From Polytrichum commune (lineage: Eukaryota > Streptophyta > Polytrichopsida > Polytrichales > Polytrichaceae): a DNA stretch of 64,000 nucleotides. The translations under genes were made by a program, and so were the position numbers. Positions 1 through 64,000 of this stretch are shown here, piece after piece; the first letter of the stretch is position 1, and the number at the start of each line of letters is the position of its first letter. The notes under the pieces are model-generated. The model saw only the letters and a list, made by a program, of their open reading frames with translations. It had not been told where the DNA came from and did no database searches. The DNA is taken from contig OX485805.1 in assembly GCA_950295325.1 (NCBI GenBank), positions 33,405,501 to 33,469,500 of the forward strand, written 5' to 3'.

Positions 1-1026
1 ACTTAGCCACAATTTGGAGATCAAAACTTAAGGGAGCTCATAAGAGCTCCAAGAGCCTCATGTTTGTTAAAATCTAGAATTGAAATGCAAACCCTAACAA
101 AAATAAACATGGTAGTCATTGAGGACTATTACCATATGACAATAATGGATGAAATTGTGAATTGGATGAAATTAACATGTATACTTCCAAAAATTCTCTA
201 AACCTTGGGACCCCATTTTGTAAGTCTACCTTTACTCCAATTTTCTTAACAACCTTTCTAAATGCACACACTAAAGGAAAATGATACCTTTCCCTTATGC
301 ATATTATGTGCATTGATACGACCCCTTCTTACACTCATGTTAGTTTGTACGTGATATATAGAGTCCACCCCCTGGGGTTGGAAGTTTCCTTTAGTGTGTA
401 CATTGCAATAAATGCCATGGAATTTTGGTACCAATGAAGGGTATAGGAGGGAAACGAAGTATGCATGAAAGCCACTACACTGATTATCCAAATTAGTGTG
501 TGTTGCTATTTGGAGTTACTCAATGCTATAACTATTTAACAAGAATGTAAGATTCTTCCAAGCAAAGTCATTTATGTTGTATAGTGTCCTAACAACCTGT
601 TGAACTCTTGAGTAAGATGTTATTGCACTGTGTAACTATGAATTGTAAAACATACTAATTGGGATAACCATTGTAGCACCTTGCAATGGGTTCCACTTCA
701 AGTAAATCTCCTCCAATATGGTGCCACTAACCAAGTTTGCAACAACTACAGTACCATTGCTTCCTTGGAGAAGTAACATGCTTAGTTGGCGTTGAAAGCC
801 TAGTAGACTCAGACCAAAATATTTACCTTCCAAAAGGTTTTGATAGCATAAATGTCTAATAGCCCATGCATACTTACTAGTATGGGTCACCATCAAAGGG
901 GCTCCTACCAACAAGGACCGCTTTTAGTTCCAATTTGGCTAGTGAGAGCCACTGGTTGTAACTATTCATTGATGACCCAGACCAGTAAGTGTGGGTGGAT
1001 TATAAATTACAACCATGCATGGAGCT
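1..1026. other. AT-rich non-coding stretch, no gene seen
   Basis: Short open frames here are all under about 95 codons, lack recognisable motifs and overlap each other on both strands. I see no splice-bounded exon, RNA gene or well-defined repeat. It is probably old repeat-derived intergenic DNA. Confidence 0.5.
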
Positions 1027-1037
1027 CTTAGGGCCAT

Positions 1038-1320
1038 TTCACATGGGGTCCCAAGTCTCACTCATGTCAAGACGTCCCAATATGGAAGCAACGTCCCAAC
1101 TTTTTAGCTTCAAGTAACCATTAAAATATGCTTAATTATCATTAAAGTGGGATCTTGATTATTTTATGCCAAAATATTCATGGGACTTGTGTTGAGAGTT
1201 GGGTCTAGCTTTTTGCTCGACCCAACTCTCAACACAAGTTTTGAGCTTCACCTCCAAAAATTGTTGGCATGTGGGCAACCATGTCATACTTGGGACTTAG
1301 GACTTGGGACCCCATGTGAA
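1038..1320. repeat. Nested inverted repeats (fold-back element)
   Basis: The outer arms are perfect 20-bp inverted repeats at 1038-1057 and 1301-1320 (TTCACATGGGGTCCCAAGTC and its reverse complement). Inside them, 1185-1205 and 1219-1239 are perfect 21-bp inverted arms around a 13-base loop (left arm begins ACTTGTGTTGAGAG). Two independent perfect inverted pairs in 283 bp are unlikely by chance. A MITE or fold-back transposon is the simplest reading. A transcript could fold into a long hairpin, but there is no evidence of expression. No clear target-site duplication was found. Confidence 0.6.
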
Positions 1321-2150
1321 CCGGTCCTCAATTTTGAGCGAGGCCAACATATTACCCCCCCCCCCCTCCACACACATACAAAAAAAAATGAAAAAAGAAC
1401 ATTGAATCCGAGCTTGCCATTAGGAGTATTCATTTCTAGAAATCGCACCTTGACACTTTGGGGTGGTTTACACCATGGACCATGAAGTTGTCGCAATGTT
1501 ATTGGCTGTTGAACTCGTCCCACGACCACTTTGGTTTACATCAAGGAAAAAATGTCAAAGTGATCATGAAGTTCAAGGTCCCCAAAAGACATATTTTAAG
1601 GCCTACATTATTCATTGATGGATTTTGCATTGGAAGATTAAAATTAAGTACTTTGGTAAGAAAAAAATAGAGGCCTATGGCAGAGAATTGATGTTATAAT
1701 AAATTTTTAATAATTTTGTTTTAGGGCTATGGATATAATGACAACTCCCTTTTAATACATAATAACATTATACTTTGAACCCACAATAGAACATGCTGTC
1801 GTTTGCAGCATTCTCTTATTTATCTTGTATCCATATTTTGGCATGGTCTTGGTAGTAGTGTATCAAGTTTTTTCAAAATATGGAGGGATATATTGCTGAT
1901 GATGCATCACATAGAGAGTCACAAGGAGAGTGGTCAGAGAACTCACAAAGCATCTAAGAAATGATACTTCCAATTTTCAAGAGTAATAATCATTGATTTT
2001 TTCAAATAATGCACGGTTCTAATATGCTCTCTTCTTCTTCTAGTGCATTTTGGCCCCTTCCAATTAAGCCCATGCTCAATTTTTGGCAATGAGGACAATA
2101 AGAGAGTCATTCTTTAACTGTTGGAGGTAGAATCTTCTAAGCAAAAGAAG
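1321..2150. other. Non-coding, with a GGTTTACACC motif shared with 3.2 kb
   Basis: Position 1463 onward carries GGTTTACACCATGGACCATG, and a related GGTTTACATC lies near 1531. The same motif recurs in inverted form at 3228 and about 3345, suggesting remnants of one MITE family. A C-run with interruptions lies at about 1357-1370. No gene was recognised. Confidence 0.35.
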
Positions 2151-2152
2151 AA

Positions 2153-2437
2153 GTGGTAGCAACAACAAACAAAAAAAAATTGCTGGAAAGAAGAGAGGGG
2201 TGTTCAACAAAAGAAGCAAAGAAGATGAAGAAAAATGACAAGAAGGATATGATGGAGATTGGCGAATTTGATGAAGAAAATGACATGGCAAGAATCAAGT
2301 GGAAAGATTTTGAAGTGCATCACCTAATTGTTATTCAAGGCGAGATGGACAAGGAATTTGCGAAAACAACAAACAAACAAGGTCAAAATTTCAAAACATT
2401 AGTCAATTTATTTACAAGAAGTGAATGTAGTGAATGA
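2153..2437 (+). pseudogene. Myb/SANT (trihelix)-like domain fragment
   Basis: The frame is open from just after a TAA near 2139 to a TGA at 2437, about 95 codons. The first half is Lys/Glu-rich and low in complexity. The second half reads ARIKWKDFEVHHLIVIQGEM followed by a KQGQNF stretch. This resembles the start of plant trihelix/Myb-SANT-like domains, where a tryptophan is followed by an acidic helix, LI..RGEMD and a lysine-rich turn. Only the first helices are present, there is no convincing ATG before residue 25, and no neighbouring exon was identified. It is probably a fragment of a transcription-factor-like or transposon-borne gene. The assignment is from memory of the family pattern and is weak. 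Confidence 0.3.
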
Positions 2438-4870
2438 GGTTGTAAGTAGGCCATAGAAGGCCATAGTTGTAAGCCCATATATCTCCCTCCCCTTGAACAC
2501 ATGTGGCCGTTGTTATGGGGGCTTTGAGTTTACTTACTATATTAAGTTTTTCTGGCACGCGAGTGGACTTAAAACTACTTCTCTTCCATCCAAATTGTTT
2601 CCTCCTCCTTCTAACCACTAGCACATCTCACGTTTTTTGTCCGACCTATTCACATTGTTTTCATATACAATATTATCTTAACTTTGTTTATTATGATTTT
2701 TTATTTATATTTACAAATTCCAAGCTTTTCTTGTTTATATACTGGGTTTTCATTATATATTTTTAGTATTTTATGCATGCATTTCATTCGAATTCGATTC
2801 CTAAACTCTTTTTTCCGTTCAAAAATCCAACAACAAACAATCTACCAATCTGTACATCCATTCTTTGACTCCATATGCTCCTCTCTTTATGTCCCATACT
2901 CACCTAAACCAAGCTCAAGAGTGCAAACTTCTCCCATTTTCCTTGTAAAATCAATGTTTGGATGTCTACAACATGCTTTACATGCATGTACACAAACATA
3001 TATAATCCTAAGTGCAAAATAAGTCTCCCCTTCTCCTCCATTACAATCATGCTTGCTAAAGTTAAAGATGAAAACAAGCAAAAACAAGAAGATAACACAA
3101 GTGAAGACAAGAGAAGACAAGAGAATGGTCAAACTTGATTTTTTTTCAAAACTACCTTTTTGGGCATATATTAAAACAATCAACACATAAGCTTTCTGGT
3201 GCATGATCATTCCGTTTGGTCCACATTTGGTTTACACCTAGTGAGGGGCCCAAAAACTTTGTAAATTGATTATTTAAGAAATCGAAGCATGAAAGTTGGA
3301 CCATCAAGTCGGACTATGAAAAAGGGCCATCTTCCATGATCCATGGTGTAAACCGGCCCTTGGTGGGACTTGGTTCCTTGAGCCGCCTATCTTAAATGCA
3401 AATGACATCATCTCCAACGTCTTGATGTCACTTGGGGTGGTAATTGACATCAGCTTCTGGAGAGCGCATTTATTGCTGGGCCATGTGTCTTTTATATTTA
3501 CTTTGGTTGTTGGCCTTTAACCTATAGACCTTAGCCTTCGTGATTTCCCCGTGACTTCATTGGATAGTCACAACCTGCTTCAATTGACTTTGTCCTATTA
3601 GGCATAACATAACTATTTATAATTGGTTCACTATATAGCCATCTTACTACACTATATTTTATTTAGTGTCATCCAAATGTCAATCATCCATGACAATAGT
3701 TCATTACCTAAATGCTAGTATGCATAACATATCAAAAGCGGATGAACTAAAAGTTTATTGGGGTGCCACTATTTGTAAACTTATTCAAAAGAAGTGTCAC
3801 TAAATAAGTTACCATATGACACATACAAGTGTAGTTGCTCCTACCTTGAGGGATAGAATAGTTGATCATTGGAGCATATACAACCTCAAGGCTACATTTA
3901 ACCTTCAGGTAAGTCATGAATGTTGAGGGGTTACTTCAATGTAATTGTAATGATCAATCCACATGGGTGTATAAAATGTTTATTCCTATACAAGAAATTG
4001 GGAATGCCTTAACCCTTTACTATCACCAGGTTCATCGTATTGAGTTTGGAACTTTCATACCACCATATATGTTGAGGGCAATCCAACCCACTATCGCCAA
4101 TGTATTCTATGATTAGACACTTGTATGTGGAAACTAGCTTCATTATGAAAATCGAAGAATAAAAATACTTGGAGTTTTTCAACAAAGTTTGAGAAGATCC
4201 AGTTGTCATCCACCCCAATGGTTGTAAATGTAGATTATGGGATGGATTCGACCCTTGATAAAATAGATAATATATCTAGAGTGCGCATATGTAATTATTT
4301 AGAGTTCATATGCCTATTCTAGAGGTGGTCGATAGTCATTGACCGGACGATAAGTGTCCCACTCAATGAGTGTGAATGCCAATTTTGAAAGACTTCTTGT
4401 CTGAGGTGTTGTCCACATCATTAAAGATGGTTGATCCTTGCAAAGAGCAACACCATGGGCAAGAAAATTTGCTCCTCTTTCAAGTCTTAGTGTCCTTTTA
4501 CAAGCTTTAAACATACTTTGGAACATCCTTCACATTCAAATTAAAACAAAATTAAACAAGACTTGCACCTATCTATCTATGAAAATATTAAAGAATTTCC
4601 ATGACGAGGGATGTGTGCGTGTGTGTAGATGAAAACACGATGTGGCTCCACGGCAATAAAGAATTAAGGCATGTTAGTGCATCCACTTTGGTGTTGTGCC
4701 CTTAGACATTAGCCTCAATGAGTGTCATGACATAGTTAATTTGATAGTTGCTCATACCCCAACCCTTAGCATTAGTAAGTTATTGGCTCCCAAGGAATGC
4801 AATCTTTAGTAAATCACTCATAGTATGTGCATTCATAGGGTAATAAATGAAGCCCTAATATACATGTGGC
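2438..4870. other. Non-coding AT-rich stretch with one MITE-like pair
   Basis: No gene was recognised. At 3228-3362 GGTTTACACC and its inverse GGTGTAAACC bracket about 120 bp, with GGGGCCC and GGCCCTTGG on the inner/outer sides. This matches the motif at 1463 and is probably a small inverted-repeat element. The rest is unique-looking or decayed repeat DNA. Confidence 0.4.
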
Positions 4871-4880
4871 CAACAAAGAT

Positions 4881-5296
4881 GCCATTGCAATGCCAGATTC
4901 AAACTAGATCTTTTATGTGTCAAAGGACTACCATATCAGTCCTCACCCCCAATAGAACCTAATGACAACCTAACAATACAATTCATTGAATTTACATACT
5001 GTAACGATAGAATACCGGATGAAACTATAAACCGTAAAATAGAAAAATATAAACCATTAATGGACAATATTGCCAACAAAGTCTGGAAGATAGACCCACT
5101 AATTGTCATCACTGCAGGCGCTAGGGCTGCCACACATATCCCCTCTATGGATAACATTGAAACAACATTTAAAACCCCTAAGCAGAGCATCAAGAACACA
5201 TTTGAGGCAATTAATGTCATCGCTATACAATATGCTATGTCCATAATTTTGCACAAAAGAAGGATAGAAAATAACGAGCCAATATATACCACTTGA
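4881..5296 (+). pseudogene. Retroelement restriction-like endonuclease fragment
   Basis: A plus-strand frame runs from about 4881 to a TGA at 5294-5296, about 138 codons. It reads FKLDLLCVKG near its start, then IEFTYCNDR, then KIEKYKPLMDNI, then WKIDPLIVITAGARAATH and a basic HKRR end. This order (PDL-like segment, an E in a hydrophobic strand, K..KY.PL, then hydrophobic-VGARG-like turn) matches the restriction-like endonuclease at the C-terminus of R2-type non-LTR retrotransposons and related retroelements. The proline of PD is lost or aligned differently. No reverse transcriptase was found upstream, so this is a 5'-truncated relic. A hydrophobic 139-codon minus-strand frame over the same DNA is its shadow. 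Confidence 0.4.
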
Positions 5297-7530
5297 CACA
5301 CAACTACCATAAGAACTCCCAAAACACTAGCCAACCAATAAATAAAAGATATCACAATAAACTAACGGTAGGCCCATGACTCAACATCCACCCCACAAAG
5401 TTATAACCTTTGCCCCTAAAGCACTACAACCGCACTAACACATGGCCAACTTGGTCACCCCAGTTTCTATAGTGCCCACCCCGAAAGGGGTTAGTAGTCC
5501 TGCATCATTGATATTATGTCCAGTGGACATAATATCAAGGGTGGGTCGAACGGGCATTTCAATCATGATGATCCCATCAGGGGTCAACATTTCTTCTCTC
5601 TGGTTAACATGTCCTTGGTTTTAAACCTCTAGGTGTATATATAGTCAATATATGGTTTCAAAATTTAGAAAATCTTTTATTGAATGTACATACTATGCTA
5701 TATATAAATTTGTGCATCCCCAAGGTTTTAGTGATGGCATTAGACTTGGTTTCCATGACATAAGGTAGAGGGTGCTTAAACCAACACTTTAAGCTATTGC
5801 ACATACATATGGCTATGTGGTTGATATATAAAATATATATTCATATTAGCCTTTGGGCTAAAGATAGGTATCAAGAAAGAAAAAATATTTTTAGTCTCAA
5901 TTGAATATTTGATGAATATTCAAAGTCAAAACTACTAGCTTCCTTATACCAATCCATAGGCCCCGTGTATGGCAACCTCGCATATGATGAGGACCCCCAC
6001 CTTCATTGCCCAGAACCAAACACAACATAGCTGGGTACTAGACCCAAACTACATCAAAGCCCAAGTAGTAATGGTATGCAAAGCCACACGGCTAACTCCA
6101 TGATCCCTCCCGGTTCGCTTGCAAAACCATCACCTTGCATCCCGGGAACCAACCCCCTTTGCATCCTGGGAAATGACCCTTTTGTGCTTTGTGGGCCTAC
6201 CTCCTTGGGGTTGTGAATAGAATGACTAGAATAGGCATTGACAAGCCACCCTAATCCCACCTTGAACCAACCCGAGATAGAGTGGAGCCCGTTACATACC
6301 CTACATGAAGGTCATGGAGGCCGCTATGAGGTGGCACCACTAATGGCACCTAAAACCGTCACTTCGTGGGCCCAGACACTCCTACACCGCCGGGTACGGT
6401 TCAAGGTTGTAGAGTGTTGGCAATTGGGAGGCGTTTATAGGTGTTGGTTTTGGATGGGGTGTTGGATTTAGCACCCTCTACCTTAGTGGATTTTCTAGTT
6501 GTTTGTCAGTTGCCCTTAGTAAGCTCCATAACATGGTGAACTTACTAGTTGGTTGTACTTTAGGCTTTATTATCATCAGGAGGTTCACGCCATTGTGAAC
6601 ATATTGGTTGTTTGCACTCTAGCCCTTAGCCATGGTGAGTTCTTGGTCTTAGTGAGCTCCAACCTTTTTTTTTGTAGTATTTTGAATATTGATTGGTTGA
6701 CTTTAGGCAATTGCCGATTGTTGCATATGTGGCTATGGAAAAAATGTTCGGATTATATAAACCTTATATTTTCCACACATTGGCTATACTCGGTGAAAAC
6801 AAGACTAAAGTATACGAGGATATTTATAATAAAAATTTAGTAGCCAAAGGCAATACATAAATTGTTTGAGTTTTAAAAATGTCTATGAGGGCCTAAAGCC
6901 AAAGCTTAAATTGGCTAAAAACATGGATTTTCTTTCATAGTTGGCTCAGGTATCAGGGTAGACCTCCTAGGCATATCAACTTTACAACAAGGCACAAACA
7001 TGGTAAAGTACACAACTCCATTACCTTGCATAGGTTTAAACGAAAGTGCTTCAAAAATATATATTGACTTTGAGTTTGTAAAGAAAAAAAATCATAAACA
7101 TTTGAAAAACACATTGATCTACAAAGCCAAACAATTTATGTTGACAAATGTTTTTTTTTTCTAGAGAAGTCTACATATTTTAGAAAATGGTGCAAGTACG
7201 TAATTGCTTACATATGATAAAATTGCATCAAATTGATAATTTTCTACAAAATTTTGTAATAGTGCCCTCAAGTTTATAATAAATTCAAGGAATATGAAGA
7301 GAAAAAAAATCCAATTTCAAAATATCCAAGGTCATGAAATGTACTCCCAAAACTAGATTTAGCCATTACCTTCTAAGCAATACTTTTAATGATAAAATTT
7401 GAGGACATCATCTTGATATTCTATATTTGAGTACCTAACACAACAATATAGGGTGCCAAAAACTATTTTAAGGCATTTACCCAGAAGAATTATGGTTTTA
7501 GTATAGCAAAGCACTTATTCCGTATAGTTG
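5297..7530. other. Non-coding DNA
   Basis: No coding region was recognised. Around 5950-6420 the sequence is more GC-rich but its open frames are short and motif-free. The end of the interval contains a dispersed repeat, listed separately at 6988-7200. Confidence 0.4.
6988..7200 (+). repeat. Dispersed repeat, copy A (second copy at 38.2 kb)
   Basis: This stretch aligns by eye with 38209-38420 in the same orientation. Shared landmarks in order are a GGTAAAGT..(G/A)CAACTCC segment, AAAAACACATT/ AAAAACATATT followed by GA.(C)TACAAAGCCAA, CAATTTATG(T/A)TGACAAA, and AGAAGTCTACATAT(T/G)TTAGAA. Only the GTAAA...CAACT start recurs near 43010. It is an uncharacterised dispersed repeat, perhaps part of a longer retroelement. 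Confidence 0.5.
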
Positions 7531-7534
7531 ACTG

Positions 7535-7716
7535 TGCTTGCTAATGGGAATGAGAGAATATAGAGAGACCAACATAGAAAGGAAGTATACAACACACATT
7601 GATTACATACAATGGGGAGAGTGATTAATTCCTTCTTTTATGCCTTTATTTATATGACTAGGTTATAACCAACGTTGGCAATTTATATGGAACAATGCCA
7701 CTAATGCAACCTAACA
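7535..7716 (-). repeat. Probable 3' LTR of the copia relic
   Basis: Read on the minus strand, a purine-rich tract ending GGAGGATAG (7717-7735) is followed at once by TGTTAGGTTGCATTAG, the layout of a polypurine tract and an LTR starting with TG. The stretch contains TATAAATAAAG-like and CT-rich sequence typical of a short copia LTR. The far boundary is uncertain, near the CCATTAGCA at about 7535. No 5' LTR copy was found in the window. Confidence 0.5.
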
Positions 7717-7856
7717 CTATCCTCCAATACTCCGATTTTGTAAAGTGACATTGTATTCCAACCCCATTATTTCACTCAATATCTCATGCCTATCTCTTGC
7801 TAAAGTCTTTGTTAGAATATACTCTATTATATATTGCATTGGATAATATTCTAACT

Positions 7857-8806
7857 CTATGATTTTGTTTTCAACTTTTTTATGATGAAATGATGTTGCA
7901 CATCAATATGTTTTGATCGATCATGGTTCGTGGGATTCTTGGTAAGAGCCATAGAACCTTGATTATTACACATGATCGTTATTGCCTCCTCTTGCATACA
8001 ACCTACGTCCTTCATTAGTTGCCTAAGCCAAATGGCCTCCCTCGTGCATTGGCTCATTGCAATGTACTATGCATTTGTTGTGCATTGTGCTATCGTTTGT
8101 TGTTCCACGACACAACCCCCTCTCCAGCAAGAAAGCCGTATCCAAAGGTAGACCTATGGTTTTTTACATCGCCGGCCCAATCCGCATTGGAATACCCTTG
8201 TAGGTTGATATGTTTGACGCCAATGAGCAATCTCATGTCAAAGATGCCCTTCAAGTATCGCATGATTCTCTTGACCGCCATCCAATGTATTGGACATGGT
8301 GTTGACATAAATTGGCTTACCACGCTTACCGCAAATGCGAGGTCCGGTCTTGTGGCCACCATCACGTACATCAACGATCCCACCGCTTCTTGATACAAAA
8401 TTTCTTTAATCACATGCAAATACTCTTCATGCTCCCCCTCCGAAAGCTTTGCCAATGAGGTCTTTGCATCAAGCGAGGTTCCAAAGGGTTTGCAATTCCC
8501 TATGCCGAATTGCTCCAAAATGCTTTCAATTTAATTATGTTGATGCATGATAATAATGCGGGTTACCCTATCCCTTTCAAAATGAATTCCAAGAAAGAAA
8601 TACAACTCGCCGAGGTCACTTATTTCAAATTTGTGTTTAAGGCTACACTTCAATTCGTTGATTATGTCCATATCGTTTGCCAAAATAATAAGGTTAAATA
8701 CATATATGATTATAATCACAATGTAGCGATAAGTTTGCAATAAATACAACGAGTGATCCGCATAATTCCTCATAAAAACTTTGTTCACAAAAATATGTGA
8801 ATGCAT
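7857..8806 (-). pseudogene. Ty1/copia polyprotein relic (RT end and RNase H)
   Basis: Reading from high to low coordinates: a reverse-transcriptase tail with IFVNKVFM, DHSLYL, VIIIIYVFNLIILANDMDI, KHKFEISDLGEL and FFLGI; then, after a frameshift near 8525, the linker GNCKPFGTSLD, VGSLMYVMVATRPDLAFAVS, SNADWAGDVKNHRST and VVSWNNKR; then, past stops near 8090, REAIWLRQL and NPTNHDRSKHIDVQHHFI. These are the standard copia RT-to-RNase H landmarks in the right order. The catalytic YVDD of RT is replaced by YVFN, and there are at least two frame breaks, so the element is dead. Gag, protease, integrase and most of RT are missing. Homology stops abruptly near 8806, next to the start of the plus-strand methyltransferase-like pseudogene. 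Confidence 0.85.
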
Positions 8807-8813
8807 TTGTACC

Positions 8814-10088
8814 ATGCCCTCGAGGGTTACTTCGAGGAAGGCCGTTGCCCCGGATACCTCTGCCACATCCTCGAAGAAGCCACATACTCTCTATTTGATT
8901 GAGAATGTGGACATGGGGGAGCTCATTGAGGATCTCATGAAGACCAAGGTTCTCCCTCCAGCTTACTGCCGCATTCAAAAATTCTTTACCAAGGTTTGTG
9001 TTCCGTTCTTTTGTTTTCTTCATTCATTTTATAGGATTCAATATCTCTTTCTTTATCTATATTTCTCTAAAATTTTGTTGTGCAGGTTGGAGCGGGCCAT
9101 ACTCGACTGAACGCCAAGCCAAAGGTTCACACGAGCATTGATATGCTCTTTGTAGACGTGCCCGAAAACATGTGCATGCCAAGAATCTCAACCTCTTCTT
9201 CGGATGTTCATGCGTGGAACAAGTGGTCTACCTCATACTTTGAGGTTTTGTTTGCCTTTGTAAATGCCATCTTCCATGACGACAATGCTATTGTGTTTGC
9301 ACACACCACTGATCATGATGTCTCTAGGTTAATTCACAACTAGGCGCACACATAAGATTTTTACGTTGCTGAAGACTGGTTTGGTATGAATTACCTCGAT
9401 ATCCAATGGGCCACTGTTCCTTTTGAGTTGGTAATTATCTTTAATCCTCCTCCACCTTTATTCTTGTTTCCCTTCTTGCATGATTGTATTCCTAACTCTT
9501 CTGTGCACATTTGGTGCAGACCTGCAAGTTCTTCATCAAGATATTCATTCAAACGGAATATTTCTTGAATGTACATACCTCGGACTTCGAGGAAGAGGAT
9601 TATAATCTCCAGAGGGATGGTTGGCTCAACAACTTCACTAAGGAGAAGAACCAGACTATGAGGGAGGACGGGGTGCCTTGGAAAGGTGCTCGTAAAAAAT
9701 GCTATAAGTTATTCTCCATCATTTTCTCAGGCCTCACGTACAAGGACGACATTATCATGGATTGACAATGTGACGTTAGTTTGTTCTTCAGCTTTGTATT
9801 TTTCAATATTGTACTTTTTCTTATACTTATTGCATTCTCCATTGATTTCAGTGATGTCACCTCATTGCATTCGATGTTTTCAGAGGTTCTATCATTGCAT
9901 GCCGCTCCATTCAATGCCATATTGTGGTGCTCAAGTCGGACATCGACATCTTCAAGGCCCTCCTCCTCCCCATACATGATCCTGAGCTGGAGCCCAATTC
10001 TCGGCATGTTGCTCCACATTGGGGGTCCGATTTTGCTCCTCCTCCTCGGAAGATGGCGAAGCGCAATTTTGATTTGTTGTGTTCGTAA
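8814..10088 (+). pseudogene. DNA N4/N6-methyltransferase-like gene, decayed
   Basis: Four exons can be read in a constant frame: 8814-8993, 9086-9430, 9520-9774 and about 9852-10088, joined by GT-AG introns. Exon 2 has IDMLFVDVPENMCMP followed by HAWNKW, matching beta-class amino-methyltransferases where DPPY (here DVPE) is followed by W..W. Exon 3 has VPWKGARKKCYKLFSII and KDDIIMD, like the KP..L motif X and the strand before motif I. Exon 4 has FRGSIIACR, HIVVLKSDIDIFKALLLPI and a basic tail (PPRKMAKRNF). That order (IV, X, I) is the beta-class PF01555 order. In-frame stops occur at 9341-9343, 9353-9355, 9763-9765 and at the start of exon 4, several explicable as Trp codon losses. It is probably transposon-borne, since CACTA-like repeats follow at 10.44 kb. 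The N-terminus may be missing. Confidence 0.45.
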
Positions 10089-10440
10089 ATTTGTTGTTTG
10101 ACTTCTAACTTGTTGCCTGTATTTCTTTCTTCTCCGTTCTTTGTTTTTTTTTTTATCTCTGATTATGGTTTTTCTTGTCCTTTGTGTTCAGAGTTCCACA
10201 AGAAAGCCCAATCCGCGTCCTCATTGCGGACATGCTTGTAGGGTTATTTTCTACTCAATATTTGGAGAGGAGGCTTGGAAACACTAAACCCCCGAGGAGA
10301 CTACTGATATTGTCTATGGTCGTCTTCTTACCTCCCAGATTTGAGGCTCTGATGTTTGGCGTTTTTTCTATATACATGGGTGATTTTACAAGTGAGTACA
10401 CAACCACTAGTGATGACAAACTACATAACTAGCTATAGTA
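10089..10440. other. Sequence between methylase relic and repeats
   Basis: A T-rich tract ending in TTTGTGTTCAG (about 10190) looks like a splice acceptor and is followed by a frame reading EFHKKAQSASSLRTCL before a TAG. This could be one more decayed exon of the upstream gene or of another passenger. Nothing else was recognised. Confidence 0.25.
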
Positions 10441-10605
10441 ATGTTTTCTACACTAATGATTATAGTTGATCATAGCTATGACTTAGTCTTAGTCACGTTT
10501 TCTATAGAAATGACTAGTCTTAGTCATATTTAAAAAAATAATGATTAGAGTCATATTTTTTAAACTAATGACTAATTTTAGTCATATTCTCTAAGGGTTT
10601 TGGAT
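10440..10605. repeat. CACTA-like subterminal repeats
   Basis: About 165 bp contain repeated AGTCATAT, AGTCACG, ATGACTAG and ATGATTAGAGTCATA units, in both orientations. The same AGTCATA/TATGACT vocabulary fills both ends of the CACTA element at 16.5-30.5 kb. I infer that this is the subterminal region of a related, otherwise degraded CACTA element, perhaps the one that carried the methylase-like gene. No CACTA terminus was located. Confidence 0.45.
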
Positions 10606-10648
10606 TGTGCACCTTTGCTACGGGTCGTTGACTCGGCCGCGGTGTGAG

Positions 10649-10843
10649 CTATTCGTGTGACTTTGTCCTCTCGTTGTTGTCATTGTCCTCACTGCCTCCG
10701 GTGCAGAGGTCTTCCTTCTCTGGTCTAACATTGGATTTAGTTATATGTTCCTTGGAAGAAGGTCCACACCCTAGTTTAGAAGAACCATTATAAGGAGTTG
10801 ACCTTCTCTTGCCCGGAATAGGGACATCCTTGAAGCCCTCAAA
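10649..10843 (-). CDS. Hypothetical C-terminal fragment
   Basis: A minus-strand frame starting at the ATG complementary to 10841-10843 reads MFEGFKDVPIPGKRR then a polar Lys/Glu/Asp-rich tail ending NNERTKSHE. The composition is like a nuclear protein tail, but no family was recognised and there is no clear continuation. It may be a relic from one of the surrounding transposons. Confidence 0.2.
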   Translation of the reverse strand, partial: FEGFKDVPIPGKRRSTPYNGSSKLGCGPSSKEHITKSNVRPEKEDLCTGGSEDNDNNERTKSHE

Positions 10844-11044
10844 CATGTTAGACAATCAATGCTCAAAATTGAAGCCCTCATATGAATTTCATTTTAAAGG
10901 GCTCTGAAATTTCAGCATTGCAATTGAAGGGCATATCTAAATCTAGGACGTCAATGGAAAATTTTCAAAGAAATATAAAATTTATATTAAAATTATGCAT
11001 GATTTGCATGGTACATGCTTCTAGTACAATGAAATAATGAAGAA

Positions 11045-12768
11045 TCAACCATCTAACTCCACCTCTTGAAGTGACAATGCCCTACGCTTGTTGGTTACTG
11101 TAGCGGTTTTCCAAGTGTCAAAAATGCCATTCCAATCCATGAATTCAACTCCCAAACTGTTTAGGCTAACCTTCATCAATGCATCAAGTGTGTCAAGGTT
11201 CAGGCATGTTCTCCTTTCGCTCTTAACCCAATTCTGCTTTGAAAAATCACGCTCACAAACAACAGTGCTAGTAGGGAACACAAGTATGGCTTGCCATAGC
11301 GACATTAGGGTTGGCCAATTGATCTTAAACTCTCGGTCACGGCCACAAAAAACCCAAGCTTCATACATACTTTGGTGTTGACAAGTTGAAGATGACATCT
11401 CCACAAATTCGAGCAACAAAGAACAAAGCTCCACTTGAAATGTGTCACCAACCGGTTCAACCATTGCTCAGTTAAAGTGCATCGATCCAATGCATCCATG
11501 GGATAGTATTTTGGGCTAAAAACCCTAGCCGCATTAAAAATAGGCAAGTCGAGGAAACGATCATTTAGTGAGTCAATAACCTTTTGGACGTATAGTTTAC
11601 CAAGGGTGATGCAATCCTCCAACGAGCCCCCTACATCACACCCGGGCATAGAGTCATAGTGCAAAGTATGCACTTTCTCACAACCAAACCTATCAACATA
11701 CAAGATCTCTCCAGTTGGCACCACGTTGCGCAAAAAATTTCCAAATGTTTGGTTGTTGTGCCAAAACTTACACCCAAATAGTGTCTCCGCAACAAATTGA
11801 TTGTCACATCGATAGTAGAGGCTATGTATGTGATATCTACGAGATCAAACTGAAATTTCCGATTGAGCTTGTTCAATTCAAGTAGCACATCAACCAATAG
11901 ATGGATGAAGAATTGGAACTGCAAAGAGGTGATATTTGTGTACCATGCGCGTTCTTCAGCTTATCATGACTCCAAAATTGCAGGTATACAAAAAACCATT
12001 CTCCCCATGACCATGCCGCGTGATAGCCACCGTACGGAATGATTATGCAAAACCATTCGGGTCTCTTCGCGAAATGCAAGTAACAATTTCGCCAACGTGC
12101 CTCGCCAAATCACTGATCGTCCCAATCACTCATACACTTGATTCGTAGCTCGATCAATGAATCCAAGGCATGTAAATTCGTCATTAGCATCCTTCGCAGC
12201 TAAAGCCTCTCGGTGAGCTATGCAGTATGTTCCAACCAAATGGGTTACTAGATCTCGAAGTCGGGCCACCACTCCTTGATGCACACCAGTCATGCACGCC
12301 GCTCCATCTGTAGCTATGGCCACCAGCTTCAGAAGATCGAACCCAAGTCTTTCTAGTAATTCCTTAACGGACTGGAACATGATTTCCCCAGTTCCTCGTG
12401 ATAGAGGCATCAATTCTACGAACTGTACACACGTTGAACCAGAACCAACACCCGTCAAGTACAAACATACACAATAAGATGTGGTTCACATGTTCGATCA
12501 GTTGAATCAATAACGAATAAACTGGGTTGCTTTTGACCTCCTCAATAAGGCTCAAATATAAATTTTGAAATATTGCATCCAAGAACCCCATTGTTAAGGT
12601 CACATTTGCATACGATGAGTACTCAATGGAAGATGACATGTTGGAAGTAGCCAAGTGCATGTGAATTTTGCATTGGTCAACGTAAGCAAGTAATGGTTGA
12701 TTGTTGCTGATAACAAAATACAAGAGCTTCATAACTGTGAGAATTCTTCCATTCTCACGGTCCACCAT
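11045..12768 (-). pseudogene. hAT-superfamily transposase, frameshifted
   Basis: Read from high to low coordinates: ILTVMKLLYFVISNNQPL, then IDSTDRTCEPHLIVYV (the D.STD...HL strand of the RNase H-like fold), then FVELMPLSRGTGEIMFQSVK, then IATDGAACMTGVHQGVVARL and GTYCIAHREALAA (the second catalytic region and the H..C.AH.. motif), then VIDSLNDRFLDLPIFNAARVF, and finally WPTLMSLWQAILVFPTSTVVCERDFS with NWVKSERRTCLNLDTLDALM, the hAT C-terminal dimerisation region. This matches DUF4371/ZMYM6-like hAT transposases of roughly this length. The frame changes at least three times (near 12510, 12450 and between 12130 and 11730), so it is dead. No 8-bp duplication or hAT termini were found around it. 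An ORF at 14849-15844 could be a displaced 5' exon of the same kind of gene. Confidence 0.85.
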
Positions 12769-12980
12769 TGTTCAGAGGCCAGACTCAATGGGCGCCACAT
12801 GTCCCTTGTTTGATGGATGGTGCTTCGCAAGCCACCGTTGTCGTACAAGAAATGGTTTAATAAGTAAATATAGTGTGAAATATTTTGAGAGTAGGGTTTA
12901 AAACAAATAAAGATAAAGCTAAGAAAAATAAAGGTATAGACAAAAGGGAGGGGGGAGATTAGAGGAATGAGGGGGAAGAG
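12769..12980. other. Flank between hAT relic and SINE
   Basis: The first part continues the hAT frame in decayed form (HHPSNKGHVAP on the minus strand). The rest is A/G-rich and without motifs. Confidence 0.3.
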
Positions 12981-13195
12981 AAAAAACCGTGGTTATAACC
13001 ACGAAACTTAGAGTCGCATGCTCAGGGGGTAGGTGGCGCCAACTGGTAGTTACTTGCCTAGTTTTCACTAGCAATGCCAAGCCACGTGGCCATTCGCCTG
13101 CTCATACGAGTCCAGAGGGTTTCGAACCTGTACCAGTGCTATGGTGCTTGAAGCATTTTATCAGTTGGGCTTCCGCGGCTTGGCGTTTTTCAGAG
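12981..13195 (-). mobile_element. tRNA-derived SINE
   Basis: On the minus strand, GGTTCGAAACC at 13118-13128 is a consensus RNA polymerase III B box (GGTTCGANNCC). About 40 bases upstream, AAGCCCAACTGATAAAATGC (13153-13172) resembles the A-box/D-arm of a tRNA. The body continues for about 130 bases without tRNA homology. It ends in a perfect 16-bp palindrome CGTGGTTATAACCACG (12988-13003) followed by TTTTTT, as expected for a Pol III terminator. Plant SINEs of this size end in a T-run or A-run. The acceptor stem of a true tRNA is not formed. A GTTGGCGCCACCT segment of its body recurs near 52.27 kb. Confidence 0.6.
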
Positions 13196-13413
13196 CATGC
13201 TGAAGGGATTTATATCCCTATCCATTGTTTATATTATTTTTTATTTATTTGACTGGATTTTGAGTGGAAGAAAAAATCATATCTTTTGGGGAAGCTTTAG
13301 AATGACGCCTTCCTACTAGAAAGTATTTAGGTTACAAGACGAAGGACCATTTCAGAGCTTCACCATTTAAATGTGGTTATTTTGATTTTTATATATTTTT
13401 TGAACATGTCGAA

Positions 13414-13863
13414 TTGGAGAGTTTGCCTGAGTCTCAAGATGAAGAACTTCAACCAGAGCTTGAGCTGGACTTTTCTTTATCTCAACTGCCGATTGGTACT
13501 CTTCTGTCACTTAGTCCTTCACCACTGCATAAGCGTCCACAAGAAGAAGCTGGGCCTTCTCGGCCGTTGAAGCAACCTCGTGTGGAGCAGCAATGGCACG
13601 GAAACCTTCAACAAGATGCTCGTGCATTGGTGATTTTGTTGCAGGCTGGATGTGTTGAACCTGACACTCGGGATATGACATTTGGAAGAATTTTTGAAGG
13701 CTTAAATGATGATCAATATTTTTGTTGTCTTAAGTCTGCGAAAGGAAGTTGCGGCCATCAACGTTGGCTACAAGGTCCAGTTAATCCATTGACTAAGACT
13801 GATCATACAGACTATATTGCATTTATTCTTCGACGCATCCTCAAGTTCTTGCAATTGGAGTAA
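13414..13863 (+). CDS. Hypothetical acidic/polar protein fragment
   Basis: An open frame of about 150 codons ends at a TAA at 13861-13863. It begins inside a longer open stretch, and no good ATG was identified. The first 50 residues are acidic (ELESLPESQDEELQPELELD), then comes a Pro/Lys/Arg patch (RPLKQPRVEQQW), then GNLQQDARALVILLQAGCVE, DMTFGRIFEGL and ending FILRRILKFLQLE. The composition suggests a nuclear or transposon-encoded protein, possibly a second product of a neighbouring element. No family was recognised and no other exon was found. Confidence 0.3.
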   Translation: MESLPESQDEELQPELELDFSLSQLPIGTLLSLSPSPLHKRPQEEAGPSRPLKQPRVEQQWHGNLQQDARALVILLQAGCVEPDTRDMTFGRIFEGLNDDQYFCCLKSAKGSCGHQRWLQGPVNPLTKTDHTDYIAFILRRILKFLQLE

Positions 13864-14848
13864 AATTCCTATTGGAATTATTTTCAACCTCTTTTAGACA
13901 TACATTGATGTTATATGTTTAGTTTTAATATTTACAAACTTCATCTTGTGTGTTTGAAGTTTGGTTAAAAAAAAAAGTAGAGATAGTTTACTATTTCGGT
14001 TGAAATTTTGATGAGTAAACTAAGATTAGGAATAGATTAGCAAGCTAAGACAAAAATTAGATGAATAAGTTAAGGTAATGATGAGTAAGCTAATGGAGGG
14101 AGGTTAGCCAATGACTAGTCGAGGCCCATATGATATAGGTGTGGGCTAGTGTTGATTTTGAGAGGTGGCTAGGGGGTCTGACCCTTCTCTCCTGCAAAGG
14201 GGGGGTTTACAGTTTGGAGGAGTAGTGTGTGGAGAAGGAGAAAAATATTGGTGTACTTGAAAGTTTTTTTTTCTATGAAAATTTTGGGAGTTGATATGTC
14301 TTGTCAGTGTGGTTCTGAAATGAGATAAACACACTCTATTTGGATTTGTATGCGATTTTTATGAGGTTTAGAGGGGAACAATGTTTGTTGCAATGAAATT
14401 TAGAAGACCATGACTTCAAAGGCTTGTAGAAATCGTGTATAGTGTTTTTGTTTATGAAACTCGAGCAAGTGAAGTGGTATTGTATCATCTCTCTATGAAA
14501 CTTTATATTTTTTAATTTAGAATATTGAAGAGATAATTATGGCTTTCAATGCGAAAGGGTAATGAGCTGCCAATTAGATTCGAGAATAAAAAGTGTCTAT
14601 CAACTTCAATAGAGCATAGAAATGTTTGTAGGGGTTTTGAAGATGAATACTTCTTGCATTTTTCTAGTCTCCCATGTCTTAAGCCAAAACTAATTGCAGC
14701 CAAAAATCCAGTATTTTCCCAAAGTAAAGACTTCTCTACCCGACATTTGGTCCTAACTCTACTTGTGATCATCGGACTTCTCATGTTGTTTGACTGTTGA
14801 GAGCTGAATCATTGAACACCCGCTCCCGCCCCATGTTCGTAAATCTAT
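13864..14848. other. Non-coding DNA
   Basis: Open frames at 14146-14334 (minus) and 14512-14800 (both strands) lack motifs and overlap each other. No structural RNA or repeat was recognised. Confidence 0.4.
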
Positions 14849-15153
14849 TCATCGAAGTCTGAATTCCTCACACGCTTCACACTTCATCACTTCAACGATC
14901 GGTCCACCAGGAGGCTTTGACCAATACAACCATCGACGTCCAATCTTCCACTTGTTGTTGAATCTGCGTAAGAAAACTTTGGGTGGATTTTGCAGTATAG
15001 TGACTTCACTGGAATCTGGTGTTCCATGTTTACAATCAACCGCATTATCCATATTCGAGTCTCCGTCCTCGCTACTGATCAGTCTAGATTCACCAAAACA
15101 AAAATTCAAGTCTAATTGGCGAGCATCCCGAAGTGGACGTCTGGGACCTCTAC

Positions 15154-15820
15154 CAGGGTTGTCTATCCCGCCGTTATGACGGTGTCGTGCCGTCATGACG
15201 TGTCGTGTCGTGACGGACCCCTCCGTCATGACACAATAGGGTCCACGTAGGGTCAACATAGGGGGAATGGAGTAGGGTGGGTAAAATACTTACCTTCTTG
15301 CCAAGGTGGCGTCCTATGTGGCAGAAAACGCCGACGTGGACGTGGATATGCCTAGCGCCAGGTAAACCATTTTGCCATTCTGTTTACCATTTTGTTAAAA
15401 TCAAAGTAGTAAAAAACGACTAAGGAGGGTGTGGGGCGGACGGGGGACGGGGTGGGGCGGACGGGGGGAACGGGGGCGGGAACGGGGCGGACGGGGGGGA
15501 ATGCGGGGGCGGACAGGTTGGGAACGAGGCGGGGAACGGGAGCGGAGGGGGGGGGGGAACGCGGGGGCGGACGGGGGTTGGATCGGGGGCTAGTAATTTT
15601 TTCCCCACTTTACCTCTACTTTGCTGACATGTCATCACACGTGGACATCTTACATCCTACGTGTCCAAAATGGGGTAATGTAATTACATACAAAATTCGG
15701 TAAAATTCAAGTCCGTCAGGATAAAGACAGCATCCGGCATAATGTCGTGACGGATACGTGTCGTGACGGCACGACATTATGCCGAGATTAGCGTCCGTCA
15801 CGACACAATAGACAACCCTG
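15154..15820. mobile_element. Non-autonomous hAT element (667 bp) with 8-bp TSD
   Basis: The ends are CAGGGTTGTCTAT at 15154-15166 and its inverse ATAGACAACCCTG at 15808-15820, a 13-bp perfect inverted pair starting CAGGG as in many hAT transposons. ACCTCTAC flanks both sides (15146-15153 and 15821-15828), the 8-bp duplication diagnostic of hAT insertion. Subterminal DNA carries repeated CGTCATGAC/GTCGTGACGG motifs in both orientations (15172-15232 and 15712-15806). The interior is a GC-rich minisatellite and has no transposase. It sits inside an ORF (14849-15844). Confidence 0.9.
15425..15592 (+). repeat. GC-rich minisatellite GGGGCGGACGGGG
   Basis: Imperfect tandem units of about 12-17 bp built from GGGGCGGACGG and GGGAACGG fill the centre of the hAT MITE. 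Open frames over it on both strands are low-complexity Gly/Arg or Pro-rich artefacts. The G-runs could form G-quadruplexes. Confidence 0.7.
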
Positions 15821-15844
15821 ACCTCTACGTGAACTGGACGCCAT

Positions 15845-16455
15845 AATCAACCTTCTTTCACTGCAAAAATTTCTCACCAGCACATGATCCACATGCTCAG
15901 AACTCAGACACCGTGATCACAAGAGAGAGACACAATACTAGCAATGGAACTCTACTGCAACATACACGCCAAAAAAAATCTCCAGGTAAAAAAACTGCAT
16001 GATATCAGTCCAGGTGAGTTAAATTGTGAAAATGCTGACTGGTAATGTTTATTAGTCCAGAATAGCGATCGAAATTTAGTTCGTGAATCAAATTTTTGTT
16101 CCTCATTAATTTTTCAATGGGCTCTGGATTTTGCATAATTGCAGCTCGAGCATGAAAACATTGAGTTGATTGCAGCGACACTCATAACACATGTCAAGCC
16201 AAAACCTAACAGATTATCATATATCCCAGTTGCACAAACTTGACCTCAAACATACACCCTTCTTACGATCCCTCCACAACACACACACACACAATCTGTA
16301 TAAGCAATATACTAATCTCACTCACCCACTTCGAATACTCCCTCCTCGAGTCCTCGTCAAAATTCTTGATCGATTGAATATTCCTTCCGAAATAATAAGC
16401 TGCCGAAAATATAAGCTGCACCGAAGTATAAGCTGCCTGATCGATCAAGCTGCAC
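15845..16455. other. CACTA 5' flank with AAGCTGC repeats
   Basis: No gene was recognised. A short (CA)n lies at 16272-16290. From 16396 the motif ATAAGCTGC(ACC)GAA recurs several times. The same motif resumes immediately beyond the CACTA right end (30517 on), which shows that 16455 and 30514 were once adjacent. Confidence 0.5.
16453..16455. repeat. CACTA target-site duplication, left copy (CAC)
   Basis: CAC precedes the left terminus and CAC follows the right terminus at 30514-30516. Three bases is the standard duplication for CACTA elements. Removing one copy plus the element restores AAGCTGCACCGAA, a motif present elsewhere in the flank. Confidence 0.9.
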
Positions 16456-16484
16456 CACTACAATAGATTGGGTATTTTGTGACT
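16456..16484 (+). repeat. CACTA left terminal inverted repeat
   Basis: 29 bp beginning CACTACAATAGATTGGG and ending TTTTGTGACT. It matches the inverse of 30485-30513 except at base 9 (T here, C in the other arm). Confidence 0.95.
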
Positions 16485-17110
16485 AGGGAAATATGACTGG
16501 GGATGACTGGTGACTACATGCAGTCACATTTTTCCAGGCCTCGACCTTTGGGGTGTACGAAATTCAAAAATATGACTCGCAGTCATATTTTACTGTCGTA
16601 TTTGGCAAATGTACTGTATACGGCATATGGGAATGACGACTGCCTTTATAGGGAACGACGGGGAACGTGTATGGTGGACGCACAGTCATATGTGGCAGTC
16701 ACATTTTTCTGCGAGTTATATTCTTCAGTCACATTCTGACTAGGACCATTTTTTTCCTTTTTTTGGGCAGCCCTTGATAATTTAGGCTGCCCTAGACGGG
16801 CCTCTTGTGTTTTTGCCCCATGACTCATTATCTAGTATTATGGTTTGGATTATTTATTTAATAATGAAAGATTTTGGTCAAAATTAAGTACTTTGTGTGT
16901 TATAGTATGAACGGCAATGAAAATTGGGAATGACCCATGTTTATTTAATGAATAATTAATTGATTGATGTTTTAGGGAGTATAGGGGGGAAATTGGGGAG
17001 GAAATTTGATTCTTACTATTGCCAAAAGACTAATTGAACATGTATATAATTGAACTTAAATATATACCCACCTAAGTTTCATTTATACAACTTCTTGCTC
17101 GGACGGGAAG
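16485..17110. repeat. Left subterminal repeats and 3' flank of transposase
   Basis: Up to about 16740 the DNA is rich in AGTCACAT, AGTCATAT and ATGACT units, the presumed binding sites of the TNPA-like protein by analogy with En/Spm. The remainder up to 17110 is AT-rich 3' flanking sequence of the TNP2 gene, with no further coding potential. Confidence 0.6.
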
Positions 17111-20100
17111 TCAATCACCGTCCGAGTCGCAAAGCTCGGAGTCATCTACCGATGTGTCGTCCGGTCCCTCTAGACATTCTAATACCTTGGCAACCACTCA
17201 TGGCCCTACTTCCATTGCATCGCCCAATATGGGTGTCTTCGGTACGATATCGTCATGTAAGGCCGTCACTTGTAATCCGGGAAAATCAGAAGTCCTACCT
17301 AGTGCTATGCATTGTACTTCATCTGTTCTTTGTTGTTTGGAGAATACCCAAACCCCTCTCGGTTCCTTACGCAAAACAACTTCCCATCCACTTTTCGCGA
17401 CGTCAGGTGCAAAAAAAACTTGTTTGATATGGAAAGGAAAGGCAAATGATTGTGCTGAGTAAGGAATCAATCTGTCAAAGTTTACAATGGTGAAACCATA
17501 GTCGTCGCGCTTCATCGTCGCCCCATCTCCCTTAATGTTTGCAACGACCCAATTGCAATAGAGGACCACTACCTCGAAGAATCCAGAGTCCACAGAGAGT
17601 ATTTCCTCAACCCAACCCACATACTCCAACTCCGCTGCCTTTGGATTTGTGTCCTTCAGGCCCGAGCGACATAATTGTCGAAATGTTGCGGCCACCCCAG
17701 AGTCCATCGTTGTCAATTGCGCCTGTGCGCTTTGGACACGGATGTGGTTTCCAAACGCATACATGGATCGATACGACTTCGCTGCATCCGATGGAGGTAA
17801 CATCAAGGCCCTAACGTCTTCTTGTACCTCCTCAGTCCCTTCTTCTATGGCGCGCACCACTGCTTTTGGAAACCAAATGTGGAAATCCTCGTCACGCAAC
17901 TCCGCTGGGTACATTATCCGCGCCTTCCGCTTCTTGCGCTTGTATTCATGCCGCTCACATTCCCGCCGTGACATGTCATCCTCGTGTTTCCTGCATTTTG
18001 GATACAGCCCAACACATCATTACCCGTGACATTCTGAAATCACTAAGGGCAGTCATATTATGCATACAGCAGTAGTCGTACTGTGTCGCGATAACTACAA
18101 CGAAATGCATATTTTACGACTACATTTTGTGATTGTACTCAGTCATATATCCCAAAATATGACTGAGTGCAGTCATAAATTTTGGTCACAAAAGATGAGT
18201 TTTGTTGTAGTTCGTATGGATTGGACTGTTGTTCTAAGAGAGGTCATGCATTTAAGGTTCTTCCACTAAAATGTGAACTCACCTCCTCCATTTTTCCAGT
18301 GGTGCCGCATTGTTCACCACGAACTCATGTATCCATTGTCGAAGGTCGGATGGGAGATGACACGCCCGCCCGCCACCTTCGAGGATCTCATCATACATTG
18401 ATGGGTCTTCTTTGTCATCCTACACTCTTCGAGTGGTGACTGTATATTCTTGCATATACTCTGTACAAAATCCCAATGCCTCTACTATGGCATAGCCTTC
18501 AGCCATGCAACCCTCTGGTCGAGTACGGTTTCGGACATACCCTTTGAGAGTCTTCAGGTACCTCTCTATAGGGTGCATCCAACGTGTATGTACGGGTCCA
18601 CAAATTTCCACTTCCTCCACGAGATGCAGGACCAAATGGCTCATGATGTCAAAAAATGATGGCGGGAATTCTTTTTCCAACATGCATAGTGCTATGGCCG
18701 CTTCACACCTCATCTCATGTATTGTTGCGGGATCAATGGACTTAGCACACACCCTTCTGAATACACGGCTCAACATTATTATTGATGTCCGCACTTCCTT
18801 TTCCATTGTGCAGCGCACACATAGTGCCAACACTTGCTGCATGAGGACATGGTAGTCATGGGATTTTAGGCCTTTCATTGTCCCATCCACGTTTACGCGC
18901 TTCTTCAACTGTCCCACATAGTGAGTGGGGGTTCGCAATGCACGCACTTGCTCCACAAAGACTTCACGCTCTTCTTTCGTCATAACGTAAGAGGACTGAG
19001 GTAGAATCACGCTACCGGGTTTTGTTCCTGCTACGGGCCAAAGATGCGGGCGTATACCCGCCTCCTTCATGTCTAGACGAACTCCAATTGTATCATTCTC
19101 TCCAAATATGATTTTCATTACATTCTCAGCGATGTTTTTCTCACAGTGCATAACATCGAGTGTGTGTCGAATTAGAAGATCCTGTACAGTGACTCGAGCT
19201 AGTGAGAAATTTGCCGGCGTGAATCACAATATCACTACGTGCAATCATGTGACTGTACATGACTACGTCCACTCACATAATACTCATAAACAATATTACT
19301 ATATGCAATTATGTGACTACGTCCAGTCACTTAATTCGGCTAATAATATACACGTACTTTCCAGTATGGAAGGTCATATAGACATGTCCTCCTCTTCACT
19401 CCATGATTGTGTACGGGGTCTGTCGTCTGCCCAGTTTGGTTTCTGTAGTGTTTTTTTGTCCACTCTTCTCGCTTGTTCGCATATCGCAATTGCTCTCGAC
19501 CACTCATCCTTCTTGGCGGTGGTCTCATCTCCGGCTGCCCATCAAAATTGGACCTCTGTCGTCTCCATTGGTGGGTCATTGGCAGTTGTCGTCTATGTCC
19601 AAGGTAAACATTTTTTTTCAACGCTTTGGAACGCCGTGTTGCCACGTTGGGGCCACACACGGGGCAAGCCCTATGTCCTTTTGTTACTTGCCCGGAAATC
19701 AAGCCGTACGCCGGGAAGTCGTTCACCGTCCACAAAAACATGCCATGTAGCTTAAATGTTTTCTCTTTGGAGTTTCCTTGTGATCTGTCCAAGCAGTCGA
19801 TCCCTTTCCAAAGCTCTTGGAGCTCCTCAATCAAAGGTGCCATGTACACATCCACGTTCCTGTCCCTCACACTCTCTTTTCCTGGTATGATTAGCGCAAG
19901 CATCATTACGAAGTTTTTGGTCACTAACCAAGGGGGGAGATTGTAGTTCAGCATGACCACGGGCCAAGTAGAGTGGTTGAGACTTTGGTTCCTAAATGGA
20001 TTTACGCCATCCAGTGCAAGGCCAAGCCTAACGTTCCGTTCATCTTCCGCAAACCACGGCCACCTATTATTTACGTGGTCCCAAGCCTTCAAGTCCACCA

Positions 20101-20911
20101 CGGACCTCATCACCTTGTCTTTACTTTTCCCTCCTACATGCCACTTCATTAGCTCCGCGATCCGTGTGCAGCTGTACATCCTTCACAAACGAGGAATCAA
20201 AGGAAAATATCTCATAACTTTGACTGGAATTGTACTGGAGTTCTCTACAAAGCGCGATTTGTGGCATGTTGGGCACTCCGTTGTATTCTCCAATTCTTTC
20301 CGAAACAAACAACATCCATCTCTACACGCATGTATTGAGTTGTAGGACAACCCCAACTTCATCAACAAGCCTTTCGCCTCGTTAAATGATTTCGGTAGTG
20401 TGTTGTCCTTGGGTAAAATTGTCTCCTTCAACAACTTCAACAACTCATCCACAAAGTTGTTTGGTACGGCGAAGGTGGTGCAACACAATAGTATCAAGAG
20501 TGTCGATGTGAGATGGTTCGAGGGGCTTCCCTCATACAGTGGAGTTCCAGCTTCGTATAAGAGATTTTGGTGGTCTACCCCACTGGGGTCCTCACTGTTC
20601 ATGGTACTCCCTCTTGTTTCCATGGGGTCATTCATTTCTTCCCTTTCCCCCTTACTACCATCACTGTCCCTCGTTGTGAAACCATCCTCCCCTTTATCGT
20701 CTTCAACCAATGCATTCCCGAGTTCCTCATGTATGGTGGCTTCGGTTTCGTGTCCGTCATAATTGAGGCCATCGTACTTGCCGAAGCACTCTGCCACTAT
20801 ACGTAGAACCTCAACTTCTCCATCATGTCCATCGTTTGTGTTAGGGTATGTCTGGCTTCTTTGCCCAGTCCGCGGTACATGGGAGAACAAGTCAATCGGG
20901 CTGTACTCGTC
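17111..20911 (-). pseudogene. TNP2-type CACTA transposase, three in-frame stops
   Basis: Three exons read down the minus strand: 20911-19358, 19181-18283 and 17990-17111. The GT-AG junctions join in frame (YWK|DLLIRH and KWRR across the second). The total is about 1,110 codons, normal for TNPD/TNP2. Exon 1 holds an acidic N-terminus, EAKGLLMKLGLSYNSIHAC, ECPTCHKSRF and YFPLIPRL, then the TNP2 core (RNVRLGLALDGVNPF, WPVVMLNYNLPPWL, LHGMFLWTVNDFPAYG, ACPVCG). Exon 2 holds HTLDVMHCEKN and the DUF4218 region (EFPPSFFDIMSHLVLHLVEE, RWMHPIERYLKTLKGYVRN). Exon 3 holds DUF4216 (RDDYGFTIVNF, IKQVFFAPDVAKSGWEVVL) and an acidic tail. TGA at 20183-20185, TAG at 18420-18422 and TGA at 17198-17200 interrupt an otherwise perfect frame; each fits a single transition (CGA or TGG). 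The introns contain AGTCATA repeats. The first exon boundary (ctctgcag at 20912) implies a further 5' exon or UTR upstream. Confidence 0.9.
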
Positions 20912-21442
20912 CTGCAGAGAGTGATAAATTTGTGCGCACGTTATATATTTTCGCTTTGGCAGAAATATACGATAAGGATTCATAACAATGACAAACATAG
21001 ACCACGGATTGTATATAACATGGACATATTATATACAAATGTATGAAAACGACAGGGAGCAATCACAAGTAGTCTTGTATCACATGGACGAGTCATAAAT
21101 TTGTGACTTCTGTGTTACATGGTTCTGTCATAAAATGCGCGCTGTATCTAACGAGGGGCAATCATGAAACGCCGAATATAACATGAACGTGTAACATGCG
21201 GGGGGGGGGGGGGGTGTTCATCGATTATGAAGACAAGAGTGTGTCAGGTAAAAGAAATTTCATGCAACATACAACGGAAAACCAATGGATGTAAAAAATT
21301 GGTCATGTTCCACGTACACATGTATACCGTGGTCCGGACATGTATACAAAATTTTGTCAAAACAAAACATGACTTGGTGTAGTCATGTTAGTGAACACAT
21401 GGCACACTTACTCATTCCTAATATGGACTAATGGGTGCCAGC

Positions 21443-22341
21443 CTACAATGCGGTGTGCGGGTTCAAAGAGTAGTGTGCATACAACTCTTCTCCGACCAAA
21501 ATGTCCTTTGTGGCTAAGGTGATTACATACCCCCATTCATGTTTGTTCCAGGGTTTTGGCAACATGCAAAATTTCCACACCACATTTCCTATTTCTTTGC
21601 GTCCTATGGAACTATTTATGAAGCCAGCGACATTCCCCTTCATTACATCTCCATCGATGTACAAGTCCGGCTCAACTTGCATCGCATATGACTTCACTCG
21701 AGGTTGTGCCTTCTTCAAAGCTCTGTATTCTCCCAAGGTGTATTGTGGTCCTACAAATGGAAGCAGTTCCTCTCCCTCTTTGGCGGGTTGAAGTGCAAAG
21801 AGACCCCAACCCATGAATGGGAAGTTGGACACCCTTACTTCCCATTCTCTATTCCAGTATGAAAACTTTATAAGTTTTGGGATGGGCCCGTCACACCACT
21901 GTCCGTCATACACGTTTGACCCCCATGTCTGCAAGGCTCGTACTCTTGCAAACGTTGTGTTTGGCATTGACTGTGAAGGCGTTTTGTATCCTCCTAGAAA
22001 CTTTCTCAGGGATGTCTTGCAAGCAGCTTTTACAATGGGTCTCCATCGGGCCTACAAAATTCATGTACACAAAGATGAAAACTCGCTCATAGCAAGACCA
22101 CCCGCTTACGCTCATTCAAAAGTCGTTTCATGGAATGACTCACCAAGATAGACGTTGTAAACACAGGGTCCCTTTTTTTGCTGCGAAGATGCTTTCGGAT
22201 TGTGGCTCGATCGAGGACTTTCCCTCCTGCACACTCCATGCATGGGCATGGGTACTTGGATAGCCGCATTGCGTCTGCTTGGACCTCTTCTTCTTGCCAT
22301 AACTGTAGATGCTTCAAGCTTTCGACCTCCCCTCCTGCCAT
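21443..22341 (-). CDS. Transposase-associated motif fused to SET domain
   Basis: Two exons: 22341-22144 and 22051-21443, with a 92-bp GTGAGT...TTTTGTAG intron; both are phase 0 and give 268 residues without stops. Residues about 27-55 have KYPCPCMECAGGKV and RKHLRSKKRD, the CPC..C...H pattern of the transposase-associated domain found at the N-terminus of CACTA transposases. From about residue 125 comes a SET domain: FMGWGLFALQPAKEGEELLP (SET-N, GWG), a middle segment with YAMQVEPDLYIDGDVMKGN, then VAGFINSS (position of N-H-S-C; Asn kept, His replaced by Ser), and ITLATKDILVGEELYAHYS (GEEL..(D/H)Y with the Tyr). No post-SET cysteines were seen. It lies inside the CACTA, between the transposase and the divergent promoter, so it may be an independent gene or share a promoter or first exon with the transposase. 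A role in modifying histones or other proteins is inference; the altered NH motif may affect activity. Confidence 0.75.
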
Positions 22342-22471
22342 CCTGTGGTGTGCACGGCATACGGGGCGGGTCAATTTGTGATATGGGGATACCTTACAAG
22401 GAGTGAGTGCTCACATGCGCGCAGTCACTTGAATATGTGGATACATATGAAAGGGGAGTCAAATAACCCAA

Positions 22472-22574
22472 GGCAGTCATATAACACACGGGAGTCATAT
22501 AACACATGGCAGTCATATAACACACGGGAGTCATATAACACATGGAAGTCATATAACACACGGGAGTCATATAT
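22472..22574 (+). repeat. 18-bp tandem array GG(C/G)AGTCATATAACACA
   Basis: Nearly six head-to-tail 18-bp units alternate GGCAGTCATATAACACAC and GGGAGTCATATAACACAT. The array sits just upstream (on the minus strand) of the SET-fusion gene. It is a concentrated set of the element's AGTCATA motif and could be a binding array for the TNPA-like protein. Confidence 0.85.
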
Positions 22575-22790
22575 TGATGGTAATTGAATAATTATTTATG
22601 ATGTCCCTAAGTTTACACGGAATTCAAGGAAATTCAAAAAGTTGAAGCCCAAACTATATTGGGTTATGAAACTTACGCCCATAACCAGATTTACCCTCTT
22701 TTCTTTTGAGCATTAAATTTAGGGATAAGTTTTCATAATCTCATTTAGATATTCTAAATTTGAGTACTTAACAAAAATTCCAATTCAACC

Positions 22791-23129
22791 CGAGCTGACT
22801 TTTCACCCTGTTTGCCTAATTTTAAGCGGCCCCTAAATATATCATAATCGATTCGGCCTGATTCATATACCCCAGTTATACGTAAGTGTGGTGAAGCCCA
22901 TACTTTTTTGGGTAAAAGTAATTTCAACGAGGCCCTAAGGAAATCCACAATCGGACCCCTTTTTACCCTGTTCTTGAAATCGAGCTGACTTTTCACCCTG
23001 TTTGCCTAATTTTAAGCGGCCCCTAAATATATTGTAATCGATTCGGCCTGATTCATATACCCCAGTTATACGTAAGTGTGGTGAAGCCCATACTTTTTTG
23101 GGTAAAAGTAATTTCAACGGGGCCCTAAG
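22791..23129 (+). repeat. Direct duplication of a 149-bp block
   Basis: 22791-22939 and 22981-23129 begin CGAGCTGACTTTTCACCCTG and end GGGGCCCTAAG / GAGGCCCTAAG, offset by 190 bp. They differ at only a few bases (ATATCATAATC versus ATATTGTAATC and one more). The near identity implies a recent duplication. Confidence 0.9.
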
Positions 23130-23228
23130 TTAATTCCATTAATTAAAATTTAGGGTTAATTAGGCTTACTGGATATAAAAATTGAGTATTGTAATTACTG
23201 AGATTCCATTTTTATAATTTATGAAAAT

Positions 23229-23480
23229 CTCTCTCTCCCTCCCTCCCTCCCTCTCCCTCTCCCTCTCCCTCTCCCTCTCTCCCCCTCTGCCTCCCTCCCT
23301 CTCCCTCTCCCTCTCTCCCTCTCTCCCCCTCTGCCTCCCTCCCTCTCCCTCCCCTCCCTCCCCTCCCTCCCCTCCCTCCCTGCGCTCTCTCCCTTCCTCG
23401 GACATCTGTCCTGTAAAGCCGACTCTGTCTCTCTCCCTCCTTCCCTCCCTCCCTCCCCGCGCTCTCTCCCTTCCTCCTTG
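23229..23480 (+). repeat. Polypyrimidine (CCCTCT)n microsatellite
   Basis: Mixed CTCTCC, CCCTCC and CCTCTG units run for about 170 bp, then resume near 23430 after a short unique stretch containing GGACATCTGTCCTGTAAAGCC. Frames across it on both strands are artefacts (Ser/Pro/Leu or Arg/Glu/Gly repeats). It may be a CT-rich 5' leader. Confidence 0.85.
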
Positions 23481-23529
23481 GCCATCTAACCTGTATCGCC
23501 GAACACCTAAAGCTCTCGCCTTCTACCAG

Positions 23530-24300
23530 ATTCGAATTCGGCAGTGCTGCTTGAAGGATTCCGGTGCAGTGCTGGGTTCGGAGCATCAGGTAAGTGTAGG
23601 GTTCGGTGCTGCTTGAAGGATTCCGGTTCAGTGCTGGGTTCGGAGCATCAGAGCCATGTAGGGTTCGGTGTTGCTTGAAGGATTCGGTGCAGTGCTGGGT
23701 TCGGTGCTTAAAGGATTCGGTTAACTTTTTGGGTTCGGTGCTTGAAGGATTGCCTACAATGTTGGGTTCGGAGCATCAGAATAGTGCTGGGTTCGGTGCT
23801 GCTTGAAGGATTCGGTGCCACAGCCAAGTTCGGAGCCGGAGATAAGTGCTGGGTCCGTTTCTAAGTTGAAGGATTCGGTGCAGTGCTCACAAGGAGCATC
23901 AGACAAGTGTTGGGTCCGTTTCAAAATTGATTATGCAGTGCTCACAAGGAGCATCAGACAAGTGCTGGGTCCGTTTCAAAATTGATTATGCAGTGCTCAC
24001 AAGGAGATTCGGTGCAGTGCTGGGTTCGGTGCTCTATTCGGACAGTGGCTACTCGGTGCTGTATCGGTGTGTGGGTGCCCTTGTGAGACTGCATGAAGTG
24101 TCTCTAGTTTCGGCCACAGCTAAGTTCGGTTCAGTAAAGGTTCGGTGTTGGGTTCGCTGCAGTGTCCTCCATTCTTCTACTTCGGTGCAGATCCGGTGCT
24201 GGGTGCACTTTGATCCTTCGGTGGTGGGTGTACTTCCATCCTGTGCTCTGATCGGTGTGTGGATACTTCGGTGTTGGGTCTACCCGGCAGCACCTCTTAA
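23530..24300 (+). repeat. Minisatellite with GGTGCTGGGTTCGG core
   Basis: Irregular units built from (A/G)GTGCTGGGTTCGG, TGCTTGAAGGATTC(C)GG and GGAGCATCAG recur many times with variable spacing. Longer exact copies of about 55 bp (CAGTGCTCACAAGGAGCATC...) lie at 23881-24004. Low-complexity frames over it are not considered genes. Confidence 0.75.
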
Positions 24301-26468
24301 CTTTTTGGGTTGAGGGTACCCCTAATTCGGCGTCTCTCTCTCTTCAAGATTGAGAGGGAGGGCTCTCCCTCTGACTACCCTTTTCTCTCACTCTCAAAGG
24401 TTGTGCACTCTCTCATCTCCAAGGCTAAGATTTTAGGTTAACTATTAATACTTCAAAAATCTCAAAACTTGTACTTTGAAAGACAACATGTAAATTGTGT
24501 AATGATCTATCCTAATTCGGACACTAAATCTGGTTTCGGAGTGGATTCCTCTAGATGGCTCATACTAATACCCCACACACACAAAGTAATACGAAGAGGA
24601 GAAAGGTGAGCTCACTTGAATTCGCAACTTCCGCGTCGTTCAGTTGTGGAGGTGCTGGTTGTTCGACACCTCCTCCGCTCACATGTAGCTGGAACAGCAG
24701 CAATGGGGACAGCCTTATTGTCCTCAATTAACACTAATGTGCATTTGGGTATTGTAGAATCATGGAGGAGGAAATTCCGGAGTATGAGAGGATGCGGAAG
24801 AAAAACATCGAGGCCAACAACCAGAAGCTGCGGGAACTGGGTCTGTCACTGATTGGGACTTCTCATTTCAAGAGGCATGAGGACCTCGGGTATGTATGAC
24901 CAAACCCTAATACAACGGACCCGCTACAACTAGGGTTGCTTATGCATTTTGAAACTTTTAAGAGTCCTTGTAGTCATAAATTGCATACAACTTGCTGAAG
25001 ACATGACTGTTTGCAGTCATAGTTCATAGTATTATGACTCCCTGTAGTCATAGTTCAGAATATTATGACTCACTGTAGTCATACTTTAAGGTCATTATGA
25101 CACAGTCCAGTCACATTTTTGTGTGTATGACTCTTCCCAGTCCTAAAAATATTGTAATTTCTTCCCACATCCATGTTCTTGTGCATCGGATGTGGCTTCT
25201 ATTGGTTTTCTATGATCGTGCATTTATGATCATGTGTATGAATAATGTTTTTGTTTGATATCACATAATGAATGAATATTTCCTGACTACCCAACAGTCC
25301 AGAGTTACCAAATTTGAAAGGGAATTGTGTATGTGTATGTGTATGTGTTGACAATGTGTATGTGTTGTCAACTTAGCAATAGGTTCTAACAATTACAATG
25401 GAATCCTGAACATAGTTTCAGTAATAGACAATCAATTTCAATTTTTATTTTCAGCCAATCTCATTACATGTTGTGAACAATTTCATGATTATGACTCCTC
25501 CCAGTCATACTAATTTTCACCCACATGACTCATTTGAGTCATGTTTCAGCATTGACATGTGTTGGAGTCACAATTTTTGTGAGATGTAATGTCCGTCTAA
25601 TGATCCCTGCTCGTACTGAACAGTGTGGTTCCCGCGACTTCCACCAAAAATGCCAAAATGAACAATGTACTAGTCAATTTGATAACAAAAATAGTTAATC
25701 TGCCTGATGGCATGCAGGTGGAAGTATTTCGCACAATTGCTAGTTTCCCGGCAATTTCATTGCCGGTTTTGGAAATGACTTCGAATGAGGTTGCGCGTGT
25801 TTTTGAGAGCAGCCGTGGCGTGCCTGTGGGAGAGCCAGGCCCATCTCTAGAGCAGGGTGGTGGCTGGGGTGTGACCACTCGAGCGAAGGGAAAAAAACAA
25901 CTTCCTGAAACGGACCTCGATGATGACGAGGACGAAGAGGACGAAGAGGAGACTTCTGAGGACGAGCGGCCCAAACCAAGGAGGCGGAAGGTGAAAACAT
26001 ACATCTCCGTAGTTTCTTGCATTTGCTTCCGCATTCAGTCGTTCGCGTTACATGACTATAGGTAGTCATATGACTTTGTCCAGTCATATTATGTAACTTA
26101 GTACAGTCATGTAGGGTGACTCCATGCAGTCATATAGTGTATTGTACGTCTGGGTGTGTAGGGAAATGCAAATGAACCCAGGTCATGGCCGTTGCAATCT
26201 AGAGGAAAGAAGGGCAAGGCGGTCAATGAGGAGGATATCCTGCTGTCCCAAGACATGCAAGATACTCTCCGGGCTTGCGAGATGGACGCCAACGACGCAT
26301 CAGTGGACAGCGAGGAGGAAGAGGATGGCGTAGGGCATCATAACGAGCTCCTTGACGAGTTGGAGCTCCGGGAAGTAAGCATTTTGCGGCGTATGGCTAA
26401 AAAAGGAGCCGATCCGACACAACTTCGCGAGAAGGTGCGTTGCCTTGGCCGGACGGCAGAGGTTCAAG

Positions 26469-28003
26469 GTGTGAGCCCAAAATGATGCCCACATGTGGTG
26501 ATTAACTTTTCGAAACCAATTTTAGTTTGACTTTTATGTGTTATGATTATTCACAAAACATAAAAATAGTGAAGTGTGGTTTAGATTTAAGTTTAGGCTT
26601 TAGAATGTGTTGTGTGATTATTTCAAGGTTGAATTCAATAAGAGTATGCCTTGATAATGTGAGTAGGGGGTAAGGTGAAGCAAGGTGAGCTCCGCGGGTT
26701 AAATGCCCACTTTTGGATCCACCTTGTTAGTTTAGGAAGAAGGAAGCTTGGTGGAAGGGGATTAGTCCCTACTTTAGAGGTGAAGGTTAAGGGATTTTGA
26801 TTGGAGGTGCTAATCCTCTCACCCTATTCTTACCTCTCTCTCCCTCTCTCCCTCTCTCCCTCTTTACTACTTAAGGTGGTTTCTCTCTTATTTTTCTCTC
26901 TCTCCATCAAGCGCTCTCAAGGGAGCAAGCTCTTAAGAGCTTGAGCCACGTGTGTGGGTTATTAGTTTTTAGTGAAGTTAATTAGTTAAGCTCTCTCTCT
27001 CAATGCCTCCCAAGTGAGTGCACTCTTAGAGCTTGAGAGTACCTAGGAAGATTAGGTAGTTGTTAGTGACGTTAGTGTGGTAGGTTAGTTCATTAGTTAA
27101 GGAGAGAAGAAAGGAAAAAAAAATAAAAAAAAATAAAAAAAATTAGAGAATGTTTGATTAGTAGATAAGGTGGTGTGTTAAGGGCAATTTAGAGGCAGAA
27201 TTATCAAGTTAGCTAAGGCCAACTGGTAGACCTCGGCTGCGAATGCAGCTCAGCTGCTAGAGGAGGGCAGCACCGAGGACTAATGGGCAGCAGATTGCCG
27301 AGAGCTAATGGGCAGCAGACTGCCGAGAGCTAATTAGTTGCAAGCCACACTTAGGCTGCGACTGCAGCCCAGCTGCTGGAGGAGGATAGCACCGAGGACT
27401 AATGGGCAGCATACTGCCCGAGAGCTAATTAGTTGCAAGCCACACTTAGGCTGCGACTGCAGCCCAGCTGCTGAAGGAGGACAGCACCGAGGACTAATGG
27501 GCAGCAGACTGCCCGAGAGCTAATTAGTTGCAAACCACCATTAGGATATCTATGGGTTAGCAAGGCTAAGCCCAATTAGTGGGCGTTAGCATATAAAAAA
27601 CTAGATTACATTAGGCCATTTTAGGGGTGGCTAAGTAGTTAGACCCATTAGGCTAGTTTGTGCCATGTGTGGGTTTGTATGAGTGTATTTAGCCGTTGAG
27701 AAAAGTGTTTTTCAACACTTGAACCTCCCGGTCAAAATAACTCACTTGCATTATTAATGGAGAATGAGGAAGATTCTTGCAATGACAAGAAAAAGGAAGT
27801 GAAGATTAAACGAGCGAGGGGAATGTCCTTAAGGGCATGTGTGGCTAAAGTCGCGGGTTGGACTTTTGAGAAAGCCAACTCTAGCACAAGCCAAGAGGCC
27901 AACATTAATAAAGCACAATGAGTGAGACAATACGTGTTCATTCGAACATGAAAATTACCTTGCACATGGTTCAATGTTGTAATATATAAATGTGATTTTC
28001 AAG
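26469..28003 (+). mobile_element. 1.5-kb insertion in the TNPA-like exon
   Basis: The coding frame stops making sense at 26468 and resumes at 28004. Removing the interval joins GTT CAA G|TC ATC in frame. TTCAAG occurs at 26463-26468 and again at 27998-28003, consistent with a 5-6 bp target-site duplication. The insert has no ORF of note. It holds CT-rich leader-like DNA near 26830, a 95-bp tandem repeat at 27240-27540, and an AATAAAG polyadenylation-like signal near 27908, a promoter-to-polyA layout like a solo LTR. It lacks clear TG...CA ends, so the exact boundaries and class remain open. Confidence 0.6.
27240..27540 (+). repeat. 95-bp tandem repeat (GCAGCCCAGCTGCTGGAGG)
   Basis: Three copies contain CAGC(C/T)CAGCTGCT, AGCACCGAGGACTAATGGGC and AGAGCTAATTAGTTGCAA. 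The last two start at 27364 and 27459, 95 bp apart. The first copy carries an extra 24-bp partial unit. It is confined to the 1.5-kb insertion. Confidence 0.85.
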
Positions 28004-28624
28004 TCATCACCCGGACTAGGATGCTTAAGGGTGGTGGATTTGGCCTCACACAAGGCAACGACGGAAACGCGCGGCATCGACAGTCGAAGTTGAAGAACCT
28101 TAGGCGGTCCTTGAAGAAGAGTGACGAGCTGCACACTTCCAGTGGTGGTCAGCGTTTGTGGGTCGACGTCGACGAGGCCGGGTGCCCGACAGGGATACAC
28201 AGGCCTGATTGGCTGACGCGACTACGCAGGTACTCTCGCGACCTCGACTGGAGCGTCGACAACTTTAGGGCACACCCACGGCCCTTGTTGTTGGCGATTA
28301 AAGACAAGATGGCCGCACGATTCGAGTACCGTGGTGGACTCGGAGACGTGCCTGAAGCTATTTTTTTCAGATTTTGCGCCAGCAGATGCGGACTCGCAGG
28401 TCGAACATGAAGAAACTCATAGAGAGTTGTGGCCCGCTCCCACCGTATGTGAAGAAGGCGCACGTCGACAACTTCAAGCGCTTAATTGCCCGGACGGACA
28501 AAATCGCGGAAGCTACGCGCATGAAAGCCGCACGGCAAACCGTGTAGACCTTGTCGTATTCTGGAAGGTCCGAGGAGGAGGTGCGCTCTAGACTGGTAAG
28601 TGATTTTGTGTACAAGTCATTCAA

Positions 28625-28912
28625 ACATAAATAGGTGACAACCTGCAGTCATACAATTCAGTCATATAATGAATGATATCACTTTACATAGTCATACCGT
28701 GAGTCATATGGCCATAGATAGTCACATGTGACCTGAATATGACTTCACCTAGTCATATTCAGAGACATATGACTTCACCTAGTCATATGTTGAGTAATAT
28801 GACTTCAGGTAGTCATATTATGAGTAATATGACTTTAGCTAGTCATATTCTGAGTCATATGACTTTACCTAGTCATATTCTGAGTCATATGACTTTACCT
28901 AGTCATATTTAG
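28625..28912 (+). repeat. 30-bp tandem array with AGTCATATGACTT palindromes
   Basis: From 28735, 30-bp units of the form ATATGACTT(T/C)A(C/G)CTAGTCATATT follow each other, the last ones nearly identical. Looser AGTCATAC/AGTCATATG units begin at about 28650. The array lies in an intron of the TNPA-like gene. Each unit contains AGTCATATGACT, a self-complementary 12-mer. Confidence 0.85.
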
Positions 28913-29679
28913 TATGTTTACGTATTTTTCATGGATCCACAGTTGCTCCTTTCACAGGCCGCAGATTTAAAGCGGCCCCCGACGCAGCTGGAGGTGGAGA
29001 CCGAGCTAGCGACACCCGGGAAATCAGGACGGGGCCGGTCATCGTCGTCCAGAGGGCCACTCCCAAATGCAAAAGCGGGAGATAGAGCCCTCTTTGTTAC
29101 GCGGAGCGAGCTGCACGACTTCCAGGATAGCATGAAGGGGGAGATGGAAGATGTGAAGGCTATGGTGAAGCAGCTGTTGTTGGAGGTGCAGAAGCGAACG
29201 ACGGCCACGAACATGGAACCGCCAGCCACGGCGGAAGCGGGAGTCGACGTGATCCAAGTAACCGCCGAAAAGGTTGCGTCTGTATATCCTCTAGTACTCG
29301 CTTCGAGTACATGTATGGAACACCTTTGCTTCAGCAATATTGTATGTCATGCATGAAGATCGTTCACTAATACACGCCTCATGTGGATCATTAGAATATG
29401 CAGGCAACTGGGAAGTCGGCGGAATCCGGGCATACTGGGTCGACTGCGGCATCGGAGCCCTGCGTAACACCCTAGCAGATATGGGTTGCCAACCCGTCAT
29501 TCAAAAGAAGAAACCCATAGCCAAGAAGAGGAAGGGCGAAGCGGAGAAGCTATTGGCGGAACGCGATGCACGGCCTACCCGGCGTGCAATGGCTCGACAG
29601 AAAGAGGTTGGCATTCATGTCATATGCACATTATACTTGTCGGATAGTTATACTTACGTGCAAGCTTTATGTCTTTAAT

Positions 29680-30484
29680 TTGGCCTCAACATTGGACAGT
29701 CATATGACTATGTCACATAATATGACTCTAGGCATTCATGTTATACGACTATAGGCGGTCATACTATATGACTCACTGCAGTCATAAAACATGAGAAGTA
29801 GCAGTCATATAACATGACATGAGGTTATCACAAGCAGTCATGTAGCACATGACTTGAATATGACGTCATTGCTTGGAATGTGCCACGAAATGTGACTGAC
29901 ATTCAGAATTGCAAGTAATACGAATCTAACTCAATACAGTTACAACAACGCACAAAGAATTACGCAATGTGACTCTCCATCTACGCGAATATCACTCCAT
30001 CATGTCACATTGTGCATCACATGTTACTAAGAATATGACTACAGAACGTCATATAATAATGTCATCCCCGCAGGAAATGTGACCAACGCCCCAAAAAACA
30101 TGACTACAAGCAGTAAAAAAACTAGCAGTCACATTCCACGTGGCCTGCCACGTCGGCAAAATTATGACACATGCAAGTCATATTGCACGTCAGCAGAAAA
30201 CATGACTACATGGAGTCATATGCCACGTCGGTTTGGTATTTTTTCTGCCCGGGCAGGTCAAAAAAAGGCACAGACTCCAAGGCTAGTCAAGGTATGCCCC
30301 ACGTGCAGTGGGGATCGTAGAATCTGTCATTTTATACGCCTCCACAACCGTATATATTCATATGACTCATGTCCGAAGCGACTCGTCGGTAATGACTAGA
30401 CCCAGTCACCGCGCGCGTCATCCTCATCCGGAGCCTCGTCAGTCATATTTTGGGATTTTATGACTTAAGGCAGTCATAAATTAC
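29680..30484. repeat. Right subterminal repeats of the CACTA
   Basis: Dense AGTCATA, ATGACT, AGTCACAT and ATGACTACA units in both orientations fill this interval up to the terminal repeat. 30090-30160 (CATGACTACAAGCAG ... CCACGTGGCCTGCCACGTC) has a close inverted match at 34676-34765. Confidence 0.85.
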
Positions 30485-30516
30485 AGTCACAAAATACCCA
30501 ATCTGTTGTAGTGCAC
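30485..30516 (-). repeat. CACTA right terminal inverted repeat and TSD
   Basis: 30485-30513 is the inverse of the left terminus with one mismatch. 30514-30516 is the second CAC duplication. The host motif CACCGAA follows directly. Confidence 0.95.
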
Positions 30517-33500
30517 CGAAAGGATTTGTATAAGCTGCACTAGATTGAATCAGAAGCTTGAGTGGTCCCAGATCACCGAAAATTTGAAGTTTGAGAAAAA
30601 CTTAGAAACTATAAGCTCCACCAGACTGAATCAGAAGCTTGACTGGTCTAACTAATTGGAAGCTTTCAAGTTTAAACCACCGGAACTTGGAAGCTAAATC
30701 ATTCGGGAATCGGAATTCTCAAGTTTTGAACTAATTCCCATCTGGATCTGAGATCTGGAGCCCAAAGTTAGACAACCGGAGTTAAACAACTACTTGAGAT
30801 GATGAACAATACTTGAAGGGTATTGTTTATCCAACACTTCAAGTGACGGGAGCACTTAGACATGAGGATTATGTTTTGAAGGGTTGTTTTCCTTGAGGTA
30901 TTTTTTGAAGTCCCAAAACCCATTTGAAGGGCACTGAAGACTTCAATTTCGAGCATTGATTCTGGTTTACAATCAAGGACGAGGTGACGGATGATTTGAC
31001 CCACTACACGGCCTCTCATGATGCTTCTTCATCTTGAAATCCCACTTCAAATGATGGCTCCCGTACATTCCAATTTGATTTCACCTGACAAATTCCAATT
31101 CTTCTCACAATATCAAATCGATGCTAATTGAGAGGTGCATTGTTGGTAGGCAAATCAAAGTCAACTTGTCAATTCAAGTTTTGAGATTAGTAAAAAAATT
31201 GGAAATCATTCCTTATATTTCACAAGTTCTCTCTTATAAAGTTTGCACACTTTTCTCTTTAGTTGTGTCCGGTATATTTCTAGGCCTTTGCTAATTTTGG
31301 TAGACTTTCTTATTCTTGATTTCGCATGTCTTTGTTCTAGTCTCTAAGTTTGTTGGATATCTCCAAGCACCTAGGTTAATGTTTCCAAGTTTAGAATTTT
31401 TGATCATTTTGTTGTTATCTCTTAGTTTGGAATTCATGTGTTATTTTGTTGTTCCCTTCATCCTTGGCAATTGCAATCGGCAATTGCAATCGGTAATTAT
31501 TATTATTATTGTTTTCCTATCTTCTAATTTTGAGTAAGCTTTCGGTTGTTTCTTTTAATCTTCAAATTTTAAGCATCTTATCTTTTAATTTTGAATAACC
31601 TTTTGTTCGTTTTACTATCTTCAAATTTTCATGTAACCATTACGTTGTTTTGCCCTATCTTCTACTTTCAAATGATTTCTTGGTCATTTTTACTATCTTC
31701 TAATACTTGGAGTCCAAGTGTTTTGTTGTTCTATCTTCTAAGACTTGGAATCCAAGTTTGGATAATTTCTCTAAGTCCTTTGGCCTTCAAAGGTTTCTCT
31801 AGATGCCCTCCAAGAAGGTTTCAAAAGGTCTTCCTAAAAGTCTTCAAAGAGCCTTCAAAAGAATACGCTTCCGATAGGTCTCTATGGCGCTCACGTAGGA
31901 TGCTTATTGTCAAATGAGGTGCCATATGTGCCCTCTATGCTACCTTTATATAGGGTTTAGAGTATGTGAATTCTTTGATGGGGTGGTTATTCTTCCCTCT
32001 CCTATTATCAAATATTCCAACTACATAACATTATTCATATCTATAACAATGTTATGTGGGACTAACATTATTATGTGGAATATTGTCAGTTCCACATAAC
32101 ATTGTTATGAATCTGAGTAATGTTGTACATTTATTTTAAGTACGACATGTTGTTATTTACATGTTGTTATTTACATGTTGTTAGTCACTATATATCTATT
32201 TTTAGAATTTAATACATTTCTAATTAATATCTGGCCGTGAGGGACATGCAACCTAATTCCCATGCATACATAAACGTGTCATGGCCCTTCATTCAATGTC
32301 ATCATCACATTCATTTGAAAAGATGGTTGAGGTAGTTATGTTCATCCAAAACATTATCATCCCTTGGACATGAGTCTCCATACACTCAACTTTTGACCCT
32401 AATATGCTCTTATTCAACCAAGTATTCACACTTATATCTCTAATAAATCTAATGTACTCTTAAGTCCGCCCCCTTGTTTTAGGGTTATGTTTTAGTTCCC
32501 AAGCTTGTTCCTTTGGGTGTCTCACGTTCCCAAGCCGTGGCTCTGTTCCCAAGCTTGTTCCTTTGGCATCTTCACATTCCCGAGTTGTGGTTCTGTTCAT
32601 GTTTAATGCGATACATATTTAATTGGAAAATAAGACATTTGGAGATGGTAATCCTAACACACCTCCTCTGACATATAACATGGGTAGGTGAAAGTGATAG
32701 TTCTTATACATCATATATCCTTGAGGAAAAAAAAACTAAAAATTTGCAAGCCCTAAATCACCAAAACCTTGAACTGACAAGCTGTAAATCCAAATAAAGG
32801 AATCACATATTGTTTGGTGTATCATGACAAACGATGACATTTAACAACAATGCCCAATATCGCAACCCTTGCTAGCTCCCCTTAACTAACTTGGTCATTT
32901 TTTTCAACTCTAGCAAGGGTCACGAGCACTAATCCTTTGCATTCTGCCATGCTAATGGTTAGCTCCCCATACCGCGGACCTTATAGTTCATAGGAGGGGA
33001 ACCAACCTCCTACTTTGCTTTCGGGACTCACCCCTTATTTGGTAACCAATGGTAAGATGTGGATTTCCTCTTATGGAAGTCCAATCTTAATTTGATCATT
33101 GCGTTGCTGAAGCAACACTATAATAACCCGAATCATACTAGGCGACAATACCCCCATGTTGGGCCAATGCCCGTGAAGGTTGTGCCGTTCGGCCTCGGGT
33201 GGGTTTGGCGGGCTACACCACCTCACTCATATAAGCCTCTAGAACTTTTGGCAAGGCCCCTACCCCACCGTCAAGAAACATTTTGTCTCTATACCAAGAG
33301 TTGGGGCCAAGTAAACATTTTCCTTCAGCCGCTGGGGCTAGAAGCCCCCAACAGCCTCAGAACACCATAACTCCTTTGTATGATCTTTGATGCTAACAAA
33401 TGACCACTCCATCATCATCTACACTTCACGTAGATACGGATGGATTCCTCCTTTGCCCCATTCGGCAAGTATTGAGGAAGTTATTCCTATTCAAACCTTG

Positions 33501-34619
33501 GCAGTCCCAGGAGCCACTCCCAAGCCACTGTTGCAGAAGGGCGATGTCCTTGGACAACACCTCACTCAAATTGTCATATCTTCTAGCTCACACCTCCGAT
33601 TGAGATGTTCTTGAGCATTCTAAAATCAGCACATCATGAGCTACACATATCTTATGGCCTTACCCTCGTGACTCCTAGTCTCCTTGAGTGGGAGGCATTT
33701 TCAACGCTCGGGGCCCTCACCCACCCTAGGATCACTTGGACCCTCTCAACAATGGCACCACAAATCTTGGGTGTCACTCCGGGGTCCCCCTTGTGCCCAT
33801 GGTGTTTTGGGCACTCCTCATGTAGAGGTGCGTGACACCCAACGTCATCCAATGCGAGAGCACACCATGTGGGCAAATAACATCAAAAAAGAGAAAGAAG
33901 TCTTCGTATAAAAAACAACTTAGAGAAGTTTAGGATGGGCAAACGTTTATTACAAGTAGGAAAAGACAATGTTGCGGACACAACAATGACTTTACCGTTT
34001 GAAGGAGGGCTAACATTGTGCACCTAACAAGCAAACCAGATGGAACTCCATTATTATGCAAATCGGGTCATTGACTTAGATTCCAATTCCAAGAATGAGA
34101 CATATGTACACAATCCATTGTTCTACTTGAAATATTCTTTTAAAAGATGCATCGATGATTGGTACCTACTCATAGTATATTGCTAGAACTTCTAATTCAA
34201 AGTCTCATGCTTTAAGAAAAGTCAAGATGGCAAATATAGTGTCCATAATGGCTGTCATGTTTAAAGCCCACATTCCAATGACCTTAAAATCATTAGCCAA
34301 TTTACCTTAATAATTAAACCAATTAAACTAACTAACCTAAATTAACTAAGCTAATTAGCCTAGTTAAGTAACCTAGATCCCTAGCTAGCTTCTAATTAAT
34401 ATAGCCAACCTACTTAACCAACCCCGAAACCCTAACCCCAAGCTACCCCCAACTAACCCCAAGTAAACTCTAACCAAAAGCAAGTTCAGAGGACGGAGGT
34501 TGGAGGTTGGAGGGAAGAGAACAAGACTTTGTGGACAACAATAGTTGCAATAACATCGGACTTGACTGGCCTTGGAGTCCGTGACCTTCTTTAACTTGCC
34601 TGGGCAGAATAAATAAATA
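30517..34619. other. Non-coding flank, no gene recognised
   Basis: The first 200 bp continue the AAGCTGCAC / AATCAGAAGCTTGA repeats of the CACTA insertion site. The rest is AT-rich up to 32.6 kb and mixed beyond. Frames at 33.0-33.9 kb are short and motif-free. 34380-34460 has CCCTAACCCC-like runs and CTAATTAGCC low-complexity DNA, not a telomere array. Confidence 0.4.
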
Positions 34620-34850
34620 AATAAATTTGACATGGCATGTGACTTTGTGCAATCATATTTTTTGCTAACGTGGAATATGACTATGACGAGTCATATTTTG
34701 GCTGACGTGGCAGGCCACGTGGAATGTGACTGCTAGCTTTTTTATTGCTTGTAGTCATATTTTTATGAGCGTGAGTCACATTTTTTGCTAGATTGCGAAC
34801 ATTATTTGACTACCTATAGTCACAATCTTGGTGACTATAATGTCTCCAAC
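34620..34850 (-). repeat. CACTA end fragment related to the 16-30 kb element
   Basis: GTGACTTTGTG, ATCATATTTTTTG, GAGTCATATTTT, GTAGTCATATTTTTATG and AGTCACATTTTTTGC units fill the interval. On the minus strand, 34676-34765 closely matches 30090-30160 of the large CACTA (shared TGACTACAAGCA, CTAGCAGTCACATTCCACG, GCCTGCCACGTC). It is therefore a piece of the right end of a related element in inverted orientation. No exact CACTA terminus was placed. Confidence 0.7.
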
Positions 34851-37364
34851 AAATTTGGTAACCAAGGTATGTTTATGTGTGAGTGTGTTTGTATGTATGT
34901 ATGTGGATGTGTTTGTATATGTGCATGTGTGCGTGTGTGTGTGTGATTGAAGTTACATTCAACATTGAACTTCATACACACTCACTTTCGTACAATCTTG
35001 AACATATGTATCCATATTTGAAAACTCCCAAATGAAGGTGTGTACGATTCTCAATGTGAAATTTCGAAATCTTGGAATTCATGTAAAGCTGTGCGATATG
35101 TATGATGTAAACATGTATTCATTGTATATTCAGTTTAGAACATCCGCGGGGGGGGGGGGGGAGGGGCACTAGCAATATTTTGAAATGACGTCATAATATT
35201 CATTTGAGGTAAAATTTTAAAGAATTTTATATCAAATATAAAGGGAAAATTAATGTTGGAAACCAATTATAAAAATATACCATGCAATAAATTATGTGTA
35301 AGGGATCACATTTTGCTTCATCAAAGAAGATGAAGGGCTTAATTTTATTCCATGGAGGTTTCTCTTCATTAAGGATCCTTTGAACTCCATTATGCTTAAA
35401 CATTGACATAAAGGGGTATATTGAGACAATATTTGATGCTTGATATTCATTTGCAAATGTTTTACAAACTCTTGCTATCCTGCAAATGTTGGATAGTTGT
35501 GTTTCTTAACACACTAAATTTTAAGGTTGCACTCTACTTGCATTCGTCATTACAATCTTGTTGGTGTAATTAATTTCTATTGTGTTTTCTTCTTGCCATA
35601 TCACAACAATGCAATCCCATTGTTAAAATGCCAATCTATAGTGCAACCCCCCCAGCTAAAAATTAAAGCGTATAAAAAATATATAAGAAAATTAGGGTAT
35701 TCAGTATTGAATGCAATCTAGATTTCTAAATACTAATAGGGTAGTAAAATTTTAATCTTAGTAGATTTTTTTCTACTCAAGGATTCCTAATATTCCAATT
35801 TTGAAAGATAATACCCCCCTTGAAAATAAGTGATTGTAATAGTTGTCTTTAAAAAATAACTATGAATGCCCCCCCCCCCCTCAACCCGGGAGTGGACATT
35901 GGACTCGGCATATGTACCATTTTGGATAAACATGGATACTATACTTTGTGTTTGGAAGCCGAGAAAAGGTTCCAAATCAAAGACAATGACCATCCCCCAA
36001 AAGCACATATATTTTGCCAAAGACAACTTGGCTCATAATGTTGCTGCATGAAATGGTGTTGAGAATGGAAATAAAGACAAAGATGGTCAATGATAACATG
36101 GCAACTTGAGATCAATGTTTGAAATTTGTATTTAATATTCTAGGAATTATATGACATTGGGGTCAAATATTGGATTAGGAGCATTTTTTGAGGTTCATTT
36201 CTAGATATTCAAGTTTATATTCAACATGATTGTATTAGTTTGCGGATCTGGAAACCAATCTTCCATGTGCCATCAAATGTTTTTTACATGTTATGCTACA
36301 TATATTCTATAGTGGCAATAACATATTCCAAAATTTGATTTGGTAATTTATACTTGTATGACATCAATTTATTTTGGGATGTACCATCCTATTCAAAATG
36401 ACCCTTATGTTCTGAATGCGCATCCAAGAATCTATAATTTCAAAACGTGATGGTTGTTTTTGGACTTCATAACTCTTTTTGGTGTAACAAATCCAATGAT
36501 CTAATTTTGTGTCATTGGAATGCCTATTTGGTGCATGTTTTAATTATGATTTGGGTTATTATTATATTTGAAAACACATTTATTTCTCATGCAAAAATAT
36601 GCAAAATGTTATGTTCCCAAAATTCCCAAAGTTCACGTTGTTCCCAATGTTCCCAACATTCACAATATTGGCATCCCAAGTTATGGGTAATATCTATTTT
36701 AGTTTTCCAAAGTCTCCAATCATTGAATATAGTTTTTTTATTCAGATTCGCAGAATGAAATGATAAATAAATCACAAATCATCTTGAGACCAAAAATTGA
36801 CAATTAATTTTGGTAATCTTGAAATACCGAAATTTCATATTAACCAAGTGCAATTGAAATATTTTCAAACTATGTTCAGAAAAAATTACTGAGTGTTGTT
36901 CAATAATGATAATTTCATGATTAATGTTATGGAAGCGATAAATAATTTCACACATATCAGATTCACATTCATAATGGCAAAGGCCAAGTCACAACAAAAA
37001 AACATCTCCATCATGTTAGTATAGTCATATTTGTTTACTTCCACCCTAGGCATCCATTATTTATGGTTTCATGATTTCCGTGAATTTCCATTAGTTACAT
37101 CTATTTCAAGTGACAGTGACCAAATACAATATGTAGAAACTCGGGTTTTTGACCATGAATCTTTTTTTTTGGCACGAATTGAAATTTTAATTGTAAGAAA
37201 GGAATCAACATACAACCACCTCAGAAGAACCAGGGTAAACTGAGGGGAAATCAAGAAATAATCCCCATTTGGGGCCTAACTTTCTACATGACCACTAAGT
37301 TACTCCGGATCCCAATGAGACCTTTGATCCCCACCCCCCCCCCCCTAAATTGAATCGAAATCGC
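34851..37364. other. Non-coding DNA with short simple repeats
   Basis: (GTAT)n/(TG)n lies at 34880-34945, a G-run at 35148-35161 and a C-run at about 35869-35880. Open frames are short. No gene, RNA or bounded mobile element was recognised. Confidence 0.4.
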
Positions 37365-37790
37365 TTAGGCAACGTCCGGAGCCTTCTCCAAATTTGTGAG
37401 AGTCCGTTGCCACTCAATCCTATCATAACCTTGCAAGGCATCCCAAATGACTTGTCGTATTTTCTCAATGGGCCATTGCAGAGCATTAAACATCATATCA
37501 TTCTGTTGGCGCCAAATAATCCATGGAAGACCACTCCTTAAGAAGAACCAGATGCGGCTAAACCGTTTTAATGTTTTGCACAAAGGTTGGTCAAAAAGGC
37601 ATTGCATCATAGAAATTAATTTCCTCGGGCCAAGGTTCCCTCTTTCGGCAAAGAAATGCCACATGATATTAGCAGCATACCGCTACCCTTGTTGAGCAAG
37701 TGGACAGCTAAAGAACCTATGTTCCACCAATTCCACTGACTGCGGGCTACAGTGAGGGCAACTTTTTTCAAGCTTTTGACCATGAATCAA
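37365..37790 (-). pseudogene. LINE relic: zf-RVT and C-terminal region
   Basis: On the minus strand from about 37790, CPHCSPQSVELVEHRFFSCP matches the C..C...E...H.FF.C zf-RVT motif that follows the reverse transcriptase of plant LINEs. It continues as MWHFFAERGN, FSRIWFFLRSGLPWIIWRQQ, NDMMFN and a W-rich end, as in the post-zinc-finger region of L1-type elements. One stop lies between the two parts (near 37683), and no reverse transcriptase or endonuclease was found upstream in frame. It is a short truncated relic. Confidence 0.65.
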
Positions 37791-38690
37791 GTGTTGTGTG
37801 GGATTTGTGGCAGCAAAGTTGGGTATTCAAAATTCAAGGGAAAGTTTGAGTGTGCCTAAAGATTGGGGCCCATTATTTCCTAACACCCCCCCCCCCCCAA
37901 AAGTCAAAGAATATGTTTGAAAGGCATTCCATAGCTATTTTCCTATTGTGAGTTACATTTGACAATAGTAGAAGGCCTACTTGTCTCCATACTAAAATGC
38001 ATGTGTTGTCAACAACATGACATGATCTTTGTTGATTCTACATATTCATATCAAAATAGTTATTCTTATCATACATTAGAATCATGTTTTGATATTATAC
38101 TTATTCTTATCATGTCATGTCCATTGTTAAATGTAATTGTCCTTTAGCATGACACAATATGTGGACATTTTTGACTTTATGAAAGTCATATGTGTTTTAG
38201 TAATTGGGTGCAAGCACGGTAAAGTGGGCAACTCCTGATCTATGCCTAGTGTTAAGTGAAAGTGATGTAAAATTATACATTACCATTGAATTTTGTGAAG
38301 GAAAAACTCATACACATTAAAAAAACATATTGAATTACAAAGCCAAGCAATTTATGATGACAAAAACAATTCCAAGAAAAGTCTACATATGTTAGAAGAC
38401 GATGCAAGTGGTGTGCAAGTAGGTGATATTGAACAAGAAACTGTCTAAAATTTGTTTAAAACACGATAGAATAGCATTAAATAGCTAGTAAGATATCAAT
38501 ATTTTTGCAAGCTTACATCCTCATGAAAAGGTAAGTCGTGCAATGATGTAGTATTGATCACAACTTCAAGTGGCAGAGCCTCAAAAGTCGTTGACATTGT
38601 GTTTTGTTATCTTATTTAATAATAGGGTGGCAACTTTGGGCCACCCTCTTGTAATTGGTAAACAAACTAAAGAGTTATAGAACAGGATGC
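37791..38690. other. Non-coding, includes dispersed repeat copy B
   Basis: 38209-38420 matches 6988-7200 (see that entry). A C-run lies at 37887-37898. The last 120 bp, with GTTATCTTATTTAATAATAGG and a TTGTAATTGG segment, precede the AP2 gene promoter. No gene was recognised. Confidence 0.45.
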
Positions 38691-38695
38691 ACTTG

Positions 38696-38701
38696 TATAA
38701 A
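38696..38701 (+). promoter_or_regulatory. Candidate TATA box of the AP2 gene
   Basis: TATAAAGAG at 38696 is followed about 30 bp later by a TTCTCTATTTTCAAACC stretch suited to a transcription start. This would give a leader of roughly 330 bases before the ATG at 39063. This is position and motif only. Confidence 0.35.
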
Positions 38702-39062
38702 GAGCACAGTTATTCTCTATTTTCAAACCACACATTTTGTATGGGCTTGTTGCTTGTAAGCCTGAAGAGAAGAACGGAGACTTCTCATCAGCTTAGTTGA
38801 GATGTGTGAGGAATCCACCTCATGATAGTTCTTTGCATCAACTACTTTTTGAGTTTGTTCCTACCCATAGTTTTCCACAACTTTTGAAGACACTCACTTG
38901 TTATGGACGGATTTTTTCAATTTTTATTTCGAGGATGTGAAGTCATATTTAAGGCTGTACATTGTTTGTTGTAGTTGATGCCTCATTTAATATTGTAGTT
39001 GATTGTTGTGAAGAGCTAGTAGTGTTTCTGATATACTGTTTAGATTAAAGTGAACAGAAACG

Positions 39063-40349
39063 ATGTGTGACCTTGTGCCATCAAATTACAATCTAGCGAC
39101 TAATCTCCAATGTGATGAGGATAATGCAGTGCATGAAATTCATATGGAATGCCAAAGTGGTTTTTTCTTCTTGAGAAGTAGAGTCTCATTTGTTCCAAAT
39201 GTCACAAGTCCATACGTCGATCATGATAATGGATTGAGGTTCCTTCACATGTTTGTTGATGTTCACAAAGAAGCAGGCATTCAAGTGACTTTAACAAAGT
39301 TGCCAGAAGACAAGAACATTGTTTCCAATCTGTTCCCAACACATCGCATTGGTTATGATACCTTCAAGCAACTTTCACAAGGCATAGTCGAACCTATCTT
39401 TCAATCACCTGAAATGAAGGAGCACACAAAGATGAGAATCATTTATGCAATAGGACACACATGTGCCAAGATGACTACAGTGGCTCTCACGTCATGGAGG
39501 TGTAAGTATAACTTGGATGTGCAACTAGTTGTCCAAATGGAGATTTATGACTTGAGGGCAACAAAGTTCTCACTAAGAAATGACAAGAAAGCATGGGCAA
39601 TTGAAAGGACACTCACACGGAAAATGGTTAGGGACCAACAATTACGAGCAGGCATTCATGAAAAGCGATACAAAGGTGTTCGGTGGCGTCCGGAACGAAA
39701 ACATCCTTGGGTTGCTGAACTCAAACTCCCAAAGGCAAAGAAGATGTGGATTGGCGATTTTGATACACCTCAAGAAGCTGCGCAAGCTTACGTCAATGTA
39801 GCTGCTATATATCAACAAAACAAATCCAAAGTTAACCTCAACGACAATTTCATGCTTTTGAGGATGTCGCATATCAAAAATTCGGAGGGTTTTACTGCAA
39901 AAACAACCGACATTCAAAGGAATGGAGATCAAGGGGAGTATTCCAAACACCTTACTGGTGCACAAGTAGACTATTTTAACTTTTCAAATTCTCCAAGTAG
40001 CTTGACAATTGGGCAAGGACAACTCTCACATTGTCATACTTTGCTTTCAACACAAATGCAAGCATCCCTTGCTATCAATGATATTGTGAAGAAAGATTTC
40101 ACGCATCCATATGATGCACCTCCCTTCATGCATCCAAATCACAAGTCACTTGATGGAGCAATGTCAAACTTGTACAAGCATGACAACATCATCTCAATAT
40201 ATGAGTTGTGTAAATCATCTACATGGTTCACAACAACGAAGAATATTCATACCATTATGAACTACTCCACCTTTTGTGGTGATTCTTCGCGACTATGGGA
40301 CAAAGGTGATTTAGTGCACATGAGAAGAGCCTCAAATGGGAGTGCATAA
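39063..40349 (+). CDS. AP2/ERF-domain protein with unusual N-terminus
   Basis: A single uninterrupted frame encodes 428 residues, starting AAACGATGTG. Residues 205-262 form one AP2/ERF domain: RYKGVRWRPERKHPWVAEL, then KKMWIGDFDTPQEAAQAY, VAAIYQQNKSKVNL. It keeps YKGV, WVAEL, W.G.FDT..EAA.AY and the K.NL end of DNA-binding ERF proteins, but has ERKHPW where most ERFs have W.GKW. The first 190 residues (FFLRSRVSFVPNVTSPYVDH, HKEAGIQVTLTKLPEDKN, EMKEHTKMRIIYAIGHTC) look conserved in style but match no domain that I recognise. The C-terminal 150 residues are Ser/His/Asn-rich and probably a regulatory tail. It is likely a nuclear transcription factor. A decayed relative lies at 43.1 kb. This is the only long intact host-type gene in the window. 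Confidence 0.8.
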   Translation: MCDLVPSNYNLATNLQCDEDNAVHEIHMECQSGFFFLRSRVSFVPNVTSPYVDHDNGLRFLHMFVDVHKEAGIQVTLTKLPEDKNIVSNLFPTHRIGYDTFKQLSQGIVEPIFQSPEMKEHTKMRIIYAIGHTCAKMTTVALTSWRCKYNLDVQLVVQMEIYDLRATKFSLRNDKKAWAIERTLTRKMVRDQQLRAGIHEKRYKGVRWRPERKHPWVAELKLPKAKKMWIGDFDTPQEAAQAYVNVAAIYQQNKSKVNLNDNFMLLRMSHIKNSEGFTAKTTDIQRNGDQGEYSKHLTGAQVDYFNFSNSPSSLTIGQGQLSHCHTLLSTQMQASLAINDIVKKDFTHPYDAPPFMHPNHKSLDGAMSNLYKHDNIISIYELCKSSTWFTTTKNIHTIMNYSTFCGDSSRLWDKGDLVHMRRASNGSA

Positions 40350-42055
40350 AGGACAATGATGAACTCCTTCACTCTTCAAGTAAATTTGTGTAAAGATGAC
40401 ATATATGTATATCATTTGATTATGTGGTATTAGAGCCAAAGATAGTTATTTATATTGGTATTAGAACAAGATGGTCATGAAGGAGATAAATTGTGTGTAT
40501 ATGGGTTCATTGACATGATTTAGTTCAACCTCTTGCAAGGATTGTAGCTCTCATTGCAAGTATTGTATCCAACAACCTATATAATTTGTATTAAAGTTAA
40601 CCTAAAGTGCAATATGAGTGTTGAGATTCATAGATGGAATCTTTATTGAAAAACTTGCTCATCAATTGGTCAACAAATTTCTTACAATTTGATAATCCCT
40701 AAAGGTTGTATTTTTAAGAGCACAACCTTATATTTCCACCCTCGGTCTTGTAACCCCAAAATGCTATGGGTGTTGAAGTCTTCAAAACAATCCATTTTGA
40801 GCACATTCTTTTGAGGATTTTGCAAAGGGGTCGAGGTTACTTTGATATATATATGTAACCATGTGGATTTTAAGAGTCTAAATTTTGTAATGTTTAATGA
40901 TTTTTTTAATTCATGTCACATTTTAGGAGGACATTTGGTATTTTTGGGTCTCCTTTTAAGTCCCTTAAAACGCCCAGATGTATCTCACTTTCAATATGTG
41001 TTGGAAATAATGCCATCATTTTGGCAATATTTAATGGGTCATGATCAATTGCTTCACAATATATGGTCTTCTCAAACCCTTAGTTACCATGTTCAAGGGT
41101 GAAGATCTTAATTTGGATCTCGTATTCCATTGTTTAGGCTAGAAATATTGTTAGCAAGTGGATGCACTACTAAACTAAATTGGCACTCACTTGATGTACA
41201 TCTAACCTATGACGTTTAGCCATGATCCCCACCATTCCACTCACATTTTGTATCTTTCTCATGTCCGATTTTACATTAAAGGTTGAATTGCCTATCATTC
41301 ACGCTAGCCCATACTTGGCGTCAACTCCCTCTCTCTTACTCCTTTCTTTCTCTCATGAATACTCTCCATAGAAAAGTTTACAATATACAAATTGACAACA
41401 ATACCATATGACTTCACAAAAGCTTCCTTGAGGGAGTGGCATTTTTCAAAAAATAATAAAAAATAATAATAAATCAAAATTTTAGAAGGAAATTAAGGTG
41501 TTAAAATCCATCACCTCATATTGCATTCGAAATATGAGATCCTCCACATTCATCCATGTCTTTTCCCAAATCTCTTCATACTGTTCTTGTTTCTACATGG
41601 TTTCTACCCGTTGCAAATGCCTAAGAATATAGACAATGTAGATCCTTCATATGCCATGGAAACACACACACACACACACACACACACACTCCTACTTTAT
41701 CCCTTTAACAAACCTAACACAACAAAATTGATTGGTATTCAAATGCACCCAAACCAATGTCGATGTGAACAATGCAACGTCCATGATGGAGTTACCATGC
41801 CTCCATTTCTAGCATGGGCGTCTCCACGCAACATGGTTGATATAATTCAAGAAACCTTAACATTGCCATTCTTGAACATGCACTGTCCACAATGCCAATG
41901 CCCATACTCTTATCTTCCTACCTCGATATGGATTTGAGTGTACGTAGATGAGTAATTTATTATTGTGCAAAAGCTTCTCTTATAGGAGAGGTGGCATTCT
42001 ACCAGAGCCCAACATTTCCCTTCGAATTTGTACCCATACCCAAACCATGACCATC
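40350..42055. other. Non-coding DNA downstream of the AP2 gene
   Basis: No further gene was recognised. A (CA)n microsatellite lies at 41659-41689. A frame at 41521-41937 (SMHSKYEILHIHP...) contains the microsatellite and no motif; I do not support it as a gene. Confidence 0.4.
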
Positions 42056-42059
42056 AGCA

Positions 42060-42600
42060 GCGACCTATGCCCACCCATGCCCACCCATAGCATGACATGT
42101 GTCCACTCATGCCCACCCATGCCCACCCATAGCATGAATGTGTCCACCCATGCCCACCCATGCCCACCCATAGCATGAATGTGTCCACCCATGCCCACCC
42201 ATGCTATTCAAATTGCGCCCATGTATTCAAAAATTGCACCCATATATTCAAAAATTGTGCCAATGTAGTCAACCTTGCCCAGTGGCTTTTGTATTTTGGA
42301 GCTTTCAACTTCACTACTTTGAGAAGAGAAAGTCATAAGGGGTTAGTAGAGGAATCCATCATGTAACACAGTCCGGTCCTCCACGCAACCGTCGAAAGCA
42401 TTTGAATGAGAGCTCATTCAATATGCTTTGCTATAGCCCATGCCCACCCATGAACAATAATATCGCACCCACGCCCACCCATGAAAAATAATATCGCACC
42501 CACGCCCACCCATGCCCGCCCATGAACATAATATCGCACCCATGCCCACCCAAAACCCATGGGCATGGGTGGGCATGGGCATGGGCACCCAATGTTGGGC
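42060..42600 (+). repeat. Minisatellite of GCCCACCCAT units
   Basis: Two blocks (42066-42210 and 42437-42592) are built from (C)CCACCCATGCC units. In the first block the longer phrase CATAGCATGAATGTGTCCACC alternates with them; in the second, GAACAATAATATCGCACCCACG does. The second block ends with the inverse TGGGTGGGCATGGGC next to CATGCCCACCC, so its end can fold back. Trp/Gly-rich and Cys/Pro-rich frames over it are artefacts. Confidence 0.85.
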
Positions 42601-43130
42601 TCTGCATTCTACCCACTCCGCTGACATTTGAGAGGGCAATCTTGATAAATTATTGCAATGGAGAATCTATGTTGCCCACAAATATTGTGCATCAATTTCT
42701 CATTGCTATTCTTTGACTATTTCTTGGTTAATATATTAACGAATGTTTATTTAGCTATGGCTTCAACCTTGCACTAGGTTATCTATACTTATATGTATTT
42801 TTCCTCCTACTTTCAAGTTCACTAGCAAGAAGGTACACTTTGTCATGTACTTGAGTAAAGAGGTGGATCTTACATTGCTTGGTTGTCAACTACTCACTAC
42901 TTGTTGGCGCTATGTCATGTTGTTGTGTGCATGTCCTTTGTTGGTCAACATATCTCTTATCATCAAATTGTTCTGAAAAGATGCCAATCACATGGTGGGT
43001 GCAAGCATAGTAAACTCGACAACTATGATCCTTGCACATGTTTAAGTGAAAATATATATATTATATTATAAGTTGTTCTATGTCAAGAACAACTTCTAAT
43101 TGAACTTGTTGAAGATTCAACTCTGAATTT
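42601..43130. other. Non-coding DNA with partial dispersed repeat
   Basis: 43000-43040 (GTGCAAGCATAGTAAACTCGACAACT) matches the start of the dispersed repeats at 6988 and 38209. No gene was recognised. Confidence 0.4.
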
Positions 43131-43133
43131 CAA

Positions 43134-43600
43134 GTGACAACTTGCTTGATTGTTGTTAATGATGTCTATCATGTCAATAGAAAATATAGTCCATCAAGCC
43201 ATCTTCAACATGATGAAAACATTTCATTGAAATATGAAATTTGCATTAGATACATTCGATTTGAACTATTATGCTTGAGGGGCAAAGCTAGTTGTGTTTC
43301 AAGTGTCACGAGTCCACTAATAACACATGATTATGTAAAGAAAATTTCCTCCTATCAAGAGTGAGCTTCATAAACAAGCATGTATCCCATTAGAATTAAG
43401 GACATTGTCAACCAAAAATGTTTACTTATCTCATTTGTTTCCATAACATTGCATTGGTTCCAACACAATCGAGCATAGTTCACAAGGAGAATGTCCATTT
43501 TTCCTTAAATCTCCACAACGCTCATCTTCTTGTGAACCTACAACTGGTTAGTTATACCAATTCGAGAAAAATCCAAAGATAATTTTTTTTTCCTTCAAAT
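43134..43600 (+). pseudogene. Decayed relative of the AP2 gene N-terminus
   Basis: The frame from 43134 contains HLQHDENISL, FELLCLRGKASCVSSVTSP and THDYVKK, aligning with NLQCDEDNAV, FFFLRSRVSFVPNVTSP and VDHDNGLRF of the 39.06-kb gene. After a stop at about 43364, nucleotides such as TTCCATAACATTGCATTGGTT still align with TTCCCAACACATCGCATTGGTT of the gene. No AP2 domain was found in this copy. An open frame at 43807-44034 (75 codons) may be another remnant. It is an old tandem duplicate about 4 kb downstream, since broken. Confidence 0.5.
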
Positions 43601-44734
43601 ATGGCTTTTGATTACAAGAAATCATTCACAACATATTCATTGCACTATTACAATGTCTTAATCCTCTTTGCAAAGACCAATATACCAAGAATAGAATTAA
43701 AAACTTTGAAACTTCACTTTTGAATGAAGATGACAAATCTATCATAGATCACAAGTTGCTTAAGCTTCATTGTTTGAAAATGCCCTCCAAAGGATGATGC
43801 AAGACCTTGCCAAATGTGTTGGATTCCAATCAACAAGGGAACATGACAAACGAGATGACAACATCATGTGCAACTGAAATGCTAGAAGTTGGTCATGCAT
43901 CCATGTACATCTTTAATGATTTATTTGTAGCACCATATTCTAACATGGAAGTTATACCATATGTTGATGATGAAAGTTCAAAGATTTCCAAGGCCATCAA
44001 GATGCCAAGCTCTTCATCAAATCAACATCAATAATCACAATGCCCTCAAAATTTCAATATGACTTGTCATGGATTTTTTCCTCCAATAAGTGTTAATACT
44101 GAGGACTTTCAAAAACCAAACTCAAGTATGGAGGCATCCCCCAATATGTTTCACCCAACATAATTTGATTCATGTCCAACTTCAAGTGCGCTTGAATCAA
44201 GAGGAGTGTCATTTGATGGCACACCAAATATGGAAAGTATGATTCATATGGAGCCATGTAGACCTTTTGTGAAAATAACCTCAGCCTTGAACAACGTTTA
44301 ACAATAGACTCATCTATGAGTGTGGAAAGCATGATACCACTTGTAATAGATTATTACAAGAAGCATGGCTTGAAAGTGTTGTTGAGAACCATAGATAACA
44401 ATATTGTAAATCACCTTTAGGAAAAGTTATGGCTAGTAGTTTGAGGTAGAAAATTCCAATTGCTTTGGTTTCAACACATGTCGGGGCATTCTAGAATAAG
44501 ATCCTAATTACAATTTGTATAGGTACATTTCAAATGTTTACATGACATTTAAAAGTATATTAGTCCTAAGTTGTGCCATGACTATTTGAATACGAAATCA
44601 AGTTCCTTTTTACTGGTCTCAAAAAACATGTTCCAATTGCTTTTCATTATTTATTTATTTGTTCGGGTGAAGCATTTAACCTCAAAGGAGGTATTTCTCC
44701 TGCACCCTAACTTACATCTTAAGCTTACATGATA
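43601..44734. other. Probable 3' part of the decayed AP2 relative
   Basis: The sequence keeps the codon-like composition of the preceding pseudogene and a 75-codon frame at 43807-44034 (MPNVLDSNQQGN...IKMPSSSSNQHQ), but there is no recognised domain and stops are frequent. Its relation to the AP2 gene is inferred only from position. Confidence 0.25.
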
Positions 44735-44802
44735 CTTCTTGTATAGGGGACCTCTTCTTGTTTACCAAGAAAGGAGGGCATCGGTTTCATCAATTCTATC
44801 CA

Positions 44803-44830
44803 TCCATTCATCCATCCATCCATCCATCAA
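44803..44830 (+). repeat. (CATC)n microsatellite
   Basis: About seven consecutive CATC units, with one CATT. Confidence 0.9.
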
Positions 44831-46321
44831 TTTCATCTCCAAGGTTCACACGAGGAAGGGGGATGTAACTTACATACTTCGGCCATGGCGAACTGGATGC
44901 ACAGCCGGAACAGGGTTTCATAGGTACAACCCACCAGGCAAAACTGCATCCTGAGGTAGAAAGATGGATAATTTTTACAGATTTTTGGGTGTGATATAGG
45001 TGTGGTGCATCCATTGAGGCTAGGAACATCGCCTCCTTGGCTGTGCTGTACCGTGATATGGGGTTTGTCTTTGTAATCTTTTGTGTATCGATAGGGAAAG
45101 CGCGTTCTGAGAAAGAGTGGTAATTGAAAGGTGAAGGTTGCACACAGTTCCAAGTGTAGTTTTTCGGGTGCCTGACATCCATTATGTCTGTGTACTGTTC
45201 TTCTTTAGTTGGAAATGATGGGTAGTGGGGTTGGGTATTGACTTCTACTTGTCTGTGCCATTTGGATGTACAAGAATATTGCTTAACTAGGGTCGAATTT
45301 ACCCTGGTGGAAGTTTGCTTTTGAAGTCTGTGTTCTCAGACTGAGTGTTCAATTCTGGGTTTCTGTCACTTTTTGCAGAAGCTCTTTGGTACAACCACCG
45401 CGGTTTAGTTGCACCAAGAATGTGGGAGGTTAGAGTTTGCACGTATGTGTTTCAAATCTGAACAGGTATTGAAATGCTTTTCAATGGTATTCAGAATTTG
45501 GTTGCATCTAATCTATTTATTCAATAATTATGAGACTCACTTAGATCACGGGTGCATAGAAGCACAAATTGATGGTTAATAGTAGAGATACCAATCACCG
45601 CATATATCCCCTGATGTTTTTGTGTGAAGAGAATGGAAGTTCATAGCCCTGATTGCTCAATGTCCATCTACTATATTGCAAACTTGTTAGAATTTTTTTT
45701 AAAAGCCACTATCAGATGTGATTACAATTTGAGCGGATGTAACCGCCACAGGAACTACAATCCCCAAATTCTTGAAGTATAGACACAACCTATATATTGA
45801 AGATACTGAGCATTAGTGAGCATTTCATGTCTACCACATAGGAGTGCATTTGTCAAAGACTCGGAGTGGAGAGAAGACTTCAGAGACTACAAAGCTATTT
45901 GATTACCTCTGCAGGACCATGATATGGATTCATTTAAGGTCTACCAGTTTTGGGGTCCTGTGCTCTTTCAAGAGCTAAGAATACTCTCCAACTGCAAATG
46001 AGAAAGTGATGATCAATCCATTCTAGCGCTTCATTTCATATACTTGTCTATTTCTAAGTGCCGTTTTCGTTCTTATTGTCACTCAAAATTAAAGCCAGCG
46101 TGTTTTTGGAGGCTCACTTTGAACTCTTTTGGCTTCCTTGTTTGCATGAGGTGGTTCTTTCTTCTTATGAGGATCTGCCTCTGCATACTTCGTTCCTTAT
46201 TACCTGCCTGTCATGATGTGGGGTTATTTTTTTCTTACCAGATGTCTGATGTCTCTGTGGTTGTGGAACGTGAACCTGAAATGGCCAGAGTTTTCACCAT
46301 ATCCCTACGTCCCAAGGACTA
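44830..46321 (+). other. Possible exons of an unrecognised gene
   Basis: Three short stretches look exon-like. 44838-44925: FISKVHTRKGDVTYILRPWR then TGCTAGTGFH, followed by a G|GTACAA donor. About 45379-45469: preceded by CACTTTTTGCAG and reading EALWYNHRGLVAPRMWEVRV with a stop before a possible donor. 46241-46321: preceded by TTTCTTACCAG and reading MSDVSVVVEREPEMARVF, then TISLRPKD and a TAA. Base composition here is less AT-rich than the surroundings. I recognise no family, the phases were not reconciled, and the middle piece has a stop. It could be a host gene or a degraded copy. Confidence 0.25.
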
Positions 46322-49300
46322 ACTCTGGAGGGGCACTTTAGAGGGGTACTACGTCACCACATTTTTGCGGTGATTAAAATGCTATCATGGAATGTCCCGC
46401 ATTATACTTATCCTAGAAGTTGGTCATTGCTAATCAACTGACGCACGTTTTTTAGATTTCTCCTTGAATATGTAGATTGCCATACTACAATACAAGATAC
46501 TCTGAATTTCCCCGAAGTAATGCACCAGGGCACTCTATTTGTCGATTGTAATGTTGGAATCAGTTCACACTTGTTTCCATCTTCAGTCACACCTGGGCTG
46601 CAAAGAAACTGGTGTGATAATCTCCTCTTGGGGTCAACGGGTTTTGCAGCTGACAGTTTGATCCTGCTTGTTAGGTGGATTAAGTATATGCCATCGTCAA
46701 ATCTTTGATTCACTCGTTTCCTAATTTTGCCAAGCTGCTACTTATTCTTGATCTTTTCTTGGATACTCACATTCTTGTTGTTGCAATAAGGCTATGGACA
46801 TTGCTCGACACTCACTCTTCCAAGCGCATTGCTGGTAGAAACAGACAATAGAGCTACTTCAGGTTCAAAGAGGGGGACATGTTTTCTGTGCAATTGATGA
46901 CTGAAGCAACAAGTCATAAAATGTTGGAAGATTTGATGTCTCTGTGAGCAATTTTCTTCTCATACAAAGACTCTGATTTTTTTTTTATCATGGAGATTTG
47001 TGAGGGAATTCTTTCACCAAGAAGGATCATTTACAGCGAGTCACAACAATTTCAGTTGATTTTCAGTACTGAAGAAGCCTCAGGTGCTTGGATATTTGAG
47101 AAAATTGCTCATGGGGACATTTAACCTTCCAGCAATCTAGCGGCACTCCCAACGCCACCAACTCAACTTTGGGGCTCATCTACACAGAGGGTAAGCTGAG
47201 GCCTTATTGTAATGCCATCATATATCTCTGAGTATGTTTTTTGTCAAATTTATCCCTTAAAGGTCAAAGGGTGTATTTAATCGTAAATTGAGATGACTTA
47301 AGATGAACGACTTCCAATGCTCAAATGTTATTTACACTAAAAGACAATACTTCACTTGACTTTATTTGGACCCTATTTTCAACTTCATTTGATCAGACGC
47401 TCTTGTTAGAAGAATACTGGTTCTAAGAAATGACAGAAGAAAGCATTGTTCTCTTCGAACAAGGTGGTTAGAAGGTTGCTTTTCTAACTAACAACAAAAG
47501 ATGGAGTTATCAATAACAAAAGTACGTTTTTTTTGTCTCCAAAGCCCCGTTGGCTGTCGCGCTTTTGTGATGTTTAAAAAGTAAGCTTGGGTTTCATGAA
47601 GCTTGATTGTTGGATTGAAATGGGAATTGGTTCATGGGGTTAGCAATTGCAAATCACAAATATTTCCATTTCAACTTTCAGAATTGGAGGTCAGATGCAA
47701 AAGTTATTAGGGTTGAAGGTGATGAGTCTCTGTTGCTTTAGATGATCGCATAGAATCTACTACCGAGCCTAGAATGGTTGTGTGTACATTTAAGCACAGT
47801 CTAGTCCAATCTCATCATCTCTCATGTCATTTTTAGGGTCCATTATTTACTACAAGGCGCAGTGCCATATACCACTCAAATATAGGTGTCCAACATAATC
47901 ATGTGGGCGAATACCTACCTTTCCTGAAGTAACTTAGTTTATGGGTAGCAGCATGCGGATGCTACTTAGCAATAGCTTTCGAACAGTTTTCTAAAATTGT
48001 CAATCTCCAGATAAATATTTATATTGAGATATTCGTGTAGTTACTGGTTCTCAGTACTGCTTGAAGTCATATGAGTTCCTGATAAGTGTGGATCACACCT
48101 TGAGATAATTGTGGTAGACTGGCCTGAGACACGAGCTCAATAGAATCTTCAGTCAAACCCTAGAGAGCCTTTTCCTTTTGTAAAACCTGCCATAGTTTTC
48201 TGGTCTCCCTAGCTGGGCTCAAAATTTGACAACCCTTGTGCTAGTTTGCCTGAGGTTCTGAAGACATATCCAAGGTAAAACTCAATATTCTAAAAAGAAT
48301 TCATAAATTTCCTTCAAATACCTAGAGACTTCTGCTACTTTAAAGTGGGCAGCAAAGAATCTTCAGCCATTGTGGAGACTAATAAATGCTATGTGTTGGT
48401 TGCAACTCTTTCCGAAAAACCCATACCTCTATCTGGATACAATTTTAAATTTTATCACTAAGGCTATAGGGGCTAACTAACCTTGGTTGTGAGGTAAAAT
48501 GAACCTCATGCAATTCCAATATTGTGTGCACCATGGTCGTGATGGTGTTTAAAAAATTGACAATGATTCCTTTCAAATAACTTTATATTTCTTCTATGGC
48601 TCCGTTGTGCACTTGCTTTGATGATCTGAATGTTAGCCTTGCTGGTATGCAGCTGGTCTCGTTGGATTGGATCTCATTCTGCTATAATTATCATAGTTGT
48701 CTACTCCCTGATGGCTTCATAGAAGTTCTGAAATTCTGATGAAGGTGCACGCAATTGGGGGGACCAGGTCCAATGTGTGCATGAAGAAGCATTCTTCAAG
48801 TTATGTAGGAGAACGAAAACTAGATTTGTTCATCTCAATCGCCAAGAACATTAAATACAAGAATTGATGACTACATTCAAGTCTATCTTCAATAACATTA
48901 AGATGTAGCAACTGTCATGTTTTCAAGTTGACCTCAAAGAATGCGTATAAATATCCATGATAGTGTTTATGTCAATCAACATGAACCATCCCTGCACTTT
49001 CCAATGTACCCAAGGTTCACATTAATCGACAAGAACTGTCCGGTTTTTGCGGTATCCTGATATTTGCAGATTGACTAGCTAGGTAGGGCATAGCGATTGT
49101 GTGGTGTACCTTTTTGGGTAGAGCTCAGTGTGAAGCACTCAACCAGCAACGGCAACTGAGGGAAAAAGGCGGCTCAACTTTTCCAGAGTAATTTATACCC
49201 CTGGCTTGGGACAGCTTACACATACCTGCTGCAACATCTTCCGTCCATTGGGAATCATGGGAACGATGGGGTTCCACCATGACATTGCTTCCGCAAAATT

Positions 49301-51779
49301 TGTCACCGATAGGTGAGTTGTATGTTCTTCAATCAATGTTACCAACAATACACATTTAAACCCATGGGCATCAAATTGTTGTAACGTAGACAACCCTTAT
49401 TCTAGTTACTTATCTTAATTGGACGACCCTGACTTCAAAGGCATTTGAATGGGCGTCGCTCCAAACATGGATACCTAAAAGACATGTGTTTAAAAGATAT
49501 TTGACTATGTGCTCAAAATATGACCATTTAATGAGCATAGATGTCTTCTCTTTCCTAATGAATACAATTATATTCATATGAGCTTCAAAAATTATGAGGG
49601 CAGTGGCTATGACCTTGATTTGAGAAACCATCTCGTACTAGAAGACTTGTCATTCATATGTGTTCGAGTTGCATTAGTCTAGTCCAAAAAATTAACCATG
49701 TAAGATACCTTACTTTTCGGATTTTTATAGTTGGTGGGTACACTCTCGAGGCAACAACCTAAGGTTTCATTTGGTGATTTTCTTACCTGCACCCCTACAT
49801 TTGACTTGTGTGTGTGGTGTTTAGAATCATATAACAAGCACCGGAAAAATCCATGTTTAAATGGACTATGTCTTCAAATTCAAATAGTGAACTCATATGG
49901 AGGACCCATATGCTTAGTTGAGCTTTAAACAAATATGCAATCTTGGTATTCAATACTAATATTATCTAACTTGATGCTTGATGCTAGATTTGTTAAGGCA
50001 ACACAAGTATGGTTCTATAAATCTAATCAATACAGGCTAGAAAATGTTATATATAGATTAATTATGGACATTTAATAGAGCCTAATGGTAGATGTAATGG
50101 TAAAGATTTGAAATAACCATATAATGCACGGCCACCTTATTGTTGAAATGGGTGTTAGGTGGGCAACTCATGCAATGAAAAGGCCAAAGCCACTTTCCTA
50201 AATACTTTGGGAGCATGTGATACAATATACGAAAGAGGAGTTGTCGAATATGAGAATACCTCTCATCCATCCAACAAAAAAACCGTGACCCCCAATAGAT
50301 TTTTGGCCATTTCATATAAAATGAATTGGACTAAATGAATGCAAGGTTTTTAAAGCTAATTCCATTCTCCAATCAACTAAAAGAAGTAACCCTTGAGCTA
50401 CAACTTCCAATTGTGCAATATTCACAAAGAAGCTTCATAGTCCATATATTAACATAATTGATTTGAGACTTTCAGAAGTCCAATTTGACCAAATATGGTG
50501 TGTAAAGATCAACTATTTATAGGTATAGAAACTAATTGTTGAAATAGGGTCTTAGTTCACCAACACATTTTATAAATACATCTACTTAACTTTGAAACCA
50601 TTTTTTTCCCCCTTCTTCATAACCCTGGACCCTGGTGTAGGATCTTTGGGCTTTTAAAGATTAGCCCCTAAAGAATTTTGAATCCTCTCACACTGAATAC
50701 ACGGGTAGATCACTTAGTGCATTTTAAAAACGACGTGCGGCATAACATAGAGAGGATTAAAATTATTTGAAATAAAAATTATAAAGGAATTCCAAATAAT
50801 GAAGGGGCCATTAAATGTAGACAATCCCATTATAAGTAAGTTAGATGGACATAAAATGTGGGCCATTATTTTTTGTAAAATTAATATAGGGGTTGAAGAT
50901 AAGGATCCTAGAAGGTATGTTTAGTATGGTATGTAAATGAGTTTAGGACTCATGGGGATGGATGATAATTGGGATTTCCGTCTGTCCAAAATTACTTAAA
51001 AGGAATATAGAGTACAAAAAATTACAGTGACTTGGACAATATAAGTAATGGAAGGGTGCAAACAAATGGGCCATTTTTGAAATTTAAGTAATTATAGGGA
51101 GGCTTTAATTCAACCCTTGAAGGTAAATAACCCCAAAACAAAAAAAACCCCCAGCCGCACGTGGTGCACAAAAATGCCTTAGAGTGATCTACCCGTGACT
51201 GAATATGTATGATAATCAACACTGGGTTTTAGATGTGCCCACACATGTCTCTCATGTTTGTGAAGGCAAGTCATAATTGGGTTCCTTGTCAATTATCATA
51301 AGGCAGAGGTGCTTAAACCAATCTTTTGGCTAGTTTAACTTATTTCAAAGTTAATTTGGATTGGTGGCATGAATGATTGGTTAGCATTTTGGCTTAAACA
51401 TGGTAGAAACAAAGTAAAATAAATTGCACATAATATGAATAGGTATACTACAAATTTTTGAAGTCATTTACTCCTAGCATTCTAAATCTCTCTCTAGACT
51501 CACAATTTTTCCACTGCAAATGATTCACAAAATCATTTGTCTATTCTCTCAAAACCGTACCCATATTGCCCCCGCAATACAATCAACACTTCACCCAATA
51601 AAGAATTTGAGTGCTTATAACTTTTGCATGTGGGATCTTCATGAAAACATATTAGTAATCCACCCCTAGCTACATTCCAACGCTTGCCTAAATCCAATCT
51701 CATTTTTTTCCCAAATCCAACCCCACATTCTCCCAAAATCTCCCCACTCTCCACCCAAATCTGCCCCCCCCCCCCTTTT
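46322..51779. other. Long non-coding stretch
   Basis: No recognisable gene, RNA or bounded element. 46.3-49.2 kb has a mixed, intron- or UTR-like composition and may belong to the possible gene upstream. 49.2-51.8 kb is AT-rich. Frames are all under about 80 codons and motif-free. A C-run lies near 51766-51775. Confidence 0.4.
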
Positions 51780-52107
51780 TGTGATGTGCATGGCCACATG
51801 TAAAGTGTGAATGTAATTGTGGGCCACTTATTCATTTATTGTTTTATATGTGGTCATTCTTCACTTTATCAAAGCATACATATAGCCTTGGATTTCTCCC
51901 ATGTACAATTAGAAGTCGCCACCCAAATTGACACATAGATTTTGTACATTCACTTGGCATTACTCCTTTTAACTTATCTAAACGTAGCCATCCTAAACTC
52001 CATAAAAAAATCTTTAACTCCACACCTTGGGTGCTCTTGAAGTCAACATTGTAGCCAAACCTACTACTTTTCAAAAAAAAAAACAAATAATAAGGGTTGG
52101 CTCCAAC
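51780..52107 (+). repeat. Direct repeat, copy 1
   Basis: Aligns with 52828-53100 in the same orientation. Shared landmarks in order are GGCCAC(A/T)TGTA, CCACTTATT, TTTTATATGTG, CAAAGCATACAT(A/G)TAGCCTTGGATT, AAAAGTC-like (A/G)AAGTC(G/A)CCACCC, ATTGACA(C/A)ATAG and AGCCAAACCTACT(A/G)C followed by (A/C)A(A/G)ATAATAAGG. Two copies about 1.05 kb apart could be diverged LTRs of a small element or a tandem duplication. Confidence 0.65.
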
Positions 52108-52827
52108 CCTTCTTAATTCTTGCCTTTCACTTACCCCAGGACCGTTTTTTTCTTTTTCTTTTTCTAGCTACTAGTTCCACTTTGCTACAGTGAAGTGAAT
52201 TGGTTTACGCACACAAGTTAAAAAATATAGATTTTTGGCTTGTAAGGTGCCACCTCCACTCTTTGTGAGTAAGAGGTGGCGCCAACTAGCTTCACATGGT
52301 TGGAGTGTAGTCGCCTAAAAGCCAAGACCCACCTTTAAGCTACATTATTTGGAGTAGCCAATGAACTCCATTAGAAGTTGTGGATGGAGCCCATCTTCCC
52401 ATCCAAGAGCTCATGTCACTTAGGGTTTAGTTGGGTGGGGTGAGTGGTGTCGCCACTTTCTCCTTCAATCTCCACCCTTATGGTCACCACCCTCTTGCTC
52501 TCTTAGCTTGTACCTTGTAGCCTCTTCTTTATTCATGTAGTGGCAATTAGTGGCACCACCTTTTGATTGTAGTGGAATTTAAGAACTATGGGGACCAAAT
52601 TTCAAGTTTTGAAGTGGAATGCACTGGTGGTGCTTGAAGGTGCCAACCTCCCTAATTGTACTTGTATGCGTGGTTGTAAGAGTGGTCTTTTTAAGCAATG
52701 ATGTTCATTTTGGGTGTAATCTCTTATTTAAGTGGGTTGGTCCAATGAAGCCTCTAGAGGTTTAAGGGGGGCTAGTGCAATGTTTTCGGAGAGCAAATTT
52801 CAAAATGTAGTCAACTCCCCCTTTAGT
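52108..52827. other. Interval between the direct repeats
   Basis: No coding capacity was recognised. 52255-52345 contains GGTGGCGCCAACTAGC and, in inverse, AGGC...CTTGGC elements shared with the body of the SINE at 13.0 kb. Confidence 0.4.
52255..52345 (-). repeat. Fragment resembling the 13-kb SINE body
   Basis: On the minus strand, CTTGGC...TAGGC...ACT...CTAGTTGGCGCCACCTC parallels CTTGGC...CTAGGC...AACTACCAGTTGGCGCCACCTAC of 13031-13085. No B box was seen here, so it would be a 3' fragment. The match is short. Confidence 0.35.
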
Positions 52828-53100
52828 TTGTGGTATGTGTGGCCACTTGTAGATTGTAAATATAAATACGGAGCCACTTATTATTTTATATGTGAGGCCG
52901 TTATTCACCTTTTCAAAGCATACATGTAGCCTTGGATTTCTTCCACGTATAATTAAAAGTCACCACCCGTATTGACAAATAGGTTACGTGCGTTCGTCAA
53001 ACAATCCCTTTGATTCATCCAAATGTAACCACCTTGACTGCTTTTGACTGAGCATGGAGCCAAACCTACTGCCTTTTTTAGAACAGATAATAAGGACTGG
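52828..53100 (+). repeat. Direct repeat, copy 2
   Basis: Counterpart of 51780-52107; see that entry. The identity by eye is moderate, with scattered substitutions and small indels, so the duplication is old. Confidence 0.65.
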
Positions 53101-55918
53101 CAAGGACCAAAGTGGGTCAGGAGTTAGTTAGTATTCAGTTAGTTGGTAAGGGTAGTTTGTACTTGAAGTACTTAGTGTGTACTGAGTAAGGCTGTAATCA
53201 GGCACTCAATCGTCTGCCAAACCACTTGAAGTTTGAACTAATCTTGTACCCTAAAAATATTCAGGTAAAGGGGTTAGGTGCAACTTGCAAGTATCTGATT
53301 ATTGTTGCCTCATCAAACGGCCTTCACCTAGGTCCGGGGAGAACCAGCAGTTAGTGACAGATGAACCGGCTGAGTTTGAGAAATAACTGGTTCAGAATTA
53401 CCCATCATTTTAGAGGAATATAGAGAAGGAATATACCCCAAATGAATGAAGCAAAACTGGAACATTATGTTCACATGGAAACTTACCGGCTGGATTTAGA
53501 ATCACTAGGATCTTGACCGACTATCTATGCCCAAAAACTTCCCAGGCACTGGCCTTCACAACTTTGTATGAAGTTCATGCCCACTGGTGGAGAGTCGAGA
53601 GCCGACCATGAAATGCCCAGGGGAATTTAATCCAGTGGAGTCATTTTGTAAACGGTACAATGCATTGATGCAACTGCCCTTTATATATATATATCATAAT
53701 AACTTGTCAACATGCTATAAAAGCTTTGAAAGTAATGTTATGATCAAAACTTGGCATAATATGATCACATGAACATGAGGAATTGTGAAACTCTTCTCAT
53801 ACTTCACTTTTGCAGATCTTGGTTGTTTTCCAAGTCCCAAAAATACCAACCCATTCCAAAAACTTAGATGTTCTTTCACAACCCATTTCGCAAGCTAATT
53901 GCACCTTTCTCCATCTAGATTTGATCTAATCTCAACACTGCCAAACACCAATGGATGTTTGCCCATTGCCATTCTATTGAGACTGAGAATGAGATAAACA
54001 ATAGTTGAGATCAAGTTGTCAAGCATGTCACGGTGGACATCCAATCATGCTTGAAATTATGACCCCAATTGAATCGAACGAATTCCAAATACTAGCTAGT
54101 ACAAACATATGTGAACCATATTTGAGCTAGCACAAAACTTGTGGTGATGCTTGATGACAATTTGGTTAAGTAACCTGGTTGATTCTTGAAACGGGGATGT
54201 AATTCAAATTTGACCATACTCAAAGCTGAGAAATGATCCAAACTTCTCATGTTGTCTCATGTTACATTTTTCAAATAATTTGATGCTAGAATTAACATCA
54301 AAGACACCAAATTAATTTAGTGAGGCACACTTGAAATCAATCAATTACAATACAAGGCACACAATTTGAATATGATGAATGAGAGTTACGTTTGCATGCA
54401 ACAATATTCCCTCACTCATGGAACAATAAAAAAATTATCACCATTTTGCTAACATATATCATTTTATACTTGAAGAATAGTAGTTTATTATTTGGTAAGC
54501 CACCCAAATTTTCGACCCATACATGAAATATAGCGAGCCATGGTATTTTCTATCCACGCTAACTTTCAACTCACAAGACTAGATGTAAACAATGTGGCAA
54601 GTTAAGAGGGAGAGGAAGATTTGAGGAGTGGAGTGAAGTCACTAACTTCGTTGCTTGAGACTTCATTGATTATACGTACATGTGACAATGGGAATTATAG
54701 CCTGGCCATGAGTATTGGAAGAAACAAGGTTTGACTGGTGGGTTTTGAAGGAGAGAAACACAAGTCTACACTGAATTCGGAACAATTCCTTCCTTCCAGA
54801 GTGCAATCTCATAGAATGCAGGCCAAGATGGGGCGAGTGTAGGGTGCACAACTGATGCAGCAATAATGTTAGGTGGGAGTGTTTTCGTAAACCCCACCCC
54901 AAGGGCACATCTCAATCTCATTCCACAATCCAAAAGACCTTCTGTAAGTTAAGTTAGAGCATGTCAGTAGAAGCTCCCATTTCCAGAGTGAATGATGCAT
55001 TTCAATGCGTCGGGTGCAGTGCACTGGTGTGGGCAGACAGGGAAATACCTCTCATTCATCCATCGTTGTTAAACCTCAACCCCTTGTAGGTTTGTGGTTG
55101 ATTCATCTTAAATATGATATACTAGACTTGTTTGGGATCTTCAGGCTAGTTTCCATGTCAAATTGACTTTAAAAAATAACTTTTGGACTGCATTCCGTGG
55201 TGTGGTCTGCCGAAGAAGCTTTGTGTCTCCCTTGCCATCTACATGCATGTCTCCCAAGTTGATTGCATTGTATAAATATGCACACTCCACAATATTATTC
55301 ATGCTTTCTTTGCATGCCAAACATGTTGCCATTCGCACATACATGGTCAACTCCAAACGGAGCCGACACTTAAGTCCCCACAATTTCAACACAACATTAG
55401 CTTCCTAGTTTCCTCCTAAACATGTTTTCAAATCACCATGCCCATGGTCCACCATGTCCGGTCCATGCTACATTGGGAGTGTGGACAAGAACTTGTGCAA
55501 GACCAAACCTCCCAGTTTGCCTCCTCTGCATCCAAATAAAATCCATTTTGTGCCACCAAATTGCAATGGCATAAATTCGTTGCCATCTCGCAATTGCAAA
55601 GGGCTCTTTTACCTAGGTGTTTTGAGCACCACAACCACAGAACTCAAATTCATCTTCTCCATGCATTGGACTTATAAACCACGACTTTGACACCCCCATG
55701 GTTGATGTAGTCAAAGTCCGAGGATTTCAAGCCATCATGGACCCCAAGCATTGTAGAACACACCCGTGCTTGCTCCACAAAACTATCCAAGAGCACATTC
55801 GTGGCCCTCATCACAATGTTTAGTGGTTCATTAGGTTGGATGGTAGCTAGGTGCAATCGATCCACATCCAAGGCATTATGTGTTTGATGGCCTTTGTTGA
55901 GGCGATGGTGTTTGCAAT
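53101..55918. other. Non-coding DNA
   Basis: No gene was recognised. Frames at 55141-55392 and 55650-55964 on the minus strand are short. One contains a Cys pair and spacing vaguely like a PPR helix, but not enough to name it. Confidence 0.35.
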
Positions 55919-55920
55919 TA

Positions 55921-57609
55921 CGGTCTAACTTCGTTAGTATGACACCCTTGATATTACGACACATTTTTGCATGACCAAACTTTTTAGTTCAAAACTCCCT
56001 TTTTTATATGACTACGACACTCGATAATACGACATTTAGAATCTCCGTTTTGTCATATTACAGAGGTAATTAATGCTAAAATTCCTTTCATCTATGTTAT
56101 GTATATTCAAAATACATCCATTTTCACTTGGGGATTACTTGGGAACTTCACTTGTTTTGGGGAACTTAATGATAATTAGGGTTACTAATGTAGAATGGAC
56201 ATGGTTAGGGTTAGAGTGACCTCCTTCTTATTCTTTTGTCAAATTATGAACCTCAAGATGTTTACAACATGGATGAGATTGGATTGTATTTTAGAGCACA
56301 TCCTAATAAAACATTGGTACAAGGGAAGGTGAAGGGTACGTTGGAAGTTACAAAAGGAGCATGTATCACTTGCTCTTGGTGTTAATTCAATTGGGATTGA
56401 TAAGCTGAAGTTGCTTGTGATTTATACGTCCAAGCAACCATGATGTTTTGGAAGGTGGTAGCCTCATGAGTATGTGCGGTAGCACTCAAATGAAACAACT
56501 TGGATGAAGAGGGATATATTTGAAGCTTGGATTTTGCAGCTCAACAATCAGTTCAAAGGTCAAAATCGAAAGGTGATTATGATTTGGGATAATGCATCTT
56601 CATATGTTGTTAGCTCAACCAAAGTTGGTAAGTCTCGTGGTTTGTCAACCTTGGAATTAAGAAACATAAGTTTGGTATTCCTTCCTCCCAATGTTACAAG
56701 CGTAGTTCAACCTCTGGATCAAGGTATAATAGCATCTTTCAAAATTTAGTACAAGAAGAAACTTTTGCATTGGGTTTTATCACAATATGATGATGCTACA
56801 TTGAAGAACTTAAGGAATGTGGTGCTTAGCATCAAACATGCTATCATGTGGAGTTATGAAGTATGGAGCGAGTTGGATGCACAAATAGTCCGGAATTGTT
56901 GGAGGATGGCGGGCATATTACATGCAACATAGAATGTTGATTTTGCCCTAGTTGATGAAAGGGAGGAGAATAGAATGCAAGACGAATCGGATGAACTTGG
57001 TGCTTTGTTTTCAAAGTTGCGATTGGGTGATGATGAGATGTCAATCGAGACTTACATTCAGAGGAAAGGGAAGAGATTACTGAGCTAAAATTGAGTATTG
57101 ATGAGTTGGTGGATGTTGCTTTGGGAATCAATTATGCACAAGGCTTTAATCTTAATGTTGATCTACATTTAGTATATGTGGACGATGTTGCTCCACCTAC
57201 AGTAAAGCTTAGTGATGCTAAACGTCATGCATCGTTGTTGTCTAATTTCTTATTAGACAACTCTTTACATTTTGGGTTAATGAAATTATTAGTTTTCAAA
57301 AGCAAGTAGGGAATTTAGATAAGATGACAATTGCTAACTAGGATAGGCAACACCAAAGATCTTTGAAGTCGTATTTCAAGAGTTCTTGAGAATATTTGTA
57401 TTTGTTTGGAGTTATAAGTTATTATTTCATACAATCTATGTTACTTGAACTTGTTGTATATATTTTTAAGGTCATATTGCTTATGTTTTTGTATTCCCTC
57501 GATAGTACGACAATTTAACGCCATTTGTCATATTAACGAGAAGACGACACCTTGATAATACGACATTTTTTGTGTTTCCCAAACGTGTCATACTAAAGAG
57601 GGAGAACAA
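55921..57609 (+). mobile_element. pogo/Tigger-like (Tc1-mariner) element, 1,689 bp
   Basis: TTAGTATGACAC at 55934-55945 has its inverse at 57585-57596, each 13 bases from a flanking TA (55919-55920 and 57610-57611), the expected TA target duplication. The outer 13 bases of the two ends have diverged. Subterminal DNA repeats GATAATACGACATT and TCATATTA(C/A) on both sides. A decayed DDE transposase lies inside. Confidence 0.65.
56240..57100 (+). pseudogene. pogo/jerky-like DDE transposase, decayed
   Basis: The plus strand reads VYNMDEIGLYFRAHPNKTL (first catalytic D), TLALGVNSIGIDKLKLLVIY after a frameshift, then from 56504 ETTW/MKRDIFEAWILQLN, VIMIWDNASSYVV (second D), ISLVFLPPNVTSVVQPLDQG (third D region) IIASFKI, a TAG at 56747-56749, then YKKKLLHWVLSQ and NVVLSIKHAIMWSYEVW. 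This is the DDE_1 superfamily order of Tigger/pogo/jerky transposases, about 250 residues of the catalytic domain. The N-terminal CENP-B-like helix-turn-helix was not found between the left end and 56240. Several stops and frameshifts make it inactive. Confidence 0.8.
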
Positions 57610-60600
57610 TATGTCATCTTCACCAATGGGGATGACAACATTATTCATCTTGTATATGTTTCCTTGGCAATGTGTGGTTGTTGTGAAGGAGGCATTCTTC
57701 TATGTGGACATACGTGGTTTGTTTGGTGCCTAGGTCAATGCATGATCCAAGTCAAGTCCTTCCGTGGTATCCACACTCATGAATTACACATTAGGGTCGC
57801 ATCATGTCTTGTGATAGCAGTCCCAAAAACATCATGTCACTGGGGGCCAAATCCAACACTTTGCCTAGGGGAAACCAACACAATCAACCCCTACTCCATT
57901 GTCAAATCAAATATTATTTTGTAATCAACATAATGGTCGATTTCATCGGGAAAATAATAAATTTAAATTTTCTTCCAAGGAAATTTTTGAATTGGTTGAT
58001 CTTGTTGTATGTTAGAAATCAACAAACAAATTACTAAAAAATGATGATAAGCAAAATGCTCAAAAATATGCCACATTTAGAGTCCATGGATTTTCATCTC
58101 TGGTATAAAGTTCATGATTTTATTCTTTAATTACTATGTATGATATAGGGGTAGAAATATGTATTCACTTGGTTTTTCAATGTGCATGGGACGACTTCCT
58201 AAAGATCACACCATGATCCATACATTGGGCCAAAATGGCTATCAAAGATGATCCATACAATATCACAATCAAGATTCTAAACCATAAATATTAGAGTCTA
58301 GAGCCTCCAAAAAAACTACACCTCAAACAACAACTACACATACATGCACTAACAACTTACAACCATTATGCCAAATGTAGTTAGATACTCGTCCTCACCA
58401 TATTGGCATGCATGCTACAATCAAATGGAAACCTCCCTAAGGACGATCCTATGCATACATATTCAAGAATGCCCATCCACTAAGCGCACATTTGCACTTC
58501 AAGCCAACCCCCTCTTAGTAATTACTGCACAAGTTGGAGGGGTGATTCTCTCCTGAAGAATTAACCAACTAGAAAACTCCCACCCTCTATAGTTGAAGAG
58601 AATAAACGTAAAAACTATACTAGATCACCATTAAATTATAACCTCACCTTAATCAAACTAAAACTAGACTGTAAATGGGAGCCAATGCTCCTCCCTTAGA
58701 AATATCCAACTTGTTACCAACATACATTGCCATGGAGCCCACTTGAAAAAAAAATTATTTACTTCCCATAACCTCTTATTTCTCCGCCTACCCCCAACAT
58801 GACTAGCCTCCTAGGGTACATATACGAAAAACAATGAAAATTAGTTGATTCAGCTAGGAAGAGTGGCTTGAAATTTTTGCAATATTTTTCCAAAGATGGA
58901 ATAGAGGAAATGACGAGCAATGCAAGTTGTTATATAATTTTATTCCATGTAGATAATTAGTGATGTTTTCTCAAAGAGGCAAATAAGTCAAATTTCCTAC
59001 TTGTACAATAGAGTCTCCCTAATTTGAGAATCAAAATATCCTGCTCTACATATGAATGCACACAAAGAAGTTAATTGAATGGCATTCAAAAGTGATTGCA
59101 AGTGGTGTGAAACAACACCTATCTGGCCAATTCACTGCATCCTTTTCAAGCCACAACTTTTACAATTAACCATTTTTGGTCCACGCAAGAATCATTGTAC
59201 CCCTTGTCTACTACACTAGAAGTCATCTTCATCTACCCCCCCCCCTCCATTTGAGAATAATCGATAGAAATGAAGAAACATGTATGAGTAGGTATATGAG
59301 TCAAGAAATGGAAATTGATGCCAAATTGAAATGAACATGAGAAATTTCAATAATTCTCAATGAAAATCTTCATGATTTAGACTTAGCATATAATGCTATA
59401 ACAATTTTACTATAAATTCCACTTTTTATACAAACAAGATAAATTTTTGGACATTATAGAACATAAAATCAAACTATAGCATTGCATAGTGCTATCTAGT
59501 AAGTGACAATATTGTTGTAGGTGAAATCTTTGTAAAACTAATGAGGTAATTTTATGCAAATAATATTATGTATACGTGCAAATAATAATTTATCTTGATA
59601 TGAATGGTTTCATACGGGCCCGCATTCTATAAGTTCATATGAAGTATGGGGCATTAGCTAACTTAGCCCCCATCTACTAGAAGATTTAGTTGAGAGCTCC
59701 AAGTTGTATTTTTGGGGAGTTTGATACTTGGAGTTGGCAAATGTAACAAAGCTTGAACTATTCAATCTTCAAGCTCTCAATTAAGGATTTCACATGATGC
59801 CACATCCTATGATAGTGATGTGACGGTGGACCAAAAATGGTCACGTTGGTAGGGTAAATCACTCAATTTACTCAAGGTAAATTAACATGGTCAGCCCTCT
59901 AGTCAATAGTGTGGTCGACTATTACATTGTAATTGACATGGTAATCAACCGCAAAACAAGACTTGACTAAAAAAGAAAAAAATGAAAGTTGAATTTTTTG
60001 GACTATAGATATTGTTGGCTACATGATCCAATGGTTCAAAAATTTTAGAATTTTAGAATTTTTGGTTTAGTAGTTGACCAAAGTAGTTGACTTGAGCAGT
60101 TGACCAAGAGTAATCGACCAAGAATAATCAACTAGCTGGTAGACTACTATTAGTAGTCAACTTCTAAATTTATTAAGAAAAAACAAACCCAAGAAAATGG
60201 AAATCATATGGACACTTAAATCTTGCATCTAACTTAGATCTATGCATATAATTTTAGACCATCTAGAATTATATGGTCTAAAATTTTATAGTTTTTCATA
60301 AGTTTTTGAATTAAAAAAAAATTACAACGTTTGCAAACATCACATCCCAACAAGATGCGATGTGATAGTGTCACGTCATTTGTAACGTGACGTGATTTGA
60401 CGGTTGAGGTCCGCATCACTTACATTTGCACATCCCTGTTCTCAATAGTTTGACCTACACCGCTTACACTTGTAAATTATTACCAAGTAAAGATGTTAAT
60501 TTATCATAATGTCTAAACAATCAATTCAACCTTTGTTGGTAAAGAAAAGAGATTTATGATAATCAATTACATAACTACATAATTTCAAATAGGATGTGAC

Positions 60601-61882
60601 ATTAAACAACATAGTGTAAAGTGGTCATGCTCAATGTAAGATATGAAGGAGGGGGCCTAGAAAATGAGAGGGAAAAGTCCATGGGTAGCTCAAGGTTTTG
60701 ACCTAGAGCTTGTAAAAAATGGCCAACTCTACATAGTATCCATCAAGGTACCATTCAAGCATTATGCACATGGTAAAGTTCAAGCTCCCAACCTAAATGC
60801 TCATGTGTAAAGTTGACATAAGTGCTGGGGGGGGGGGGGGGGGCACTGGCAAAAATGTAGAAAACCACGTGCAAGAAAATGTAAGGTGGATTTTATTCAA
60901 GACACGTAATTTTTATGTTTTTTTTAGATATACAATAGCATCCTTTAAATGTGAATTTGGGAATTATATATGATGTATGGTGTGGTTTAAGTTGTGGTAA
61001 TTTTTTAAAATTTAGATGTAAAGTAGCATAAATAAAATGAAGTTTGGATTTTATTTATTTGTAGGTTCAATGTAAATCATCTGCCATTAGTGGCATTGGA
61101 TAAAAAAATAAGCAAAATATATGTGGACATGTGGATGGATTTGCTCAAACAATCAACTTTGGATGAAAAGTATTGTCATCCGGCGATGGAAGGGTTACTT
61201 GGCTTATTTAGGGTTTCCTAGGGGGTTCAAGAACCATACACAATATGCTAAAGTTTATAGGTGATGGTTGTATGTGTGTAATATGCAAAGTAATATATGC
61301 GCAATGTAATGTATGCATAGTGTATTGTATGCGTAATGTATGTGTAGATTGTTCACACGAAATTTCTACTACTTATAAATAAGATAGGGTGATTATAATT
61401 ATGCGACTCTAAATTTTAAATATAATGATAGGGTGTTAGAAAATACCATCTAGTATAAATTTAGCTACTTATAGGGTGGAAAATATTCAAGGAAGGAAGG
61501 TAACTATCTCCCCCCCTCCCAATAAATAGGGGGTTCTTGCACGTGTATACATAAATCAAGTGTAGGTGCACCCCCCATGCATAAGTGAACTTGAACAAGC
61601 ATGTGTAAGAGGCTCCCCACCAATGAGATGGCTCAATTCTTCACACCAATGAGATGGCTCCTTTCTTCTCAACCTCCCTACATTGAAATATGCAAACAAG
61701 TTGCCCCGGGCTAATTTATTAACGTCCCACACTAATTTTGAGTATTTACTCATACAAAAGACAAATATAGTTATCTATTTTTATTGTAGTTCTATACGGA
61801 TGACATATATGATTTGACCCAAAATGATTTGCATTGGTAAAGAAACAACCTACACGCAAAGACAACCTAATTGCACATATCA
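57610..61882. other. Long AT-rich non-coding stretch
   Basis: No gene, RNA or bounded element was recognised. Noted only: several GTAGTTGACC/ AGTTGACTTG repeats at 60066-60160, a CACGTCA...TGACGTGA imperfect palindrome at 60392-60415, a G-run at 60826-60843, and alternating ATGTATGCGTAATGTA simple sequence near 61300-61345. Confidence 0.4.
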
Positions 61883-62189
61883 ATGTACACAAAATATGAT
61901 ATTTAGTGTTTGATTAGATTTAGTGTTTTACCACCCTACTCTGCTCAACACTAATTTTCAATTCTTTGATAATTAGTGTTAGACATAAATGCGCCGCCGC
62001 CGCCTTCCTTGTTGCCACCTCTTTCCTACTAAACACTAAATCCGTGCATGTGACTTTCACATATTACCATAGATGATATTCAGTGTTTGAGTTTACATTT
62101 AATGTTACTTACTTTCATAGGGTTAGTGATATTTAGTGTAGTGTTCGTATTTAGTGTATCTAACACTAAATATCATATTTAGTGTAGTG
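61883..62189. mobile_element. Inverted-repeat MITE with ATTTAGTGT motifs
   Basis: The right end, read inverted, begins CACTACACTAAATATGATAT (down from 62189). The left end has ACACAAAATATGATATTTAG at 61887-61906, matching 23 of 24 bases over the shared ACAC(T/A)AAATATGATATTTAGTGTT core. Inside, ATTTAGTGT and its inverse ACACTAAA(T) recur many times. The CACTAC end and internal short motifs suggest a small non-autonomous CACTA, but the left terminal four bases do not read CACT and no 3-bp duplication is evident. Confidence 0.55.
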
Positions 62190-64000
62190 AGTATACTCAA
62201 ATGAGTAGCCCAAACTATAACAAGGATTTCACGTACCTTGAGTTGCATAACAAGAACATGAGACAACTTCCATAAACCTGAGAACTTTTTCTTGAACTAC
62301 ACTAAATTGTCCTATTAGTATGGCTCACCATTTGGAGTTGCGCATTGGTATAACATTTTACTGAGAGTAAGTACCATCTTCTTCTACCCAAGTAACATAA
62401 ATAGTTGGCACGCACACCGAAGAATAAGATAAGAGTTAGTTGGTAGAAAATGTGATTGTTGATAAAAAGTTATAGCATACGTAAAGCAACTCAAAGTCCT
62501 GTACAGTCAGATAACCGCAAAAAGCAACGCAGACGTGGAGCCAAAGGCTGGGAATCTGCCCCCCCTACTACTAAAAATTCAATTAAAGGCAAGTCAACGG
62601 TGCCATGGGGGCAACCGGCTCCCCCACCCAATTGTGCCCTAAGCCGTAGTGTCCACGCGCTCTAGGAAAACCAAGACTTCCAAGCAAGAGTGATTGACAA
62701 CTTTGGCCCCCCCTCCCCCCTTTACTCGTGGCTTCCTATAACAAGTCAATGGCAAATGACATTGCTCCATTATCTCTCTTTATATAGCACTTCCCCGGTT
62801 TCAATACGCATTCGTGGGTGCATTACTACTACAGTTATAAGATATTAACTTGCATTTTCACTCACCCAACACAACTTCTTTTCGGAGTACACTTGGTCAA
62901 CTCCACACTCTAACCTCCCTAATATCATGCTCGTGGTAATCAAAGTGCATGTGATGTTAAGGAAGTTTGCAGTGTTAACATGGGTGCATGATACTATAGA
63001 ATTAGTGTAGCATGTGATATTATGGAATAATACAAAGGCGACATTGCAATAATGACAATGACGACAACGTGATGCGCGCGAGTGTGAGGATAGTGAATTC
63101 TTTGGTGGATTAGTTTAATGTCAAAACCTGTGATATATAGGAGTGAAATGTGACAACAAGGAGGGAGATCTAAGAGAGGGAGTGACATTACAAAGGTTAT
63201 GGTGTAGTGTCATTTATCCAATCATAAAGGCTCAACAATATTCCACCTAACTATTGACGATGATGTATGATATAGGTTGCAGAAAAAAAAACATAAAAGA
63301 CCCTTTAAAATCATAAAATGATAGTAGTATATTTATTTAGAATTTATAGGATGTATTGTCAAATATGTGTAAATTTAGATTTGGATATTGAGATTGTTAT
63401 GACTTGTTATTTGAATATCTACATGTACCTAGGGAAGGGATAATTAAAGTTGTCCCCCTACATGTTCACTTTGAAGAAGTATAATAATAGTAATAATTCA
63501 TGGTATTATAGGATATGAACTCAAATGAGAGAATTTAGGGGTATGTGTATAGAACATGCACATAACCAATGGTTGCAACTTGAATGGTTGAGCACTTTGG
63601 AGTTCATCACAAAGGGCACAAACCATGTGCAAACAAATAGTTTATCCCCTCCTCTTCACTTCCTCTCTCCATCTTTTTCAACCGCTTAAGGTGGCTTCCT
63701 ATGGGTGACTTTCCTAACATATGATTTTCATTCCACCCTACACCTATGATCCACCCCAATCATAGCCGGGATATTTGGGTGAGCCAGATATTTTCAACCA
63801 ACCATGTGGAAACCCAGGGGCTTGCCCTTGGAGGATATAGGTTCCAACTTGCTTGTATAAGGTGTTCACCTTCGAAAGGAGGCAGTAGTTGTTGGGGGGG
63901 CTTCATTCTCATTATGGCCATTTCGGGATTACATATAGATTTAGACCAACTTGAAATTCATAATTCACACCAGTGGCAACATTGGAGTTGTCTTTCTTTC
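62190..64000. other. Non-coding DNA to the window end
   Basis: No recognisable coding region or repeat boundary. A C-rich spot (CCCCCCCTCCCCCC) lies near 62706-62719. Short frames at 62456-62665 (plus) and 62994-63188 (minus) lack motifs. Confidence 0.4.

Follow-up and report, generated by a model that had tools for sequence, protein, structure and literature searches.

A SET-domain exon in CACTA transposons of Polytrichum commune: one gene that might yield both a transposase and a histone methyltransferase for its own copies

Introduction

Action of plant transposons against chromatin silencing is known for few families. The window analysed here is a stretch of 64,000 nucleotides of the Polytrichum commune genome (GCA_950295325.1, contig OX485805.1, positions 33,405,501 to 33,469,500) in which a gene for a SET-domain protein lies among transposon genes. 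A first interpretation of its letters, made without database searches (hereafter the sequence-only reading), described this gene as a fusion of a SET domain to the Cys/His motif associated with CACTA transposases, and suggested that such a protein could counter host silencing or mark insertion sites. The locus raises the question of whether the SET protein is truly a product of the transposon, how its gene relates to that of the transposase and what the protein would do for the element.

The CACTA element of the window

The element is about 14 kb long in the window copy. Its features, in window coordinates, are the following.

16456..30513, minus-strand gene order: whole CACTA element, with CACTA ends and GTG duplication; homology to four other copies stops there
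30485..30513, minus strand: terminal inverted repeat of the 5' end, 29 nt
16456..16484, plus strand: terminal inverted repeat of the 3' end, 29 nt, one difference from the other end
22144..22341, minus strand: exon 1, 66 codons with the CPC..C...H domain, ending in phase 0; putative N-terminal exon common to the SET protein and the transposase
22052..22143, minus strand: intron between exon 1 and the SET exon, 92 nt, GT...AG
21443..22051, minus strand: SET exon, 202 codons and a stop; proposed alternative terminal exon
21470..21811, minus strand: SET domain itself, protein residues 147-260, from PF00856 and a fold match
20911..21442, minus strand: stretch from the SET stop to the proposed transposase acceptor, with CTCTCTGCAG just above 20911
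19340..20910, minus strand: transposase exon, Transposase_21 (tnp2, PF02992), with an in-frame stop at 20183-20185
18420..19223, minus strand: DUF4218 (PF13960), an open stretch, part of the CACTA transposase gene
17198..18016, minus strand: DUF4216 match, open, just under the cut-off (30.1 against 30.6 bits)

Both termini read CACTACAACAGATTGGGTATTTTGTGACT (one difference) and are flanked by the target-site duplication GTG at 30514-30516 and 16453-16455. Homology with the four other copies that were fetched stops at window positions 30513 and 16455/16456. Flanking triplets were compared in the three copies with both ends: those of two copies matched (CAA and ACA) and those of the third did not, the fourth copy being left out of this test as its 5' end lies outside the stretch. 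Downstream of the SET exon and on the same strand, PF02992 is matched with 241 bits and PF13960 with 124 bits. The CACTA identity follows from the terminal ends, the target-site duplication and the tnp2-type transposase. A Harbinger or MuDR transposase is absent from the window element, whose transposase is a Transposase_21. The SET gene is carried inside a CACTA transposon, as the sequence-only reading had supposed: termini, GTG duplication and tnp2-type transposase are all present.

A second, divergent SET-bearing element (L048, of subfamily D as defined below) has ends that match over 22 nt (CACTACTACAAAAACATGGCTT) and a CTT duplication. These ends are 5.7 kb apart and enclose a SET gene and a tnp2. 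Because its termini independently enclose both, SET can be said to belong to CACTA elements. For the A and C elements, no termini were found in the stretches examined around them; their transposase likewise lies downstream of SET.

Other parts of the window element are variable or repetitive. None of the four other copies contains the segment 26470-28050, which is therefore probably a nested insertion; some of its sequence matches DNA immediately beyond the element's termini in one of them, copy c1. At 29835-29844, the four other copies carry about 1.8 to 4.7 kb missing from the window copy. Tandem arrays of ATATGACT-like units lie inside the element at 22454-22573 and 28660-28909. Subterminal repeats are a feature of CACTA elements, and arrays of the ATATGACT type resemble them. 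The plus-strand open reading frames 25604-26485 and 27952-29678, opposite in direction to the transposase, have no Pfam match over the cut-off and represent a possible TNPA-like gene.

The two-exon SET gene

The exons 22341-22144 and 22051-21443 do join in phase, and translation gives 66 + 202 residues followed by a stop, i.e. 268 amino acids. The SET gene of the window copy is complete by itself (ATG, two exons, stop), and the landmarks attributed to its product (CPC..C...H, GWGLFA, FINSS and GEELYAHY) are all found in the translation. It had further been described as the only gene of the element free of stops. This is correct for the Transposase_21 frame, which is broken by an in-frame stop, and incorrect for the DUF4218 and DUF4216 stretches, which are open.

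Profile comparison of the 268 residues gives different outcomes for the two domains. The SET domain PF00856 passes its cut-off (35.9 against 22.4 bits, residues 147-260), whereas the Transpos_assoc domain PF13963 stays under it (18.3 against 27.7 bits, residues 24-52). In exon 1 of all the SET-bearing copies scanned, Transpos_assoc scores 16.9-21.4 bits, under the 27.7 cut-off. The homology of exon 1 to Transpos_assoc is drawn from its colinear alignment with tnp2 N-termini that do pass the cut-off. The U-box profile PF04564 (cut-off 21.4 bits) matches exon 1 together with the first SET-exon residues in subfamilies W (24.1 bits), A (24.6) and B (22.9), and is over the cut-off in none of the D and C sequences scanned. 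The match may be fortuitous or point to a shape similar to a U-box.

Copies in the genome

The assembly searched has a size of 407.8 Mb and includes seven large contigs (42-78 Mb). Scoring covered the best 150 candidates per search, and all genome counts are therefore lower bounds. With the SET exon, at least 150 matches were scored (the best 150 of 205 candidates; 140 after merging neighbours). Other copies with the SET gene, for which the sequence-only reading had proposed a search, exist in the same genome and fall into several subfamilies. Subfamily W, that of the window, has 28 full-length SET-exon matches including the window copy, with 91-100% identity. The copies read from the other subfamilies share 53-58% (A and B), 47% (C) and 46-49% (D) identity with the window SET exon.

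The same two-exon layout is found in the divergent subfamilies W, A, B, C and D. Exon 1 lies just upstream of SET in 19 of the 20 divergent copies read (46-72% identity), the exception being L047; in L056, exon 1 is present and SET is shortened by a deletion. A GT follows exon 1 at 17 of 18 listed ends (L045 is without it), and the SET acceptor is changed in L048, the D element with intact ends. The intron between exon 1 and SET measures about 90-130 nt across copies and 256 nt in L043. The SET gene is more than a chance assembly because 28 copies with 91-100% identity and divergent copies with the same layout exist. That the SET protein is truly encoded by the transposon can be regarded as practically certain.

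Decay and selection

Among the 28 W copies, the AG acceptor is present in all, the SET exon is open in 18, and exon 1 is open with its donor in 21. The whole two-exon gene is intact in 15 of them and broken somewhere in 13. The dN/dS of the SET exon was calculated by the Nei-Gojobori method. Within groups, it amounts to 0.457 in W (378 pairs), 0.400 in A (10), 0.192 in B (3), 0.213 in C (1) and 0.456 in D (28). The well-measurable case between groups is A versus B, with 0.195 at a dS of 0.64 (15 pairs). The other between-group ratios are 0.14-0.30 with synonymous sites near saturation (pS 0.67-0.80), and three group pairs gave no ratio. Bootstrapping gave 0.195 (0.117-0.313) for L038 versus L040 and 0.270 (0.169-0.442) for L048 versus L049. 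The dN/dS among copies, a measure suggested by the sequence-only reading, is thus about 0.2 between A and B.

In W, 135 coding changes were counted, 79 of them nonsynonymous against 70-74% expected (p 0.004 to 5e-5), 11 stop changes being excluded. Changes common to at least two W copies give a weak signal (29/48 nonsynonymous, p 0.03 to 0.11). Comparison of the within-W with the between-group results indicates that young copies are fairly free and that constraint is clearest between lineages. Judged from these substitution patterns, the SET exon is under purifying selection. The two-exon layout is old and has been maintained by selection.

The SET domain

The SET-like segment stands up to both profile and fold comparison. 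PF00856 is over its cut-off of 22.4 bits in 8/8 proteins scanned from four subfamilies (window 35.9, seven others 32-41 bits), and SET proteins make up 50/50 among the matches listed in each of two fold searches. A profile of 11 SET exons retrieves ASH1L and Set1 chains at about 1e-5, and a profile of 30 rows retrieves Set1 at 7e-6. The first structure model (11 sequences) had a mean pLDDT of 40.6 and was too poor for use. The model from 30 rows (mean pLDDT 56.9, pTM 0.57) can be used only for its SET part, as residues 1-59 of the SET exon are under pLDDT 50 and unmodelled. Its best Foldseek match has an E of 2.8e-8, with SET8, COMPASS Set1 and MLL1 at 3e-8 to 5e-8. By VIA-align, the model matches 6uh5 with Z 12.7 (126 residues, 2.8 A), SET7/9 and SET8 with 12.5, and vSET with 11.7 over 105/105 residues at 2.2 A. 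As to parentage, the profiles favour ASH1L and Set1 and the folds favour Set1, SET8, MLL and SET7/9, by small differences.

GWG, Y122, N146, GEEL and Y194 (SET-exon numbering) are invariant in 11/11 aligned subfamily members. We take GxG, GEEL and the last Tyr, all invariant here, to be SET motifs, and NH is presumably part of the SAM-binding motif. Its His is replaced by Ser, as the sequence-only reading had noticed in the window: the aligned members have Ser in 11/11 with the Asn kept, and the position is Ser or Asn in further copies looked at. This distribution marks the missing His as an old feature of the family, and not as decay of the window copy. The post-SET Cys cluster is absent from the SET protein, because the protein ends soon after Y194.

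Exon 1 and the transposase gene

At least 150 PF02992 places were scored (the best 150 of 643 candidates). SET lies 0.9-2.6 kb upstream on the same strand in 73 of these 150, and a scored Transpos_assoc is found within 4 kb of 17; the remaining 60 have neither within 4 kb. None of the 150 scored places has both, which means only that they have no second, canonical domain, since exon 1 is itself under the Transpos_assoc cut-off. Within 4 kb of the SET matches, scored PF02992 places never lie on the opposite strand.

Several observations bear on the place of exon 1 in the transposase gene. Five ordinary tnp2 genes of this genome encode the Cys/His domain in one open frame with the transposase, and exon 1 is colinear with their N-terminus. 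The transposase exon of W, A, C and D starts after a CAG acceptor in phase 0, matching the end of exon 1, and the three boundaries are phase-0 compatible in these four subfamilies. The acceptor CTGCAG is present in 8/8 W loci read; in L007, a stop without a later ATG stands just above it. ATG codons in the transposase frame occur just above the acceptor in W and A, so that a separate start is conceivable there from the letters alone. In 5/5 D copies read, the transposase frame has no Met between its last in-frame stop and codon 53-55 (this count leaves out L052, L053 and L055), and the codons ahead of the Met at codon 53-55 are conserved between L048 and L049.

Elements without SET were also examined. 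Among five upstream stretches without SET or a scored Transpos_assoc, exon 1 is found in three, a scrap of SET in two and neither in one. In L103 and L104, exon 1 stands where it is expected and is followed by the transposase, with no SET by profile. L104 has an intron of 96 nt, bounded by a GTATGT donor and a CTCAG acceptor, through which exon 1 would connect to the transposase in phase 0; L103 offers several possible acceptors for the transposase. L107 has exon 1, about 20 codons of the SET-exon start and an open transposase, L106 has the last 25 codons of the SET exon, and L105 has neither exon 1 nor SET in its upstream stretch. SET can thus disappear and leave exon 1 and the transposase in place. 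SET is not needed for spread either, since SET-less relatives are many (the 60 scored tnp2 places with neither domain).

In a transposase tree of 24 rows, the SET label changes four times and the SET-bearing rows are not one clade. This is read as one old gain of SET followed by losses, because scraps of SET remain in L106 and L107, with transfer as the other possibility. In the same tree, L103, L104 and their neighbours L093-L098 and L102 form a SET-less CACTA group near subfamily C, in which exon 1 was seen in L103 and L104.

A two-product model

The fusion proposed by the sequence-only reading can be kept in part. A CACTA-encoded SET protein with a transposase-like N-terminus exists in many copies; exon 1, however, appears to belong to the transposase gene. 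Because of this, the SET exon is probably an alternative terminal exon situated within intron 1 of the transposase gene rather than part of a separate fusion gene. Exon 1 would be spliced to either downstream exon, as the phases and splice sites suggest. If it is joined to the SET exon, translation would terminate at the stop of that exon and yield the 268-aa protein made of the transposase N-terminal domain and SET. If the SET exon is skipped and the next acceptor is used, the transposase would result. The Cys/His N-terminal domain would then be common to both products, if this splicing is right. This gene structure, with its two products from the transposase gene, is in our judgement probable. 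Points that weigh against the model are the ATG codons above the acceptor in W and A, the Transpos_assoc scores of exon 1 under the cut-off, the scatter of SET-bearing rows in the transposase tree, the many SET-less relatives, the missing NH His and post-SET cluster, and the altered SET acceptor of L048. In A, B and D, the SET exon has in-frame GT codons (VN) close to its end, through which SET might itself be spliced on to the transposase; this reading was rejected, since W and C are without such codons.

The subsequent steps are less certain. The shared domain would direct the SET protein either to DNA of the element itself or to the transposase, where SET would methylate histones or another protein and so keep the element expressed. 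The conserved motifs and the structure model slightly favour an active methyltransferase. An anti-silencing role is proposed tentatively and may well be wrong. The complete scheme, one gene with two terminal exons that yields a transposase and a histone methyltransferase, both guided by one shared N-terminal domain, with the enzyme marking the chromatin of the gene's own movable copies, is at present rather doubtful as a whole.

Alternative explanations

Two alternatives concern the origin and structure of the gene. A captured SET exon could have acquired a copy of exon 1 from the transposase, which would make two neighbouring genes with their own starts. The completeness of the SET gene by itself and the ATG codons above the acceptor in W and A agree with such a separate gene. 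Yet none of the 73 SET-bearing tnp2 places has a second scored N-terminal domain upstream, the D copies and L007 are without a start codon above the transposase, and in L103 and L104, which are without SET, the same exon 1 serves the transposase; we consider two separate genes improbable. CACTA elements are also known to capture gene fragments, and a host SET fragment trapped in the element and carried without function would fit the 13 of 28 W copies that are broken somewhere. Such a passive passenger is hardly credible: it would not be expected at the same place and in the same layout in subfamilies with saturated synonymous change, and it is contradicted by the selection test, i.e. the dN/dS of about 0.2 between A and B, and by the invariant SET residues. 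A shared first exon with an alternative SET exon thus stays the preferred structure.

Two further alternatives accept this structure or its product and differ on the function. SET could be a decoy or binding module rather than an enzyme, one that tethers or inhibits by attaching to histone tails or partners. The replaced NH His (Ser in 11/11, Ser or Asn in other copies) and the early end of the protein after the last Tyr, with loss of the post-SET cluster, would suit a non-enzymatic role. PRDM9 is nevertheless active without the NH His and vSET without post-SET, and the invariance of GWG, Y122, N146, GEEL and Y194 in all 11 members and the match of the model to vSET over its 105 residues also speak for an enzyme; a mere binding module is therefore judged unlikely, while remaining a serious competitor. 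The SET protein could also restrain the element, as a self-limiting regulator that either puts its own copies under a repressive mark or acts on the transposase by methylation. The spread of SET-less sister elements is in line with this, and so is the occurrence of element-encoded repressing regulators in En/Spm (PMC2613891). Against it stand the sequence neighbours of the SET domain, Set1 and ASH1L, with scores too close to those of others (EZH2) to decide. Sequence alone makes no distinction between an activating and a repressive mark. Set1 and ASH1L are enzymes linked with active chromatin, and self-restraint seems to us quite unlikely. The preferred function is still a methyltransferase that keeps the element expressed, with the reservations given above.

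Comparison with known systems

A CACTA element with SET was not found among the papers listed by searches of the open-licence PMC literature. SET genes in other DNA transposons are already published, and the difference here is the proposed shared-exon layout in a CACTA element. HarbingerS and MuDR transposons of Phytophthora carry a SET methyltransferase gene (Kojima and Jurka, cited in PMC12730594). They are alike in being DNA transposons that encode a SET-domain protein, and differ in transposase superfamily and host; the citing sentence mentions no exon shared with the transposase. The proto-Helentron of Phytophthora infestans is another mobile element with a SET domain (PMC4067079). It differs as a rolling-circle element whose SET reading frame, as described there, is stand-alone, intronless and about 153 aa long. 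Fungal EnSpm (CACTA-type) families carry a TET/JBP dioxygenase, for which escape from silencing was proposed (PMC12730594). They share with the present element the superfamily and the presence of a chromatin- or DNA-modification gene, in contrast to which their enzyme is of a DNA demethylation type, their hosts are fungi and the gene layout reported there is another.

For the gene structure, the closest likeness is maize En/Spm, in which tnpA and tnpD are made from one transcript by alternative splicing, the tnpD frames lying in the region of intron 1 (PMC2613891). Two proteins would similarly come from one CACTA transcript here, one of them within intron 1, on the predicted splicing. The second product of En/Spm is, however, the transposase itself and, as that source describes it, without SET. 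An exon placed in an intron behind the transposase N-terminal domain would be a route to an addressed chromatin enzyme without a fusion gene.

For the working of the protein, two systems can be compared. In human SETMAR, a DNA-binding domain derived from a transposase directs SET to the ends of transposons (PMC6326780). The likeness lies in the working only, a SET domain with a transposase-derived domain, and the targeting is a proposal here. SETMAR is a host gene from a single mariner fusion, in contrast to a multi-copy CACTA family that uses the transposase N-terminal domain only. VANC of the Arabidopsis VANDAL elements is an element-encoded, sequence-specific anti-silencing protein (PMC5735166), alike in working if the proposed role is right. 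It differs, on that account, in being a non-SET protein of Mutator-type elements that acts on DNA methylation. In the CACTA elements of P. commune, a SET exon that persisted through deep divergence and is gone from sister elements offers a natural comparison of copies with and without it, for expression, histone marks and copy number.
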